Shown piece by piece: positions 1 through 64,000 of a stretch of 64,000 nt of DNA; position 1 is the stretch's first letter; every line of letters starts with the position of its first letter. Origin of the DNA: Thalassobacillus devorans (GTDB lineage Bacteria > Bacillota > Bacilli > Bacillales > Halobacillaceae); contig NZ_FXEH01000006.1 in assembly GCF_900176565.1 (NCBI RefSeq), positions 1,116,001 through 1,180,000 of the forward strand, given 5' to 3'. Under the pieces are notes generated by a model. The model did not search any database and was not told the origin of the DNA. It saw only the letters and a list, made by a program, of their open reading frames with translations. Position numbers and translations under genes: made by a program.

Positions 1-407
1 AAGCCTCCGATGATAGTGCAAACGAAGAGGATGAAGCGGCTGAAGAAACTAATGAAGATAGTTCTGAAGAACAAGAAGAGCTTAACGTGGAAGTGACGGA
101 GACAGGGTCAGGTGGTTTTCCTCAACACACGGTAGAAATATCCCAAGTAGACGAATTGGAGCTCACGATCGAAGTGAGGAACGATAGTTATCTGGAAGTT
201 ATGAAAGAACCGAATGGGGAAACATTAATTGACAGTAAAATCTATGGGAAAGATGACTCACCGATCACAGTTGATGTAAGCGAGGAAGAACAGATTTTCA
301 TTAAAACAGGCTTTGTGCCAGGAACTACTGTCAAACTCAATGAGCAGGAAATCGAGTTTCCAGTGGAAAATATGCAACAGAAACTTCTTATTAAAGTAGC
401 TGAATAA
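1..407 (+). CDS. rodZ: RodZ, C-terminal part (cut by window start)
   Basis: The reading frame is open from the window edge (first full codon at base 3) to the stop at 405-407, so about 134 residues of the C-terminus are visible. It begins with an acidic Glu/Ser/Asn-rich linker (EEDEAAEETNEDSSEEQEE) followed by a small beta-rich domain with alternating hydrophobic residues, the usual arrangement of the extracytoplasmic end of RodZ/YmfM: N-terminal HTH, TM, acidic linker, DUF4115 domain. RodZ helps organise MreB-directed cell elongation. The position directly before pgsA, cinA and recA is the Bacillus order (ymfM-pgsA-cinA-recA) and is the main support, because the HTH and TM are outside the window. 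Confidence 0.8.
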   Translation, partial: ASDDSANEEDEAAEETNEDSSEEQEELNVEVTETGSGGFPQHTVEISQVDELELTIEVRNDSYLEVMKEPNGETLIDSKIYGKDDSPITVDVSEEEQIFIKTGFVPGTTVKLNEQEIEFPVENMQQKLLIKVAE

Positions 408-420
408 ATAAACTGCAGGG

Positions 421-488
421 AAGCTGTTCCTAGTAACACAAGGTGTCGTCTTTGACACTTGTACCCTTCTTACTGGAACAGCTTTTCT
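421..488 (+). terminator. Large hairpin between rodZ and pgsA
   Basis: AAGCTGTTCC at 421-430 pairs with GGAACAGCTT at 475-484, and a second inner stem (ACAAGGTGTC with GACACTTGT) lies in the loop; TTCTT follows. It looks like an intrinsic terminator or partial attenuator that would lower read-through from rodZ into pgsA. Confidence 0.6.
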
Positions 489-523
489 TCATCATGCCGG
501 AAGACAATAGGAGTGGATGGAAA

Positions 524-1102
524 ATGAATATACCGAACAGAATTACGATTTCACGAATTTTATTAATACCGATTTTTATTATATTGATGAGTGTACCCTT
601 TAACTGGGGCGAAGTGACTATGGGGGAAAGAGAACTTCCCTGGTCCCATTTGGCAGCTGCCATTTTGTTTATCATTGCTTCGACTACGGACTGGGTAGAT
701 GGCTATTATGCAAGAAAACATAATTTAGTAACCAACCTTGGTAAATTTCTTGATCCACTTGCTGATAAATTGCTGGTATCAGCCGCCTTGATTTTACTTG
801 TAGAACAAGGTCTTGCTCCGGCTTGGATTGTCATTATTATTATCAGCAGGGAATTTGCTGTTACAGGACTCCGTCTTGTAGCGGCAGGTGAAGGAATTGT
901 ATTAGCAGCAAGTAATATGGGGAAATGGAAAACTACCCTTCAAATTGTAGCGATAGCCGTATTGCTGCTCCACAATTGGCCATTTGCTTATGCTGGATTT
1001 CCGTTTGGAACCATCATTTTATATGCTGCGATGATTATTACGGTCATTTCAGGCTATGATTATTTTGCGAAGAATTGGCATGTAATGAGGGATTCTAAAT
1101 AA
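524..1102 (+). CDS. pgsA: CDP-diacylglycerol--glycerol-3-phosphate 3-phosphatidyltransferase PgsA
   Basis: A 192-residue multi-pass membrane enzyme making phosphatidylglycerophosphate from CDP-diacylglycerol and glycerol-3-phosphate, the committed step to phosphatidylglycerol. The CDP-alcohol phosphotransferase motif is complete: D59-G60-x2-A63-R64-x8-G73-x3-D77-x3-D81. Several hydrophobic stretches (residues 9-24, 43-55, 86-110, 135-185) fit about five to six TM helices. I chose ATG 524 because the protein then begins MNIPNRITISR like family members; an in-frame start at 443 would translate through the terminator hairpin upstream. Its stop overlaps the cinA start (TAATG), so the two are probably translationally coupled. 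Confidence 0.96.
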   Translation: MNIPNRITISRILLIPIFIILMSVPFNWGEVTMGERELPWSHLAAAILFIIASTTDWVDGYYARKHNLVTNLGKFLDPLADKLLVSAALILLVEQGLAPAWIVIIIISREFAVTGLRLVAAGEGIVLAASNMGKWKTTLQIVAIAVLLLHNWPFAYAGFPFGTIILYAAMIITVISGYDYFAKNWHVMRDSK

Positions 1103-2376
1103 TGAAGACAGTAAAAGCGGAAATCATAGGAATTGGCACGGAGTTATTACTAGGACAAATCGCTAATACGAATGCGCAATGGATTTCTTCCCAGCTGGCT
1201 GCCCAGGGGATCCATGTCTATTTCCACGGGGTGGTTGGTGATAACTTCAGCCGCTGCGTCGAAACTTTTGAGGCGGCTCAGCGCAGGTCTGATCTTGTTA
1301 TTGTTACAGGGGGGCTCGGCCCGACGGAAGATGATATGACCAGGGATGCAGCACAAAAAATCTTCGCCCAAAAACTTATCGAGGACCCGGAAAGCGCCAG
1401 GCGAGTGGAACACTTCTACCTAAAAAACAACCGTCCTATGTCACCGAACAACCGTAAGCAGGCCCTTGTATTCGAAGATGCGAAAGTGCTTCAAAATGAA
1501 GAAGGCATGGCGCCGGGAATGATGGTGGAACATGAAAATGTGCTTTGGGTATTTCTCCCTGGTGTTCCTTCTGAAATGAAGTATTTAATGAAAGAACATG
1601 TACTCCCTTATTTCCAGAATTATTTTCAGTTACAAACCGAAATCGTATCTGAAATGCTTCGTTTTATCGGGATAGGGGAATCCCAGTTGGAACATGAACT
1701 TCAAGATTTAATCAGCAGCCAGACGAATCCGACTATCGCTCCTTTAGCTTCAGAAGGAGAGGTGGGATTAAGGTTAACATCAAAAGGGGATACAGAAGAA
1801 GAAGCGCGAGCTATGATTCTCTCGTTAAAGAACGTCATTCTTTCCAAAATGGGCGACTATTATTATGGTTCCGATGATATAACCATCCAGCAGGAAGTTC
1901 TTACTTTATCAAAAGAAAAGCAATTGACGATAGCTGCAGCGGAAAGCCTGACAGGCGGCAGGTTCATCGATGGCCTCATTACGTTACCTGGAGCTTCAAG
2001 CGTCTGTGAGGGGAGTGTCGTGACCTATACTCCTGACATGAAAGAAAAGATGCTTGGTATCCCGGGTGCCCTTATCAAAGAGTATGGAACAGTAAGTGAG
2101 GCATGTGCAAAAGCGATGGCTGTGAACATAAAACAGCTCGTTAAATCAGATATCGGGATCAGTTTTACAGGAGTGGCAGGACCTGATTCGAGTGAGGGCA
2201 AAGAACCAGGGACCGTGTACATCGGTATCCAAATCAACAATGAGCCTGCCGAAGTGTATCACTTTCATTTTAATGGAACCAGGGAGACGGTACGTAACCG
2301 GAGCGTGAAGAAAGGCTATGAATTACTTTTTCATCGTTTGAAAAAAGATTTATCATCCAAAAAAAGCGGGCAATAA
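1102..2376 (+). CDS. cinA: Competence/damage-inducible protein CinA
   Basis: 424 residues, the normal length. The N-terminal part (about 1-170) is a molybdopterin-binding-like domain starting with EIIGIGTELLLGQ and containing the VTGGLGPTEDD loop; the C-terminal part from about residue 270 (TIAAAESLTGG) is the NMN deamidase/pyridine-nucleotide salvage domain with TGVAGP near residue 355. In Bacillus it is co-transcribed with recA in competent cells. Here it overlaps pgsA by one base and is separated from recA by 136 bp carrying a separate promoter. Confidence 0.95.
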   Translation: MKTVKAEIIGIGTELLLGQIANTNAQWISSQLAAQGIHVYFHGVVGDNFSRCVETFEAAQRRSDLVIVTGGLGPTEDDMTRDAAQKIFAQKLIEDPESARRVEHFYLKNNRPMSPNNRKQALVFEDAKVLQNEEGMAPGMMVEHENVLWVFLPGVPSEMKYLMKEHVLPYFQNYFQLQTEIVSEMLRFIGIGESQLEHELQDLISSQTNPTIAPLASEGEVGLRLTSKGDTEEEARAMILSLKNVILSKMGDYYYGSDDITIQQEVLTLSKEKQLTIAAAESLTGGRFIDGLITLPGASSVCEGSVVTYTPDMKEKMLGIPGALIKEYGTVSEACAKAMAVNIKQLVKSDIGISFTGVAGPDSSEGKEPGTVYIGIQINNEPAEVYHFHFNGTRETVRNRSVKKGYELLFHRLKKDLSSKKSGQ

Positions 2377-2433
2377 CCAGCCTTTTCCTGAAGGAAGCAA
2401 GAATTATCGTCATCATAACGCATGAAAAAAAGG

Positions 2434-2483
2434 GAACATTCATTCGCTTTTTAGTTGGCAAATCATCTAAAACAAGTTATTAT
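2434..2483 (+). promoter_or_regulatory. recA promoter with a LexA (SOS) box
   Basis: TTGGCA (2455-2460) and TATTAT (2478-2483) are separated by 17 bp and look like a SigA promoter. Just upstream, GAACATTCATTC (2434-2445) matches the Gram-positive LexA operator GAAC-N4-GTTC at 7 of 8 fixed positions. A box in this position is what is expected for Bacillus recA. Confidence 0.65.
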
Positions 2484-2512
2484 AAGGATAGCAAAGCTGA
2501 AAGGGGAATATT

Positions 2513-3556
2513 ATGAGTGATCGTAAACAAGCGTTAGATATGGCGCTTAGACAAATTGAGAAACAGTTCGGTAAAGGCTCTGTCATGAAATTGGGGGAGC
2601 AGGCTGAGCAAAAAGTCAGTACGGTTCCCAGTGGTTCGCTGGCACTTGATGTCGCACTTGGTGTAGGCGGCTATCCACGCGGGCGTGTCGTTGAAATATA
2701 TGGACCGGAATCTTCCGGTAAAACAACTGTTGCGCTTCATGCGATTGCAGAAGCTCAACGCCAGGGAGGACAAGCAGCTTTCATCGATGCTGAACATGCC
2801 TTGGACCCTGTCTATGCGAGGAACCTTGGTGTCGATGTTGACGAACTTTTACTATCCCAGCCGGATACAGGGGAACAGGCTTTAGAGATTGCTGAAGCGC
2901 TTGTTCGCAGTGGTGCTGTCGATATGGTAGTTGTCGATTCCGTTGCTGCTTTAGTGCCCAAAGCTGAAATCGAAGGCGAGATGGGTGATTCCCACGTAGG
3001 TTTGCAAGCGCGTCTGATGTCTCAGGCATTGCGTAAGCTTTCCGGTGCCATCAACAAATCAAAGACGACAGCTATCTTCATCAACCAAATTCGTGAAAAA
3101 GTCGGTGTTATGTTCGGTAACCCGGAAACTACGCCAGGTGGACGGGCATTAAAATTCTATTCTTCTGTACGTCTGGAAGTGCGCCGTGCAGAAACGCTGA
3201 AGCAGGGTAATGATATGGTCGGGAACAAAACACGGATCAAAGTTGTGAAGAACAAAGTTGCACCACCTTTCAAGCAGGCAGAAGTGGATATCATGTATGG
3301 TCAGGGGATTTCCAGCGAAGGGGAACTGATTGATATCGGTTCTGACCTGGACATTGTCCAGAAGAGCGGATCCTGGTACTCCTATAACGAGGAACGTTTA
3401 GGCCAGGGACGTGAAAACGCCAAGCAGTTCCTGAAAGAAAACCCTGATGTCTATCAAGCTATCAATGATCAAATAAGAAGACATTATGGTATGTATGAAG
3501 GGGAAGAAGGCGAAGACGCCTCTAATGAAGCGAATCAAGAATCACTGGATGTATAA
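2513..3556 (+). CDS. recA: Recombinase RecA
   Basis: 347 residues. It forms ATP-dependent filaments on single-stranded DNA for strand exchange and stimulates LexA self-cleavage. Walker A is GPESSGKT (64-71); the VVVDSVAAL Walker B strand and the [22 protein letters not shown]2 region are present. The tail is acidic ([15 protein letters not shown]), as in other RecA proteins. A strong ribosome site (AAAGGGGA) precedes ATG 2513, and a perfect terminator follows. Its regulator lexA is at 51 kb in this window. Confidence 0.99.
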
Positions 3557-3566
3557 ACCATAACGT

Positions 3567-3623
3567 GCAGTTCAATTGTCGGGGATAGTAGCACCTGTCC
3601 CCCTCGGTTGAACTGCTTTTTTT
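3567..3623 (+). terminator. recA intrinsic terminator
   Basis: GCAGTTCAA at 3567-3575 pairs with TTGAACTGC at 3608-3616, with an inner GGGGA/TCCCC stem, followed by seven T. Confidence 0.9.
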
Positions 3624-3742
3624 ATGCAAAAAACTTACATGTTCCTTGCTGCAACACCTTAAGAAACAGGGAATATTTTTCCATGAGTAGCTGAAACTTA
3701 GCAGAAACAAGGAAAATCAAGGAATATATATTTGACGATTCC

Positions 3743-3771
3743 TTGACATTACCATTTCACAAGCTTAAAAT
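3743..3771 (+). promoter_or_regulatory. SigA promoter of rny
   Basis: TTGACA (3743-3748), 17-bp spacer, TAAAAT (3766-3771). This leaves a leader of roughly 105-110 nt before the rny start at 3886. The stretch 3624-3742 upstream holds nothing else I can support. Confidence 0.7.
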
Positions 3772-3885
3772 TAACGTGTATCATTTTCATTTTTTTATAC
3801 ACCTATTAAACAATGTTTGTCTGAAAATGAAACGTATGTACATGCCGACAAATTGTACAATTTCATAGCAAGAGGAGGTGAAATC

Positions 3886-5451
3886 ATGGATAATTTGGTA
3901 TCCCTGCTCATCTTCATTTTGCTTGCCCTGATCGTCGGTATTGTTGTTGGGTATCTCATTCGGAAATCCATAGCGGAAGCGAAGATTTCAAGTGCAGAAG
4001 AACTGGCGAAACAGATCGTAGATGAAGGTCGCCGTAATGCAGAGGCAGCTAAGAAAGAAGCCCTGCTGGAAGCGAAAGATGAAAATCATCGTCTGCGCCA
4101 GGATGCAGAAGACGAAATTCGCGAACGTCGTATGGAACTACAAAAGACAGAAAATCGTTTAATGCAGAAAGAAGAAAACCTCGATCGTAAAAGTGAAACG
4201 CAAGATAAGCGTGAGCTTACGCTCGAGAAAAAAGAGGAAACTCTTACCGAAAGACAACAACAAATTGAAGAAATGGAAAGCAAAGTGAAAGCTATGCTGC
4301 AAGAGCAACAAACTGAGCTTGAACGCATTTCCGGCTTAACTTCAGACCAGGCTAAACAGATTATTTTAGAACGTGTGGAGCAAGAAGTTTCTCATGAATC
4401 TGCTCTCATGATCAAAGAAGCAGAGAATCGTGCCAAAGAGGAAGCGGATAAGAAGGCGAAAAGCATTCTTTCACTTGCCATGCAGCGTTGTGCCGCTGAT
4501 CATGTAGCGGAAACGACGGTATCGGTTGTAAACCTTCCAAATGATGAAATGAAAGGACGCATCATCGGACGTGAAGGTCGAAATATCCGGACACTGGAAA
4601 CATTGACCGGAATCGACTTGATTATAGATGATACGCCGGAAGCAGTCATTTTATCAGGTTTTGATCCGATTCGAAGAGAAACTGCTCGGATAGCTTTAGA
4701 AAAATTGGTTCAGGATGGACGGATCCACCCGGCCAGAATCGAAGAAATGGTTGATAAATCAAGACGCGAGGTGGATGAATACATCCGTGAAGTCGGTGAA
4801 CAGACCACATTCGAGGTCGGTGTACATGGCTTGCATCCTGACTTGGTAAAAATTCTTGGCCGTTTAAAATATCGTACAAGCTATGGTCAAAATGTCTTAA
4901 AACACTCGATGGAAGTAGCGTATCTCTCAGGACTGCTTGCAGCAGAGCTGGGGGAAGACGAAACATTAGCCCGCCGTGCCGGCCTTCTGCATGATATCGG
5001 AAAAGCGATTGATCATGAAATTGAAGGCAGCCACGTAGAAATCGGGAAAGAGCTGGCAGTGAAGTACAAGGAAAATGAAGTAGTGATCAATGCGATTGCA
5101 TCCCACCACGGAGACGAAGAACCTACTTCTATTATTTCGGTACTTGTCGCAGCAGCTGATGCTCTATCTGCAGCACGACCAGGTGCCCGCAGTGAAACGC
5201 TTGAAAATTATATCAAACGTCTGGAAAAGCTGGAAGAGATCTGTGAATCTCATGAAGGGGTTGAAAAATCCTTCGCTATCCAGGCAGGTCGTGAAGTACG
5301 GATTATGGTGAAGCCAGATGAAATCGATGATGTCACAGCTACTAAAGTGGCTCGAAGCATCCGTAAACAGATTGAGGATGAGCTTGACTATCCAGGTCAT
5401 ATTAAAGTGACTGTCATCCGTGAAACGCGATCCGTTGAATATGCTAAATAA
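3886..5451 (+). CDS. rny: Ribonuclease Y
   Basis: 521-residue membrane-anchored endoribonuclease that starts decay of many mRNAs. An N-terminal TM segment (about 4-24) is followed by a long Glu/Lys/Arg coiled coil (about 30-200), a KH domain ([12 protein letters not shown] near 222-233) and an HD domain with the metal/catalytic pair H369-D370 in [11 protein letters not shown] chose ATG 3886 because AGGAGGTGA lies at ideal distance and the protein then opens with the TM helix; an in-frame ATG at 3817 would add a non-conserved 23-residue extension and lies inside the leader. Confidence 0.97.
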
Positions 5452-5487
5452 AAGTAAAGTGGCCGTTACGGTCACTTTACTTTTTTA
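5451..5487 (+). terminator. rny intrinsic terminator
   Basis: AAAGTAAAGTG pairs with CACTTTACTTT around a CCGTTACGG core; a T run follows. Confidence 0.85.
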
Positions 5488-5625
5488 TACTTTAAGAGAG
5501 TGTACCTATATTAAATGCTTAAAGTATTGCAAATCCTGGTATTCCCTTTGCATGACCCAGCTTTGACAACGGAGCCTTCCTGTGTGAAACTGAATCTGAA
5601 TATATAGTGAGAAAGGATTAGGTTA

Positions 5626-6423
5626 ATGAAAATATTATTTATCGGTGATGTGGTCGGATCACCTGGAAGAGATATGGTCCAGGAATACTTACCGAAACTG
5701 AAAGCGAAATATCAACCAGTAGTGACCATTATCAATGGAGAAAACTCCGCATCTGGAAAAGGAATAACGGAAAAAATTTACCGCAATTTTCTTGAGTGGG
5801 GAGGAAATGCAGTAACATTAGGGAATCATGCATGGGATAAAAAAGAAATATTTGATTTTATCGAAGATGCCGAATATATGGTGCGGCCTGCCAATTACCC
5901 GGAAGGGACTCCCGGTAAAGGGATTACCTATGTCAAAACCAACCATGGCGAGGTGGCAGTACTTAACCTGCAAGGGAGAACATTCCTATCACCAAATGAT
6001 GACCCATTCCGCAAAGTAGATGAGTTAATAGAGACAGCTAAGAAGCGGACCAATATCATCTTTTTAGACTTTCACGCCGAAACAACCAGTGAAAAGCAGG
6101 CAATGGGCTGGTATGTGGATGGCAGAGTCAGTATCCATGTCGGTACCCATACCCACGTGCAAACATCTGATGAACGAATCCTTCCTGGAGGCACAGGTTA
6201 CATTACCGATGTCGGGATGACTGGCCCTTACGATGGCATCCTCGGAATGGAGCGAGAAGCTGTGATCAAACGGTTTCTCACAAACCTCCCTGTACGTTTC
6301 GAAGTCCCAAAAACGGGTAGAAAACAACTAAGCGCAGTATTGGCAGATGTTGATGAAGCCACAGGAAAGGCAAAGAAACTCCAACGGATCATGATTAACG
6401 ACGATCACCCTTTCTTCGGCTGA
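5626..6423 (+). CDS. ymdB: Metallophosphoesterase YmdB (2',3'-cyclic nucleotide phosphodiesterase)
   Basis: 265 residues, family YmdB/TIGR00282. In B. subtilis it hydrolyses cyclic nucleotides and influences biofilm and motility decisions. Visible metal-site motifs: GDVVGSPGR with D8, INGENSASGKG, GNHAWDKKE, and the C-terminal HTHVQTSDER. It sits between rny and spoVS as in B. subtilis. ATG 5626 is preceded by GAGAAAGGATTAGGTTA. The 138 bp before it hold no clear promoter that I can assign. Confidence 0.95.
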   Translation: MKILFIGDVVGSPGRDMVQEYLPKLKAKYQPVVTIINGENSASGKGITEKIYRNFLEWGGNAVTLGNHAWDKKEIFDFIEDAEYMVRPANYPEGTPGKGITYVKTNHGEVAVLNLQGRTFLSPNDDPFRKVDELIETAKKRTNIIFLDFHAETTSEKQAMGWYVDGRVSIHVGTHTHVQTSDERILPGGTGYITDVGMTGPYDGILGMEREAVIKRFLTNLPVRFEVPKTGRKQLSAVLADVDEATGKAKKLQRIMINDDHPFFG

Positions 6424-6458
6424 TTATTTGAACTTTTCTAAAAATTCCTTCATAATGA

Positions 6459-6485
6459 AAAGGAATATTCTTCATCTCCAAGAAT
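6459..6485 (+). promoter_or_regulatory. Possible SigH promoter of spoVS
   Basis: AAAGGAATA (6459-6467) resembles the SigH -35 (RnAGGAwWW) and AAGAAT (6480-6485) the -10 (RnnGAAT) with about 12 bp between. The B. subtilis spoVS gene is SigH-dependent, which makes the match more credible; the first R of the -10 is not met. Confidence 0.5.
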
Positions 6486-6530
6486 ATAGTAGTTATGGAA
6501 CAACTATAGTTTATGAAGGAGGAGCTAGTA

Positions 6531-6791
6531 ATGGAAATATTAAAAGTCTCAGCCAAATCCAGTCCGAATTCAGTAGCAGGAGCTCTAGCAAACGTCCTTA
6601 GGGAACGTGGCACAGCGGAGATTCAAGCGATCGGCGCTGGTGCGTTGAACCAGGCCGTCAAGGCAGTAGCTATCGCCAGAGGGTTCGTAGCACCCAGTGG
6701 TGTCGATCTTATTTGTATTCCGGCTTTTACAGACATCATGATTGATGAAGAAGAGCGTACTGCAATTAAATTGATTGTCGAACCTCGATAA
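6531..6791 (+). CDS. spoVS: Stage V sporulation protein S
   Basis: 86 residues, near-identical in character to the very conserved SpoVS family (MEILKVSAKSSPNSVAGAL ... PAFTDI ... AIKLIVEPR). It is a small Alba-like protein affecting septation and sporulation progress. ATG 6531 follows GAAGGAGGAGC and gives exactly the family length; an in-frame start six codons upstream overlaps the ribosome site. Confidence 0.98.
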   Translation: MEILKVSAKSSPNSVAGALANVLRERGTAEIQAIGAGALNQAVKAVAIARGFVAPSGVDLICIPAFTDIMIDEEERTAIKLIVEPR

Positions 6792-6830
6792 ACGACAAGC
6801 TCTTCCATTGAAAATTAAATGGACAAGAAC

Positions 6831-6863
6831 AGCCGTGCTATCCAAGCACGGCTTATATTTTTT
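6831..6863 (+). terminator. spoVS intrinsic terminator
   Basis: AGCCGTGCT and AAGCACGGCT flank a four-base loop; TATATTTTTT follows. Confidence 0.85.
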
Positions 6864-6908
6864 ACTCTTCGAATCTCCTTAATGTTTTTATGATCTACCA
6901 TAAGAGAC

Positions 6909-7443
6909 TTATTCAACAATAGAGCCGAAAAGTCGAAGACTTGATTTCGAGATATTTAGGGTTCTATACCATAAAAGTGTCAGGGGCGGCTGGGAAACTA
7001 CTCGCTTTCCTGCGGGGGAACCGGCAAGCCTCCTCGGTCGTTTTCACTCCCTGTGGGGTCTTGCCTAGCCCCTTCTCCCGCGGGAGTCTCGCAGTTTCCC
7101 AACCACCCCATCCGAAGAATGGGAGAAACGAACCCCTGTCAAGATGAAGGTGTCTTCCACAACGCTATTAATATTGAACGATGATGCATGTTACAAACAC
7201 CCGTTCAAGCTAAAGGTCTGCATATCAATGTTTCCGTTTCTATCATAAACGCAAAGAGGTCCGGGAAATTGCGAGACTCCAGTGGGATGAACATGAGCGG
7301 TGAGATCCCGCAAGGCGAAGCCTGAGGAAGCTCACCACATGCCCACGGAAAGCGAGTAATTTCCCGGACCTCCTAACCGTTACTATCGTAACGGAAACAA
7401 TTTATCTCGAAACTGAGTCTTCAATTAAAGGGAGCTTTACTGG
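6909..7443. repeat. Structured intergenic element, copy 1 (about 535 bp)
   Basis: Non-coding element found again at 16786-17318. The ends are imperfect inverted repeats (GAAGACTTGATTTCGAGATA near the left end, reverse complement of TATCTCGAAACTGAGTCTTC near the right). Inside are two large hairpin modules in opposite orientation. Module A (6992-7100) runs from GGGAAACTACTCGC to GCAGTTTCCC. Module B (about 7256-7373) is closed by GAGGTCCGGGAAATT pairing with AATTTCCCGGACCTC. Both share the skeleton CTCGCTTTCC ... GGAGTCTCGCA. No transposase gene is inside. It separates the spoVS terminator from the dipeptidase gene. From memory this skeleton is common in Bacillaceae intergenic DNA, but I cannot name the family. 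Confidence 0.85.
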
Positions 7444-7501
7444 AAAAACACGATTGAGAACAGACTTGTTCATAAGCCAGGTTTGGGAAGGGAGAATACC
7501 A

Positions 7502-8428
7502 GTGATAATCGATGCGCACTGTGATGTGTTATGGAAATTATGGGAAAAGAAGGTTGATTTCTATGATAGCGAACAACTCCGCTTTAATTATAGGAAGTGG
7601 AAACAAAGTGATATCAAAGTACAGTGTTTCGCTATCTTTGTACCAGAGGAAGTAAAAGAAGAATCACAATTCAGCGTGGCTCTTGAAATGGTGTCTATTT
7701 TTTTTGAACAAATAGTCGCACCTTATGATGATGTGAAGTTCATTAGTAACAGGCAAGATTTATTAAATTTAAAAGCGCATGAAAAAGGAGCAATATTGAC
7801 ACTGGAGGGCTGTCACTCGATTGGGGCAGATATCCATAAACTGAAGGCATTAGTCCGGATGGGGGTACGTATCGTCGGACTTACATGGAATCAGGCTAAC
7901 GCCGTCTGTGATGGCATAGAAGAAGAACGAGGTGCCGGGTTATCTTCTTTTGGGAAGGAAGTAGTTCATTACTTGAACAAAGAACAGATTTGGATCGATC
8001 TCTCCCATATATCCTATCAGGGGTTTTGGGATGTTATGGACATAGGTGATTATCCCATGGCTTCCCATTCAAATGTTTTTCAGATTGCACCTCATATCCG
8101 TAACCTGGATGACTCCCAGGTACAGGCTTTGATTGACTGCGACAGTTGGATAGGAATCACTTTTGTACCAGAATTCATTAATGGAAGAAAAGTGGCTCAC
8201 AGGCAGGAAATCGTCAGGCACGTAGAGTACATAGTAGCTATGGGAGGTGAATCCGTTCTGGGGTTCGGTTCAGATTTCGAAGGGACGGAAGATGAAGTCA
8301 TCGGGTTGAAAGATATAATGGATTATAAGTTTCTGATTAATGACCTTTGTCACAGTCAAACGAGGTCAACTATGCAAAAATTAAGCTGTAAGAACTTTGT
8401 CGACAAATTCCCGCGGATCCGGAATTGA
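7502..8428 (+). CDS. Membrane dipeptidase-like peptidase, M19 family
   Basis: 308-residue zinc peptidase of the renal-dipeptidase family, predicted to hydrolyse dipeptides (often L,D or D,D pairs). Metal and active-site motifs in order: DAHCD near the N-terminus (HxD), LEGCHSIG with the bridging Glu, DLSH, ASHSN, and GSDFEG near the C-terminus. No signal peptide is seen, so it is probably cytoplasmic. I chose GTG 7502 because GGAAGGGAG precedes it and the protein then starts two residues before IDAHCD; the TTG at 7454 lacks a ribosome site. Other Bacillaceae carry this gene between spoVS and korA (from memory). Confidence 0.88.
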   Translation: MIIDAHCDVLWKLWEKKVDFYDSEQLRFNYRKWKQSDIKVQCFAIFVPEEVKEESQFSVALEMVSIFFEQIVAPYDDVKFISNRQDLLNLKAHEKGAILTLEGCHSIGADIHKLKALVRMGVRIVGLTWNQANAVCDGIEEERGAGLSSFGKEVVHYLNKEQIWIDLSHISYQGFWDVMDIGDYPMASHSNVFQIAPHIRNLDDSQVQALIDCDSWIGITFVPEFINGRKVAHRQEIVRHVEYIVAMGGESVLGFGSDFEGTEDEVIGLKDIMDYKFLINDLCHSQTRSTMQKLSCKNFVDKFPRIRN

Positions 8429-8561
8429 GAAGCACCTTTAATTTGGCAGATTAGCTTGAAAATTACTACCCGAAGGGCTATGATTTAAATACATATATTA
8501 CATACATCATAGCTTGCATTCAACAATAACTTTTGCCGAAATAGTTTTGTTGTTTCCAATC

Positions 8562-8590
8562 AGTTTGATAGATTGAAATTCTATCAAACT
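8562..8590 (+). promoter_or_regulatory. Perfect 10-bp inverted repeat upstream of korA
   Basis: AGTTTGATAG (8562-8571), 9-bp spacer, CTATCAAACT (8581-8590). No T tract follows, so it is not a standard terminator. It could be an operator or a 5'-UTR hairpin of korAB. Confidence 0.5.
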
Positions 8591-8613
8591 AAGAAGTTCC
8601 GGGGGAGAGAACC

Positions 8614-8640
8614 ATGGACAAATTAAAAGGGGTGTATTAG
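8614..8640 (+). other. Possible 8-codon leader ORF ending at the korA start
   Basis: ATG 8614 is preceded by GGGGGAGAG at good distance and encodes MDKLKGVY with a TAG at 8638-8640, immediately before korA ATG 8641. The korA ribosome site (AAAGGGGTG) lies inside it. Translation of this mini-ORF could couple to korA; it may also be chance. Confidence 0.35.
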
Positions 8641-10386
8641 ATGGTTGAACAACTTTCATGGAAAGTTGGCGGACAGCAAGGGGAAGGGATTGAAAGTACT
8701 GGAGAAATCTTCGCCATTACTTTAAACCGTCTTGGTTATTACCTGTATGGCTACCGTCATTTTTCCTCACGCATCAAAGGTGGGCACACCAATAATAAAA
8801 TTCGTGTTTCTACGAAGAAAGTAAGATCGATTGCTGATGATTTGGATATACTCGTCGCGTTCGACCAGGAAACTATCGATGTCAATGCACATGAATTACA
8901 TAGTAAAGGAATCGTTCTGGCAGATGCAAAATTCAATCCGAAACTGCCAGAAGGAGTAGACGTTACTTTATATGCGGTGCCTTTTACGGAAATAGCGACA
9001 GAACTTGGAACATCATTGATGAAGAATATGGTTGCTGTGGGAGCTTCAAGCGCTATTATGAACTTAGAGTGTGAAGTTTTCCGGGATGTTGTCGAAGAGA
9101 TTTTTTCACGTAAAGGAGAACAGGTTGTAGCTAAGAATATGGAAGCCATTGTCAAAGGGGCTGAATATGTAAGGAAACAAGATGAAGGCTCTTTGCATCA
9201 GATGGAATTAGCCAAAGCAGATGGCAAAAAACGTATGTTTATGATAGGAAATGATGCAATCGCTTTAGGATTCCTGGCTGGTGGATGCAGGTTTATGGCT
9301 GCCTATCCAATTACTCCTGCGTCAGAAATTATGGAATATATGATAAAAAAGCTGCCGGAATTTGGTGGAACAGTCATCCAGACGGAAGATGAAATTGCAG
9401 CTGCCACGATGTCGATCGGTGCCAACTACGCAGGTGTTCGCACAATTACTGCTTCTGCTGGACCTGGTCTCTCATTAATGATGGAATCGATTGGACTGGC
9501 CGGAATTACGGAGACCCCGCTCGTTGTTGTTGATACCCAGCGTGGTGGTCCGAGTACTGGACTCCCGACGAAGCAGGAACAGTCTGATTTGATGGCTATG
9601 ATTTATGGGACACACGGAGAAATTCCAAAAGTAGTGATGGCACCTAGTACAGTACAGGAAGCTTTCAATGATGCGGTTGAGGCATTGAACCTTGCTGAAG
9701 AATATCAGGTCCCTGTCATTCTGTTATCTGACCTGCAGCTGTCACTTGGCAAACAGACAGTGGAGCCATTGGATTACGATAAAATTGATGTGCGGCGTGG
9801 AAAATTACAAGAAGACCCACAATTACCAGAACTGGAGAAGGGTGAGTATTTCAAACGTTACCAGGTCACTGACGACGGAGTATCCCCTCGTATTCTTCCG
9901 GGAACGAAAAATGGCATATTCCATGTTACCGGTGTAGAACATGATGAAACAGGAAAGCCGAGCGAACTTGCTTCTAACCGAAAAGCACAAATGGATAAAC
10001 GCCTTCGTAAACTGAAAAAGCTGCCCGAGGTATTCCCGACTCCTGTTCATAAGGATGCCAAGCATGAAGAGGCGGATATATTGTTTGTAGGTTTCAATTC
10101 CACACGTGGAGCAATTGAAGAGGCGAAAGGAAGGCTGGAAGAAGAAGGATATAAAGTGAATCACGCTCAAATCCGCCTGGTTCATCCTTTCCCGGCAAGC
10201 GAAGTTAAAGCATTAGTAGATCATGCTAAAAAGGTAATCGTCGTCGAGAACAATGCTACTGCACAGTTAGCTAATATTATAAAGATGAACGTCGGAAGCC
10301 AGGAAAAAATGGATAGTCTTTTACAATATGACGGTACGCCGTTCCTGCCTGGTCAAATTCATCAGCGAAGCAAGGAGTTGTTATAA
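8641..10386 (+). CDS. korA: 2-oxoacid:ferredoxin oxidoreductase, alpha subunit (fused gamma-alpha)
   Basis: 581 residues. The N-terminal ~185 residues are the gamma domain (GGQQGEGIESTG), the remainder the pyrimidine-binding alpha domain with YPITPASEIME near residue 222 and a C-terminal transketolase-like part. With KorB it oxidatively decarboxylates a 2-oxoacid (2-oxoglutarate is the usual assignment for this two-gene Bacillus/archaeal form) to acyl-CoA and reduces ferredoxin. The true substrate cannot be read from sequence. The start follows an 8-codon mini-ORF without gap; the stop is followed directly by korB. Confidence 0.9.
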   Translation: MVEQLSWKVGGQQGEGIESTGEIFAITLNRLGYYLYGYRHFSSRIKGGHTNNKIRVSTKKVRSIADDLDILVAFDQETIDVNAHELHSKGIVLADAKFNPKLPEGVDVTLYAVPFTEIATELGTSLMKNMVAVGASSAIMNLECEVFRDVVEEIFSRKGEQVVAKNMEAIVKGAEYVRKQDEGSLHQMELAKADGKKRMFMIGNDAIALGFLAGGCRFMAAYPITPASEIMEYMIKKLPEFGGTVIQTEDEIAAATMSIGANYAGVRTITASAGPGLSLMMESIGLAGITETPLVVVDTQRGGPSTGLPTKQEQSDLMAMIYGTHGEIPKVVMAPSTVQEAFNDAVEALNLAEEYQVPVILLSDLQLSLGKQTVEPLDYDKIDVRRGKLQEDPQLPELEKGEYFKRYQVTDDGVSPRILPGTKNGIFHVTGVEHDETGKPSELASNRKAQMDKRLRKLKKLPEVFPTPVHKDAKHEEADILFVGFNSTRGAIEEAKGRLEEEGYKVNHAQIRLVHPFPASEVKALVDHAKKVIVVENNATAQLANIIKMNVGSQEKMDSLLQYDGTPFLPGQIHQRSKELL

Positions 10387-11253
10387 ATGGCGACATTCAA
10401 AGAGTTCCGTAATAAGGTGAAACCGAATTGGTGTCCTGGTTGTGGGGATTTCTCTGTACAGGCCTCTATTCAACGAGCTGCTGCCAATGTAGGATTAGAA
10501 CCGGAAGATTTAGCAGTTATCTCTGGTATTGGCTGTTCCGGACGAATTTCAGGCTATATTAACTCTTACGGCTTTCACGGGATTCATGGACGTGTCCTCC
10601 CGATCGCTCAGGGTGTAAAAATGGCGAATAAAGACTTGAAAGTCATTGCTTCGGGCGGTGATGGTGATGGTTTTGCAATCGGAATGGGGCATACTGTCCA
10701 TGCGATCCGCCGTAATCTGGACATTACCTATATCGTAATGGATAATCAGATATATGGTTTGACGAAAGGGCAGACTTCACCACGTAGTGAAATGGGATTC
10801 AAAACCAAAAGTACACCGGAAGGTTCGATTGAATCTGCTGTAAACGTGATGGAAATGGCTTTATCGGCCGGTGCTACATTTGTTGCCCAAAGCTTTTCCA
10901 GTGACTTGAAAGAACTGACCTCCTTAATTGAGCAGGGTATCAATCATAAAGGTTTTTCATTGATCAATGTATTCAGCCCTTGTGTTACTTATAATAAAGT
11001 CAATACGTATGATTGGTTTAAAGAGAACCTGGTCAGCTTAGATGATATTGATGGATACGATAGTTCTGACAGAAAAAAAGCGATGGCAACGCTGATGGAA
11101 CATAACAGTCTGGTTAAAGGATTGATCTATCAGAACAACAGTCAGCAATCCTATCAGGATTTAGTACACGGATACGCCGAACACGCATTGAAAGACAGCG
11201 ATCTGAAAATCGATGAAGAAAAATTTAATAATCTAGTAAGTGAATTCATGTAA
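10387..11253 (+). CDS. korB: 2-oxoacid:ferredoxin oxidoreductase, beta subunit
   Basis: 288 residues. Binds thiamine diphosphate through GDGDGF (about 92-97) ending in the MDN of the TPP motif, and carries cysteines for one [4Fe-4S] cluster: C16-x2-C19 in WCPGCG, the Cys of GCSGR and the Cys of FSPCVTYNK. It begins on the base after the korA stop, so the subunits are translationally coupled. A strong terminator follows, closing a two-gene operon. Confidence 0.92.
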   Translation: MATFKEFRNKVKPNWCPGCGDFSVQASIQRAAANVGLEPEDLAVISGIGCSGRISGYINSYGFHGIHGRVLPIAQGVKMANKDLKVIASGGDGDGFAIGMGHTVHAIRRNLDITYIVMDNQIYGLTKGQTSPRSEMGFKTKSTPEGSIESAVNVMEMALSAGATFVAQSFSSDLKELTSLIEQGINHKGFSLINVFSPCVTYNKVNTYDWFKENLVSLDDIDGYDSSDRKKAMATLMEHNSLVKGLIYQNNSQQSYQDLVHGYAEHALKDSDLKIDEEKFNNLVSEFM

Positions 11254-11276
11254 ACGGTATTTCTCGGATACGAAAG

Positions 11277-11308
11277 CCAGGTCAGAAAAAATCTGACCTG
11301 GTTTTTTT
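11277..11308 (+). terminator. korB intrinsic terminator
   Basis: CCAGGTCAGA and TCTGACCTGG flank AAAAA; seven T follow. Confidence 0.92.
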
Positions 11309-11402
11309 GGCTTCTATTACGCTGAACCAGCATGTTTACAAGGCTGCAGAGAATCCGACTGTCTACAACGATCATTTGTGTTTTCGACATGGACACATGC
11401 AT

Positions 11403-11430
11403 TTGCAAAAAATATTACGCCTGATAAAAT
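11403..11430 (+). promoter_or_regulatory. Likely SigA promoter of tdh
   Basis: TTGCAA (11403-11408), 16-bp spacer, TAAAAT (11425-11430), about 50 bp before the tdh start. Confidence 0.45.
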
Positions 11431-11479
11431 GGTGATATATAAATAGTTATGAGTTTGATAGAGGATAGGAGTGTTCGTT

Positions 11480-12520
11480 GTGAGTGGAACAATGAAAGCC
11501 ATTGTAAAACATCATCGCGGCGTAGGTGCTGAATTACAGGAAGTACAAATTCCTGTTATAAAAGAAAATGAAGTATTGATTAAAGTGAAAGCGACTTCCA
11601 TATGCGGAACCGATGTTCATATCTATAACTGGGATGAGTGGTCCGCCAGCCGGGTTAACCCGCCATACGTGTTCGGGCATGAATTCGCTGGTGAAGTAAT
11701 AGAGGTAGGAAGTAAAGTAAATACATTCAAAGAAGGGGACTATGTAAGCGCAGAGACACACTTGGTCTGCGGCCATTGTCCTCAATGTCTGACTGGCAAA
11801 TATCATATTTGTGAGAATACCCAAATAATAGGTGTGGATACACAGGGGTGTTTTGCTGAGTATGTTGCACTGCCAGCTGAGAACTTATGGAAAAACCCGG
11901 AAGAAATGCCGACGGATATCGCTTCCGTTCAAGAACCAATGGGGAATGCTGTCCATACGGTATTAAACGGGGATGTAGCCGGGAAATCAGTAGCCGTTAT
12001 TGGCTGTGGACCGATTGGCCTGATGGCTGTCGGAGTAGCAAAAGCAGCAGGGGCTTCTCAAGTTCTGGCGTTTGATCTGAACGAATACCGCCTGGAATTG
12101 GCTTCTCAAATGGGGGCTACTACGGTTGTTAATTCTGGTAAAGAAGACCCGGTAGCAAAAGCGAAATCACTGACAGATGGGCACGGAATCGATGTGGTCT
12201 GTGAGATGAGCGGTCATCCGATAGCGATGGACCAGGGCTTCAAAATGATTACGAATGGGGGCAGGATGTCCATCCTGAGTCTGCCGACGAAACCAGTGAC
12301 GATTGATGTCACTAATGACATCGTGTTTAAGGGTATTGAAGTACAGGGCATAACCGGACGCAAAATGTATGAAACATGGCAGCAGGTTTCCCGTCTGCTT
12401 CATTCGAAACAAGTGGATTTAACTCCGATGATCACTCATCACCTGCGACTCGAAGAATTTGAGAAAGGGTTCCAGCTGATGAATGAAGGGAAATGCGGAA
12501 AAGTAGTACTGCATCCTTGA
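11480..12520 (+). CDS. tdh: L-threonine 3-dehydrogenase
   Basis: 346-residue zinc-dependent MDR dehydrogenase oxidising L-threonine to 2-amino-3-oxobutyrate with NAD+. Motifs: catalytic zinc CGTDVH and GHEF, structural zinc loop CGHCPQCLTGKYHIC, Rossmann fold GCGPIGLMA near 170-180, and the Tdh-typical CEMSGHP. The product is split by Kbl encoded next. GTG 11480 is chosen because AGGAG ends 8 bases before it; ATG 11492 (four residues shorter) is the alternative. Confidence 0.95.
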   Translation: MSGTMKAIVKHHRGVGAELQEVQIPVIKENEVLIKVKATSICGTDVHIYNWDEWSASRVNPPYVFGHEFAGEVIEVGSKVNTFKEGDYVSAETHLVCGHCPQCLTGKYHICENTQIIGVDTQGCFAEYVALPAENLWKNPEEMPTDIASVQEPMGNAVHTVLNGDVAGKSVAVIGCGPIGLMAVGVAKAAGASQVLAFDLNEYRLELASQMGATTVVNSGKEDPVAKAKSLTDGHGIDVVCEMSGHPIAMDQGFKMITNGGRMSILSLPTKPVTIDVTNDIVFKGIEVQGITGRKMYETWQQVSRLLHSKQVDLTPMITHHLRLEEFEKGFQLMNEGKCGKVVLHP

Positions 12521-12595
12521 TTAAAAAATGTGGATTGTTGAAAAATAATCCGTAAATGAGAGATACTATTAAGAGAAAGATTACTTCATGGTATA

Positions 12596-12612
12596 AGGAG
12601 GTTCATCCTCCT
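12596..12612 (+). other. Small hairpin with anti-Shine-Dalgarno arm before kbl
   Basis: AGGAGG and CCTCCT flank a five-base loop, about 45 bp before the kbl start. It could sequester the kbl ribosome site GAGGAGG by alternative pairing, or be a decoy. The rest of the 136-bp tdh-kbl gap shows nothing I can assign. Confidence 0.3.
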
Positions 12613-12656
12613 GCATACATAACTACACATTTGTAAATCATTGAGGAGGTTTGTAT

Positions 12657-13835
12657 ATGAAAGGTTTTGAATACTTACAAAAGGAACTGGACCAAATGAA
12701 AGACCAGGGGACTTTCCGGGAATTGATCCCGTTGGAATCACCGCAGGGATCACGAGTTAAGATAAAAGGCAAAGAAGTGATTCAGTTATCTTCTAATAAT
12801 TACCTTGGATTGACTTCCCATCCAAAAATGAAGGAAGCTGCAGAAAAAGCGGTCCGTGAATATGGAGCGGGTACCGGTTCAGTAAGAACGATTGCCGGGA
12901 CGCTGCAAATGCACGAAGAATATGAAAAGAAGCTGGCTAAGTTTAAACATACCGAAGCAGCACTTGTTTTTCAGTCCGGCTTTACGACTAACCAGGGAGT
13001 TCTCTCATCTATTTTGACAGAGGAAGATGTGGTGATTTCGGATGAATTGAACCATGCATCCATCATCGATGGAATTCGCCTGACAAAAGCCGGGCGTAAA
13101 ATCTACAAACATGTTGATATGGATTCATTGGAAGAAAAATTGAAAGAGTCCGGCGACTATCGTACACGTTTAATTGTCACGGATGGCGTTTTCTCGATGG
13201 ATGGCAACATTGCTCCGCTTCCAGAAATCGTTGAACTGGCTGAAAAATACGATGCACTCGTTATGGTTGATGATGCTCATGCCAGCGGCGTGCTAGGGGA
13301 GAATGGTCGCGGTACGGTCAATCACTTTGGGTTGGATGGACGAGTACACATCCAGGTAGGAACATTAAGTAAAGCAATCGGTGTCCTTGGAGGTTATGTG
13401 GCAAGCAGTCAGACCTTAAAAGAATATTTGATTCATAAAGGCCGCCCGTTTCTATTCAGTACTTCTCATCCACCAGCTGTAACCGCCGCATGTGATGCAG
13501 CAATAGACGTATTACTGGAAGAGCCTGAATTGATCCAGAAACTGTGGGATAATACGAAATTCTTTAAAGATGGATTGAAATCTCTCGGATTCGATATCGG
13601 AATCAGTGAAACTCCTGTCACTCCGGTAATGGTCGGCGATGATTCCTTGACTCACAAGTTTTCAGACGAACTATTCAATGAAGGAGTCTTTGCCCAAGGA
13701 ATTGTTTTCCCTACGGTACAACGAGGGAAAGGGCGGGTTCGAACGATCGTCACTGCGGAGCATTCGAAAGAAGAATTACAAGAAGCGCTGACTGCTTTCG
13801 AACGTGCCGGCAAGAAATTGAATATCATTTCCTGA
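12657..13835 (+). CDS. kbl: Glycine C-acetyltransferase (2-amino-3-ketobutyrate CoA ligase)
   Basis: 392 residues, identical in length to the B. subtilis enzyme. PLP-dependent alpha-oxoamine synthase family: SNNYLGL near the N-terminus, [10 protein letters not shown] for PLP binding, and the Schiff-base lysine about residue 239 in [12 protein letters not shown]. It converts 2-amino-3-oxobutyrate and CoA to glycine and acetyl-CoA, finishing threonine breakdown begun by Tdh. ATG 12657 follows GAGGAGG; a TTG six bases upstream is closer to the ribosome site and less likely. Confidence 0.96.
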
Positions 13836-13838
13836 TAG

Positions 13839-13882
13839 CACAAAGGCTGATCACATATGCTGATCAGCCTTCCTTTGTGTTA
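13839..13882 (+). terminator. kbl hairpin terminator
   Basis: AAGGCTGATCA and TGATCAGCCTT pair, extended by CACAAAGG and CCTTTGTG; only a short T-rich tail follows. Confidence 0.65.
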
Positions 13883-13966
13883 TTCTTCAGCTTCTGCTCT
13901 TAAAATTTGCCATCAAAGTTGATATAATGAGAAAGTTAGATATGTTATGCGAAAGGAGCACTGTTG

Positions 13967-15538
13967 ATGAATGAACAACAGCGTAAACAGATGAGTCAAA
14001 TTCGTGAAGTGAATCCAGCGGACGTAAAATCCGACCAGGATAACCTGAAACGAATTAAGGATAAGAAAAGTGAAGACTTTATCAAATATTTCGAAACAAG
14101 CTACCAGCCTCCTTCCTTAAAAGATGCCAAAAAGCGGGGCAAGGAAGATGTTGAAGTTCATTATGATTTCAATATACCGGAAGAAATGATCGGCCTTGGA
14201 AAGGGCAAGAAATTCATGATTCGTACTTATGGCTGCCAGATGAACGAACATGATACAGAAGTCATGGCCGGCATCCTGGAACAGATGGGCTACGTGTCCA
14301 CTAATGAGACAAAAGAAGCCGATATCATATTATTGAATACTTGCGCGATCAGGGAGAATGCAGAGAATAAGGTGTTTGGGGAAATCGGTCACCTGAAACC
14401 GTTGAAAACTGAAAATCCTGATCTGATCATTGGTGTCTGCGGCTGTATGTCCCAGGAAGAGTCAGTCGTCAACCGCATCCTGAAAAAGCACCAGTTCGTC
14501 GATCTGATCTTTGGAACACATAATATTCACCGGCTGCCACAGCTCGTCAAAGAAGCAATGTATGGCAAAGAAATGGTGGTTGAAGTATGGTCTAAGGAAG
14601 GAGACATCATTGAAAACCTTCCTCGTTCCCGGAAAGGGAAAATCAAGGCATGGGTCAATATTATGTATGGCTGCGACAAATTCTGTACGTATTGCATTGT
14701 CCCTTATACACGAGGCAAAGAGAGAAGCCGTCTGCCGGAGGATATTATTCAGGAAGTAAGACACCTGGCAGCACAAGGGTATAAAGAAATTACCCTTCTC
14801 GGTCAAAATGTCAACGCCTATGGTAAAGATTTGGATTTCGAATATGGACTTGGCGACCTGATGAATGAAATTCATAAAATAGACATTCCGCGCGTACGGT
14901 TTACAACATCCCATCCGCGTGACTTTGATGATCGTTTAATTGAAGTTTTGGCACAAGGCGGAAACTTGCTCGATCATATCCACCTTCCTGTCCAGTCAGG
15001 AAGCTCAGATGTCCTGAAAATCATGGCTAGGAAATATACCCGGGAAAGTTACTTGGAGCTCGTAGATAAGATTCGTACAGCGATGCCAAATGCGACACTG
15101 ACAACAGACATCATTGTCGGCTTCCCGAATGAAACCGAGGAGCAGTTTGAAGAAACACTAACCCTCGTGGAAGAGGTCGGTTTTGAATCTGCCTATACGT
15201 TCATTTACTCTCCAAGAGAAGGAACTCCTGCAGCGCGTATGAAGGATAATGTTCCGATGGAAGTGAAAAAAGAAAGGCTGCAGCGTTTGAATAAACTGGT
15301 CAATGCACAGTCAGCAGAAGCAATGAAGAAATACGAAGGTGAAATTGTTGATGTACTGGTCGAAGGGGAGAGTAAGAAAAACCCTGACGTACTTGCCGGG
15401 TACACCGAAAGAAATAAATTGGTCAATTTCAAAGGGCCAAAATCCGCAATCGGTGAAATTGTGAAAGTGAAAATAAATAATGCAAAGACATGGTCTCTTG
15501 ATGGAGAAATGGTCGAAGAAGCAGCAGAGGTGAAGTAG
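13967..15538 (+). CDS. miaB: tRNA-2-methylthio-N6-dimethylallyladenosine synthase MiaB
   Basis: 523-residue radical-SAM methylthiotransferase that turns i6A37 into ms2i6A37 in tRNAs reading UNN codons, acting on the product of MiaA (23.2 kb). N-terminal UPF0004 cysteines lie in [18 protein letters not shown] and [10 protein letters not shown]; the SAM cluster motif C-x3-C-x2-C is in [17 protein letters not shown]; a C-terminal TRAM domain ends the protein. ATG 13967 is three bases after a TTG and has GAAAGGAGC at better distance. It is two bases from ricA. Confidence 0.97.
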
Positions 15539-15540
15539 AA

Positions 15541-15966
15541 ATGGCTGAATATACACGCAAGCAAGTAGTAGAAGAAGCACAGAAACTGGCTAAGATGATG
15601 GCCAATATCGAAGAGATCGATCGTTTTAAACAACTGGAAGCAAAAATAAATGAAAATAAAAAAGTGCAGGAAAATATCTCCAGGATCAAAGCGTTACAAA
15701 AACAGGCCGTCAACTTCCAGGCTTATGGGAAAACAGAAGCCCAGAAAAAAGTAGAAAAAGAAATTGACCGTCTCCAGGAAGAATTGGACGCTATTCCGGT
15801 AGTAGAAGAGTTCAAAAGTTCTCAGGTAGTCATTAACGACGTTTTACAAATGGTAACGAATACCATTGCCCGTGAAGTGACTAATGAAGTTATCCGATCC
15901 ACCGGAGGAGATGTACTCAAAGGAGAAACAGGCGCTAAAGCTGGCGATTCAGCCTGCGGCCACTAA
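15541..15966 (+). CDS. ricA: RicA (YmcA), regulator of RNase Y and phosphorelay
   Basis: 141 residues, YlbF/YmcA family, mostly alpha-helical. With RicF (YlbF) and RicT (YaaT) it forms an Fe-S-carrying complex that assists RNase Y maturation of transcripts and promotes biofilm, competence and sporulation. The C-terminal Cys (GDSACGH) is consistent with cluster binding in the complex. It is in an operon with miaB and ends at a strong terminator. Confidence 0.92.
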   Translation: MAEYTRKQVVEEAQKLAKMMANIEEIDRFKQLEAKINENKKVQENISRIKALQKQAVNFQAYGKTEAQKKVEKEIDRLQEELDAIPVVEEFKSSQVVINDVLQMVTNTIAREVTNEVIRSTGGDVLKGETGAKAGDSACGH

Positions 15967-15978
15967 TTTTTTCCCTTG

Positions 15979-16014
15979 CGCTGAAGGAGAAATATGTCCT
16001 TCAGCGTTTTTTTT
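15979..16014 (+). terminator. ricA intrinsic terminator
   Basis: CGCTGAAGGA and TCCTTCAGCG stem followed by eight T. Confidence 0.93.
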
Positions 16015-16035
16015 CGTACAATTATCTAGGCTCTT

Positions 16036-16118
16036 GCATAGAATGAACTAAAACCTTATACAAATCCTTCTTGAAGGGAAAGGCATGTGCACATTTCGCC
16101 CAATTCAAGCATAGGATG
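16036..16118 (+). promoter_or_regulatory. Tandem SigE-like and SigK-like promoters of cotE
   Basis: GCATAGA (16036-16042), 14 bp, TATACAAA (16057-16064) resembles SigE (KMATATT-N14-CATACANT). Downstream AC (16091-16092), 17 bp, CATAGGATG (16110-16118) resembles SigK (AC-N16/17-CATANNNTA), one mismatch. B. subtilis cotE also has a SigE P1 and SigK P2, which supports both. Confidence 0.55.
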
Positions 16119-16149
16119 TTGTGTATGATAAAGGGAGGTTTTAGGTGAG

Positions 16150-16710
16150 ATGTCATTCTTTGACCAAGAGTACCGTGAGATCATCACGAAGGCTGTTTGT
16201 GGCAAAGGGAAGAAATTCACGCAATCGACACACATGATTTCTCCACCCCACCGTCCATCAAGTATCCTGGGCTGCTGGGTGATCAATCATGTCTATCACG
16301 CCAAGAAAAAAGGGGAGCATGTGGAAGTAAGTGGCCACTACGATGCAAACGTCTGGTTTTCATACAATGATAATACCAAGACGGAAGTCGTAACAGAGAG
16401 AGTCCACTATTGCGACCATGTCCCGCTGTACATCAAAGACGAAAATTGCATTGACGATGATTTGGAAGTCTTTGCAAGAGCGACACAACAACCGAACTGC
16501 CTGGAAGCCAACATCACTAGCAACGGTCAGAAGATTTCGGTTGAAGTAGAGCGGGAATTCTTCGTGGATGTAATTGGGGAAACGAAGCTTTGTGTCCGTG
16601 TCAATCCAAAGGGCTGTAAGCACGATCATGACTTTGATTTTGGTGACTTATCCGATGATGATTTTTCAGAGATCGACCCGGATTTTCTCGGAAGAAAAGA
16701 AGAGGAATAA
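16150..16710 (+). CDS. cotE: Spore outer-coat morphogenetic protein CotE
   Basis: 186 residues, very acidic C-terminus ([16 protein letters not shown]). CotE coats the forespore side of the mother cell and recruits outer-coat proteins. The sequence has the family opening ([19 protein letters not shown]) and the conserved central region. It is flanked upstream by sporulation-type promoters and downstream by a terminator and element copy 2. It is the best landmark that this genome builds a B. subtilis-type spore coat, which matters for the surface locus at 30-51 kb. Confidence 0.96.
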
Positions 16711-16718
16711 CCCCATTT

Positions 16719-16757
16719 AGATAATCCTTGCTAACAAAAGCGGGGATTATCTTTTTG
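16719..16757 (+). terminator. cotE terminator
   Basis: AGATAATCC pairs with GGATTATCT, followed by TTTTT. Confidence 0.8.
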
Positions 16758-16785
16758 TTTGCTTTATTAAACTTTTTTGAAAGGT

Positions 16786-17318
16786 TTATTCAACAAAAGT
16801 GCCGAATTGTGGAAGACTCAGTTTCAAGATAGTGAGGGTTCTTTACCATAATAGCGGCAGGGTTGGCCGGGAAACTACTCGCTTTCCTGCGGGGGAACCG
16901 GCAAGCCTCCTCGGTCGTTTTCACTCCCTGTGGGGTCTCGCCTGGCTCCTTCTCCCGCGGGAGTCTCGCAGTTTCCCAACCAACCCATCTGAAGGATGGG
17001 AGAAAAGAACCCCTGTAATAGGTGAGACTGTCTTCTACAATCAATAGTTACAAGCACGTTTTTAAAAATAGCTATCCCTTTGGTTGAAGGACTTCATAAC
17101 GATGTTTCCGTTTCTCCCATAAACACAAGGAGGTCCGGGAAATTGCGAGACTCCTATGGGAGTAAAGTACATGGTGAGATCCCGCAGGGCTTTAGCCCGA
17201 GGAAGCTCACCGTACACCCATGGAAAGCGAGTGATTTCCCGGATCTCCCAACCGTTACTATCGTAACGGAAACAACATATCTTGAAACTGATTCTTCTGT
17301 TAAAGGGAGCTTTACTGG
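16786..17318. repeat. Structured intergenic element, copy 2 (about 533 bp)
   Basis: Second copy of the element at 6909-7443, same orientation. Ends: GAAGACTCAGTTTCAAGATA left, and TATCTTGAAACTGATTCTTC right. Module A here (about 16870-16978) is almost base-identical to copy 1, including the run from GGGAAACTACTCGC through the CTGTGGGGTC loop, while sequence between the modules has diverged strongly. Module B is again closed by AGGTCCGGGAAATT but with a G-U-tolerant right arm (AATTTCCCGGATCT-like). It sits between cotE and mutS. No coding sequence in it looks real. Confidence 0.85.
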
Positions 17319-17429
17319 AGAAATCAAGATGGAAGTTTAACAGAATCATTCGAACACAACCTTTCAAGGAAGGTTTTCATCTATGCTATAATAATGAAAG
17401 TGACTATAGAACGTTTTGGGGGATAGCAA

Positions 17430-20006
17430 ATGGCGCAATATACACCGATGATGCAGCAGTATTTGACAATCAAAGCACAGCATAAAGACGCTTTCTTATT
17501 TTTTCGACTTGGTGATTTTTATGAAATGTTTTTTGATGACGCTTTGGAAGCGGCAAGAGAATTGGAGATCACTTTGACCAGCCGTGATGGCGGGAACGAA
17601 CGGATCCCGATGTGCGGGGTTCCTTACCATTCGGCGGCGAACTACATAAAAAACCTGATAGAAAAAGGCTATAAAGTTGCAATTTGTGAACAAGTGGAAG
17701 ACCCAAAAGCAGCTAAGGGAGTAGTCAAACGGGAAGTTGTCCAATTGATCACTCCTGGCACAGTGATGGAAGGGCACATGCTGGATGAAAAAGAGAATAA
17801 TTATCTCGCAAGCCTCACTGGTTTTGACGATGGCAGCTACACAGTCGCCTACAATGATCTTACAACCGGAGAAAATAGCATCGCTCTTATTACGGATGGA
17901 TGGGGAGCAGTGCTCAGTGAGTTATATAACCGACCTGTCAAAGAAATCGTCATTGCGTCTGACCTGGCTGAATCTTGTCAGCAGGATTTAAAGGAACGTT
18001 TAGCTTATACGATTTCTTATCAGGATGATGAAACCATTGAAGCCCCATTTTCCTCCTTACTGGAAAGTATCCAGCAGGAAAAATATAAAATTGGCTTTGG
18101 CAGACTGCTCAATTACATTCAGCATACTCAAAAACGGTCCCTGGATCATTTGCAGCCCGTACAAAAAATCGAATTAAAACAGCATATGAACCTCGACATG
18201 TATTCCAAACGAAACCTTGAATTGATGGAAACATTAAGAAAACAAGGAAAGACGGGCAGCTTATTATGGGTAGTCGATGATACAGTCACTTCCATGGGCG
18301 CTCGTCAATTGAAAAAATGGCTGGAACGACCGCTTTTAGACAGAAGAGAAATCGAGGCACGTCACCAACAGGTGTCGGGATTCCTTGATCAATTCTTTGA
18401 GCGGGAAGAGCTGCGGGAACAGTTGAAGTCTGTTTACGATTTGGAAAGATTGTCGGGGCGGATTTCCTTTGGGAATGTGAATGCTCGGGACCTTTTACAA
18501 TTAAAACAGTCGTTAGGTAAAATCCCAGCGATTAAAGAGACACTCAAAAAGTTTTCCCATGCAGAAATCAGCCGACTGCATGAATCCATCGATCCGCTGA
18601 CAGATCTCTATCATTTATTAGATGAAAGTATTCACGACGATCCGCCAGTCACCATTAAAGAAGGCGGGATCATTAAAGATGGTTTCAACAATCAACTGGA
18701 TGAATATCGGGATGCTGCCAAGAATGGGAAGCAGTGGATTGCTGAACTGGAACGAAGAGAACGGGAAGAAACAAAGATCAAATCCCTGAAAGTAGGGTAT
18801 AATCGTGTCTTCGGGTATTATATCGAGGTCACCAAAGCTAACCTTCATTTATTGCCGGAAGGAAAATATGAGCGGAAGCAGACATTGACGAATGCGGAAC
18901 GCTACATTACACCGGAGCTGAAAGAAAAGGAAACATTGATTTTAGAAGCCCAGGACAAAAGTGTCGAACTGGAGTATGAGCTCTTCTTAACGTTGAGGGA
19001 AAAAGTAAAGCAATACATTGAAGACTTACAAAAGCTAGCGGGACAAATCAGCAAAATTGATGTGCTGCAAGGTTTCGCCTCCGTTTCCGAAAAAAATGGC
19101 TATATCCAGCCGGGCTTCAATGATCAACGGCTGATTGACATTAAACAAGGAAGGCACCCGGTAGTGGAAAAGGTGATGAAAGACGCTTCTTTTGTGCCAA
19201 ATGATGTTTTTATGGATGATGATACCGATATCCTGGTGATTACCGGGCCGAATATGTCAGGGAAAAGCACCTATATGAGACAGCTCGCTTTAACCGCCAT
19301 CATGGCACAGGTTGGCTGCTTTGTACCATGCGAAGAGGCGAACCTTCCAATCTTTGATCAGATATTTACTAGAATAGGAGCTGCCGATGACCTCGTTTCC
19401 GGCCAAAGTACGTTTATGGTAGAAATGCTGGAGGCAAAGCATGCACTGGCGAATGCCACCGAAAACAGCATGATACTCCTTGATGAAATTGGCAGAGGTA
19501 CGAGCACCTATGATGGGATGGCACTTGCTCAGGCGATCGTCGAACATATTCATGAAGAAATCAGAGCAAAAACGCTCTTTTCCACCCATTATCATGAACT
19601 GACCGAACTGGAAGATAGCTTGGACCGACTCCAGAATATTCATGTCCGTGCTGAAGAATACCAGGGGAATGTCGTCTTTCTCCATCAGATTCAAAGAGGT
19701 GCAGCGGATGAAAGCTACGGAATTCATGTAGCGAAACTGGCAGAGTTGCCAGATTCATTGATTACGAGAGCGACAGACCTATTGAAAGAATATGAAACAG
19801 GGACTAAAAATGAACACACTCAAGCAAAAACGACAGATGAGCAGCAATTGACTTTTTTTGAGGAAGTACGGGAAGAGAAACCCGGAAAAAGCACCAGGGC
19901 AGAAAGTAAATTACTTGATCAGCTGGCAAATATGGACTTGATGGAAATGACGCCGATGGAAGCGATGAACCAGCTTTATCAATTGCAAAAGCAAATAAAA
20001 AGATAA
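17430..20006 (+). CDS. mutS: DNA mismatch repair protein MutS
   Basis: 858 residues. Recognises mismatches and small loops and recruits MutL. Domain order: mismatch-binding domain I ([10 protein letters not shown] with the Phe-x-Glu wedge near residues 30-36), connector, lever and clamp (about 260-540), ATPase with Walker [10 protein letters not shown] near residue 610 and [10 protein letters not shown], then a helix-turn-helix end. A QLTFFEE motif near residue 805 matches beta-clamp binding. GGGGGAT precedes ATG 17430; mutL follows after 16 bp. Confidence 0.99.
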
Positions 20007-20022
20007 ATAAAGGGGGAGGGGC

Positions 20023-21885
20023 ATGGGAAAAATCAAATTGATGCCGGACCATTTAGCGAATAAAATCGCTGCTGGTGAAGTAGTGGAACGTCCGGCCTCT
20101 GTCATCAAAGAACTGGTTGAGAACAGTATCGATGCTAATAGCAAATCCATTAAAGTAGAATTACTGGAAGCTGGACTACAACAAATTAAGATAACCGATG
20201 ATGGTGATGGCATGGAAGAGGAAGATTGTGAGCATGCCTTCTTCCGTCATGCAACGAGTAAAATTCAGGATGAAAATGACCTGTTCCACGTCAAGACCCT
20301 CGGGTTCCGGGGAGAGGCTTTAGCAAGTATCGCTGCTGTCAGTCGTTTATCCATTCAGACTTCGACTGGAAATGAAGCAGGCACTCGCCTCGAGCTGGAA
20401 GGTGGAAAAATGACCAATAAATCAAAGAGTGATGCACGTAAAGGAACGGAAATCATCGTCAATGATATATTTTTCAACACTCCTGCCCGCTTGAAGTATA
20501 TGAAGACGATCCATACCGAGCTTGGCCATATCACTGATGTGTTAAACAGGATGGCACTCGCTCATCCTGATGTGAAATTTTCATGTTCACACAATGGCAA
20601 ACAGCTCTTCCAAACCTCCGGTCGGGGGGATTTATTGCAGGTTATCGCGCAGATTTACGGGATGGGAACAGCAAGAAAGATGGTCCCTGTCGAAGGAGAA
20701 ACGAAAGACTTCAAAATATCCGGTTATATAGCTAAGCCAGAAGTGACCCGTGCTTCAAGGAACTATATTTCAACTATCATCAATGGCAGGTACATTCGTA
20801 ACATCACATTAAATAAAGCAGTGATGCAAGGCTATCACACGCTCCTTCCGATTGGGAGGAACCCGCTAGTCGTGTTAAACGTGGAGATGGATCCGATTCT
20901 TGTGGACGTCAATGTTCATCCGGCAAAGCTGGAAGTCCGGTTCAGTAAAGAACAGGAACTTTTCGAACTGGTCAAAACGACAATCCAATCCACTTTCAGA
21001 AAAGAAACCTTGATACCAGAAGCGCCGGAACAGAAAAAGCCAGTCAAAAAAATAAACTCAACACAGCCGGCATTCCACTTCTATGAAGAACGGGAACAAG
21101 AAGCACACGAACAGAGGAAAAAATCCATGGACCATCTGCTTGATTCTGCCACTCATGAAACTGAAGAAAAGCTGGACCTCGATGATTATGGGCAGCATCA
21201 TTATCAGGAAAAGCAAAACGAAGTTATCAAAGAAATGGTCCAGGAAAATCCTAGGGAAGCTGCTATGGAAGGTACAGATGTTCAGGCAGAAACCGATGAC
21301 GAGAGAGTACCTGCGATGTATCCGATTGGCCAACTGCACGGGACCTATATATTAGCTCAAAACGAAAAGGGGCTGTATATTGTCGATCAGCACGCAGCTC
21401 AGGAGCGGATCAAATATGAGTTTTATACGGAAAAACTGGGAGAAGTAGAAAATGAGGTGCAGGAGCTTCTTGTGCCGCTTACGTTTGATTTCTCCAAGCA
21501 GGAAGCGCTGCGAATCGAAGAATACAATAAAGAATTAAAGCAGGTGGGAATCTTTTTTGAAGCATTCGGTGAGAATAGCTATATTATCAGATCCCATCCC
21601 AATTGGTTCCCGAAAGGCTTCGAGATGGAAGTGATTGAAGAAATGGTGGAACAGATCATGAGTGAAGAACGGATTGACATCAAAAAAATTCGGGAAGAAG
21701 CTGCAACATTAATGTCCTGCAAACGGTCGATCAAAGCCAATCATTACTTGAACCATAATGATATGTTTCAGCTGCTTGAAGATCTAAGGAAATCGACTGA
21801 CCCGTTCACCTGTCCTCACGGGCGGCCGATTATCGTTCATTTTTCCGAATATGAAATGGAGAAAATGTTCAAACGGGTGATGTAA
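20023..21885 (+). CDS. mutL: DNA mismatch repair protein MutL (endonuclease type)
   Basis: 620 residues. N-terminal GHKL ATPase: [28 protein letters not shown] Glu-rich linker (about 340-430) leads to the C-terminal dimerisation/nuclease domain with [12 protein letters not shown], the DQHA(x)2E(x)4E metal motif, plus CKRSIKA and CPHGRP. The nuclease motif means nicking is directed by MutL, as in bacteria lacking MutH/Dam. Forms an operon with mutS. Confidence 0.98.
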
Positions 21886-21893
21886 ACATAAGA

Positions 21894-21927
21894 GAAACTG
21901 GAGAGCGATATCGTTCTTCAGTTTATT
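21894..21927 (+). terminator. Probable mutL terminator
   Basis: AAACTG and CAGTTT close a stem with AGAGCGATATCGTTCT inside; the T-rich tail is short. Confidence 0.5.
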
Positions 21928-21964
21928 TATGCTAGAATGGGATGGTGGATGAAGGAGGGATACG

Positions 21965-22531
21965 ATGGTATTACAGTTAAAGCTAAAGAACAACGGGGAA
22001 ACTCTTTGGGAGACTAATGACTTTTATGATGAAAAACAAAGACAGGGAGCTATTACTAAGTTATTTGAGGCAGCCAATGCTTACTATCAGGGGAACGAAA
22101 AAACCTACGCTTCCATCAGTAGGGGAGTGGAGCAACTGGATGAATGGCGGATTGGTCTGGAGAATTTAATTAAACAATCTTACCATATCGCCAGACGGGA
22201 AGCGGATGAAAATCCTGAACTCCATACCATCAACGATGTAGCTTTCCAATTGCTGGTCGTTTATGTCAGTGACTATTTTAAAAATGATAATAGGGACTAT
22301 GATTATTTTATCGATAACAAGCATCGTTTTATCGGGACGAACGTTACCATTCTCCAGGATGGAGTGGTTCGTTTTGACAACATCATCAGTGAAGAAAACT
22401 TAGAAGAGGTGGAACAGGAATTGACGCGATATGAGCGTCTTGTCAGTGCGCAGATACTGGCCCAGCACCGTATTGTCTATCAGCTGATTAAAGCAGTACT
22501 CTTCAAATATAAGTTAGCACACCGACAATAG
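21965..22531 (+). CDS. Hypothetical protein, 188 aa
   Basis: I do not recognise this family. It has a good start (GAAGGAGGGATACG before ATG 21965) and clean codon use. It is soluble, with no TM or signal peptide, and alternates charged helices rich in Tyr, Asn and Asp (ENLIKQSYHIARREADENPE, FKNDNRDYDYFIDN). The N-terminal LKLKNNGETLWETNDFYDE could be a beta hairpin. It lies between mutL and a convergent XRE regulator, a variable spot in the Bacillus backbone. A TAGAAT -10-like sequence sits about 30 bp upstream, so it may have its own promoter. Confidence 0.65.
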   Translation: MVLQLKLKNNGETLWETNDFYDEKQRQGAITKLFEAANAYYQGNEKTYASISRGVEQLDEWRIGLENLIKQSYHIARREADENPELHTINDVAFQLLVVYVSDYFKNDNRDYDYFIDNKHRFIGTNVTILQDGVVRFDNIISEENLEEVEQELTRYERLVSAQILAQHRIVYQLIKAVLFKYKLAHRQ

Positions 22532-22583
22532 GGGAGCGCGAGCGACTTACCTTTTATTACGAAAGGTTATGCAGTTTTTCAGG

Positions 22584-22940
22584 CTATTTGTGGGATTGTC
22601 TGATGAACTGGAAGAAATTCAGAATTTGTATAATTTCTTCCCGGCTCAGTTCCTCCCATACATATACATAAAACAAATCCGTTTCCTCGATTCCTTTATC
22701 TTCCAGTACGTCGTTTATCTTTTTAAGAATATCAAATGGTTGATCGCTTTTCCCCAATAAATAATCTGTCGTACAATCAAGTGCGTCGGCAAGTGCTACG
22801 ATATTTTCCAGGCTTGGCGTCGTATAGCCGCGCTCCCAGTTAGAGATAACCTGAGAGGACTCTCCGACTTCTTCGGATAGTTTTTTTTGTGTCCAATTAT
22901 GGTGGATGCGTAAAAATCGAATCCGTTCCGCTGTGACCAT
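22584..22940 (-). CDS. XRE-family transcriptional regulator
   Basis: 118 residues. The N-terminal ~60 residues form a Cro/C1-type HTH (RIRFLRIHHNWTQKKLSEEV, VISNWERGYTTPSLENIVAL, DYLLGKS), followed by a ~55-residue acidic/aromatic C-terminal region of unknown role. AGGAGGG precedes its ATG. Between it and the divergent miaA are three copies of TAACG-N5-CGTTA, the likely operators. Targets beyond its own promoter, and possibly miaA-hfq, cannot be read from the window. Confidence 0.85.
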   Translation of the reverse strand: MVTAERIRFLRIHHNWTQKKLSEEVGESSQVISNWERGYTTPSLENIVALADALDCTTDYLLGKSDQPFDILKKINDVLEDKGIEETDLFYVYVWEELSREEIIQILNFFQFIRQSHK

Positions 22941-23005
22941 CAGGCAACCCTCCTACCGCTAATTTTACCATGATAGCAGGCATAGGGACATCTGTTTGCT
23001 ACAGA

Positions 23006-23114
23006 TAACGTAATTCGTTACCCGCTCATTAACGGGTATAGTTAGCTGTGGATAAAGAAAATGATTACACACACCTAACGGAATCCGTTATTTTTTAAGT
23101 AACGAACTCCGTTA
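23006..23114. promoter_or_regulatory. Three palindromic operator-like sites TAACG-N5-CGTTA
   Basis: Sites at 23006-23020, 23076-23090 and 23100-23114 share perfect half-sites TAACG and CGTTA with spacers TAATT, GAATC and AACTC. Centres are 70 and 24 bp apart. They lie in the divergent XRE-miaA intergenic region. I infer binding by the XRE protein. Confidence 0.65.
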
Positions 23115-23217
23115 CAAGGGTGTGGAAACCCCTTACAATTACGCGATTAGCCGCTTCGGGATTTGTTGTGTATAATGTTTGTATAATGAGGTTTGTGAAT
23201 GAAAGGTGGATAACTAT

Positions 23218-24153
23218 ATGAAGCCTGTGGTTGTATCGGTAGTCGGACCGACAGCAGTGGGTAAAACTAAGCTTGGGATAGAAATAGCCAAACGATTTAA
23301 AGGCGAAGTCATCAGTGGCGATTCTATGCAAATTTATCGAAGCATGGATATCGGCACAGCAAAAGTGACTCCGGAAGAAATGGAAGGAATCCCGCACCAT
23401 ATGATCGATATTAAAGACCCGGAGGATTCCTTTTCAGTCGCTGAATTTAAAGAAAGGGTCACAGAAGCAATTGAGGATATTTCCTCCAGGGGAAAGCTTC
23501 CGGTAATTGTTGGAGGGACTGGTCTTTATATTCAATCTGTGCTTTATGATTTTAATTTTTCAGAGCAAAAGCGAAGCGGTGAAATAACCGAGCGCTTAGA
23601 ATCCGAACTTGAGATGAAAGGAAATCAGGCACTTTATCAACAGTTGATGGAAATCGACCCGGAGCAGGCGGAAAAAATTCATCCCAATAACGAGAGAAGG
23701 TTAATACGTGCCTTGGAAATTTATGAAAGCACAGGGATGACCATGTCACAGTATCAAAAGAACCAGTCGGATGAATCTCCCTACCATCCAATCCTTATTG
23801 GTTTAGAAATGGATCGTGAGCTGCTTTATGACAGAATCAATCATCGCGTCGACATGATGGTGGAGGAAGGACTGTTGGAAGAAGTCCGGGAGCTGTATGA
23901 TTCGGGCCTGGAAGACGTGCAGTCCATGCGGGCGATCGGGTATAAAGAATTTATCCCTTATTTTAATGGAGAGTACCACCTGGAGCGGGCGGTGGAATTA
24001 TTGAAGCGCAATTCCCGCCGATACGCGAAAAGACAATATACGTATTTCCGCAATAAAATGGATGTAACCTGGTATTCCGTAACAGAACAAAATTTTCAGG
24101 AAAAGTTTCAAATTATTTTGCGTGATTTAGCAGGAATGATCGAACAGACATAG
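23218..24153 (+). CDS. miaA: tRNA dimethylallyltransferase MiaA
   Basis: 311 residues. Transfers a dimethylallyl group from DMAPP to A37 of UNN-reading tRNAs, giving i6A for MiaB. P-loop GPTAVGKT (about 8-15), SGDSMQIYRSMDIGTAK, VGGTGLYIQ and the C-terminal RRYAKRQYTYFRNK are family signatures. ATG 23218 is chosen over GTG 23206, which overlaps the ribosome site AAAGGTGG. Two TATAAT-like hexamers lie at about 23171-23187 upstream, but I see no good -35. Confidence 0.97.
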   Translation: MKPVVVSVVGPTAVGKTKLGIEIAKRFKGEVISGDSMQIYRSMDIGTAKVTPEEMEGIPHHMIDIKDPEDSFSVAEFKERVTEAIEDISSRGKLPVIVGGTGLYIQSVLYDFNFSEQKRSGEITERLESELEMKGNQALYQQLMEIDPEQAEKIHPNNERRLIRALEIYESTGMTMSQYQKNQSDESPYHPILIGLEMDRELLYDRINHRVDMMVEEGLLEEVRELYDSGLEDVQSMRAIGYKEFIPYFNGEYHLERAVELLKRNSRRYAKRQYTYFRNKMDVTWYSVTEQNFQEKFQIILRDLAGMIEQT

Positions 24154-24192
24154 AATTAGTTGTAATATAGATAGAAAAGAGGAGGAAGATTC

Positions 24193-24417
24193 ATGGCTCA
24201 ATCCGTCAATATTCAAGACACCTTTTTAAATCAGCTAAGAAAAGAACGCGTTCAGGTAACCGTCTTTCTACTCAACGGGTTCCAATTGAGAGGGGCTGTC
24301 AAATCATTTGATAATTTTACAGTTCTGCTGGAAACGGATGGGAAGCAGCAGCTTATTTTCAAACATGCAATTTCCACTTTTGCTCCAACCAAAAACGTTT
24401 CTTTAGATAAAGAATAA
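24193..24417 (+). CDS. hfq: RNA chaperone Hfq
   Basis: 74 residues, Sm fold. Conserved core [21 protein letters not shown] (split as Sm1) and YKHAIS-type Sm2 here as [10 protein letters not shown]. Shares the miaA-hfq order with many bacteria, 39 bp after miaA, with its own AGAGGAGG ribosome site. Confidence 0.97.
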
Positions 24418-24426
24418 TGGACAGTG

Positions 24427-24453
24427 AAACGGATGCTTCTGGCATCCGTTTTT
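24427..24453 (+). terminator. hfq intrinsic terminator
   Basis: AAACGGATGC and GCATCCGTTT around TTCTG, with a T tract. Confidence 0.88.
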
Positions 24454-24524
24454 CAATGCGCCTGGGCGTTTGTCACACATTGAGGCTGTCATACGTATAG
24501 TGTTAGGGAATAAGGGGTGATCTA

Positions 24525-25463
24525 ATGAGTTCCCAACTGACCCATAACCAACAAGGTAAAATCAACATTATTTTAAAAGACCGGAAAGAAGATAATGCTG
24601 ACAGGGCAGCACTGGCCCCTGTGGAGAACGGTAAAGCGGACCCGTTTCAGCTAATTGAAGATCATTTGGATGCTTTCATCGGCATGGATCGTCTGCGTGA
24701 AAAGGTAAAAGAGATCTATGCGCAGGTTCTTGTTAAGGAAAAACGCAGGCAAGTGGGGCTAACTACGGAAAACCAAGTGCTTCATATGATGTTCAAAGGG
24801 AATCCCGGCACGGGGAAAACAACCGTCGCACGCGCGCTGGCGAAGATTTTTTATGATATGAACCTGTTATCGAAAGGGCATTTTATCGAAGCGGACCGGA
24901 GTGATCTGGTAGGGGAGTACATTGGCCATACGGCGAAGAAAACAAAAGATTTGATAAAAAAGTCGCTTGGTGGTGTTTTGTTCATTGATGAAGCCTACTC
25001 TCTCGCACGTGGTGGGGAAAAAGATTTCGGGAAAGAAGCAGTAGATACCATTGTGAAGTGTATGGAAGATCATCATAGTGAGTTTATTTTGATTCTGGCA
25101 GGATACCCGCGTGAAATGACCAGGTTCCTGACTTTGAATCCCGGGTTGAAATCCCGCTTTCCTATTACACTGGAGTTCCCGGATTATACGCCAGGTGAAT
25201 TGCTGGAAATAGCACACGACATGGCAGAGCTGAAAGATTATAAACTGTCCAATGAAGCCCAATGGAAATTGAAACAGCATTTCCATTCGTTGCTGCAGCG
25301 GTCGCCGTACAATTTTTCAAATGGACGCTATGTGCGGAACATCATTGAAGATGCCATCCGAAAACATGCCATCCGAATGATGCGATGTTCCACCATCAAT
25401 AAAGAGGTACTAATGACAATAGAAGCTAAAGATATTATATTCGAAGAGGTTGGGGGAGGATAA
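24525..25463 (+). CDS. spoVK: Stage V sporulation protein K, AAA+ ATPase
   Basis: 312 residues, CbbX/SpoVK family of hexameric AAA+ proteins needed for late spore maturation in the mother cell. Walker A GNPGTGKT (about 92-99), Walker B GVLFIDEAYSL, sensor and arginine-finger region SRFPITLEFPDYT. A CATACGTAT sequence about 35 bp upstream (24490-24498) resembles a SigE -10, fitting the known mother-cell expression, but the -35 is weak. Confidence 0.93.
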   Translation: MSSQLTHNQQGKINIILKDRKEDNADRAALAPVENGKADPFQLIEDHLDAFIGMDRLREKVKEIYAQVLVKEKRRQVGLTTENQVLHMMFKGNPGTGKTTVARALAKIFYDMNLLSKGHFIEADRSDLVGEYIGHTAKKTKDLIKKSLGGVLFIDEAYSLARGGEKDFGKEAVDTIVKCMEDHHSEFILILAGYPREMTRFLTLNPGLKSRFPITLEFPDYTPGELLEIAHDMAELKDYKLSNEAQWKLKQHFHSLLQRSPYNFSNGRYVRNIIEDAIRKHAIRMMRCSTINKEVLMTIEAKDIIFEEVGGG

Positions 25464-25532
25464 TTATTATCCACGACTCTTTTCTTTTGATATGATGATA
25501 AGAGATACCGACCATGGAAAGAGGTAGAAATA

Positions 25533-26768
25533 ATGCCAGAAAAAGAACAAGTAGTACTTGTAGCAAGAGCTCAAACCGGGCAGGATGACAAACGGTTCCA
25601 ATCCTCGCTGGAAGAACTGCAATCGCTCACAGAAACAGCGGATGGCGCAGTTCAACATATATTCGTTCAGAAAAGGGACCGGGTTCATCCTGCCACATAC
25701 TTAGGAGAAGGAAAATTAGAAGAAATTAAAGATTATGCAGAGGAGAATAGTGTTGACCTTGTTATTTTCAATGAGGAGCTTTCCCCTGGGCAGCTAAGGA
25801 ATATAACAGACCGATTGGGAGTCCGGGTCATTGATCGAAGCCAGCTCATTCTGGACATATTCGCTCAACGGGCTAAAACGAAAGAAGGTAAACTGCAGGT
25901 GGAGCTGGCACAGCTGCAGTATTTACTTCCAAGACTTGCCGGCCAGGGGACGGAATTATCCCGTCTTGGCGGCGGAATCGGGACAAGGGGTCCGGGTGAA
26001 ACAAAGCTGGAAAGTGACCGTCGCCACATCCGCAGGCGCATTGACGATATTAAAAAACGGTTATCTGCGGTGGTGAAGCAGCGGGAGCAGTACCGGAAAC
26101 GACGAAAAGAAAACAAGGCTTTTCAAGTGGCGATCGTAGGTTACACTAATGCTGGGAAGTCGACGTTTTTCAACCGTGTTACCGAGAGTGATTCATTTGA
26201 AGAAAACCTGTTATTCGCAACCCTGGATCCGTTGACCCGACAGTTACAGCTTCCGTCAGGCCTCCAGGTGCTTCTGACCGATACGGTCGGATTTATTCAG
26301 GATCTGCCAACTACTCTAATTGCCGCTTTCCGGTCTACATTGGAGGAAGTGACAGAAGCGGACTTCATTCTTCATATGGTTGACGCTTCTCATCCCGATC
26401 ATGAACAACATGAACGCACGGTACTGAAGTTATTAGGTGATTTGGAAGCGGATCACCTGCCGATGCTTACCGTTTATAATAAGATGGACCTGTTGAACGG
26501 CGATTTTATTCCGGAAGCTTTTCCATCCATTACAGTGAGTGTCCATGATCCTATCGATAACAAGCGGGTACTGGATAAAATAGAGGATACGCTGATCAAA
26601 GAATGGGATAACTATCACACCTTTATTCCAGCTGGGAACGGCAAGAGGATTCAACAATTAAAAGGGGAAAGCATCGTCTCATCTTTTCATTTTGATGAGA
26701 AAAGGGAAGGGTATGTAGTAGCCGGTGCCATTCATCCCGAACATCCGTTAAAACACCAATTACTATAA
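25533..26768 (+). CDS. hflX: GTPase HflX
   Basis: 411 residues. Ribosome-associated GTPase that splits stalled 70S ribosomes after stress. An N-terminal HflX domain (GEGKLEEIKDYAEE ... NEELSPGQLRN) and a coiled-coil linker (about 150-195) precede the G domain: GYTNAGKST (G1), DTVGFIQDLP (G3), NKMD (G4). Same neighbourhood as B. subtilis ynbA, between spoVK and ynbB. Confidence 0.95.
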   Translation: MPEKEQVVLVARAQTGQDDKRFQSSLEELQSLTETADGAVQHIFVQKRDRVHPATYLGEGKLEEIKDYAEENSVDLVIFNEELSPGQLRNITDRLGVRVIDRSQLILDIFAQRAKTKEGKLQVELAQLQYLLPRLAGQGTELSRLGGGIGTRGPGETKLESDRRHIRRRIDDIKKRLSAVVKQREQYRKRRKENKAFQVAIVGYTNAGKSTFFNRVTESDSFEENLLFATLDPLTRQLQLPSGLQVLLTDTVGFIQDLPTTLIAAFRSTLEEVTEADFILHMVDASHPDHEQHERTVLKLLGDLEADHLPMLTVYNKMDLLNGDFIPEAFPSITVSVHDPIDNKRVLDKIEDTLIKEWDNYHTFIPAGNGKRIQQLKGESIVSSFHFDEKREGYVVAGAIHPEHPLKHQLL

Positions 26769-26788
26769 TAAAGGAAGTAACGTACGTT

Positions 26789-28045
26789 ATGAATATTGAA
26801 CAACTAGCAGCACATACAGAAGAAGAGATTCGTCCTTACCATATATCAATACAATCCATTGTGGAAAAAAATCAACACAGAGTGCTGGAAGCCTTCCGCC
26901 GTCTTAAAATCTCGGACAGCCACTTCAACCCGACAACAGGGTATGGGTATGACGATTACGGCCGCGATACTTTAGAAGAACTTTATGCGGAGATCTTCGG
27001 TGGGGAAGACGCATTGGTACGCCCTCAAATCATTTCAGGCACCCATGCCATTACAACAGCTTTATTTGGTGTGTTAAGACCAGGTGATGAATTATTATAT
27101 ATGACCGGGGAACCTTATGACACGTTGGAACAAGTAGTCAAAGGTTCGAACGATAAGGATACCGGTTCCCTCAAAGATAACGGCATAAGCTATCGTTCTG
27201 TCTCCCTTGCCGAGTCAGGAGAAATTGATTTCCCTGAAATCAGAAACGCCATAAAAAATAATACGAAAATGATAGCTATCCAGCGTTCGAAAGGGTATGC
27301 GGACCGCCCTTCGTTTACGATAGACGAAATCGCTGACATGATTCAAAAAATCCGGACTATAAAGCCGGATGCGATCATTTTTGTGGACAATTGTTATGGG
27401 GAGTTTGTCGAACTGCAGGAGCCATTGCATGTTGGGGCTGATTTGATTGCAGGATCGTTAATTAAAAATCCGGGCGGAGGAATTGTCCGTACCGGCGGTT
27501 ATATAGCTGGAAATAAGGACTTAGTAGAATTATGCAGCTATCGTCTGACCGCTCCCGGGATTGGGAAAGAAGCTGGAGCCAGTCTGAACAGCCTCCAGGA
27601 AATGTACCAGGGGATCTTCCTCGCGCCTCATATGGTTGGAGAAGCATTAAAAGGTGCCGTTTTCACCGCCAGATTATTGGAAGAGGCTGGCTTTACTACC
27701 ACCCCTGCTTATAACGCGAAGCGCACCGATTTAATTCAGGCGGTCGCTTTTGAAACAGCAGAGCAAATGGTTGCTTTTTGCCAGGCGATACAGAAGTCCT
27801 CACCTATTAACTCTCATGTTACACCGTATCCTAGTCCGATGCCGGGGTATGAAAGTGATGTCATCATGGCAGCTGGTACGTTTATCCAGGGAGCGAGTCT
27901 GGAATTGACAGCAGATGGCCCGATTCGCCCTCCGTATATGGCTTTCGTTCAAGGCGGGCTTACTTACGAGCATGTCAAAATAGCTGTGAAGCTTGCGCTC
28001 GAGGAAATAGTTGAAGCAGGTTTTCATCAAATTGAAACAGGGTAA
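26789..28045 (+). CDS. ynbB: PLP-dependent methionine gamma-lyase-like protein YnbB
   Basis: 418 residues, the 'aluminium resistance protein' family of Cys/Met metabolism PLP enzymes. ISGTHAITTALFGVLRPGD binds the cofactor phosphate, DNCYGEF holds the Asp contacting the pyridine nitrogen, and the Schiff-base Lys is in GSLIKNPGGG. Substrate unknown; catabolic C-S lyase activity is likely from the family. 20 bp after hflX; terminator follows. Confidence 0.88.
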   Translation: MNIEQLAAHTEEEIRPYHISIQSIVEKNQHRVLEAFRRLKISDSHFNPTTGYGYDDYGRDTLEELYAEIFGGEDALVRPQIISGTHAITTALFGVLRPGDELLYMTGEPYDTLEQVVKGSNDKDTGSLKDNGISYRSVSLAESGEIDFPEIRNAIKNNTKMIAIQRSKGYADRPSFTIDEIADMIQKIRTIKPDAIIFVDNCYGEFVELQEPLHVGADLIAGSLIKNPGGGIVRTGGYIAGNKDLVELCSYRLTAPGIGKEAGASLNSLQEMYQGIFLAPHMVGEALKGAVFTARLLEEAGFTTTPAYNAKRTDLIQAVAFETAEQMVAFCQAIQKSSPINSHVTPYPSPMPGYESDVIMAAGTFIQGASLELTADGPIRPPYMAFVQGGLTYEHVKIAVKLALEEIVEAGFHQIETG

Positions 28046-28079
28046 AACTGAGATGGGGAAGCCCATTTCAGTTTTTTTA
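28045..28079 (+). terminator. ynbB intrinsic terminator
   Basis: AAACTGAGATGGG and CCCATTTCAGTTT, then seven T. Confidence 0.92.
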
Positions 28080-28087
28080 TTTTTTCA

Positions 28088-28136
28088 TGTTAGATTTCTT
28101 AACATCTCTTGACACATATTATTTCATTGGTATAAT
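28088..28136 (+). promoter_or_regulatory. glnRA promoter with GlnR/TnrA sites
   Basis: TGTTAGATTTCTTAACA (28088-28104) is a perfect TGTNA-N7-TNACA operator. TTGACA (28109-28114) and TATAAT (28131-28136) form the SigA promoter with a 16-bp spacer. A second, degenerate site TGACACATATTATTTCA (28110-28126) overlaps the -35. This is the same two-operator layout as B. subtilis glnRA, predicting autorepression by GlnR under nitrogen excess. Confidence 0.85.
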
Positions 28137-28168
28137 TAAGTTATCACATTCAAGGGAGGTAGCCATCG

Positions 28169-28573
28169 ATGAGCGATGAAATACGACGTTCGATGCCGTT
28201 ATTCCCGATTAGTATTGTTAAATCATTAACAGATCTGTCTGCGAGACAAATCCGTTATTATGAAGAGCACAATTTAGTCCACCCGGCAAGATCAGAAGGG
28301 AACCGCAGATTGTTTTCCTTTAATGATGTCGATCGTCTGCTTGAAATAAAAGCATTGATCGAAAAAGGCATCAATCTGGCAGGGATCAAACAGGTTCTGT
28401 CCATGCAGGAAGTACCGGATAACGAACCGATGGATCAAGAGCAAGTCGAGGAAATCCATAATGACCTCTCAGAGAAAGAGCTTCGCCGCATGCTCCAGCA
28501 AGAATTACATACCGCTGGAAGGTACGGCAAATCATCGTTAAGACAGGGAGAATTATCACGATTCTTCCACTAA
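28169..28573 (+). CDS. glnR: Nitrogen repressor GlnR (MerR family)
   Basis: 134 residues. N-terminal winged HTH of the MerR class ([20 protein letters not shown] ... [18 protein letters not shown]), a central dimer helix, and a C-terminal tail ([17 protein letters not shown]) that in the family senses feedback-inhibited glutamine synthetase. It represses glnRA through the sites at 28088-28126. Confidence 0.96.
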
Positions 28574-28593
28574 AATATAGGAGGAAAAATTAA

Positions 28594-29925
28594 ATGGGAT
28601 TAACTAGAAAAGAAATTTACAAAAAAATCGAAGAAGAAAACGTAAAATTCATCCGACTACAATTCACAGACATGCTTGGTACCATCAAAAACGTGGAAAT
28701 TCCTTTGAGCCAGTTGGACAAGGCTTTGGATAATGAGATGATGTTCGATGGATCTTCCATTGAAGGGTTTGTTCGTATCGAGGAATCTGATATGTACTTA
28801 GTTCCAGACCCTGAAACTTTTGTTGTCTTCCCTTGGACATCCGAAAAAGGGAAAGTAGCACGTTTTATCTGTGATATTTATAACCCGGATATGACGCCAT
28901 TTGAAGGGGATCCACGTTATATCCTGAAAAAGAACCTTCAAAAAATGGAAGAACTAGGATTTTCCGCATTCAACATCGGTACAGAGCCGGAATTCTTCCT
29001 GTTCAAGCTTGATGAACGCGGGGAACCATCCATGGAACTGAATGATAAAGGTGGATACTTTGACCTTGCTCCAACAGACTTAGGTGAAAACTGCCGCCGC
29101 GATATTGTACTTGAATTAGAGGAAATGGGCTTTGAAATCGAAGCGTCCCACCACGAGGTAGCACCTGGTCAGCACGAAATCGACTTTAAATATTCTGATG
29201 CCGTCAAGCATTGTGACGATATCCAAACGTTCAAATTGGTTGTAAAAACAATTGCCCGTAAACACGGCCTTCATGCGACATTCATGCCTAAACCATTGTT
29301 CGGCGTCAACGGATCCGGAATGCATGCGAACATGTCTTTATTTAAAGGAAAGCAGAATGCATTCTACGACACAGAAGGTGAACTTGAACTATCCGATGTT
29401 GCCTACCAGTTTACTGCAGGTATCATCAAGCACGCAACAAACTTTACAGCTGTTACAAACCCGACTGTAAACTCTTACAAGCGTCTTGTACCTGGTTATG
29501 AAGCGCCTTGTTACGTAGCATGGTCAGGGCAAAACCGAAGCCCGCTTGTCCGCGTTCCTACATCCCGCGGATTGAGCACTCGTATCGAAGTACGCAGTGT
29601 CGACCCTGCAGCTAACCCATACCTTGCAATGGCAGTATTACTGGCATCCGGATTAGATGGTATTGAAAATGCACTGGATGCACCTAAGCCTGTTGACCGC
29701 AATATCTATGTTATGAATAAAGCAGAACGCGAAAAGAACGGAGTACAGGATCTTCCGGCTACTCTATATGATGCATTGGAGCTGCTGAAGAAAGACGATA
29801 TCCTTGTTAAAGCACTCGGTGAACACTGCTTCGAACACTTTATTGAAGCGAAAGAAATCGAGTGGGATATGTTCCGTACACAAGTCCACCCTTGGGAACG
29901 CGAACAGTATATCTCTGTATATTAA
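28594..29925 (+). CDS. glnA: Glutamine synthetase, type I-alpha
   Basis: 443 residues; ATP-dependent glutamine formation from glutamate and ammonia, and in complex with glutamine the signal for GlnR. Motifs: [18 protein letters not shown], the [11 protein letters not shown] stretch and [17 protein letters not shown]. No adenylylation-type Tyr region, as expected for GSI-alpha. Forms an operon with glnR (20-bp gap). Confidence 0.98.
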
Positions 29926-29986
29926 GCAGCAAACTTCTTAAAACTAAATGTGAACTAATCCTTAGGTATTTAAGATAAGGAAAACA

Positions 29987-30033
29987 CCCAAACTGCCATA
30001 ATCCTGAATTCGACAGGGTTATGGCAGTTTGGG
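29987..30033. terminator. Bidirectional hairpin between glnA and sat
   Basis: CCCAAACTGCCATAA and TTATGGCAGTTTGGG pair perfectly. On the minus strand it is followed by a GTGTTTTCC tail, so it probably ends the sat operon as well as glnA. The remaining bases to 30190 hold nothing I can assign. Confidence 0.75.
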
Positions 30034-30190
30034 TTAAGAGTGTCACTGAAGAGCTAACTCAACTTCTTATAGAACAGTATTAAAAAGGGGGCTCCGTGAA
30101 CTGAAAAATTTGATTTGGCGATTAAACGTCTCACATTTAAAATTTAGCTCTTTGTTCTATATCACATAAGTAGTAAAGAATACCAAAAGA

Positions 30191-31327
30191 TTAGCACTTC
30201 AGACCTTTAATTAGCGTTTGTATAACCTCTAGACGACTAAACTCCTTTGGAGGAAATTCTCCCCTTCTCAGCATTTCCCTTACTTTTGACCCTGATAGAT
30301 GAATATGATCTTCTGTTCCATGAGGACATGTTTTTTTAGTTGTAATTTGGCTGCATTTTTTACAGTAATAAGCATGGTCAAAAAATATCGGCTTAATGCC
30401 TAGCTCATTTTTGCTGAATAACGAAAAAATTTCTTGTGCTTCATAAGTTCCATAATAATCCCCTACTCCAGCATGGTCACGTCCTACAATAAAATGTGAA
30501 CATCCGTAATTTTTTCTAATAAGGGCATGAAAAATTGCCTCTCTTGGTCCTGCATATCGCATAGCAGCCGGGAATACCCCCAAATGGACTCGATTTTTTG
30601 GATAGTAATTTTGGAGTAGAACCTGATAGCTGTTCATTCGTATCTCAGATGGGATATCGTCAGCTTTTGTTTCTCCGACAAGAGGATGTAAAAAAAGCCC
30701 ATCTACTACCTCCAATGAACACTTTTGTATATATTCATGTGCACGATGAATGGGATTTCTTGTTTGGAATGCTACAATTGTTTCCCACCCCCGTTTAATG
30801 AATTCCTCCCTTGTCTCTTTTGGTTTACAATAAAAATCCGGAAATAAGTTTTTGGATCTGGGAGGTCTGACTAATGTAATAGGACCTGCTAAGTAAACGT
30901 CAGGTCTATTAAATAGCTTTGCTACTCCAGGGTGAGCAGGGTCAGTGGTTTTGTATACTTGTTTTGCTTCTAGCTTTTTATCAGGTTTATATTTTTCATT
31001 TAATTGAAGAATTCCATATACTTCGTCAGCAAATACCAGTTTTATCTTTTCCCCAATTGTAAGACGTGAAGAAAGGGCTGCAGTAACTGGCAGTGTAATA
31101 GGTATACTCCATACCAATCCATTAGCTAATCTCATTTTTTCCACCACTGAATTATAATCTTTTTCTCCTATATACCCTGTCAAAGGACTATAGGCCCCTG
31201 TAGCGATTAACTCTAAATCAGAAAGAGCCATTAAATCTAATTCAATTTCTTTTGATATAGAGCTATAATCATAATTATAATCTACTTTGGAAATCAGTTT
31301 ATGTCCATGTGGTTCTATAATACTCAT
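30191..31327 (-). CDS. sat: Sulfate adenylyltransferase (ATP sulfurylase)
   Basis: 378 residues. Makes adenosine 5'-phosphosulfate (APS) from ATP and sulfate. Motifs: [12 protein letters not shown] (QxRN and HxxH nucleotide site), [11 protein letters not shown], and a C-terminal zinc cluster CKKCSQ...CPHG. It is the last gene of the transporter-cysC-sat operon, 18 bp after cysC. No cysH, cysI or cysJ lies nearby, so APS seems destined for CysC and then sulfotransfer rather than reduction. Confidence 0.95.
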
Positions 31328-31345
31328 AATAATACCCTTTCTTTC

Positions 31346-31933
31346 TTAAATTCTATCTTGAATAAAATCCACCAAATGATTCACAGAGCTCGATATGGAT
31401 TTTTCAGTTGTGTCTATAACTACTTCTGGTGCTAAAGGTTCTTCATAATCTTGTGAAATACCAGTGAAATTACTTATCTTTCCTTCAAGGGCTTTTTTAT
31501 AAAGACCCTTAGGGTCCCTTTTCTTACATTCTTCAACAGAACATTTAACGAATACTTCAACAAATGTATTATCTTTAAACCTTTGACGAGCTTCATCCCT
31601 ATCTTTTCTATAGGGTGAAATTGCGGCGACGAAGACAACCATTCCTGCATCAACAAACAATTTTCCAATTTCAGAAATTCGGCGAATGTTTTCCGCTCTA
31701 TCCTTAGGAGTAAATTCTAAATTGTTATTAATGCCATGTCGCAGGTTATCTCCATCAAGCAAGTACGTATGGATACCCTGATTAAATAATTCTCTTTCTA
31801 CATAGTTAGCAATTGTAGATTTACCAGCCCCTGATAATCCAGTAAGCCATATAATTAAGCTTTTATGGCCATAAGCTTTCTCTCGTTCTTCTTTTGATAC
31901 ATTGGTTTGGTTCCAAGTGATATGCTCACTCAT
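31346..31933 (-). CDS. cysC: Adenylyl-sulfate kinase
   Basis: 195 residues. Phosphorylates APS to PAPS, the universal sulfuryl donor. P-loop GLSGAGKS (32-39), DGDNLRHGINNNL for APS binding, and AAISPYRKDRD with the phosphoserine-position Ser. The C-terminal part (FTGISQDYEEP) is typical. 7 bp from the transporter stop and 18 bp from sat, thus co-transcribed and probably co-translated. Confidence 0.95.
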   Translation of the reverse strand: MSEHITWNQTNVSKEEREKAYGHKSLIIWLTGLSGAGKSTIANYVERELFNQGIHTYLLDGDNLRHGINNNLEFTPKDRAENIRRISEIGKLFVDAGMVVFVAAISPYRKDRDEARQRFKDNTFVEVFVKCSVEECKKRDPKGLYKKALEGKISNFTGISQDYEEPLAPEVVIDTTEKSISSSVNHLVDFIQDRI

Positions 31934-31940
31934 AAAAAAC

Positions 31941-33197
31941 TTACCTCCAAATTAAAAATGTGAGTGATACAGTACAAATTAAACAAAAAATACTTAGTAA
32001 AAATCCGACCTTTAAATAATCGGTAAATCTATAACCTCCTGGGCCGTAAATAATTAGGTTTGTTTGATATCCAATTGGGGTGATGAAACTGCATGAAGCA
32101 GAAATTGCTATTATCATCGCAAACATTTTGGGATCGGTTCCTATTTCTAGCGCAACCGAATATCCCAAAGGAAACATCATAGCTGCGGCAGCAATATTAT
32201 GAGATATTTCAGTTAATATCATTGTTACCAGATAAATTGTTATCGCTGTTCCTAATAAACCAAATCTGTCATTTATATATAATATTGCAATTGAAATCGC
32301 TTCGGTTACTCCTGATTTTTCTATAGCTGCCCCTATCCCGATAGCAGAAGAGATAAGGATAATTACACTCCAATCAATCGATTTTCGTGCTTCTGCAGGA
32401 CTTATCGATTTAGTAGCCAGTAAAATGAGGACAGCAATAATTGCAGCTTTTATGATGGAGATGAATTGGAAGGCTGCAAGCGTGAACATTACAAGTAAAA
32501 CAAAGACTAATATTTTGTTGTTTCGAAAGTGGTTTGTCTGTATATTTTCTGAATTATCGATTTTCTCCATAGGTGTTAGGTTGCTTTTATAATTCCTGTG
32601 AGGGAGCAGGTGTCTGCCAATTAAATACATATAAACTAGGCCAACAAGGGTAAGAGGAATGCCGAGATAAGAGAATTCTAAAACTGTAAACCCTGGATGT
32701 CCGCTTTGTTGCAAAAGACCGTCTACCATCAAATTCGTGGAAGTGCCATATAAAGTGATCGTTCCACCTAAAATTGCTGCATAGGATAAGGGGATTAATA
32801 GTTTAGAGGGATTAACCCCGTTGGATAATCCCCAATTACGTACAAGTGGGGTGAGCGTAGAAACTATAGGAGTATTATTGATAAAAGCTGATAAGATTGA
32901 AACTGATATCATCATTTTAAGAAGGAGCAAAGGAAAATTTCCATTGTATTTTAATACTTTTTCAATCAGATGATGTAGCATACCACTATTAAATAATCCA
33001 TTACTGATGATAAAAAGAAGGGCTATGGTAATTACACTTTTATTTGCAAAACCTTGAAAAGCTTCTTCAACTGAGATGACATTTGTTAATATAAGGATCG
33101 ATAATACAGAAAAGAGAGTCACATCAGGTGGGAACCACTGTTTAATTAATATGGTAAACATTCCTGCTAAAACAAGTGTTACATAAAAGATCTCCAT
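31941..33197 (-). CDS. SLC13/DASS-type permease, probable sulfate transporter
   Basis: 418 residues, about ten to eleven TM helices. SLC13 features: FANKSVITI near the N-terminus, the SAFINNTPIVSTLTP substrate/Na+ loop and its C-terminal counterpart SHNIAAAAMMFP. It lacks the central TrkA-C domains seen in larger sulfur permeases. Family members carry sulfate, dicarboxylates or other anions; sulfate is inferred from the operon with cysC and sat. GGTGGTGGG precedes the ATG, and a SigK-like promoter lies about 36 bp upstream. Confidence 0.85.
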   Translation of the reverse strand: MEIFYVTLVLAGMFTILIKQWFPPDVTLFSVLSILILTNVISVEEAFQGFANKSVITIALLFIISNGLFNSGMLHHLIEKVLKYNGNFPLLLLKMMISVSILSAFINNTPIVSTLTPLVRNWGLSNGVNPSKLLIPLSYAAILGGTITLYGTSTNLMVDGLLQQSGHPGFTVLEFSYLGIPLTLVGLVYMYLIGRHLLPHRNYKSNLTPMEKIDNSENIQTNHFRNNKILVFVLLVMFTLAAFQFISIIKAAIIAVLILLATKSISPAEARKSIDWSVIILISSAIGIGAAIEKSGVTEAISIAILYINDRFGLLGTAITIYLVTMILTEISHNIAAAAMMFPLGYSVALEIGTDPKMFAMIIAISASCSFITPIGYQTNLIIYGPGGYRFTDYLKVGFLLSIFCLICTVSLTFLIWR

Positions 33198-33232
33198 CTA
33201 GAGCCCACCACCATGATATTGATAACTATGAC

Positions 33233-33259
33233 TACAATATGCATTTTCTATACTTTTGT
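33233..33259 (-). promoter_or_regulatory. SigK-type promoter of transporter-cysC-sat
   Basis: On the minus strand, AC (33259-33258), 16 bp, then CATATTGTA (33241-33233), a full match to SigK AC-N16/17-CATANNNTA. It lies about 35 bp from the transporter start. It implies expression in the mother cell late in sporulation. Confidence 0.6.
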
Positions 33260-33393
33260 TATAAAAATGGGTATGGGTACTATCTTTCTTGCAGCGGTTA
33301 CATAACTATGTTATAAACCCACACCTTTCGCTTAAAATCGTTTTATAATACAGTACATTGACCGAATAACATCAAAGAGAAGGATGAATTAGT

Positions 33394-34107
33394 GTGATTC
33401 ATTTCAATAAAAATGACCTTGAACAAGATCGTTTAGTGTGTTTTTTGCATATACCAAAAACTGGTGGGAAAACGTTATGGAATATACTAGAGAAACAAAG
33501 TGAAGATGTCCTTGTTTGGCATGGGAAATTTTTTGAAGAGCTCAGTAAACCTTTTGAATTCTTTACATTCCTAAGGGATCCAGTTGATCGAGTGCTATCA
33601 ACCTTTTACTATATACAGAATTATGAGCGCGATCCTTTGCATAAAAAAGTAAAGAGAATGAATTTGGAGGAATTTGTTGAATACATGAAGAATGAGGATA
33701 TCGGAGATAAACCTTATCCTAAAAAAGATTTGCGTAGTATACGTTTTAGAACAGTAAATCTTGCTACCCGTTATTTATCAGGCGGTAATCCTTCAGATAT
33801 AAAGAAGGCTAAAGAAAATCTTAAGAACTATTTCCCGGTTGTTGGTTTTACAGATATGTATAATGAATCACTGTTTTTATTAAAAGAGCATTTTAACTTT
33901 GATATTTCCAAAGTAGATAAAATAAATACTAACAGGAAACGCCCAAAAAAGAATGTTGTACCCAAATCCATCATTAAAACCATAGCTGAATTAAATAGCC
34001 TGGATATAGAATTGTATCAATCGGCAAAGGAAGAATTTAATAATAAATTAAACCAAATGGACAGCACATCAATCCAAAAGTTAAATCAATGGAAAGCTAT
34101 GCATTAG
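33394..34107 (+). CDS. PAPS-dependent sulfotransferase (Sulfotransfer_2-like)
   Basis: 237 residues. The 5'-phosphosulfate loop is HIPKTGGKT (19-27) and the 3'-phosphate site FLRDPVDRVLSTF holds R61 and S69, the two hallmark motifs of carbohydrate (heparan 2-O-sulfotransferase-like) sulfotransferases. No signal peptide or TM, so it works in the cytoplasm where PAPS is made. Divergent from the transporter-cysC-sat operon, 197 bp apart. GTG start after AGAAGGATG. Promoter not clear: a TATAAT at about 33344 lacks a good -35. The acceptor is unknown; the neighbouring spore-glycan genes suggest a polysaccharide. Confidence 0.85.
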   Translation: MIHFNKNDLEQDRLVCFLHIPKTGGKTLWNILEKQSEDVLVWHGKFFEELSKPFEFFTFLRDPVDRVLSTFYYIQNYERDPLHKKVKRMNLEEFVEYMKNEDIGDKPYPKKDLRSIRFRTVNLATRYLSGGNPSDIKKAKENLKNYFPVVGFTDMYNESLFLLKEHFNFDISKVDKINTNRKRPKKNVVPKSIIKTIAELNSLDIELYQSAKEEFNNKLNQMDSTSIQKLNQWKAMH

Positions 34108-34155
34108 TAGATATTTTATTGTTGATATAGCTTTCACAGAATATCTTTCATTAAT

Positions 34156-34191
34156 AGGAAAGGCCAGAACTAAGGAGTTCTGGCCTTTCCT
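34156..34191. terminator. Perfect 16-bp palindrome between convergent genes
   Basis: AGGAAAGGCCAGAACT, four-base loop, AGTTCTGGCCTTTCCT. No T tract on either side; probably a bidirectional terminator for the sulfotransferase and cwlC-like genes. Confidence 0.7.
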
Positions 34192-34205
34192 GTTAATGAA
34201 TTCAC

Positions 34206-35573
34206 TTATAAATCGTTTAACACCTCTTGCAATTCTGCTTGCTGTGCATCAATTTGTTCAAGAGCATGGTTTATATTTCGTCTAAAAATACTTATAATAC
34301 TTTGGCCATAATTGTTTCCTGGAACTGCCCATTTTCCGTTAAGCTGTGTCCAAGTAGTTGCGCTTCCTCTGTTGACTAGGTCAAATCTTGGATCGACTTT
34401 AGGATATCCATTTGGAATCGGTTCTGAGGATGCATAAGCATATAAGTGCTGGATATGAGCATGGACACCTTCTGCAGGGGTAGCGAAACTTGCTCCTGGA
34501 TTGTCTGGGCCAGTGGCTCCAATTCCGGCAAAGTTGTTTTGTTTATCGTCTACTACACCTGTAAAACGGAAGTAATCCGTTTCGTGAATAGCCTGCGCAT
34601 ACGCCACATCTGCTCTTATTCCATAAACTTCACCATATTCCATATAGTAGGCTCCAAGATCTGGAGCGTCCGGATTAATCGTTTTTACAAATTCCTCTAA
34701 CTGACAAGGGTTTAAATGAATATCTCCTTGGATGGTAAAACGCTCTTCCGGGGTTGATGGAGGTGGGGAAGGCACTTCGCCTTCTGTCAGAATGAAAGCG
34801 TCTGTAATTCCGATGCTTTTCAATTTCTGTACTTGCTGTTCTGCATTTTCTCTTTGAGAATAAGCTCCAGCTTGCACTCTATAATATTGCTCACCCGATA
34901 TGGTAGTAGGCACGATAAAAGAATCAATGTTGTGAGTCGCTAGGTACTGAACTCGGTTTTCTGCATTGGAACGGTTTTTAAAAGAACCAGCAATGACCTT
35001 ATAAAGAACACCAGGTACAGTTTTAGCCGGTAAATCAAAAGCTTCCTTAACTCCTTCCGCAATGGCTATAGAAACATCTTGAATAAATTCAGGATTGGTT
35101 AAATGCGCAAGGTCGTCAGGATTATCAAGAAATAGAACCTCTAATAATAATGCAGACATCTTTGTCTCCCTTAGCACATGAAAATTGGCTCGCTTTTTCC
35201 CCCTATCATTAATACCATATTTTGATTCCACGGAATCTAAGATCTTATCATGAATAATGTTCTGATGGGCTTTAGTGGCCGGAGGGACAGTACCGCTAAA
35301 AATATAACTCTCAAAACCAGTTCCCCCAGCAGCATTGTTGTGAATAGATAGGAAGAAATCGGCATTCTCGGAATTAGCCAATCGGGTTCTTTCTTCTAAT
35401 GAAACCGTTATATCCCTGGTTCTTGTCATTACTATATCCGCTTCGTAGTTTTTGAGCAGGTAATCTCTCACCTTTAAAGCGATTGAAAGATTAAATTGCT
35501 TCTCCTCATAACTTTTGTAAGTTGCCCCAGGGTCATTCCCGCCATGGCCAGGGTCAATAATTACTTTTTTCAT
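34206..35573 (-). CDS. CwlC-like N-acetylmuramoyl-L-alanine amidase with SPOR repeats and glucosaminidase domain
   Basis: 455 residues without signal peptide. Domain order: Amidase_3 (1-180; zinc ligands in DPGHGG, the Glu in YEEKQF, SIHNNA, and the catalytic Glu in LLLEVLF), two SPOR repeats (about 190-262: LYKVIAGSFKNR, YYRVQAGAYSQR), a Pro-rich linker (PSPPPSTPEE), and a C-terminal lysozyme-like glucosaminidase domain (YGIRADVAYAQAIHETDYF). Amidase plus SPOR without a signal peptide is the CwlC architecture, a SigK-made enzyme that lyses the mother cell; the extra glycosidase domain gives two cutting activities. Confidence 0.88.
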   Translation of the reverse strand: MKKVIIDPGHGGNDPGATYKSYEEKQFNLSIALKVRDYLLKNYEADIVMTRTRDITVSLEERTRLANSENADFFLSIHNNAAGGTGFESYIFSGTVPPATKAHQNIIHDKILDSVESKYGINDRGKKRANFHVLRETKMSALLLEVLFLDNPDDLAHLTNPEFIQDVSIAIAEGVKEAFDLPAKTVPGVLYKVIAGSFKNRSNAENRVQYLATHNIDSFIVPTTISGEQYYRVQAGAYSQRENAEQQVQKLKSIGITDAFILTEGEVPSPPPSTPEERFTIQGDIHLNPCQLEEFVKTINPDAPDLGAYYMEYGEVYGIRADVAYAQAIHETDYFRFTGVVDDKQNNFAGIGATGPDNPGASFATPAEGVHAHIQHLYAYASSEPIPNGYPKVDPRFDLVNRGSATTWTQLNGKWAVPGNNYGQSIISIFRRNINHALEQIDAQQAELQEVLNDL

Positions 35574-35602
35574 ATCATTAGCCTCCTTTTAAGACTTCTC
35601 TT

Positions 35603-35630
35603 CATTATATGAATGGTAAGACAACCTGGT
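35603..35630 (-). promoter_or_regulatory. SigK-like promoter of the cwlC-like gene
   Basis: Minus strand: AC (35630-35629), 17 bp, CATATAATG (35611-35603); one mismatch from CATANNNTA. About 30 bp before the start codon. Confidence 0.45.
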
Positions 35631-35726
35631 TAGACTGATATGTAGTTTTAGTTAAAAAAGGCACGTGGTACAGATTAACGTCGGGTTATATAGAGGGATG
35701 AAAGAGATTTTATAACATAAGAAATC

Positions 35727-35764
35727 ATAAAAGACGCACTCTTTATAGAAGAGTGGTCTTTTAT
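35727..35764. terminator. Hairpin in the 35.6-36.1 kb gap
   Basis: ATAAAAGAC-N2-ACTCTT pairs with AAGAGT-N1-GTCTTTTAT. Long stem in a region without genes; a second short hairpin (CTGAAGTT/AACTTCAG) is at 35814-35835. Their role is unknown. Confidence 0.5.
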
Positions 35765-35940
35765 GGAAAGGAGCAGAAAGAAATTTAACATGCAAAAATG
35801 TGGATCAACATTACTGAAGTTTTGTCTAACTTCAGGTCACTAATAAGGATGTGACTCGGAGTTAAAATATTATATGCCTATCTCTAACCATTGTTCCTAA
35901 AATCTAAAAAAAGAGACAGGCTATAAAAACAGAAAACAAA

Positions 35941-35970
35941 AAAAGGTCGTATCAAGAATCGACCTTTTTC
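35941..35970. terminator. Bidirectional terminator
   Basis: AAAAGGTCG and CGACCTTTTT around a ten-base loop, with A and T runs on both sides. On the minus strand it would end the coiled-coil/JAMM/miniprotein transcript. The rest of 35640-36085 contains no supportable gene. Confidence 0.8.
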
Positions 35971-36085
35971 GTACTTGCTGGTTTTGTACCAGCCTCTTTG
36001 CTTTAGAAATCTTTTAGACATCTTCTATATAATTTATTATAAAACCGTACCAATATCTATCTTATTCGGAAAAGATAGTAAGAGT

Positions 36086-36232
36086 CTAAATCTTTTTCTT
36101 TTTACCACAACAGCCGCCTCTACTCACAGGCCTTTTTTTAACTGATGAAGCATCCATTACGATTGGCTCATCTGTCGCTTTGAAAAATCTATTTTGGTAA
36201 ACTTTTTTTCCTTTGGAAGTCTTTCTTTTCAA
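36086..36232 (-). CDS. 48-aa basic miniprotein with GGCCGKKKK tail
   Basis: TTG start at 36232 with AAAGGAG nine bases upstream, stop TAG at 36088-36086. The N-terminus is strongly basic (MKRKTSKGKKVYQNRFFKA), the middle mildly acidic/hydrophobic, and the tail is GGCCGKKKKI. Lysine-rich, Cys-ended short proteins of this kind occur among spore coat/crust components, but I cannot assign a family. It is 66 bp after the JAMM gene on the same strand and followed by a terminator, so it is probably the third gene of that operon. Confidence 0.6.
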   Translation of the reverse strand: MKRKTSKGKKVYQNRFFKATDEPIVMDASSVKKRPVSRGGCCGKKKKI

Positions 36233-36297
36233 AAAAATCAACTCCTTTAATTGATAATATATTGTACTCGGGAATCACTATTAAGTACGGGCTTTTA

Positions 36298-36708
36298 TTA
36301 TGTTCTTATTAAAAAAGGGCATTCCTTATAATTTTCCTTATTGATAACGTAAGTTTTGATGGAAGGCTGTGCATTTTTATAGGAAACAATAACCATCTTT
36401 ACCTTCTCATCCGGATGGTTGATGAGGTCAAACCTTGAGGGAACAGGTGCTGTTGTCGGGTGTGAGTGATAAACTGCGATTACCAGTTCATTCCTTGCTT
36501 TAATTTCATTGAGGGTTTGTGCGACTATCTTCTCGCTTACAAAAAAACGTCTGTCTGACTTCCATTCATTTTCCAATGGCCATATAGAGGTTATATCATC
36601 CTTGTTTCCTGCCAAAAGGCCGCAAGCTTCATAAGGTAAACAAGATTTACCGTGTTCAACAAGCTGATTATAGATAGTGTTTGAAAGTGTAATTTTATTC
36701 ATAATCAT
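36298..36708 (-). CDS. JAMM/MPN-type metallopeptidase-like protein
   Basis: 136 residues. The JAMM zinc signature is complete: E27 in YEACGLLAG, H81-x-H83 in HSHP, S91 and D94 (HxH-x7-S-x2-D). Bacterial JAMM proteins cleave isopeptide or short C-terminal peptide bonds, for example from ubiquitin-like or sulfur-carrier proteins. ATG 36708 starts two bases after the stop of the coiled-coil gene and uses AAAAAAAGG as ribosome site, so the two are coupled; a longer in-frame start would overlap the coiled-coil gene. No ubiquitin-like or E1-like gene is near. Confidence 0.85.
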   Translation of the reverse strand: MIMNKITLSNTIYNQLVEHGKSCLPYEACGLLAGNKDDITSIWPLENEWKSDRRFFVSEKIVAQTLNEIKARNELVIAVYHSHPTTAPVPSRFDLINHPDEKVKMVIVSYKNAQPSIKTYVINKENYKECPFLIRT

Positions 36709-36709
36709 G

Positions 36710-37780
36710 TCAATCCTTTTTTTGGAAAATTGAGAACAGAGATGAAAACTCAATTTTCTTTTGGCTTTTAGGTTGGGTCTCCTCGTTTGTTTCTGTTTGT
36801 GTTTGCTTTTTGTCACTAAGTTTCATTTCCTGTTCCGTTGTGTCGTTTTTCTTTGGCGATATAGCTTTTGGATCAACATGTATGCTATTTAACTCATTAT
36901 TTTTATTAGGGTTTTCACTGGAATCCTGTGATTTTTGTGCTTGTTTCTGTTTAGAAAGCTTACATTGGGTTTCTGTGGAAGTATTTTCTGTTTGATTTAC
37001 AGCAGAGCGCTGTTTCTCTTGTGTTCTGGATGATTGGTTAGCTTTTTTTTTTCCTTGTTGTTTGGAATATATGATATTTTTATTTAATTCATTCTGAGAT
37101 TGCTGAAAAGTTCTTCTCTTAGATTTTCCCCTTGATAAGGTGTTTTGCCCACCTGTCGAAGGTATATTGGACTGATGTTTTTGGCTGCTGGTTCTTGTGA
37201 AGCTGGAATTTTGCCTGCTGAATGATTGAGATAGCTGCTCTACATTCCTGTAAGATTGGAGCATGTTTTGCAGCTGACGGTACTCCGATTTTCTTGGATT
37301 GTGAGCTTTTTGATTATTCTCCTGGTTAATGACGACTTGGTCCTGAATTTGTGCTATATCGTCTTTTAGTCGGTCGATTTCTCTAATGCTTTCCCTGAAA
37401 TGACTGTTTTGAGAATAAATAACTGTATTTATTTTCTCAATCAATTCATTAATATTAAGCTGATCAACTTTATCTATTACTTTACTGATATCTTCTTTCA
37501 ACTGGCTCATCATATTATTGACATTTTGCATATAATCAGCAAAATTTTCTTCCCTCTCCTCAAAATTGGCTAATTGCCTCTGGTATTTATCTTCCATACT
37601 TTTCATTTCTCCTTCTAATCTAATAAGTTTTGAATGAGTTTCATTAAACTCGTGCTTGATTAGAAGATAATCGTCCACAGCTTCCCCTTTTTTTACTACA
37701 TTAAGGGTTTGTTCATACACCATAAGCTGATGTTTCAATCGCTCAATGTCATCGGTGCTATATAACTTGTATTTATACAT
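36710..37780 (-). CDS. Coiled-coil protein with low-complexity Ser/Gln/Lys-rich tail
   Basis: 356 residues, family not recognised. Residues about 8-150 are heptad-rich coiled coil (DIERLKHQLMVYEQTL ... LEGEMKSMEDKYQRQLANFEE); 150-350 is low-complexity, rich in Gln, Ser, Asn, Lys and Thr (KKANQSSRTQEKQRSAVNQT). The end is FSSLFSIFQKKD. No TM. It is coupled to the JAMM gene. Long coiled coils with disordered polar tails are common among spore coat scaffold proteins, which fits the location but is inference. ATG 37780 is preferred over GTG 37783 by spacing from AAAGGGTGA. Confidence 0.7.
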   Translation of the reverse strand: MYKYKLYSTDDIERLKHQLMVYEQTLNVVKKGEAVDDYLLIKHEFNETHSKLIRLEGEMKSMEDKYQRQLANFEEREENFADYMQNVNNMMSQLKEDISKVIDKVDQLNINELIEKINTVIYSQNSHFRESIREIDRLKDDIAQIQDQVVINQENNQKAHNPRKSEYRQLQNMLQSYRNVEQLSQSFSRQNSSFTRTSSQKHQSNIPSTGGQNTLSRGKSKRRTFQQSQNELNKNIIYSKQQGKKKANQSSRTQEKQRSAVNQTENTSTETQCKLSKQKQAQKSQDSSENPNKNNELNSIHVDPKAISPKKNDTTEQEMKLSDKKQTQTETNEETQPKSQKKIEFSSLFSIFQKKD

Positions 37781-37980
37781 CACTCATCACCCTTTTGCAG
37801 CACATTAATATACTATTGATGAACCTTCGATACGTGACAAATGTCCGGTTACATTGTTACTTTTATTCCTCCATTAATTCATTTTATGTAGATGCCAACA
37901 AGTTTAGCAAAAATAATTAGCTTTTCATTTGGATATTTGCATATATCGCAAAAGGTTTTCTAATTCCGCGCTTTCACTAT

Positions 37981-38008
37981 ACCGCTTTTAGCTTTCATTC
38001 ATATGCTA
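37981..38008 (+). promoter_or_regulatory. Consensus SigK promoter of the Cys-rich gene
   Basis: AC (37981-37982), 17 bp, CATATGCTA (38000-38008): full match to AC-N16/17-CATANNNTA, 44 bp before the start codon. The remainder of the divergent gap 37784-37980 shows no clear element for the minus-strand coiled-coil gene. Confidence 0.65.
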
Positions 38009-38051
38009 TGAATGAAAACAAAATATCTTATTCGGAGGTGTAGTTTGCATT

Positions 38052-38729
38052 ATGCAAGCGAAAAATTTGACCGGGGGCCAAGAGCTCCTATGCATTAATA
38101 CCGAGAAAGTGTATGACTGGGTAATTAATGAGACAACGTTCGATTTGACTTTAGGTGATTTGGAACTCCCAATTGGTCCCACAGGAGATCCAATCGAGTG
38201 TGACGACATCGTTGACAATGGTGTTACTTGTGAAGTAGCTCCAGCTGAGGTGGACCCGATTGTTGTTCTGGGTCGTGAAGATCAGGAATTTGTCATTGAT
38301 GGCACAACGGTAACATTGCAACTGGTAAATATTCAGAAGAACTTTGACGTTACCGTCTTTGTTGAATTGTTACCGGAACTTGGTGGAGCCACTATTGAGG
38401 TAGGTACGGTGTCCTTTACACGATGTGAACAGGTAATCCTATGTGCTCCTGAGGGTACAGACGTTGATGTAACGTTTACAGATTTAGACTGCTTCGTATG
38501 TACAGCTATCTGTGTTGAAAATGGAACAGAGGTGGATGAACTAACTGATATTACAGTATCCGTTCGTCTATGCCAAAGCATTCAATCAACATTTGAAGTA
38601 ACTCTTGAACTTGTCGCTGATTTCTGTGCACCAAGAGATATGCTTCCTATCCCACCATGCCCTGCACCAACCATGCCGCCACAGTGTCCTGTTATTTTCC
38701 CGAACGGGGATGACGGTGATAATGGCTGA
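38052..38729 (+). CDS. Cys-rich putative spore surface protein, 225 aa
   Basis: Very acidic, beta-strand-rich (long runs of alternating Val, Thr, Asp and Glu) with 12 cysteines, including DCFVCTAIC and a Pro/Cys tail PIPPCPAPTMPPQCP. No TM and no signal peptide. It opens with QELLCINTEKVYDWVIN, a motif I associate from memory with Cys-rich spore-envelope proteins but cannot tie to a named family. Disulfide or metal cross-linking into a coat/appendage layer would fit. The SigK promoter directly upstream strongly suggests mother-cell synthesis late in sporulation. A terminator follows. Confidence 0.7.
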   Translation: MQAKNLTGGQELLCINTEKVYDWVINETTFDLTLGDLELPIGPTGDPIECDDIVDNGVTCEVAPAEVDPIVVLGREDQEFVIDGTTVTLQLVNIQKNFDVTVFVELLPELGGATIEVGTVSFTRCEQVILCAPEGTDVDVTFTDLDCFVCTAICVENGTEVDELTDITVSVRLCQSIQSTFEVTLELVADFCAPRDMLPIPPCPAPTMPPQCPVIFPNGDDGDNG

Positions 38730-38746
38730 TCACTCAGCATAGCTAT

Positions 38747-38782
38747 AAAGAGAGGAATTAATTTTCCTCTCTTTATTTTTTT
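38747..38782 (+). terminator. Terminator after the Cys-rich gene
   Basis: AAAGAGAGGAA and TTCCTCTCTTT, then ATTTTTTT. Confidence 0.88.
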
Positions 38783-38796
38783 GTGGAGGTGGCTCA

Positions 38797-39372
38797 ATGA
38801 GAAAAAAGGGGTCAAAAATTCTTGATAAGCTCGATGAGTGGCAATCATTAAATACTTCATACTTAAAGGAAATCAAACATATGGCAGAAAAAGCAAGAGA
38901 ATTAAATACTATGCAAATCATCGGGTATTTTACTTATTCCTTTAACATCCAGCATAAAAGTAATGGCGAAAATATATGTATTGGCAACTTTCATATTTTG
39001 AATGCAGGAAGTCGGTCCCTTTCCAACCCATATATATGTATTAAAGTTTCTAACACGGCTCCATTCACTTTTTCGGGAAAGTATGTTTATAAGGATTCAA
39101 AACAAAAGCTGAAATTATCCAATGCCTGGGAACGCATCAATGGTCCGGAAGATAGAGAAGAATTCTGGTTGAAACCTGTAGAAATTCAGAGTCTTGAGCC
39201 GTCAGAGACACTCGTTTTTTCAAATTTTCAGTTGAAATGGGAAGCAGGCTCTTCCTATACCGGAGGAATAATGGGATACATCTATGGAGATGAAATACAA
39301 GGTGGAATCAATGCGTTTAATCAAATAAATTTCAGTGGTAAGGTCTCAGAGGGGGAGAACGATGACAAATGA
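38797..39372 (+). CDS. Hypothetical protein, 191 aa
   Basis: Not recognised. GTGGAGGTGG precedes ATG 38797, only 14 bp beyond a terminator, so it is either read through or has a promoter inside the terminator region. An N-terminal amphipathic helix (LDKLDEWQSLNTSYLKEIKH) leads into a beta-rich domain (NFHILNAGSRSLSNPYICIK, FTFSGKYVYK, EPSETLVFSNFQLKW). Soluble. Its stop overlaps the next start by 11 bases. Context suggests a spore-surface role. Confidence 0.6.
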   Translation: MRKKGSKILDKLDEWQSLNTSYLKEIKHMAEKARELNTMQIIGYFTYSFNIQHKSNGENICIGNFHILNAGSRSLSNPYICIKVSNTAPFTFSGKYVYKDSKQKLKLSNAWERINGPEDREEFWLKPVEIQSLEPSETLVFSNFQLKWEAGSSYTGGIMGYIYGDEIQGGINAFNQINFSGKVSEGENDDK

Positions 39373-39670
39373 ATATCATGATAGAGAAAATGAAGTGCTT
39401 GTTCATCAGTTAATTAGGTACTATTTAAAAAATCATTTAAATGATATAAAAAACAATAGTCGTAAAAACAATAGTTTTTTATATCTTGATGGTGATATTT
39501 TTCAATTGATTCTTATATATATGTTAATGCAGGGGCATTCTTCTCCTTTTAAAACGGAAACGAAAAAAGATGACCTTTTCCAAAATGAAACTGTAAGTGC
39601 ACGGTTAGATCAAATAATCACAGAAACTAAGGCAGCCTATGAAGATATTATTAAATCTTTGAAAGAATAA
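39362..39670 (+). CDS. Hypothetical protein, 102 aa
   Basis: Not recognised. ATG 39362 is preceded by GAGGGGGAGAACG inside the upstream gene and overlaps its end by 11 bases, indicating coupled translation. All-helical, polar; a hydrophobic patch ILIYMLMQ in the middle is too short and too polar around it for a clear TM. A terminator follows at 39685. Confidence 0.55.
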   Translation: MTNEYHDRENEVLVHQLIRYYLKNHLNDIKNNSRKNNSFLYLDGDIFQLILIYMLMQGHSSPFKTETKKDDLFQNETVSARLDQIITETKAAYEDIIKSLKE

Positions 39671-39684
39671 GTGTTAGGCACGTT

Positions 39685-39713
39685 AGGAACTGTTCCGGGC
39701 AGTTCTTTTTTTT
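39685..39713 (+). terminator. Intrinsic terminator
   Basis: GAACTG and CAGTTC around TTCCGGG, followed by eight to nine T. Confidence 0.88.
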
Positions 39714-39886
39714 GTACTTTATTGAAACTCTAACGTTTTTAAGGATTAAAATGTAAGGGCTTTTGCCATAAATACATGGCGACAAACAAGAAGGAATCTG
39801 CATATATCCAAGGAACGTTTAGCTTAGTTGCACATATAGATACCATAGCCCAGAGTTAATCAGTATGTTCCTAAGGAGGCTGACGA

Positions 39887-41035
39887 ATGAAAAAGAAAAC
39901 GATGACAGATCCTATCCAACTCCAACAAATGATAATTTACTATAAAGCTGAGCTTGCAAAATATAAAGAGAAAGTAAAGGATTATCAGGAAAATTACCAT
40001 TACTCCCTGCTTACGACCCTTAAAGAACAAAATATTGAGTTATTAGAGGAAAATGAAAGGGTTACTAATCAATTAAGCCAAACCAAGAAGGAAATGAACA
40101 AGAAAATTAGCAATATAGCATCTCAGTTAAAAAGCAGCAGATATAATGAAGAGAAACTGAATGTGAAACTGGAGTCCTTAGAGGAAAAGTTAGTTTATGA
40201 GGAAATATGCAACAAACAGTTAATATCCAAGGAGAAAAAATTACGAAATGAAATAATTGATCTAAAATCTTCTCATTCAAGAAGCCGAAATGAAATTATT
40301 CAACTGCAAAAAACAAATCAGGAATTAAATGAGAACTTAAATGAAAGCACAAAAGAATTCCAGGTAGTAAAAGAAAACTTACGTAAGCAGGCTGCTGACT
40401 TAAGCGAAGAGAATGAAACAAGACATAAGAAGATAATAAAGTTAGAAAATACAATCAAGGAATTGGAGCACCAAAATAAGGAGCAAAATACAAATATTGA
40501 CCAATTTAAAAAGGAAATATGTGAACTTCAGGAAAAACATACAAAAGAAATAGACTCTTTCCAAAAAAAAATTGATAAGATCAGAAAGGCCCATTCTGTG
40601 TTAAATACCGAAAAGGAACAATTAGAAAAAGAAAACCAGGAAATCGCTGCACATCGGGACAATTTATTAGCAGAAGAAAGATCAGACTTTGAGAAGAAAC
40701 TAAAAAGTAAAGAAGAAATAATAGAACAATTAAAAGAAGAGAATTTTACTTTGTCAAACCAAGTGGAGAAATTAAAAGATGCTAAGGTCCAAACTGAATT
40801 TTTGGATATTTTCGAAGAAGCAGACCCTTATGATATGATTTCTTTTTTAGATAGTCATATAAAAACTTTATTAGAGGATTCATTTGATACATCGAAAACA
40901 GAGGATCCCCAAGATACGCTCATCCGAATACTTGAAAATAAAATAGATACATTATCGGAAAAGATCAAAAAGCTAGAGAGCGAAGCAATGGAGCATAATG
41001 AAGAAACAGTAGATGTAAAAGAGCAGGAAGAATAA
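39887..41035 (+). CDS. Long coiled-coil protein, 382 aa
   Basis: Almost the whole chain (about 15-375) is a continuous heptad-rich, Glu/Lys/Asn/Gln-rich coiled coil, with one break near 300-325 (DIFEEADPYDMISFLDSHI). No TM, signal peptide or recognised domain. AAGGAGG lies before ATG 39887. The 216 bp upstream have a terminator at the start and a weak SigK-like sequence (AC, 16 bp, CATATAGATA with an extra base) near 39815-39842. It lies 60 bp before a glycan-biosynthesis gene on the same strand and could be a scaffold for that machinery or a coat component. Confidence 0.7.
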   Translation: MKKKTMTDPIQLQQMIIYYKAELAKYKEKVKDYQENYHYSLLTTLKEQNIELLEENERVTNQLSQTKKEMNKKISNIASQLKSSRYNEEKLNVKLESLEEKLVYEEICNKQLISKEKKLRNEIIDLKSSHSRSRNEIIQLQKTNQELNENLNESTKEFQVVKENLRKQAADLSEENETRHKKIIKLENTIKELEHQNKEQNTNIDQFKKEICELQEKHTKEIDSFQKKIDKIRKAHSVLNTEKEQLEKENQEIAAHRDNLLAEERSDFEKKLKSKEEIIEQLKEENFTLSNQVEKLKDAKVQTEFLDIFEEADPYDMISFLDSHIKTLLEDSFDTSKTEDPQDTLIRILENKIDTLSEKIKKLESEAMEHNEETVDVKEQEE

Positions 41036-41095
41036 ACTTATTCCCGGCTTTCGAAAATATTGTTTAGCAGGAGAGCAATTGAGGGAGGTTCTACT

Positions 41096-42367
41096 GTGGG
41101 TGAAAGATGGTTATATTTACCTGTTGAAGTAAAAGCGAGAGAATTGGATGCTAAATTACTTCTGGCTTACTATGCAATTAAAAAAGGATACCATGTGATT
41201 TTAGGCGAGCAGAGAATGGTAGAATTAGCAGCGGCCGAATTTCCTGAGGGGATATTTTATTCGAAAGGATATTCCAGAGGCTACAGAAAGAAAGTGATCA
41301 AACAAGCAGTAACTAATGGACACGAAGTGGTTGAACTCGATGAAGAAGGTTTGATTTTCCCGGATTCTGACAGGTATTTAAATACCAGAATGCAAAAAGA
41401 GGTCCTCAAAATGATAACAAAAGAATTTTGTTGGGGACATAATCAGTGCGAAGTGATAGGAAACGCTTATCCAAGCCAGAAAAAAAAATGCCATATTGTA
41501 GGGAATCCCAGGTTTGATTTATTACATCCGAAATTTCATAACTTATACCTCCAGGATGCTGATCGGATTAAAGAAAAATATGGTGCCTTTATTTTAGTTA
41601 ATACGAGGTTTCCTCTTTATAATGGAAGTCAGGGGAAGAGAGAAGATGACTCCAACCCTTTCCTTTTATATATTAAACAATTATACATCTCTTTTATTGA
41701 GATGGTGAAGGGACTGGCAGTTGCTTTTCCACATCATCAAATTATTGTTAGACCTCATCCTGCTGAAAACACTGACCCTTATGAGGAAGCGTTTTCTATG
41801 TTAAATAATGTCAATGTGATTTTTGAAGGAAACATTATCAAATGGTTAATGGCTGCAAAGGCAATTGTTCACAATGATTGTACATCAAGTATTGAAGCTT
41901 ATTTGCTCGAAAAACCAATTGTAACTTATATACCTGTGACTTTTAAAGTTATGGACATGAAACTTCCGAACGAATTGGGGATCAAGGCAGTCAAAATAAA
42001 CGATGTAATATCAATCATTGAATCCATTTTAAATAGGAGTAATTCCCATGAATATTTCAACCAGAAGCATAAGGACACTGCGAATAAATTGCTGTCAAGC
42101 TATTATTTAAAAGATAGTGGCCAGTTTTCTTATCATTCAATTCTTAAAATAATGGATGGAATATCCCTTACTCCCACGAAACCAATCCCTCGTTTCAACC
42201 ATTCATTCAATGTAAAACCAAACAAAAAACTTGAACATCTATTCCCGTTTCTATCAAAACAGGAAATACAATCATTTTTTAATAAAATAGATGAGATAGA
42301 AAATCAGGATACTGTTCTTTCTGTAACCCCCATAGGTGAAAATTTATATTCTATACGTTCCATGTAA
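41096..42367 (+). CDS. Surface carbohydrate biosynthesis protein (GT-B-like)
   Basis: 423 residues. The opening LYLPVEVKARELDAKLLLAYYA and later GNPRFDLL, IIVRPHPAE and HNDCTSSIEAYLLEKPIV match the family often labelled 'surface carbohydrate biosynthesis protein', related to CDP-glycerol/polysialyl-type GT-B transferases. PHP..E and the S-S-I-E-A motif are typical of donor-nucleotide sites. It is a candidate transferase for the nonulosonic acid made downstream. GTG 41096 is chosen because GAGGGAGG sits seven bases before it. A terminator follows at 42401. Confidence 0.72.
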   Translation: MGERWLYLPVEVKARELDAKLLLAYYAIKKGYHVILGEQRMVELAAAEFPEGIFYSKGYSRGYRKKVIKQAVTNGHEVVELDEEGLIFPDSDRYLNTRMQKEVLKMITKEFCWGHNQCEVIGNAYPSQKKKCHIVGNPRFDLLHPKFHNLYLQDADRIKEKYGAFILVNTRFPLYNGSQGKREDDSNPFLLYIKQLYISFIEMVKGLAVAFPHHQIIVRPHPAENTDPYEEAFSMLNNVNVIFEGNIIKWLMAAKAIVHNDCTSSIEAYLLEKPIVTYIPVTFKVMDMKLPNELGIKAVKINDVISIIESILNRSNSHEYFNQKHKDTANKLLSSYYLKDSGQFSYHSILKIMDGISLTPTKPIPRFNHSFNVKPNKKLEHLFPFLSKQEIQSFFNKIDEIENQDTVLSVTPIGENLYSIRSM

Positions 42368-42400
42368 TATATGTTTTTCCTGAAAATTGAGGAAAGTTTG

Positions 42401-42453
42401 AAACAAAAAGGAAGCTAGGCTGAACAAAGCAGGCATAGCTTCCTTTTTAGTTT
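42401..42453 (+). terminator. Intrinsic terminator before the Pse cluster
   Basis: AAAAAGGAAGCTA and TAGCTTCCTTTTT with a short GC/GC extension, then AGTTTTT. Confidence 0.85.
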
Positions 42454-42490
42454 TTATGACAATTGACCAATTTGATAGGTGAAAGTCTAT

Positions 42491-42521
42491 TATATTCACT
42501 AAGTGCAAAATGGTGAATATA
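42491..42521 (+). promoter_or_regulatory. Inverted repeat TATATTCAC-N13-GTGAATATA upstream of the dehydratase gene
   Basis: Perfect 9-bp arms at 42491-42499 and 42513-42521, between a TTGACC (about 42464) and the start codon. Could be an operator or an mRNA hairpin in the leader of the Pse operon. No clean sigma-factor promoter was seen next to it. Confidence 0.4.
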
Positions 42522-42573
42522 AATGGTATTACTGAAAAAGTTCTTAATCATTCATATAGGAAAAGAGGAAATG

Positions 42574-43581
42574 ATGGTGTTTTTCAAAGATAAGAAAATA
42601 TTAATTATCGGTGGTACTGGAACTATAGGTGAAAGTTTAGTCCGTCACATTCTCATGGAGGAGCCAAGTTTGATTAGGGTTTTTAGCCGTGATGAATTTA
42701 AACAATATCAGATGCAGAAGGAATTAGGAGATAATAATAAGCTGGAATTTATTCTAGGAGATGTAAGAGATTACCAAGTTCTAAAAAACACAATGAATGG
42801 GATTGACTATGTATTTCACCTTGCCGCAATGAAACAGGTAACTGCATGTGAATTTAATCCTTATGAAGCTGTGAAAACAAATATTTATGGCACTACTAAT
42901 GTTATAAATACTGCTATTGAACAAAAAGTAAAAAAAGTGCTCTTCACAAGTTCAGATAAAGCAATTTCACCAACCAACACATATGGTGCAACTAAACTGA
43001 TTGGGGAAAGACTAATTACTTCTGTCGAACTTAATAAAGCAGTAACTAATCCAATATTTGCAAGTGTACGGTTCGGAAATGTAATGGGTTCCAGAGGGTC
43101 GGTTATCCCACTTTTCCAAAAGCAAATTCAAAACGAAAAAAATATCACACTAACCGATAGAAATATGACACGGTTTATGATGACATTGGAACAAGCAACA
43201 TCATTGACAATTAAAGCACTGAAAGAAGCGAAGGGCGGAGAAGTCTTTGTTTTGAAAATGCCTGTGATTAAATTGGATGATCTTGCATCTGTACTGATTG
43301 AGGAAACATGCAAGAAATACGGGATTGAGGAAAAAGAAATTGGTATAGAAGTGATGGGATTAAGACCTGGTGAAAAAATGTATGAAGAATTGATGACTTA
43401 TGATGAGTCGTTATCAGCTATAGAATTAAAAGACATGTACATTATAGTGGAAGGGGCAAGAAATGATGTTTTTTACGCCGGTTCGAAAAAAATTACCCCA
43501 GGAACTTATAGCTCAAAAGAGCAAGATGCCATTTCAAAAGAACAACTAAGAAGATTGCTCAGAGAAGCAAATCTAACTTAA
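42574..43581 (+). CDS. pseB: UDP-GlcNAc 4,6-dehydratase (inverting), PseB-like
   Basis: 335-residue extended SDR. NAD(P) motif GGTGTIG near the N-terminus, HLAAMKQVTACEFNPYEAVK, active-site SSDKAISPTNTYGATK (Asp-Lys and Tyr-x-x-x-Lys), and RPGEKMYEEL. These are hallmarks of PseB/FlaA1/CapD short forms, which dehydrate and C5-epimerise UDP-GlcNAc, first step to pseudaminic acid. ATG 42574 or 42571 after AAGAGG; the later gives better spacing. First gene of the Pse operon, 23 bp before the next. Confidence 0.85.
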   Translation: MVFFKDKKILIIGGTGTIGESLVRHILMEEPSLIRVFSRDEFKQYQMQKELGDNNKLEFILGDVRDYQVLKNTMNGIDYVFHLAAMKQVTACEFNPYEAVKTNIYGTTNVINTAIEQKVKKVLFTSSDKAISPTNTYGATKLIGERLITSVELNKAVTNPIFASVRFGNVMGSRGSVIPLFQKQIQNEKNITLTDRNMTRFMMTLEQATSLTIKALKEAKGGEVFVLKMPVIKLDDLASVLIEETCKKYGIEEKEIGIEVMGLRPGEKMYEELMTYDESLSAIELKDMYIIVEGARNDVFYAGSKKITPGTYSSKEQDAISKEQLRRLLREANLT

Positions 43582-43604
43582 TAAATGGAAAGTATGGAGA
43601 TAAA

Positions 43605-45110
43605 ATGGACATTTTTTCAAAAAATTACTGGTCACTATATATTAATTTTTTAAATGACTTCGAAGATATAAAGTACAAAGGTTTTTCAATACCTTATTTA
43701 TATCATTTTAGAAGTCTGTTAAAAGGAAATGAAAAGCTATGGGATAGCTTGTATAATCAAGCATTTACCGCAAAGCTGCCCAGAAGTATAACAGAAAATA
43801 GAGAAATCCAAATAGTATTTAATGAGTTTGTACAGTCACATACTAATGAACCTTTGGAACGAAATAAAAATGGAATAGTGATATTTCATGATGTATACAA
43901 TCTGCTTAAATTACCGCAAAAGACCTTCATAAAGTATTTTAATTCTTCCCAAGTTATGCGCTTATATGAAGGTGGAAATAGAAGGAAAATGAAGAGGCGT
44001 ACAAAAGCAAAAAGCTATCAAAACATCAGAGTGATTAATGATCGGGATGGTAATGGAGCAAAGAGGATGAAGGACAATAAGAAAGCAAAGGCAGCAGGAA
44101 GCATACCATCTGTCAAGTATTTTTCGGAGTTTTCTGTTGATACCAGGAAAGCGGTAGAAAATCTAACAAGAAAAGCAAATTCCATTATAAAGAAACATCA
44201 TAATCATCCCCTATATAGCCAAGAAAGTTTTAAAAAAGTTTTTTTTCTACAATTATCCAAGATTGTTAACCGGATAGAAGAATCTGCTAATCTACTGGAA
44301 CTTTTCCCTGTTTCATGTATAGTTGTTCCTTCGACTCACTACCCAGAATGTCGTACCTTAGCGCTGGTAGCAGCTGAAAAAGGCATACCCACTATATGTA
44401 TGCAGCATGGAATCATCTCAAGTGAACATGGCTATCTCCCCAAAGTCGCTACTGTGGATGCTGTTTATGGCCAGTTTGAGGTGGATTGGTATAAAGAAAA
44501 GGGTGCAGCTGACGAGACAGTAGAGGTTATTGGTCATCCGAGGTTCGATCAGGCTTTTGAAAAGCCCCGGTTCTCTCGATTACAGTTTAATGAAAAATTC
44601 GGTTTAGCCCCAAATAAAAAGAATCTCCTGATAATTGTAAGAGGAAATAAAGATATTGACAGCTGGCGATTGTTTATAAAAAAAATTTCAAAAAAGCTGG
44701 ATATTAACATCTTAATTAAAGATTACCCTAATAAAAGACCCCACCCCCTCTCCAAAGAATTTCCACCAGTTCACTCACTTTTGAATGTAGATTTGTACGA
44801 TATACTCCCTAATGTAGATGGAGCCGTTTCTTATCCTTCCACCGTTGGGTTAGAAGCAATGCTTGCAGGCAAGCCTGTTTTTATCTTGAATATGGACTTT
44901 CCAGGTTCTGCCGGGTACTACAATCGACTGGGAGAGTTATCACAGAATGACGCAAACCAACTGGGCGACATTGTCATCAAGTATTTTGGCAAGGAGCAAA
45001 TGATAAGGAAGGCCCAAAAAGTTACTAAGGATTTTCTTTCTTACGCATACCCTCTTCCGGCTTTGTCGGGGAAAAGACTGCGGAAATTAATTAATAGGCT
45101 GACAAGCTAG
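43605..45110 (+). CDS. GT-B-like glycosyl/phosphoglycerol transferase-like protein
   Basis: 501 residues. The C-terminal half has CMQHGIISSEHGYLPKVA, VIGHPRFDQ, LLIIVRGN and YPSTVGLEAMLAGKPVF, a layout shared with capsule/CDP-glycerol transferase-type GT-B enzymes and with SpsB-like proteins. The N-terminal ~190 residues have no recognisable fold and contain a very basic stretch (GGNRRKMKRRTKAKSYQN, residues about 124-141). No TM. Located inside the Pse operon, so a transferase using the CMP-nonulosonate or an underlying sugar is likely; donor and acceptor unknown. Confidence 0.65.
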   Translation: MDIFSKNYWSLYINFLNDFEDIKYKGFSIPYLYHFRSLLKGNEKLWDSLYNQAFTAKLPRSITENREIQIVFNEFVQSHTNEPLERNKNGIVIFHDVYNLLKLPQKTFIKYFNSSQVMRLYEGGNRRKMKRRTKAKSYQNIRVINDRDGNGAKRMKDNKKAKAAGSIPSVKYFSEFSVDTRKAVENLTRKANSIIKKHHNHPLYSQESFKKVFFLQLSKIVNRIEESANLLELFPVSCIVVPSTHYPECRTLALVAAEKGIPTICMQHGIISSEHGYLPKVATVDAVYGQFEVDWYKEKGAADETVEVIGHPRFDQAFEKPRFSRLQFNEKFGLAPNKKNLLIIVRGNKDIDSWRLFIKKISKKLDINILIKDYPNKRPHPLSKEFPPVHSLLNVDLYDILPNVDGAVSYPSTVGLEAMLAGKPVFILNMDFPGSAGYYNRLGELSQNDANQLGDIVIKYFGKEQMIRKAQKVTKDFLSYAYPLPALSGKRLRKLINRLTS

Positions 45111-45185
45111 AATATATGTGGAGAGCATATATTGGTTAAAGCGGTAATAGGATGTTTTGAGAAGCAACATGAAAGGGTGAGGGTC

Positions 45186-46130
45186 ATGAATATTCTTGTA
45201 ACTGGTGGCGCCGGGTTTATCGGGCGATGGGTTGTAGCGAGGTTATTGGAAGATGGACACTTTGTTTGGGTCCTGGATGACTTATCGAATGGGAGAGAGG
45301 AAAACCTCAAAACCTTAAAGGATAATCCAAATTTTAAACAATTTATTCATGGGGATATCAAAGACTCAAAGCTGATAACAGAACTATTTGCCAATAAGTT
45401 TGATATTTGTTACCACCTAGCAGCCAGCATCAACGTTCAGGATAGCATTGATGATCCTCATACCACATTTCTTAATGATGTTGTTGGGACGTTCAATATT
45501 CTGGAAAAATGCAGGGAGCAGAAAACCAAACTTGTCTTTATGAGTACATGCATGGTGTATGATCGGGCTCACAATGAAGGTGGAATCAGAGAAACAGCAC
45601 AAATTAAGCCTGCCTCTCCTTATGCTGGCTCAAAGATTGCGGCAGAGAATATAGTTCTGTCGTATTATCATGCCTACGATCTCCCTGTCACTGTTCTTCG
45701 TCCGTTCAATACGTATGGCCCTTATCAAAAAACGGGAGGAGAAGGGGGAGTTGTAGCGATATTTTTGAAAAACACACTAGAAGGACTGCCGCTCTCTATA
45801 TATGGCGATGGCAGCCAGACAAGAGATTTGTTGTATGTGGAAGATTGTGCCCGTTTTGTGGTGGAGGCAGGCTATTCGGAAAAAGCAGATGGAGAAATTC
45901 TAAACGCAGGGATTGGGAAGGATATAAGTATAAATAAATTAGCTGAACTGATTGTTAAAGATAGAAAATTAATAAAGCATGTCCCACATATTCATCCTCA
46001 AAGTGAGATACCGAAACTAGTGTGCGATTTCAGTAAAGCAAAAAAATTGTTGGGCTGGGAGCCTAAGTACAGTTTGGCTGAAGGGTTGACCCAGACGGAA
46101 AAATGGATAAAAACAACCGATCTTTTGTAA
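45186..46130 (+). CDS. NAD-dependent sugar epimerase/dehydratase
   Basis: 314-residue extended SDR. GGAGFIG NAD motif, catalytic Tyr-x3-Lys in SPYAGSKIA, RPFNTYGPYQ and a C-terminal LGWEPKYSLAEGL. Close in type to UDP-glucose/UDP-GlcNAc 4-epimerases and LegB-like 4,6-dehydratases; which reaction it does is not determined. It is extra to the six-step Pse pathway, and may supply another sugar of the glycan. ATG 45186 after GTGAGGG; an in-frame start at 45132 adds a non-conserved segment. Confidence 0.75.
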   Translation: MNILVTGGAGFIGRWVVARLLEDGHFVWVLDDLSNGREENLKTLKDNPNFKQFIHGDIKDSKLITELFANKFDICYHLAASINVQDSIDDPHTTFLNDVVGTFNILEKCREQKTKLVFMSTCMVYDRAHNEGGIRETAQIKPASPYAGSKIAAENIVLSYYHAYDLPVTVLRPFNTYGPYQKTGGEGGVVAIFLKNTLEGLPLSIYGDGSQTRDLLYVEDCARFVVEAGYSEKADGEILNAGIGKDISINKLAELIVKDRKLIKHVPHIHPQSEIPKLVCDFSKAKKLLGWEPKYSLAEGLTQTEKWIKTTDLL

Positions 46131-46148
46131 ATAATGGGGGGGGAGGAA

Positions 46149-47348
46149 ATGCAAAAAGCTAAGCTGGCTTTATATGGTGGAAGACCTGTTAGAGATTCTT
46201 ATTTAGCTTATGGAGGTCAATGGATTGATGATCAGGATATTGAAGCGGTTATCCGTATATTAAAAAGTGACTGGCTTACAACTGGACCCGCTGTCTCTAA
46301 TTTTGAAGAAGCTATGGCTGATTATGTAGGTGCTAAGTATGCCGTAGCTTTTTCTAGTGGGACAGCAGCATTACACGCTTCCTGTTTTGCAGCCGGAATA
46401 GGTGAAAATGACGAAGTGATAACTACCCCATTAACTTTCGCGGCCAGTGCTAACTGTATCCTTTATGTTGGTGGCAAACCGGTATTTGCAGATGTTGATT
46501 CCGCTACCTGTAATATTTCTCCTTCCTCAATCAGAGAGTCTATCAATGAAAATACTAAAGCTATTATTACTGTTGATTTTACCGGACAGCCAATCGAATA
46601 TGAGGAGGTATTGGAAATTGCCAAAGAATTTGGGCTAGTTGTAATTAGTGACGCAGCCCATGCATTAGGAGCCTCATACAAAGGAAAGATGGTCGGATCT
46701 ATGTGTGATATGACAATATTCAGCTTCCATCCGGTTAAACACATAACAACTGGAGAAGGAGGAATGGTTACCACTGATAATAAAGACTATTATGAGAAAT
46801 TATTACTGTTCAGGAACCATGGAATTGTGCGTGACCCCGATAAGTTGGAAAATAATCCAGGACCTTGGTTTTATGAGATTCAAAGACTGGGTTTTAACTA
46901 CAGGATTACGGATTTTCAATCTGCATTAGGTTTGAGCCAACTGGGTAAACTGCCCGGCTTTTTGAAAAAAAGAAGGGAATATGCTTCCAGATATTCGGAG
47001 GCGTTCGATAAAATAGATGGTGTCATTACCCCTTTTCAAAATAAAGATGGTAATTCAAGTTGGCATTTATATATCCTCCGACTAGATCCAGCTGTTTTAT
47101 CCGCAGACCGTGCTGAAATATTCAAGGCATTACAAAAGGAGAATATTGGCGTTAATGTACATTATATTCCCGTATACTGGCATCCATATTATCAGCAGTT
47201 AGGCTATAGGAAAGGGATCTGTCCCAATGCTGAAGAAGCCTACGGTACCATACTTACCCTTCCTTTGTTTCCTAAAATGTCTATAAAAGATGTAGAGGAT
47301 GTCATTGATGGTGTGAAAAAAGTGATCTCTTATTACACTGTTATGTGA
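46149..47348 (+). CDS. pseC: UDP-4-amino-4,6-dideoxy-N-acetyl-altrosamine transaminase, PseC/SpsC-like
   Basis: 399-residue DegT/DnrJ/EryC1 aminotransferase. PLP residues: SSGTAALHA, DFTGQPIEYEEV, SDAAHALGASY, and the Schiff-base Lys in FSFHPVKHITTGEGG. The DFTGQP and HPVKHITTGEG spellings are typical of PseC, which aminates the PseB product. B. subtilis SpsC belongs to the same family. ATG 46149 follows a G-rich run (GGGGGGGGAGG). Overlap/spacing with pseF indicates one operon. Confidence 0.9.
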   Translation: MQKAKLALYGGRPVRDSYLAYGGQWIDDQDIEAVIRILKSDWLTTGPAVSNFEEAMADYVGAKYAVAFSSGTAALHASCFAAGIGENDEVITTPLTFAASANCILYVGGKPVFADVDSATCNISPSSIRESINENTKAIITVDFTGQPIEYEEVLEIAKEFGLVVISDAAHALGASYKGKMVGSMCDMTIFSFHPVKHITTGEGGMVTTDNKDYYEKLLLFRNHGIVRDPDKLENNPGPWFYEIQRLGFNYRITDFQSALGLSQLGKLPGFLKKRREYASRYSEAFDKIDGVITPFQNKDGNSSWHLYILRLDPAVLSADRAEIFKALQKENIGVNVHYIPVYWHPYYQQLGYRKGICPNAEEAYGTILTLPLFPKMSIKDVEDVIDGVKKVISYYTVM

Positions 47349-47356
47349 GGTGTTAT

Positions 47357-48109
47357 ATGAAAGTAGCTGCAATCGTTCAGGCGAGGATGGGATCCACAAG
47401 ATTGCCCGGAAAGGTGCTTAAAGAAGTACTGAATCGTCCTTTATTAGCCTATCATCTTGAACGTGTTAAACGGTCGTTATTTACTGATCAAATCGTTATC
47501 GCTACAACTGATACAGCCAAAGATGATCCGATCGTAAGCTGGTGTAAAAAAAATGGAGTCACTTATTATCGGGGTTCAGAAACAGACGTATTACAGCGGT
47601 ATTATAGAGCTGCTTTATCGGTAAAGGCAGAAGCAGTAATCCGTCTTACGGCCGATTGTCCGTTGATTGATCCGTTTCAAATCGATAACGTTGTAAATAA
47701 ATATTTATCACTCAAAGATGATCATCCATTTCAATATGTCTCAAATACGTTGAAACGAACCTTTCCAAGGGGAATGGATACAGAAATTTTTTCATATAAA
47801 GCTTTAGAAGCAGCTCATAATGGAGCAAAGAAACCAAATGAACGAGAACATGTAACTAAATACATGATCGATCATCCCGATATATTCAGTCTGACAAATG
47901 TTACCTATAGCCGGGACGAAAGCAATCATCGTTGGACTGTGGATACTACGGAAGATTTTTTATTGGTTAAAAAAATCTTGGAGGCATTATATCCCAGGAA
48001 CCCTTACTTTACGTTAGAAAATATTTTAGAATTACTAGAAAAACATCCGGAATGGCAGAAAATAAATGCTCACATTTTACAAAAAAAGAGTGAAGAGGAA
48101 AATGAATGA
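47357..48109 (+). CDS. pseF: CMP-nonulosonate cytidylyltransferase, PseF/SpsF-like
   Basis: 250-residue glycosyl/cytidylyltransferase fold: IVQARMGSTRLPGKVLKEV N-terminus, RLTADCPLIDP metal-site loop, and RWTVDTTEDF. SpsF of B. subtilis has the same layout. Activates the nonulosonic acid with CMP. ATG 47357 is used; the ribosome site TGTGAGGTG overlaps the pseC stop. Ends four bases into the pseG start. Confidence 0.88.
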   Translation: MKVAAIVQARMGSTRLPGKVLKEVLNRPLLAYHLERVKRSLFTDQIVIATTDTAKDDPIVSWCKKNGVTYYRGSETDVLQRYYRAALSVKAEAVIRLTADCPLIDPFQIDNVVNKYLSLKDDHPFQYVSNTLKRTFPRGMDTEIFSYKALEAAHNGAKKPNEREHVTKYMIDHPDIFSLTNVTYSRDESNHRWTVDTTEDFLLVKKILEALYPRNPYFTLENILELLEKHPEWQKINAHILQKKSEEENE

Positions 48110-49182
48110 ATGTATGCTTCAGAGTTGACTCATCGAGGTGGATTGGCACCGGCCATGTCATGAGATGTCTTGTATTGGCAGAGCAGCTTCAGCTTAATGG
48201 CGCAGAAGTTACTTTCGTTTGCCGGAGACTCCCTGGTGATTTGACCGGGTTTATTGAAAATCGGGGATATGGGCTAAGGACGCTCCCTTCTTTGCAAAGT
48301 ACAGACCAGAAACATTATTTTCAATGGTTTAGAGCGAACTGGAAACTAGATGCAATGCAAACCATTAATTTCATCAGAAAGAAGCAGATAGATTGGCTGG
48401 TCACTGACCACTATGCAATTGATGAGAAGTGGGAACAGTTCACAAAACCATACGCAAATCAAATAATGGTAATAGATGATCTTGCAGATCGCCCCCATAA
48501 CTGTAAGATTCTTTTAGATCAGAACTTCTATCCAAATTCACAGAAACGATATGAGCATCTGGTAGGCCCTCAAACTATCATGCTGTTGGGTCCTAAATAT
48601 TTTCTTCTTAGAGAAGAATTTAAGTTTGTCCGTCAAAGGGAAAGAGATGGGTCAGTAACTCGAATCCTGATATCTTTCGGTGGGAGCGATCCTACTAAAG
48701 AAACATTGAAAGCTCTTAAAGCTGTCCAATGTCTTAACAATACTAAATGTATCATTGATGTCGTCATTGGAAAATCCAATCTGGACTATGTTTCTATTAA
48801 ATCTATCTGTGCTGACAATCCAAATTTCCGGCTGCATTATCAAATAGACTATATAGCGGAATTGATGGCAAAAGCCGACTTGTCAATTGGTGCAGGAGGA
48901 AGCACCACATGGGAGCGGTGTTATTTATCCTTACCTGCAATAACAATTGAAACGGCTGAAAATCAATCCGAAATATTGTATGGTTTATCAAAATTAGGTG
49001 CTGTTTACCATTTAGGAACAAGTGAGGCTGTAGATGAAAAAGATATTGCAAGAGCTGTTAAAAAGTTGATGGAAAATCCATGTGTCTTGCAGAAAATGAT
49101 TAAGAGTTCAAAAGAGATAATGAAAGACTTTGAAAGTGGATTAGCAGTCCGGCAGTTGCTTGGGGGAAGCAGAGATGAATAA
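48106..49182 (+). CDS. pseG: UDP-sugar hydrolase, PseG/SpsG-like
   Basis: 358 residues, GT-B fold. RVDSSRWIGTGHVMRCLVLA with the catalytic His region, TDHYAIDEKWE, VIDDLADRPH, SFGGSDPT and GAGGSTTWERCYLSLP are the PseG signature blocks. Removes UDP from the diacetamido-altrose intermediate before the NeuB-type condensation. Overlaps pseF by four and pseH by eight bases. Confidence 0.92.
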   Translation: MNVCFRVDSSRWIGTGHVMRCLVLAEQLQLNGAEVTFVCRRLPGDLTGFIENRGYGLRTLPSLQSTDQKHYFQWFRANWKLDAMQTINFIRKKQIDWLVTDHYAIDEKWEQFTKPYANQIMVIDDLADRPHNCKILLDQNFYPNSQKRYEHLVGPQTIMLLGPKYFLLREEFKFVRQRERDGSVTRILISFGGSDPTKETLKALKAVQCLNNTKCIIDVVIGKSNLDYVSIKSICADNPNFRLHYQIDYIAELMAKADLSIGAGGSTTWERCYLSLPAITIETAENQSEILYGLSKLGAVYHLGTSEAVDEKDIARAVKKLMENPCVLQKMIKSSKEIMKDFESGLAVRQLLGGSRDE

Positions 49183-49723
49183 TAAATTTTTTTTGAAGCC
49201 ATTAACTTTTGACAACTTGAAGACTATCTTTGAATGGAGAAACTCAGAAAGGATCAAATCTCTCATGTATACAAACCATAATATTACATGGGAAGAGCAT
49301 ATACGATGGTTCCATAAAGTAAATAAAAGCTCCAGTGATTTAGTGTGGGTATTATATGATGTGAATTCACCATTAGGGTTAGTCAGTTTTTCTGATATAA
49401 ACAAGGAGCATTCACGGTGTTTTTGGGGCTTTTATATTGGGGAAGAAAAAGCTCCGAAGGGAGCAGGTACAATCATGGGTGTTTTGGCATTGGACAAAAT
49501 TTTCCAGGAGTCCGGGATGAACAAAGTGTGTGCTGAAGTTATCGATTCCAATTCAGGGAGTATCCGATATCACAAAAAGTTAGGCTTTGAACAGGAAGGA
49601 GTTTTAGCCCAGCATGTCTGGAAAGACAATCAATTTAAAGATGTGATTCGGATGGCCTTATTCAATGACAAATGGCAGAAAGTAAGAACTGGACTAGTTA
49701 ACATCCAAGAAAGGGGTAATTGA
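49175..49723 (+). CDS. pseH: UDP-4-amino-sugar N-acetyltransferase, PseH-like (GNAT)
   Basis: 182 residues, GNAT fold: WRNSERIKSLMYTN, WVLYDVNSPLGLVSF, and the acetyl-CoA region EKAPKGAGTIMG with YHKKLGFEQEG near the C-terminus. Matches the PseH/SpsD role of acetylating the C4 amino group made by PseC. ATG 49175 lies inside the end of pseG with GGGGGAAGC upstream. Ends on the pseI start (TGATG). Confidence 0.87.
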   Translation: MNNKFFLKPLTFDNLKTIFEWRNSERIKSLMYTNHNITWEEHIRWFHKVNKSSSDLVWVLYDVNSPLGLVSFSDINKEHSRCFWGFYIGEEKAPKGAGTIMGVLALDKIFQESGMNKVCAEVIDSNSGSIRYHKKLGFEQEGVLAQHVWKDNQFKDVIRMALFNDKWQKVRTGLVNIQERGN

Positions 49724-50772
49724 TGAGCGATATTATTATTGATGGGAAAATAATAGGCAGGGATCATTATCCCTTTATTATTGCGGAAATGTCGGGGAAC
49801 CATAACCAGTCCTTGTCCCGTGCCTTGAAAATCGTAGAAGCTGCAGCAAATGCTGGGGTTGATGCTGTCAAACTTCAAACTTACACTCCAGATACAATGA
49901 CTTTAAATGAAAAAAAAGATGATTTCACTGTCAAAGATTCAAAAAGCCTGTGGAGAAATAAAACACTCTATGAGCTGTATCAGGAAGCATATACTCCGTG
50001 GGATTGGCACAAGGTTATCTTTGAACGCTGTAAAGAATTAGGACTGACTGCTTTCAGCACTCCATTTGATGAGAGTGCTGTAGATTTTCTAGAATCCTTT
50101 AATGTTCCTTGCTACAAAATAGCCTCCTTTGAGAACACTGATTTGCCGTTAATCAGAAAAGTTGCAAAAACAGGTAAGCCCATCATCCTTTCTACGGGGA
50201 TGTGTTCAGTTGCTGAAATAGAAGATTCAGTAGCTGCTGCCCGTGCAGCAGGCTGTGAGGAACTGATTTTATTGAAATGCACCAGCAACTATCCGGCTTC
50301 TCCTAAAGACTCCAATATTCTCACTATTCCGCATATGAAAGAATTGTTTCAATGCCCTACCGGTTTGTCTGATCACACGATGGGAAATGGAGTAGCTGTA
50401 GCAAGCGTAGCCTTGGGAGGTACAGTTATCGAAAAACATTTCACGTTATCACGCAGCGAAGGAGGAGTAGATGCAGCATTTTCACTAGAGCCGGAGGAGA
50501 TGTCCGCTTTGGTAACTGAAACCAGAAGGGCGTGGGAAGCTCTAGGAAAGGTCGCATATGGTGTAACAGAAGCAGAAAAGTCTTCAAAACAGTATCGTCG
50601 TTCTTTATATATTGTAAAAAACTTAAAGAAAGGAGACCGTTTAACAAAAGAAAACATGAAAATTATTAGACCCGGTTATGGTCTTCCCCCCAAATATTAC
50701 GATGTTCTTTTAGGGAAAAAAATTATACGAGACGTAAAAAAAGGATCTCCTCTTAATTGGGATTTGATTTAA
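49723..50772 (+). CDS. pseI: Pseudaminic acid synthase, PseI/SpsE-like
   Basis: 349 residues. NeuB domain (about 10-270: IIAEMSGNHNQSLSRAL, VKLQTYTPD, IASFENTDLPLI, STGMCSVAEI, GLSDHTMGNG, EKHFTLSRS) followed by an antifreeze-like SAF domain (about 290-349: RSLYIVKNLKKGD). Condenses PEP with the altrose-derived sugar to pseudaminic acid. The AEMSGNHN spelling favours PseI over sialic-acid NeuB. Last gene of the operon. Confidence 0.92.
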   Translation: MSDIIIDGKIIGRDHYPFIIAEMSGNHNQSLSRALKIVEAAANAGVDAVKLQTYTPDTMTLNEKKDDFTVKDSKSLWRNKTLYELYQEAYTPWDWHKVIFERCKELGLTAFSTPFDESAVDFLESFNVPCYKIASFENTDLPLIRKVAKTGKPIILSTGMCSVAEIEDSVAAARAAGCEELILLKCTSNYPASPKDSNILTIPHMKELFQCPTGLSDHTMGNGVAVASVALGGTVIEKHFTLSRSEGGVDAAFSLEPEEMSALVTETRRAWEALGKVAYGVTEAEKSSKQYRRSLYIVKNLKKGDRLTKENMKIIRPGYGLPPKYYDVLLGKKIIRDVKKGSPLNWDLI

Positions 50773-50907
50773 AAATGTATTAATGTTAGTGAAAATAACT
50801 GTCCATATTATGGGCTCCAGTTCAAAATTAGCGTTTCTTATAATTATTCTAGGGTTATAGGGTTTGGTATTCCTGTACGGTAAATCATTCAGTATTTAAT
50901 ACAAAAC

Positions 50908-50951
50908 AAAAAGGACAATCACCGCTATTAGTATTCGGTGGTTGTCCTTTT
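50908..50951. terminator. Bidirectional terminator between pseI and lexA
   Basis: AAAAAGGACAATCACCG and CGGTGGTTGTCCTTTT, with A/T runs on both sides. The 135 bp between pseI and this hairpin carry nothing I can assign. Confidence 0.85.
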
Positions 50952-50992
50952 AACCTCATTTATTATTGACACTTATAATAAGGGAGGGGGTA

Positions 50993-51616
50993 CTAATGGA
51001 TCACCCGGTATAATCCCACTACTTTACCAAGGATAGATACATCCTGGAGAATGATCGGATCCATCGTGGCATTTTCAGGCTGCAGACGGATATGGTTTTT
51101 TTCTTTGAAAAAACGTTTGACCGTAGCTTCCTCGTCTTCTGTCATCGCAACGACAATTTCGCCATTTTGAGCGGTTGGCGTCTGTTTCACGATAACCATA
51201 TCTCCATCTAATATACCAGCTTCAATCATACTTTCTCCTTCGACTACAAGGACGAACGTATTTTCTTCTCCGCCGGCCAGGTTTTCCGGCAGCGGCACAT
51301 ATTCTTCGATATTTTCAATTGCTGTAATAGGAAAGCCGGCCGTTACTTTACCGATTACCGGTGCATAGGCGGCTTCGCTTCTTGGGATATTTTGTTCTTC
51401 TTCTAGTTCTAACACTTCAATTGCGCGAGGCTTTGTTGGGTCCCTTCGGATAAAACCTTTTTTCTCTAACCTTGCAAGGTGGCCGTGGACAGTGGAACTG
51501 GAGGCCAGTCCAACAGCCTGTCCGATTTCGCGTACAGAAGGTGGATAACCTTTTGCCAGTACTTCTTCTTTTATGAATTTCAATATTTCCTGTTGCCGCT
51601 TCGATAATTTACTCAT
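50993..51616 (-). CDS. lexA: SOS repressor LexA
   Basis: 207 residues. Winged HTH (about 1-65: [22 protein letters not shown]), self-cleavage bond A93-G94 in KVTAGFP, catalytic S129 in EGESMIEAG and K167 in [11 protein letters not shown] 51616 gives the normal length; an in-frame start 123 bases upstream would cross its own promoter. Divergent from the SOS miniprotein/yneB operon. Confidence 0.98.
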
Positions 51617-51652
51617 ATAAGCACACCTCGTACATATGTTTTTATTAACCAC

Positions 51653-51691
51653 ATTGTACCATGCTGATTTCCACAATACAAACATTCGTTC
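51653..51691 (-). promoter_or_regulatory. lexA promoter with LexA box
   Basis: Minus strand TTGTAT (51681-51676), 17 bp, TACAAT (51658-51653). The box GAACGAATGTTT (51691-51680) overlaps the upstream edge of the -35, one mismatch from GAAC-N4-GTTC: autoregulation. Confidence 0.75.
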
Positions 51692-51700
51692 GAGTTTTTC

Positions 51701-51755
51701 TTGACAAGAACAATTGTTCGTATATAATGAAATTAGCAAATGCGAACAAAAGTTC
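51701..51755 (+). promoter_or_regulatory. SOS promoter of the miniprotein-yneB operon, two perfect LexA boxes
   Basis: TTGACA (51701-51706), 16 bp, TATAAT (51723-51728). GAACAATTGTTC (51708-51719) fills the spacer and GAACAAAAGTTC (51744-51755) lies downstream of the start point; both are perfect GAAC-N4-GTTC. This predicts tight LexA repression and strong induction by DNA damage. Confidence 0.88.
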
Positions 51756-51772
51756 TGTATGGAGGGGTTAAA

Positions 51773-51868
51773 ATGTTTGATAAACTATCTAAGTTGGACA
51801 TGACCTATATTATTCTTTTCATTTTGAGTCTGGCATTCTTATATGCTGCTATGACGATCAGCAGCTGA
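51773..51868 (+). CDS. SOS-controlled 31-aa single-pass membrane miniprotein at the yneA position
   Basis: ATG 51773 with GGAGGGG seven to eight bases upstream; stop TGA 51866-51868. A short amphipathic, Lys/Asp-containing N-terminus ([10 protein letters not shown]) is followed by one hydrophobic helix ([19 protein letters not shown]) and SS. It is the first gene after the SOS promoter, where B. subtilis has yneA, a ~100-residue LysM-type division inhibitor. No LysM is present here. Single-helix SOS-induced division inhibitors of similar size are known (Caulobacter SidA, 29 aa). Function as a division inhibitor is inference from position, regulation and topology. Confidence 0.75.
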
Positions 51869-51899
51869 TAGTGGGTCTATAGTTTATTATCCGTATTAA

Positions 51900-52580
<681 letters not shown>

Positions 52581-52590
52581 TATTATATAG

Positions 52591-52621
52591 AAGACAAGGG
52601 TCATAGGACACTTGTCTTTTT
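52591..52621 (+). terminator. yneB terminator
   Basis: AAGACAAG and CTTGTCTT arms with an internal GTC/GAC, then TTTTT. Confidence 0.8.
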
Positions 52622-52722
52622 AGCACTTAGAGAGAAGTTTAGCTACTTATTCCTTTATAAGTATTTGAGGGAACAGAACAGGCTTTTCTTAATTAAGGGC
52701 TCACAAAAAGGAGTGTGTACGC

Positions 52723-52971
52723 ATGTTATCAAAAGAAAAGATTAATCGTATAAACGAATTAGCCAACAAATCAAAAAAAGAATCCCTTACGAAAGCAGAG
52801 AAAGACGAACAGCAGCAATTACGTCAAGAATACCTTGGCAATGTCCGTAAGTCTTTCAAAAACCAACTGAAAAGTATGAAGGTCGTTGATCCAGAAGGAA
52901 ATGACGTTACACCGGAAAAAGTAAAGCGAATGCAGCGTAACGAAAAGAAGCATAAAAACAGTCGTACTTGA
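52723..52971 (+). CDS. ynzC: DUF896 protein YnzC
   Basis: 82 residues; a two-helix N-terminal hairpin (KINRINELANKSKKESLTKAE) followed by a conserved basic tail (VDPEGNDVTPEKVKRMQRN). DUF896 proteins are small cytoplasmic SOS-operon members in Bacillus with no established activity. AAAAGGAGTG precedes the ATG. A terminator separates it here from yneB, so read-through or its own promoter would be needed for SOS control. Confidence 0.93.
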   Translation: MLSKEKINRINELANKSKKESLTKAEKDEQQQLRQEYLGNVRKSFKNQLKSMKVVDPEGNDVTPEKVKRMQRNEKKHKNSRT

Positions 52972-52989
52972 AAAGTACGGCTTTTTTTA
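52959..52989 (+). terminator. ynzC terminator
   Basis: AGTCGTACTT and AAGTACGGCT around GAA, then seven T. Confidence 0.85.
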
Positions 52990-53165
52990 TGGTCTCCATT
53001 ATATAAAACCCTCTTCAAATAAGCTTTGTATCTGTTTAATATTCCTTTCTCTGGGAAAACTTCAAAAGTAAATCTTAAAATCAGGTGACAACGCTTGTCT
53101 ATATGCCATTTTCATTATAGGATTATAGATGGTACATAATGCAGAGCGAGAAAGGGGATTATTCC

Positions 53166-55169
53166 ATGTCAAACACAATTGAACAGACATCTATCAACAC
53201 AATACGGACATTGACCATCGATGCCGTAGAAAAAGCCAACTCCGGCCACCCTGGTATGCCTATGGGGGCAGCGCCAATGGCTTATACACTTTGGACAGAA
53301 TATATGAACCATAATCCTAAAAATTCCAATTGGTTCAACCGCGACCGTTTCGTTTTATCAGCAGGTCACGGCTCCATGCTGCTTTACAGCTTGCTTCATC
53401 TTTCTGGTTACAATGTAACTATTGATGATTTGAAAAGCTTCCGTCAATGGGACTCCAAAACACCAGGTCATCCTGAGTTTGGACATACTGACGGTGTTGA
53501 AGCGACTACAGGACCATTAGGGCAGGGTATTTCTATGTCTACTGGAATGGCGATGGCTGAAGCTCATCTTGCCGCCAAGTATAATACGGACGACCATAAA
53601 GTTGTCGATCATTATACGTATTGTATCTGCAGTGATGGTGACTTGATGGAAGGAGTTTCCCAGGAATCTGCTTCACTTGCAGGCCACCTCGGACTTGGCA
53701 AGCTTGTCGTTTTATATGATTCCAACGACATCTCCCTTGACGGTGACTTGAACCGTGCTTTCTCTGAAAGCGTAGAAGAGCGCTATAAAGCATACGGATG
53801 GCAAGTGATCCGTGTCGAGGACGGTAATGATACGAAAGCAATCAGTGAAGCGATTAAAGAAGCAAAAGCTAATACGGATCAACCGACAATGATCGAAGTG
53901 AAGACTGTCATTGGCTATGGTTCTCCAAACAAGTCTGGTAAAGCGGATTCCCATGGTGCTCCATTAGGGGAAGAAGAAGCTAACGCAGCGAAAGAACATT
54001 ATAAGTGGAGCCATGATGAAGCCTTCCATGTACCGGAAGAAGTTTATCAGGATTTCCGGGAAAAGATCCAAAAGAATGGGGAAAAGAAACAATCTGAATG
54101 GAACGATCTGCTCGAAGAGTATAAAAAAGCCAACCCTGAATTGGGTGCAGAATTCGAAAAAGCAGTAAATGGTGACCTTCCAGAAGGTTGGGACAAATCT
54201 CTTCCAACTTATACAGAAGAAGATAAATTGGCAACCCGTGCTTCATCAGGGGAGGCTATCAATGCTTTATCGGAAGCAATTCCATATTTCTTCGGCGGTA
54301 GTGCAGACCTTGCCGGTTCCAATAAAACTGCTGTCAAAGGGGAAGATGACTTCTCTAAAAACAATTATGCCGGCCGTAATGTCTGGTTCGGGGTACGGGA
54401 ATTCGCTATGGCAGCTGCGCTTAACGGTATGGCGCTGCATGGCGGCTTAAAAGTATACGCAGGTACTTTCTTCGTCTTCAGCGACTACATGCGTCCAGCA
54501 ATCCGTCTGTCTGCACTTATGAACTTGCCGGTGAACTATGTGTTCACCCATGATTCCATTGCTGTAGGGGAAGATGGACCAACGCACGAACCAATCGAAC
54601 AGTTACCATCCCTTAGAGCTATGCCGAACCTTTCTGTGATTCGCCCGGCTGATGGGAATGAGTCCAGTGCAGCATGGAGAGTGGCTTTGGAATCCAAAAC
54701 AACTCCAACAGCACTCGTCTTGACGCGCCAGGGACTACCAACCTTGCCTGGTACTGCTGATCATGCCTATGAAGGGGTTAAGAAAGGTGCTTATGTAATA
54801 AGCCCATCTGAAAAAGAAACACCTGATGCGCTGTTATTAGCGACAGGTTCTGAAGTGCAGCTTGCTGTACAGGCACAAACAGAATTGAAGGAAAAAGGCT
54901 ACGATGTAAGTGTTGTAAGTATGCCTTCGTTCGATCGGTTCCGGGCACAGTCTGATGAATATAAAGAAAGTGTCCTGCCAAAAGCTGTCACCAAACGGGT
55001 TGCGATTGAAATGGCTGCTTCCTTCGGATGGGAACGCTATGTAGGCCTGGAAGGTACCGTGATCGGCATCGATACCTTTGGTGCTTCCGCGCCCGGGGAA
55101 ACCGTGATGAAAGAATATGGTTTCACCGTTGATAACGTAGTGAAAGAAACAGAAAAACTGTTCAAGTAA
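53166..55169 (+). CDS. tkt: Transketolase
   Basis: 667 residues, same length as B. subtilis Tkt. TPP-dependent transfer of two-carbon units in the pentose phosphate pathway. The N-terminal TPP domain carries [15 protein letters not shown] and CSDGDLMEG; the pyrimidine domain [17 protein letters not shown] and [19 protein letters not shown] 53166 after AAAGGGGAT; an in-frame start nine codons earlier overlaps the ribosome site. Strong terminator after it. Confidence 0.98.
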
Positions 55170-55200
55170 ACGGATGAATCAAGCGAGAAGTTGACATGCA

Positions 55201-55239
55201 AAAAAAGGCTGTCTCTCCGGTTAGAGACAGCCTTTTTTA
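55201..55239 (+). terminator. tkt terminator
   Basis: AAAAAAGGCTGTCTCT and AGAGACAGCCTTTTTT around CCGGTT. Confidence 0.94.
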
Positions 55240-55263
55240 TTCTTGCATGCAACTAATAATACA

Positions 55264-55329
55264 TTCGACAAAACTCGATGGTTTCTTTTTCAGCATTTGA
55301 CAGATTTATCGTGGTACAACCGCTATAAT
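55264..55329 (+). promoter_or_regulatory. Spo0A boxes and stretched promoter of sirA
   Basis: TTCGACAAA (55264-55272) is the exact reverse complement of the 0A box TTTGTCGAA. TTTGACAGA (55296-55304) is a second, weaker box overlapping TTGACA. A TATAAT lies at 55324-55329, giving a 21-bp -35/-10 gap, too long for SigA alone but like the Spo0A-activated spoIIG promoter. Confidence 0.65.
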
Positions 55330-55355
55330 ATCCCTCAAACAGGAGGGGTTAGTGG

Positions 55356-55781
55356 ATGCACCTTTACTATGTCTATGCAGTAAAAGAGGAAATCTCAAAA
55401 GAATATTATTATAAAACAGAGTTATTGTTCCGCTTTTTTCAAGAGTATCACAATAATTCTCATATAGATTTATATAGAATGCAGTTTCAATTCATTACGA
55501 AGTCATTTCCAGATAGTACATTGATACATTTACTGAAAGAAGATGCAGGTTTCGATCCAAAAGAGTTTCTGGAAGAGGAAAAAATGACAAAATGGGTTGA
55601 AACCCATGGTATAATAGAGATAACAAATGAAATGTGTCTTATACAGTGTGATAGTTTGATGGATGCTGAACAACTGCTTTTTCACAAGCTGCGAATGATT
55701 GATCACTGTTTTTTTATTGCAGAGTATGCCAATCGGCAGTATGGATGGATTTCCCCACAAAGGAAAGAAATGCTATTATAA
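55356..55781 (+). CDS. sirA: Sporulation inhibitor of replication SirA (YneE)
   Basis: 141 residues. Family features: LYYVYAVKEEISKEYYYKTE at the N-terminus and YANRQYGWISPQRK at the C-terminus (B. subtilis SirA ends ...KRYGWLNPVK). Binds DnaA domain I to block re-initiation after entry into sporulation; expression is driven by high Spo0A-P, matching the 0A boxes upstream. Length is close to the B. subtilis protein (148 aa). Confidence 0.88.
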   Translation: MHLYYVYAVKEEISKEYYYKTELLFRFFQEYHNNSHIDLYRMQFQFITKSFPDSTLIHLLKEDAGFDPKEFLEEEKMTKWVETHGIIEITNEMCLIQCDSLMDAEQLLFHKLRMIDHCFFIAEYANRQYGWISPQRKEMLL

Positions 55782-55911
55782 GCAGGGAGAACTGAAAAAA
55801 GAACTATGAGAAAATAGCAGTTTTTCTAAAAGACGTGCTATTGTATTCTCATGCCCATTTTACTATACTGTTATACTGTATAAGAGACAACATGAAGGAG
55901 GAAGACGGAGA

Positions 55912-56139
55912 ATGAGCTTGGGTATTGTATGGGTCATCGTCATTGCCATCCTGGCTTTGATCGGCGGTGTAGCCCTCGGGTTTTTCATTGCAAGAAAATA
56001 TATGATGAACTATTTGAAGAAGAACCCTCCTATCAATGAGCAAATGCTGCGTACGTTGATGATGCAAATGGGACAAAAACCATCGCAGAAAAAAATCAAC
56101 CAGATGATGCGTGCGATGAACAATCAGCAGACAAAATAA
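55912..56139 (+). CDS. yneF: UPF0154 membrane protein YneF
   Basis: 75 residues. One N-terminal TM helix (about 4-27, [20 protein letters not shown]) with an [19 protein letters not shown] family signature. Function unknown. GAAGGAGGAAG ribosome site. An imperfect inverted repeat (ATGAGAA..AATAGCA with TGCTATT..TTCTCAT) lies upstream at about 55807-55853. Confidence 0.93.
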
Positions 56140-56148
56140 CCAAAATTA

Positions 56149-56187
56149 AAAAACCTTCTTTCATATAAGGAAAGAAGGTTTTTTTAC
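56149..56187. terminator. Bidirectional terminator
   Basis: AAAAAACCTTCTTTC and GAAAGAAGGTTTTTTT; serves yneF and the minus-strand gene. Confidence 0.9.
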
Positions 56188-56411
56188 TAGTTATCTACTG
56201 GATAATCGGAATTTTCATAACGGCCATTGATCCAGTATTTAATATTTGTCAAAATGGAGAAGCTCAAAAAGAAATTGACCGCCAGGACTGAGGCAAGCAA
56301 GGAATAATTGTCAAAATGAATCATCTCATAACCTTTAAAAGCCATTACAATCATGGACTGGACAATCAAAAAAATTACGCTCATCACAAGAGAAAATGCA
56401 GTCCTTACCAT
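56187..56411 (-). CDS. Small membrane protein, 74 aa, unknown
   Basis: Two predicted TM helices (about 5-27 and 38-58) and a polar C-terminus (NIKYWINGRYENSDYPVDN). Ribosome site GGGGGTG is close to the ATG. No family recognised. It lies where ccdA-yneI are found in B. subtilis, on the opposite strand, and looks like a replacement insertion. Confidence 0.6.
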   Translation of the reverse strand: MVRTAFSLVMSVIFLIVQSMIVMAFKGYEMIHFDNYSLLASVLAVNFFLSFSILTNIKYWINGRYENSDYPVDN

Positions 56412-56695
56412 AGTGCACCCCCGTTGATAGTAATAACGAACCTTTGTCTCATTACTTTAACTATAGAATATTTTCACACAAATTTCAATTTTTTAACATG
56501 AAATTTTCAAAAGTACACCTTGACAATATAAAATCACCACAATGATGCAACTTACGATAAAAGAAAGAATTAGAAAGGGGGAAGGAAAGTTCGCTTTATG
56601 TTATGATGACTATCGGAGCGTTAAACCTTAACTATGGATTTTACAAATATTCTATATTAAAATTGACATTATCTACGTCATAAAGGAGTTACTAC

Positions 56696-57139
56696 ATGAT
56701 GATTAAAACGAATGATTTGATACTTAGAACAACCACCACGTTGATTGCCTTCATCTTGTTCGGCTTCTCTGTCTATCTGTTTTTTGCCGGTCATAATAAG
56801 CCTGGAGGCGGCTTTATCGGAGGATTGATGACATCTGCGGCTATTGTATTGATGTACATGGCTTATGGGATGGAATCAGTTGCTAAAATCATTCCGATCA
56901 ATTTTCGAGTTGTCATTCCCATCGGCCTGTTGATTGCTGTTGGAACAGGAGTCGGGTCCTTTATTTTCGGGCACCCATTCTTAAGTCAGACCTTTGCTTA
57001 TTTCCAACTGCCAGTCCTGGGAAAAACAGAACTTGCGACTGCCTTATTGTTTGATTTAGGTGTTTATTTGACTGTTATAGGAGTTACGATGACCATTATC
57101 TTGACGATTGCACAGGATCGAAAGGATGAAACCGCATAA
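56696..57139 (+). CDS. Orphan MnhB/MrpB-like antiporter subunit
   Basis: 147 residues, four TM helices. The motif GHNKPGGGFIGGLMTSAAIVL is the MnhB/MrpB signature (written here split: GHNKPGGGFIGG). In Mrp complexes subunit B works with six other subunits as a Na+/H+ antiporter. No mnhA, C, D, E, F or G genes are near, so this one stands alone; it could partner with a complex encoded elsewhere. AAGGAG lies eight bases before ATG 56696; TTGACA about 50 bp upstream may be a -35. Confidence 0.82.
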   Translation: MMIKTNDLILRTTTTLIAFILFGFSVYLFFAGHNKPGGGFIGGLMTSAAIVLMYMAYGMESVAKIIPINFRVVIPIGLLIAVGTGVGSFIFGHPFLSQTFAYFQLPVLGKTELATALLFDLGVYLTVIGVTMTIILTIAQDRKDETA

Positions 57140-57188
57140 GGAGTCTTTCAGCAATAGACATGCTGAAGAGATCGATGCAAGGAAATGA

Positions 57189-57683
57189 GTGGATGAAAAC
57201 ATGTTCTGGTTGATTGCAAGTACCATTGTGGCGGCATTCATGGCTAGTTTAATGATTTTTATCCGTTTGAGAGCTGCCCGGCGACCTGCCAGTGTAAAGA
57301 AAATCATTTTACCGCCGTTATTTATGAGTACGGGAGCTTTCATGTTTATGTTCCCGGTCTTCCGGGTTGGATGGCTGCAAGTAGTGGAAGCAATCAGTGT
57401 CGGTGCCTTATTCTCTATTTTTCTGATTATCACTTCCAAATTTGAAATTAGAGACGGGGACATCTACCTGAAGCAGTCAAAGGCATTTGCCTTCATATTG
57501 ATAGGTTTATTAGTAGTTCGTATCATCTTGAAATTAATGGTCGGTCAAACGATTTCGTTTGGGGAAACAAGCGGAATGTTCTTTCTATTAGCATTTGGCA
57601 TGATTGTGACATGGAGACTAGCCATGTTGTATCGCTTTCTGCAGCTTGAAAAGTCACTAACCAAAAATGAGATAGTCTATTAA
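57189..57683 (+). CDS. ccdC: CcdC-family membrane protein (YneJ)
   Basis: 164 residues, about five TM helices; conserved RLRAARRPASVKKIILPPLFMSTGAF matches CcdC (in pieces: RRPASVKKIILPP). In B. subtilis it is encoded after ccdA, which makes reduced-thiol supply for cytochrome c maturation, but CcdC itself is of unclear function. ccdA is absent in this stretch. GTG 57189 after AAGGAA; ATG 57201 is a possible later start. Confidence 0.85.
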   Translation: MDENMFWLIASTIVAAFMASLMIFIRLRAARRPASVKKIILPPLFMSTGAFMFMFPVFRVGWLQVVEAISVGALFSIFLIITSKFEIRDGDIYLKQSKAFAFILIGLLVVRIILKLMVGQTISFGETSGMFFLLAFGMIVTWRLAMLYRFLQLEKSLTKNEIVY

Positions 57684-57762
57684 AAGAGAAGGCTTTCGCC
57701 GCGTATTCAAGGTGAAAACCTCCTTTATATGTAGGTGATTTTCCTCTAATGCATAACAAAGC

Positions 57763-57793
57763 CTGTCCCGAACAAGCGCGTAGGACAGGCTTT
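57763..57793. terminator. Bidirectional terminator ccdC/yneK
   Basis: AAAGCCTGTCC and GGACAGGCTTT around a 13-base loop. Confidence 0.8.
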
Positions 57794-57797
57794 CGTT

Positions 57798-58226
57798 TTA
57801 TTCTTGCAATAGATACCGGTAGGGCGTAAGATCAATATTTTTTTCTTCCAGTGTCTTAATCAAAAATTTATGGTCTCTTTTTGGTGTTGCTATGATGTAA
57901 CCTTCGATGATGACATCTTCTGTAATTCTGCTTCTGTTCTTCTTCAAAGCAGTTTCGCCAATTTTACTGGCAATTTTTTGACGGGCGATGTCACGGAAAA
58001 GTTCTGGGACAGGTGCAACCAGTTCTTCCAGCAGCTGCTTTTCCTGTTCGCCCCACATATCTTTAGTTTCTTCTAAATAGTATTCTTCCCAATCCATATC
58101 CGATTTTCCATCTTCCTTAGGAAGACGTTTCAAAAACTTTCGGAACATGAAGAATCCGCCGATAGCCAGCAATACAATCATGATGACTGCCCAGCCTACG
58201 ATAAATAATGCAAATCCTCCTGACAT
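57798..58226 (-). CDS. yneK: DUF2621 membrane protein YneK
   Basis: 142 residues. One N-terminal TM helix (about 5-27) then an acidic linker and a cytosolic domain (LLEELVAPVPELFRDIARQK ... ITEDVIIEGYIIATPKRDH), the YneK layout. Function unknown. Follows ccdC as in B. subtilis, but here on the opposite strand to ccdC, convergent, with a terminator between. Confidence 0.85.
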   Translation of the reverse strand: MSGGFALFIVGWAVIMIVLLAIGGFFMFRKFLKRLPKEDGKSDMDWEEYYLEETKDMWGEQEKQLLEELVAPVPELFRDIARQKIASKIGETALKKNRSRITEDVIIEGYIIATPKRDHKFLIKTLEEKNIDLTPYRYLLQE

Positions 58227-58345
58227 AAAACCACCTATTTCATCATATATTCAAAACAAAGCCACATTCATTTCTTTCAATCATGACATAATAGGTCAAA
58301 AGTTTTACCTGTTTGTCAGATTATAGTATGATAAGTATAACTTAT

Positions 58346-58442
58346 TGGCGGGACTGTGTGGGAATCGAACCCACCTGAGACGGCACGCGCCTCACAAGCA
58401 GTTTTGAAGACTGTGGCCTGCACCAGCATAGCAACCAGCCCC
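58346..58442 (-). tRNA. selC: tRNA-Sec (anticodon UCA)
   Basis: 97 nt including encoded CCA. Acceptor strand GGGGCTGG pairs over seven bases with CAGTCCC, followed by discriminator G and CCA. Anticodon loop CTTCAAA holds TCA (complement of 58405-58407). The variable arm is long, between the anticodon and T arms (GAGGCGCGTGCCGTCTC-type stem), and the T arm is GTGGG-TTCGATT-CCCAC. Long variable arm, extended acceptor and UCA anticodon identify tRNA-Sec. Confidence 0.95.
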
Positions 58443-58469
58443 AAGGAATTTCAAAAGGTAACATAAGCA

Positions 58470-58498
58470 ATTATAAAATCTGGCACGTGAAAAGACAA
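58470..58498 (-). promoter_or_regulatory. SigA promoter of tRNA-Sec
   Basis: Minus strand TTGTCT (58498-58493), 17 bp, TATAAT (58475-58470), 28 bp before the tRNA 5' end. Confidence 0.75.
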
Positions 58499-58621
58499 CC
58501 TTTACATTTTCTCTTACTGTCGTTTTATTATAAAGATAAGATGAAAAAGGTTCCTTCAACTTGAAGTAGCTTTTCCAAGTAAGATACTATATATTTAGAT
58601 AGAAAGGAAGGAGCGGGTAGA

Positions 58622-59719
58622 ATGGGTAACCATGACCTTGATTCATCTGAACAGCAAGGAAATCTTACTCCTTATACATACTATGATTTTTCCTCTCTAC
58701 CCGATTGTTTTCAGTCGTGGATTGAACAAAACGGTAATGATCTTGTGACGATTTTTGATTTGGAAGGCAATATTAAATTCATTTCCAAATCAGTAACCCA
58801 GTGGCTTGGTTTTCATGTGGAAGAAGTAGTAGATTCCAAAGCAGGGGAGTATATCCATATCAAAGATCATCATAAGATACGGAGTCTGTTGGGTCAGAAA
58901 CCTGACCAGACTCATACGACAAACATACTGGTAAAGGAAAAAAGTGGACGTTATATATTGATGAAGACCCTCATCTCCAAAAAACTCAATCCTGCAGATG
59001 GTAAAACTTATATTTTGACCATTTCCCAACATATTTCGGATCAAAATATGATGGAAGAGCAGATCATGCATGCGGAAAAAATGACAGTCGCCGGACAGTT
59101 GGCAGCAAGTGTTGCGCATGAAATCAGAAACCCGCTCACTTCTTTGAAAGGATTTCTTCAGCTGCTCCAGGCGGGAATCCGAAAAGAGGAAGAATATTAT
59201 AAAATTATGCTCGAAGAAATTGAGAAAATGGAGTCAGTTACGTCTGAATTACTGTTTGTTTCCAAACCAATGACTGATGAACGGACCAGTGAGTCATTGA
59301 AAGATATGCTCGGCGATGTCATTACATTAATGGATACCCAGGCTAAAATGCAGAGTATTACCATCCGCACGGAAATCCCTGAAGGAATTTTCATTTTTTG
59401 TGATCGTTCTCAAATCAAACAAGTATTCATCAATATCATTAAAAACGCAATTGAAGCCATGCAGGAAGGCGGACTGCTGGAAATAAAAGTATCCCGGAAG
59501 GATAAACGTGTTCATATTGACATTGTTGACGAGGGGCCGGGAATACCTGAGGATGTCAGACAAAAAATTACTGAGCCCTTTTTTACGACGAAAAAGAACG
59601 GAACCGGGCTGGGTCTGATGATCAGCAGTCAAATCCTAGACAAGCACAACGGTTTTTTCGAAATTCATCCGAATGAAACAATTGGAACGACTTTTCGGCT
59701 TGTATTACCAGCTGAATGA
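58622..59719 (+). CDS. Sporulation-type sensor histidine kinase (PAS-HisKA-HATPase)
   Basis: 365 residues, cytosolic. PAS domain (about 35-140: VTIFDLEGNIKFISKS), HisKA with phospho-acceptor H166 in VAHEIRNPLTSLKGFLQLL, and HATPase with NIIKNAIEAM (N box), DEGPGIP (G1) and GTGLGL (G2). The H-box and the following FLQLL are typical of B. subtilis KinA-KinE phosphorelay kinases. No response regulator is adjacent (orphan kinase), which again fits the Spo0F phosphorelay. AAGGAG precedes the ATG; it ends 57 bp before selB. Confidence 0.85.
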   Translation: MGNHDLDSSEQQGNLTPYTYYDFSSLPDCFQSWIEQNGNDLVTIFDLEGNIKFISKSVTQWLGFHVEEVVDSKAGEYIHIKDHHKIRSLLGQKPDQTHTTNILVKEKSGRYILMKTLISKKLNPADGKTYILTISQHISDQNMMEEQIMHAEKMTVAGQLAASVAHEIRNPLTSLKGFLQLLQAGIRKEEEYYKIMLEEIEKMESVTSELLFVSKPMTDERTSESLKDMLGDVITLMDTQAKMQSITIRTEIPEGIFIFCDRSQIKQVFINIIKNAIEAMQEGGLLEIKVSRKDKRVHIDIVDEGPGIPEDVRQKITEPFFTTKKNGTGLGLMISSQILDKHNGFFEIHPNETIGTTFRLVLPAE

Positions 59720-59778
59720 CACGTTTGCCATGCAAGCGTGTTTTTCTTATTTTTCTCCAGAGGAAAAGGGGGATTTTT

Positions 59779-61695
59779 TTGCATAAACGTTTTTATACCA
59801 TAGGCATGGCCGGTCATATTGATCATGGTAAAACAGCTTTAACGAAAGCATTGACAGAAGTGGATACTGACCGGTTGAAAGAAGAAAAAGAACGGAATAT
59901 TTCCATTGAGCCCGGTTTTGCTCCTTTAAAATTGCAGAATCACGATTGGAATATATCGATTATTGATGTACCAGGGCACGAAAAATTTATCAGGCAGATG
60001 ATCGCCGGTGTTGCTGGCATAGACCTGGTCATCATTGTCATTGCCGGCGATGAAGGTATTATGCCACAAACAAGGGAGCACATGGACATTCTATCTCTCC
60101 TGGGTGTGGAAGAAGCAATTCTCGTTGTCACCAAAGCTGATCTGATCGATGAAGAAATGGAAGAACTGGTCGAAGAGGATATCCGGTCCTACGTGAAAGG
60201 GAAGAGTTACGAACGCGCAGAATTATTATTCGTGGATAGTCTTTCCGGAAGAGGTATCCACGAGCTTGAGCAGTTAATTGGAGAGAAACTTTCCGACCAG
60301 CCTACGCGCGACGCATCAGGCGCTTTTCGCATGCCGGTGGATCAATCGTTTACGATAAAAGGACAGGGTACCATCGTTAGAGGGACCATTTTTGAAGGGA
60401 ACCTGCGTACAGAAGATCGTGTTTTATTTCTGCCCCAAAATCAACAAGCCAGAATCCGTCAGATTCAGGTTCATCATACGCCCGTTACTCAGGCTTTTGC
60501 CGGCCAGCGTGCTGCAGTCAATATCACAGGCCTCGGAAAAGAAGAGGTTAAGCGAGGGGACGTCATGGTGAAAAGTGATGCTTTTATTACTACCCGCACC
60601 CTTGATGTACGCCTCATACTGGTCGATCACCTTCTTTCCCCCATTAAACAGCGTGCTCCCATAAATGTTTATATTGGGACTGCGCAGGCAACCGGTAAGA
60701 TCGTTTTCTTCGACCGGAATGAGGTGACAGAAAGCAGCGAGGAAATATTTTGTCAGCTTCGCCTTAACGAACCTGTTGTTGCCAAAAGAAGTGACCGTTT
60801 CATTCTTCGCCGTCCGACCCCTGTAGAAACAGTAGGAGGTGGAATGGTGATTGAAGCGGGTGCTGAAAAGCATCGGTTTGGTGTTAATACCGTTGAAATG
60901 CTCAAAGAGAAGAGTAAAACGACGCCGGAAGAACGATTAATCCATTTGTTACTCGAAACGAAATGGATGGATGAACAAGGGATATGGAAAGATACCGCAA
61001 TGGATCCGAAGCAATTACAAGATGTGCTGCAAACCAATATTGCTGATGGTCGAATCATCGCACTCAGCAACGGCTATATGCTGAGAGAGGAAGTAGACAG
61101 GCTATTAGGTGACACAGCTGGCAGTTTAAAAGAATACCACGACCAATACCCCCTTCGCGCTGGCAAAAATAAGGCGGAACTGATTGCTCAGCTTCCATTA
61201 AATAAATCGATTGGAAAACGTCTGATGGACTCCTGGTTGAAGAAAGGTGAACTAGAAGCTTACGGACAATTCTTTGCTCTCCCTTCCTTCACACCCTGTT
61301 TTCCAAAGGAATGGGCAGAGCGCTTTCGTGCATTAGAGAAACAATGGAGGCAGGACGGCCTGGAGGTAAAAACGTGGAACGCGTACGGGGAGGAGATGGA
61401 TGTACCGGATAGTTGGGTCCAAGAATTAAAGCTATTTTATTTACAGCAAGATCTGGCGTGGGAGCTCGATGGGAAACATTTGGTACACATCAAACCGGTA
61501 CGGAAGAGTTTTGAACAACTCTACCATGAGACAGAAGAAGCCTTTTCTTTGAAGGAAGCAAAGGATGTGTTCCAAGTCTCTCGTAAATACCTTGTACCTT
61601 TGCTTGAGAATGCTGACGAGAGAGGTATGACCTTACGCATAGATAATCGGAGAAAATGGCTGAAACAGCCGTCCGAAATATTATCGACTAAATAA
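59779..61695 (+). CDS. selB: Selenocysteine-specific elongation factor SelB
   Basis: 638 residues. EF-Tu-like GTPase: GHIDHGKT (G1), DVPGHE (G3), TKAD (G4), then domains II-III and a C-terminal array of winged helices (about 370-638) that bind the SECIS hairpin. Delivers Sec-tRNA-Sec to in-frame UGA. I chose TTG 59779: it follows AGGAAAAGGGGGA and makes the protein begin MHKRFYTIGMAGHIDHGK as in the family; an in-frame ATG at 59716 would add 21 residues within the end of the kinase gene. Confidence 0.94.
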   Translation: MHKRFYTIGMAGHIDHGKTALTKALTEVDTDRLKEEKERNISIEPGFAPLKLQNHDWNISIIDVPGHEKFIRQMIAGVAGIDLVIIVIAGDEGIMPQTREHMDILSLLGVEEAILVVTKADLIDEEMEELVEEDIRSYVKGKSYERAELLFVDSLSGRGIHELEQLIGEKLSDQPTRDASGAFRMPVDQSFTIKGQGTIVRGTIFEGNLRTEDRVLFLPQNQQARIRQIQVHHTPVTQAFAGQRAAVNITGLGKEEVKRGDVMVKSDAFITTRTLDVRLILVDHLLSPIKQRAPINVYIGTAQATGKIVFFDRNEVTESSEEIFCQLRLNEPVVAKRSDRFILRRPTPVETVGGGMVIEAGAEKHRFGVNTVEMLKEKSKTTPEERLIHLLLETKWMDEQGIWKDTAMDPKQLQDVLQTNIADGRIIALSNGYMLREEVDRLLGDTAGSLKEYHDQYPLRAGKNKAELIAQLPLNKSIGKRLMDSWLKKGELEAYGQFFALPSFTPCFPKEWAERFRALEKQWRQDGLEVKTWNAYGEEMDVPDSWVQELKLFYLQQDLAWELDGKHLVHIKPVRKSFEQLYHETEEAFSLKEAKDVFQVSRKYLVPLLENADERGMTLRIDNRRKWLKQPSEILSTK

Positions 61696-61740
61696 GAGGC
61701 TGACTAGGAAAAAGTTATTTCCTTAGCTCAGCCTCTTTAT
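61694..61740. terminator. Bidirectional terminator selB/selD
   Basis: AAGAGGCTGA and TCAGCCTCTT outer arms, CTAGGAAA and TTTCCTTAG inner arms; AT-rich tails both sides. Confidence 0.85.
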
Positions 61741-62795
61741 TATGGATGAACTACGATGCGTTTATCTTCTGCCTCTTTCACTTCACCTATGATGGAAGCT
61801 TTCGTATCCCCTATACGGTTGAAAGCTTCTACATACGATTCAGCATCTTCCTTTGGCATGGATATTAATAACCCTCCAGAAGTAATCGCATCACATAAGA
61901 TGAGCTGTTGGACTTCCGTCAGTTCCGGGTGATATTTCACCTGCCCGTCAAGCCAGGCATGATTAGCTTTAGAACCTCCAGGAATCACACCTATTTCGGC
62001 CAGCTCTATTGTCCTTTTCAACTGAGGAACCTGATGATAGGAAAGATGGATACTGACACCGCTTCCGGCAGCCATCTCATAGCTATGACCTAATAATCCA
62101 AAGCCCGTTACATCAGTGACGGCATGTACGCGATAACCCGCTAAAAGTTCGGAAGCTGCTTTATTTAATGAGGCCATCGTTTTTGTAACCCGGTCTCTTT
62201 CGGCATCTTCGAGAAAATCTCGTTTGATAGCCGTGGTGTGGATCCCGACCCCGATAGGCTTCGTCAAAACGACGGCGTCGCCTGGTTGTGCCGTGGAGTT
62301 TTGATATATTTTCTCCGGATGGGCAATACCGGTCACTGCCATGCCGAATTTGGGTTCCTGATCATCAATCGAATGGCCGCCAATGATATCGCCGCCGGCC
62401 TCATTCATTTTATCCTGGGCCCCTTGTAGGATTTGGGCAAGAAGTTCCGGCCCCAGCTTCTTAATCGGGTATCCGACGATATTGAGCCCTGTTTTGACTT
62501 CGCCTCCCATAGCATAAATGTCGCTTAATGCATTAGCGGCGGCTATCTGGCCAAAATCATATGGGTCATCTACAATCGGAGTGAAATAATCGACCGATTG
62601 AATCATCGCTATTTCATTTGTCAGTTTATATACACCTGCATCATCATTTGTTCCAGAGCCAACCAGAACATCAGCATTAGGTTGAGGAGCATTGATTTGC
62701 CGCAGCACGTGCGACAGGTCTTGCGGACCGATTTTGCATCCTCAGCCGGCTTTTGTCGACAATGCGGTCAGTCGTATGATTTCTTCTTTGCTCAT
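61740..62795 (-). CDS. selD: Selenophosphate synthase SelD, itself a selenoprotein
   Basis: 351 residues when TGA at 62744-62742 (codon 18) is read as selenocysteine: the N-terminus is MSKEEIIRLTALSTKAG-Sec-GCKIGPQ, exactly the SelD active-site loop in which Sec or Cys precedes GCK. Downstream are the ATP motifs VGSGTNDDAGVYKL, YAMGGEVKTGLNI, GGHSIDDQEP and TDVTGFGLLGHS. It makes selenophosphate from selenide and ATP for SelA. GGAGGTGGGATC precedes ATG 62795. A standard gene finder would start it at 62708 and lose the active site. Confidence 0.93.
62717..62744 (-). other. SECIS-like element of selD
   Basis: Starting at the TGA (62744-62742), bases +15 to +27 can fold GGTC-CGCAA-GACC. The apical loop begins 16 nt after the UGA and has G as its second base, which meets the usual bacterial SECIS rules (loop 16-37 nt from UGA, G in first two loop bases). 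The stem is short (4 bp) and I did not compute its energy. Confidence 0.65.
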
Positions 62796-62923
62796 GATCC
62801 CACCTCCTGTTAACTTAGTATAATAGAAAGAAACAGAAAGAGAAAATGTTGCCACTCTGTCTGTCATTTTAATTTTATCAGGAATATGGCTATACTGATA
62901 AGGGATAAGAGAGGAGGAGAGGT

Positions 62924-64000
62924 ATGAAGGATTTGTTAAGACAAATACCTCCTGTACACGAACTGCAAAAGCTGGATGATTTTATCGCCATTCGTATGGA
63001 ACATCAAGCGACAAAGCGTCTATGGACCAGGTGGATTCAGAAAGCAGTGGAATCCCTGCGTCAGGATATACTGCAAAGTGAACATCCCGACCCGGCCGAT
63101 TTTCAGAATATCATCATAAAAAAGACACGCCATTACGCAAAACAGTGGGAGCTTCCAGCTTTACATAAAGTAATAAATGGTGCCGGCACAGTACTACATA
63201 CCAACCTCGGCAGAGCGAGGTTAAGTGAAAAGGCGGTCGCTCGAGTAGTGGAAGTGGCTGGTAACTACTCTAACCTGGAATATGATATGGAAAAAGGAAA
63301 ACGTGGTTCTCGTCATGATATACTGGAACGCCGTTTGAAAGAAATCACAGGTGCTGAGGCAGCGATGGTAGTCAATAATAATGCTGCCGCTGTCTATTTA
63401 GTATTAAGGGCGTTAACCAAGGGGAGAAAAGTTATTGTTTCCCGAGGGGAACTGGTGGAAATCGGAGGAAGCTTCCGCGTTTCCAAAGTAATGGAAGAAA
63501 GTGATGCGCAGCTGGTCGAAGTAGGTACAACGAATAAAACCCATTTATCTGATTACGAAGAAGCTATCGATGAAGAGACAGCCATGATTATGAAAGTCCA
63601 TACGAGTAATTTTTATATGGAAGGATTCACAGAATCACAGTCGACCGCAAGTCTTGTGCCCCTTACAAAAGAAAAAGATTTGATTTTCTATGAAGACCTC
63701 GGAAGCGGGTCCATTGTCGATTATCAAGCACAAATGATCGGGAAGGAACCGGTAGTTGGCGCTATAATAGCCCAGGGAGCTGACATCGTCTCCTTCAGTG
63801 GGGATAAACTGTTAGGTGGTCCGCAAGCAGGGATCATTGCCGGAAGAAAACAATATATCGATATCCTGAAGAAACATCAATTGGCCAGAGTATTAAGGGT
63901 GGATAAAATGACGCTGGCTGCCCTTGAAAGTACGCTGCAGGAATATGGACGGGATAATATTGGACAAGGAAACGATGTTTACCGGGCTATTACAGAACAA
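62924..64000 (+). CDS. selA: L-seryl-tRNA(Sec) selenium transferase SelA (3' end outside window)
   Basis: The first 359 residues are visible and open to the window edge. PLP-dependent enzyme that turns Ser-tRNA-Sec into Sec-tRNA-Sec using selenophosphate. N-terminal helical domain (KLDDFIAIRMEHQATKRLW), then INGAGTVLHTNLGRA, NYSNLEYDMEKGKRGSRHD, NNNAAAVYLVL, EDLGSGS, and Schiff-base K295 in SFSGDKLLGGPQAG, the same position as in E. coli. AGAGGAGGAGAGGT precedes ATG 62924. Divergent from selD; a TATAAT-like box lies near 62819. Confidence 0.96.
   Translation, partial: MKDLLRQIPPVHELQKLDDFIAIRMEHQATKRLWTRWIQKAVESLRQDILQSEHPDPADFQNIIIKKTRHYAKQWELPALHKVINGAGTVLHTNLGRARLSEKAVARVVEVAGNYSNLEYDMEKGKRGSRHDILERRLKEITGAEAAMVVNNNAAAVYLVLRALTKGRKVIVSRGELVEIGGSFRVSKVMEESDAQLVEVGTTNKTHLSDYEEAIDEETAMIMKVHTSNFYMEGFTESQSTASLVPLTKEKDLIFYEDLGSGSIVDYQAQMIGKEPVVGAIIAQGADIVSFSGDKLLGGPQAGIIAGRKQYIDILKKHQLARVLRVDKMTLAALESTLQEYGRDNIGQGNDVYRAITEQ

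Follow-up and report, generated by a model that had tools for sequence, protein, structure and literature searches.

In a stretch of 64 kb from the genome of Thalassobacillus devorans, referred to here as the window, the slot between the divergent gene lexA and yneB encodes a miniprotein of 31 residues built around a single membrane helix. It is close to certain that this frame is coding and controlled by LexA. From sequence comparison we infer that the miniprotein inhibits cell division, a role that we consider quite probable. The fuller reading, in which it is the SOS-induced division inhibitor of a clade of halophilic Bacillaceae and corresponds to a YneA without the LysM domain, is probable on the whole; whether it acts through FtsW is a point on which we stand evenly divided. 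Among the open-access papers listed in literature searches, judged by titles and abstract openings, none described a helix-only stand-in for YneA across a large clade, with relatives in prophages, and none dealt with a short YneA or with a yneA in Halobacillus, Oceanobacillus, Virgibacillus or Thalassobacillus.

The miniprotein gene, its neighbors and its promoter

The miniprotein ORF lies on the forward strand at 51773–51868, from the ATG at 51773 to the TGA at 51866–51868 (stop codon included). A Shine-Dalgarno sequence, GGAGGGG, can be read on the same strand at 51761–51767, 5 nt 5' of the ATG. The encoded protein has a short N-terminus with lysines, an acidic residue (D9), an uncharged helix, and almost nothing outside; residues 10–31 carry no charge. 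AlphaFold2 places a helix over residues 7–30 with a mean pLDDT of 86.5, a prediction that, for a lone helix, tells only that the segment is helical. The start, the ribosome-binding site and the one-helix frame with a charged N-terminus had been proposed in the initial annotation, and its coordinates and layout are borne out. A longer frame of 42 residues could begin at an ATG at 51740. In the genomes of the window's GTDB family, upstream in-frame starts vary or are missing and the 31-codon start is common; the 42-residue version is disfavored because its start precedes the ribosome-binding site and lacks conservation. The window miniprotein has no match over the curated cut-offs of Pfam and NCBIfam and none in PADLOC, so an annotation blank is filled here, and a gene of this kind can easily be overlooked by gene finders. 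A Pfam scan found no LysM domain in the protein, which is only 31 residues long.

Upstream of the miniprotein gene is lexA, which is transcribed divergently (50993–51616, reverse strand; 207 residues; TIGR00498, E 5.5e-77). Downstream, on the forward strand, is the resolvase-like yneB (51921–52580; NF049883, E 4.7e-105), followed by a ynzC-like gene for a DUF896 protein (52723–52971, forward strand; NF002711, E 4.1e-26, below the model cut-off). In B. subtilis, too, a ynzC-like (DUF896) gene comes next after yneB. The miniprotein thus occupies the place of yneA, flanked by divergent lexA and yneB and under LexA boxes, just as had been claimed for it. Its stop codon is 52 nt from yneB, no terminator-like site was found between the two, and yneB is probably in one operon with the miniprotein gene. 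Just past the 3' end of lexA is a frame of 350 residues (49720–50772, forward strand), which we take to resemble a sialic or pseudaminic acid synthase of the NeuB/PseI type.

A SigA-type promoter, TTGACA-N16-TATAAT, matches the consensus at 12 of 12 positions at 51701–51728 on the forward strand (–35 at 51701–51706, –10 at 51723–51728), and it is the sole 12/12 match within the 1.8 kb scanned. Two exact GAACN4GTTC sites on the forward strand accompany it. Box 1, GAACAATTGTTC (51708–51719), is in the promoter spacer between the –35 and –10 elements, and box 2, GAACAAAAGTTC (51744–51755), is just 3' of the –10 element. It had been claimed that both boxes are perfect; this holds for the 8-base cores, and against the 14-base consensus CGAACN4GTTYG each box has one mismatch. 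The claim was also incomplete, as a third box had gone unmentioned: box 3, CGAACGAATGTTTG (given for the minus strand; 51679–51692), is nearest to lexA and has no mismatch to CGAACN4GTTYG.

The number of boxes by itself is only mildly unusual. There are three exact GAACN4GTTC sites in the whole 64 kb against 0.86 expected, and three or more occurred in 7 of 100 shuffles. The pattern alone is no evidence, because the T. devorans genome contains fewer copies of it (46) than of a reversed control pattern (76); it is the position on the promoter and the conservation that count instead. Placement is indeed informative: two of the three exact sites in the window are 36 bp apart and both are on the miniprotein promoter. 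As for conservation, at least one exact LexA box is found within 130 bp upstream of the miniprotein in 43 of 43 family loci, a similar promoter is found by pattern match in 41 of the 43, and an AAACN4GTTC counterpart of box 3 is upstream in all 43. With this arrangement, LexA would occupy the promoter itself, which is the anatomy expected of a tightly controlled SOS gene.

Distribution of the miniprotein and of YneA

The miniprotein was found in 43 of the 44 genomes of the window's GTDB family, covering all six genera; the sole genome without it is an assembly of about 1000 contigs. The divergent lexA adjoins the miniprotein in 43 of 43 loci, and yneB follows in 42, the other locus being at a contig end. 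All 42 complete copies have exactly 31 codons. Among 41 distinct coding sequences of the family pN/pS is 0.21, and the median dN/dS over 175 unsaturated pairs is 0.10, a rough value since pS (0.81) is near saturation. Between the window copy and the locus L002, which encodes an identical protein, there are 5 synonymous and 0 nonsynonymous differences. In 16 of 16 alignment rows, chosen by hand, M1, F2, K4, S6, D9, T11, F16, S19, L23 and Y24 are invariant. Constant length and invariant residues agree with the dN/dS, and by these comparative measures the frame is real. Conservation of the frame was the point on which the initial annotation had staked its reading, and it came out in favor, with substitutions that prefer synonymous sites and a length that stays at 31 codons. 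The single-genome scope implied there was too narrow, as the miniprotein is clade-wide.

The same data bear on the idea that the frame is only a leader peptide, whose translation tunes the expression of yneB and does nothing else. The short distance to yneB and the absence of a terminator-like site between the two would suit such a role; purifying selection on the amino acids would be unexpected, as would the prophage and plasmid relatives that are located away from lexA-yneB (see below), and we regard a leader as very improbable.

Beyond the family, a miniprotein profile run over 397 genomes of the order matched 57. In 49 of them the match falls in the slot between lexA and yneB; 17 of these 49 belong to the window's family, and the remaining 32 are spread over four further GTDB families. 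The other eight matches are off the slot and are taken as chance, given that the four of them that were read have no lexA or yneB beside them; one, for example, is a frame of 282 residues resembling a transporter. An independent scan with YneB covered named genomes and took the best 80 of 474 relatives, a choice that favors close relatives and overlaps the 397-genome set. All 80 of these slots hold a frame that matches the miniprotein profile with E 5.4e-12 or better; that profile had itself been built partly from the same 80 loci. Each slot has at least one exact LexA box, and 79 have a frame of 30–34 residues starting with ATG, the exception without ATG being L197. The slot between lexA and yneB measures 257–325 bp in 79 of the 80 loci and 516 bp in the other. 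The 80 loci come from one MAG and 17 named genera: Thalassobacillus, Halobacillus, Salimicrobium, Pontibacillus, Sediminibacillus, Virgibacillus, Oceanobacillus, Ornithinibacillus, Gracilibacillus, Terribacillus, Aquibacillus, Salinibacillus, Melghiribacillus, Paraliobacillus, Paucisalibacillus, Lentibacillus and Cerasibacillus.

YneA itself shows the reverse distribution. The YneA model NF010723 scores over its cut-off in 0 of the 44 family genomes versus 265 of 397 in the order, and all it picks up in the family are weak LysM cross-matches that stay below this threshold. In the 49 miniprotein genomes its best E-value is 1.3e-12 or worse, below the 60-bit cut-off (for scale, 41.7 bits corresponds to 3e-10 in the search of the 44-genome family). 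As a control, the model recognized two ordinary YneA proteins with 92 and 98 bits; the window miniprotein and two relatives from the clade gave no match to it. NF010723 is a better test than Pfam LysM because the latter misses, by falling below its cut-off, one of the three ordinary YneA proteins tried. Within this sample, the miniprotein and YneA appear to be mutually exclusive. A full yneA elsewhere in the T. devorans genome was sought among 24 LysM matches; their open frames are of 173–487 residues, none near 100, and every one of them was more than 2 kb away from the exact LexA cores listed. Hence neither this genome nor, by NF010723, any of the 44 in the family revealed a full SOS-controlled yneA, the finding that would have told against the original proposal.

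Slots in the rest of the order were surveyed at 70 loci, made up of the 30 best YneB matches and 40 loci hand-chosen to cover families, and were labeled by motif pattern and visual judgement. A LysM-bearing YneA of about 100 residues occupies 53 of them, a helix without LysM 11, and the miniprotein one; four hold nothing visible and one is unclassed. Proteins with a helix and a tail without LysM were seen in L244, L278, L279, L280 and L281 (all GTDB family f3), L246 (f6), L257 and L258 (f21), L266 (f34), and L268 (f35). It is possible that these proteins are intermediates or other solutions. The slots without a recognizable helix inhibitor are L250 (f10), L259 and L260 (both f22), and L267 (f35); those of L250 and L260 are only about 140–190 bp.

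Relationship of the miniprotein to YneA

The initial annotation had left it open whether the protein is a LysM-stripped YneA or non-homologous. A first profile comparison against 15 hand-picked YneA helices scored 36.0, with a shuffled maximum of 27.0. As these 15 rows and six LysM-less rows had been picked partly for resemblance, the comparison was repeated on groups defined by a tree of LexA. On that tree the 39 miniprotein rows all group together in a single clade (support 100/99), and the branches that place the nearest comparison groups have modest support, 81/63 and 84/72. The four f3 sister sequences, which have a helix and a non-LysM tail, scored 30.0 (0 of 100 shuffles as high), and f3 together with the LysM-bearing f25 scored 29.7 (0/100). 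A mixed clade of LysM-bearing and LysM-less proteins (f28, f6, f45, f42, f35 and one f3 row) scored 33.0, again with 0 of 100 shuffles. Farther away, another LysM group (f20, f17, f7, f46) scored 19.8 with 0/100 shuffles and only 39% probability for the match, and for the core LysM group, at 14.8, 24 of 100 shuffles were as high.

It is likely, though not proven, that the miniprotein derives from YneA and has been reduced to the membrane helix. Descent is held to be likely because the match fades with distance, and it is held back by the shortness of the hydrophobic stretch compared and by the modest support for the nearest branches. Another origin would have a foreign helix, unrelated to YneA, take the place of YneA in a single event in the clade's ancestor, which would be compatible with division inhibition just as well. 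The single origin on the LexA tree agrees with such an event, and so does the comparison with all 51 YneA N-termini pooled, which scored 20.0 and is not significant (7 of 150 shuffles as high). An unrelated helix would hardly be expected, however, to match the neighboring groups on the LexA tree, with and without LysM, better than all shuffles and to lose this match with distance as descent predicts; we consider a foreign origin unlikely. Of the two options left at the outset, then, the LysM-stripped one is favored by the profiles of the nearest lineages (0/100 shuffles), and the pooled YneA comparison gives it little help.

Elsewhere on the LexA tree, the label of a helix without LysM requires six changes, at least five of which are forced by well-supported branches. 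From these six changes, and the five that are forced, it can be argued that LysM was lost repeatedly; the outer domain has probably been lost several times, once down to 34 residues (L272). The 34-residue, helix-only protein in the slot of L272 (f42) is unlike the miniprotein and like the YneA helix of a neighbor, L273 in f45; it is likely to be an independent reduction, to judge from its resemblance.

Proposed mode of action and relatives on prophages and a plasmid

Small SOS-induced membrane inhibitors encoded beside lexA are a known class (described in PMC6851548). By its anatomy the miniprotein would fall into this functional class (YneA, SosA, SidA, ChiZ, DivS), whose genes in Gram-positives are as a rule next to lexA: it is a single-helix protein encoded beside lexA and, judged by its boxes, probably bound by LexA at its promoter. 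With the YneA of B. subtilis (NF010723) it shares the slot between divergent lexA and yneB, the LexA boxes, and one membrane helix at the N-terminus that is immediately preceded by an acidic residue (D9 in the miniprotein), and its helix profile matches the YneA-slot proteins of the nearest lineages. Unlike YneA, it has 31 rather than about 100 residues, lacks LysM or any other outer domain, and is rejected by the YneA model. By the criteria of the YneA family it is therefore no YneA, and yet it probably works like YneA or SidA.

The following mechanism may be proposed. Judged from the conserved promoter and box anatomy, LexA would repress the promoter, and DNA damage would lift the repression. 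The 31-residue protein would then be made, as the conserved reading frame suggests, and would span the membrane once, with its charged N-terminus on the inner side and a few residues protruding on the outer side. If it descends from the YneA helix, the helix would dock, within the membrane, onto the synthase of septal peptidoglycan, for which FtsW is the likeliest candidate. Docking alone would stall septal wall synthesis in the manner of SidA, the helix having gained the role of LysM.

Studies of other inhibitors speak on both sides of this mechanism. In B. subtilis, the YneA helix is reported to be necessary and sufficient for septal localization and to bind transmembrane helix 7 (TM7) of FtsW, with K5, E6, F10, V11 and F14 being the residues that matter; YneA without LysM is described as localizing and binding FtsW and as giving no division block (PMC13396833). 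In Staphylococcus, SosA (77 residues) resembles the miniprotein in being divergent from lexA, LexA-controlled, and equipped with a membrane helix and no LysM; it differs in that its helix (predicted at residues 10–30) is followed by an outer segment, almost absent from the miniprotein, in which conserved residues are reported to be needed for inhibition (PMC6851548). SosA lacking its 30 or 40 C-terminal residues is reported to be inactive, the 40-residue truncation probably still being in the membrane (PMC6851548). In the two Gram-positives tested, then, the bare helix is inactive, which counts against a self-sufficient helix in the miniprotein, and a simple transfer of function is doubtful because both the LysM-less YneA and the truncated SosA are inactive. 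On the other side, SidA of Caulobacter crescentus, with 29 residues, is similar in size, single helix and SOS control and is reported to block division through FtsW (PMC4211646). SidA is likened here by description; it belongs to another phylum and is predicted to be on the opposite side of FtsW TM7 (PMC13396833). Either the helix has come to suffice by itself, as it does in SidA, or the checkpoint has changed, and we would prefer the reading in which the helix acts alone over one in which it merely docks.

FtsW sequences were compared at three residues that have been tied to resistance against YneA in B. subtilis. In the FtsWs of the clade (n = 3), Pro206 (B. subtilis numbering) is kept in 3 of 3, and Val204 and Leu196 are replaced. 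The set consisted of three clade genomes and one f43 genome, whose numbering fits that of B. subtilis, and is too small for an analysis of co-evolution; in two further genomes (G025 and G134) no FtsW was among the matches at the threshold used. FtsW was picked among the SEDS proteins by a tree and by a neighboring gene, which we take to be pyc-like.

A helix that reaches FtsW without blocking synthesis could instead be an adaptor that marks, slows or recruits, for example for a partner that supplies the outer part. Such behavior is what was measured for LysM-less YneA in B. subtilis, according to PMC13396833, and Pro206 is kept in all three clade FtsWs. A second large gene for the partner would not fit into the slot, whose length at the 80 named loci is 257–325 bp apart from a single one of 516 bp, and the recurrence of LysM-less forms suggests that the outer domain is dispensable; we regard the adaptor as rather improbable.

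The target may also lie outside the divisome. TisB is an SOS-induced single-helix peptide, amphipathic and under antisense or structured RNA control. DinQ is also reported to be an SOS-induced single-helix peptide (PMC3567139). A protein of this kind would depolarize the membrane and slow growth, and the size, single helix and LexA control of the miniprotein fit. Its helix is uncharged over residues 10–31, in contrast to the amphipathic TisB, and no Rfam family matched in 50900–52700 of the window, where an undescribed RNA is possible, so that neither the charged or amphipathic helix nor the antisense or structured RNA that define the TisB/DinQ class was seen. The location between lexA and yneB, in the place of yneA, and the match to YneA-slot helices of neighboring lineages point the same way, and we hold this reading to be more doubtful still than the adaptor.

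If division inhibition by the helix is accepted, its removal after repair is a further matter. CtpA and YlbL are reported to clear YneA in B. subtilis (PMC6051672). The miniprotein offers almost no outer segment to cut, and its removal would need another route. In the current B. subtilis model, YneA must bind the new glycan strand via LysM to stop FtsW. A clade that keeps the helix alone, at unchanged length, is a natural test of this LysM-dependence. If the miniprotein works, membrane contact alone can inhibit, and it would rank with the smallest proteins known to regulate a septal peptidoglycan synthase. The series from LysM, through a tail without LysM, to a bare helix also provides ready-made constructs for the control of FtsW.

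The relatives of the miniprotein outside the lexA slot, like the LysM-less forms elsewhere, had been missed by the initial annotation. Ten family loci encode one, each within an early operon of prophage type (L067, L069, L070, L071, L072–L076 and L078). In L071 it occupies 7995–8090 on the reverse strand and starts inside the 3' end of a phrog_6048-like small gene; all ten relatives overlap the 3' end of a small gene located downstream of phage-type CI-like and HTH regulators. The consensus of nine of the ten is MRKxxxLDVxYLxLFIxSxxFLYxAxIxx. No exact LexA box was found at the ten loci from 3.5 kb upstream to 0.5 kb downstream. The L071 prophage adjoins a groEL-like gene and contains integrase, metalloprotease, repressor, anti-repressor, RecT, SbcC and DnaD-like genes. 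The other nine loci all match its CI-like repressor, perhaps partly as general HTH matches, and in three of them the 16 kb segment compared also contains an integrase match. The L071 relative matches phrog_12200, a family of unknown function, with E 1e-4. A profile of the phage relatives matched 37 of the 397 genomes, all in miniprotein-bearing families; most of the matches are lexA-slot copies and only three are prophage copies, which were already known. Prophage relatives are so far found only in hosts that bear the miniprotein.

The early operon of a prophage would be a natural place for an inhibitor of host division, the putative function of these relatives, and their presence suggests that phages exploit the same contact. 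An analogue is Gp11 of the Staphylococcus phage PhiNM1, a small membrane protein from an early gene that is reported to block host division; it is likened by description, and its reported targets are MurG and DivIC (PMC11237401). Taken together, the most far-reaching version of the proposal, which we offer tentatively, is that the SOS division checkpoint of the whole clade has shrunk to a self-sufficient helix of 31 residues blocking the septal synthase without touching peptidoglycan, that LysM was lost several more times in related lineages, and that temperate phages of the clade carry relatives without LexA boxes in early operons to halt host division on induction.

Phage records searched with the miniprotein consensus or the L071 relative gave no match. 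The regulator upstream of the prophage relatives is shared by A118-like Listeria phages (27 records, at less than 30% identity). In phage A118, the one from which this short protein was compared, gp46 (L288:2692–2778) has 28 residues and one helix and follows the same kind of regulator; its charges are at the opposite end and the likeness is unconvincing. On a plasmid of Halobacillus litoralis, a relative of the miniprotein overlaps the end of ardA (L289:2501–2587, equal to NZ_CP129017.1 42169–42255 and the same as L077), where only ArdA is annotated.
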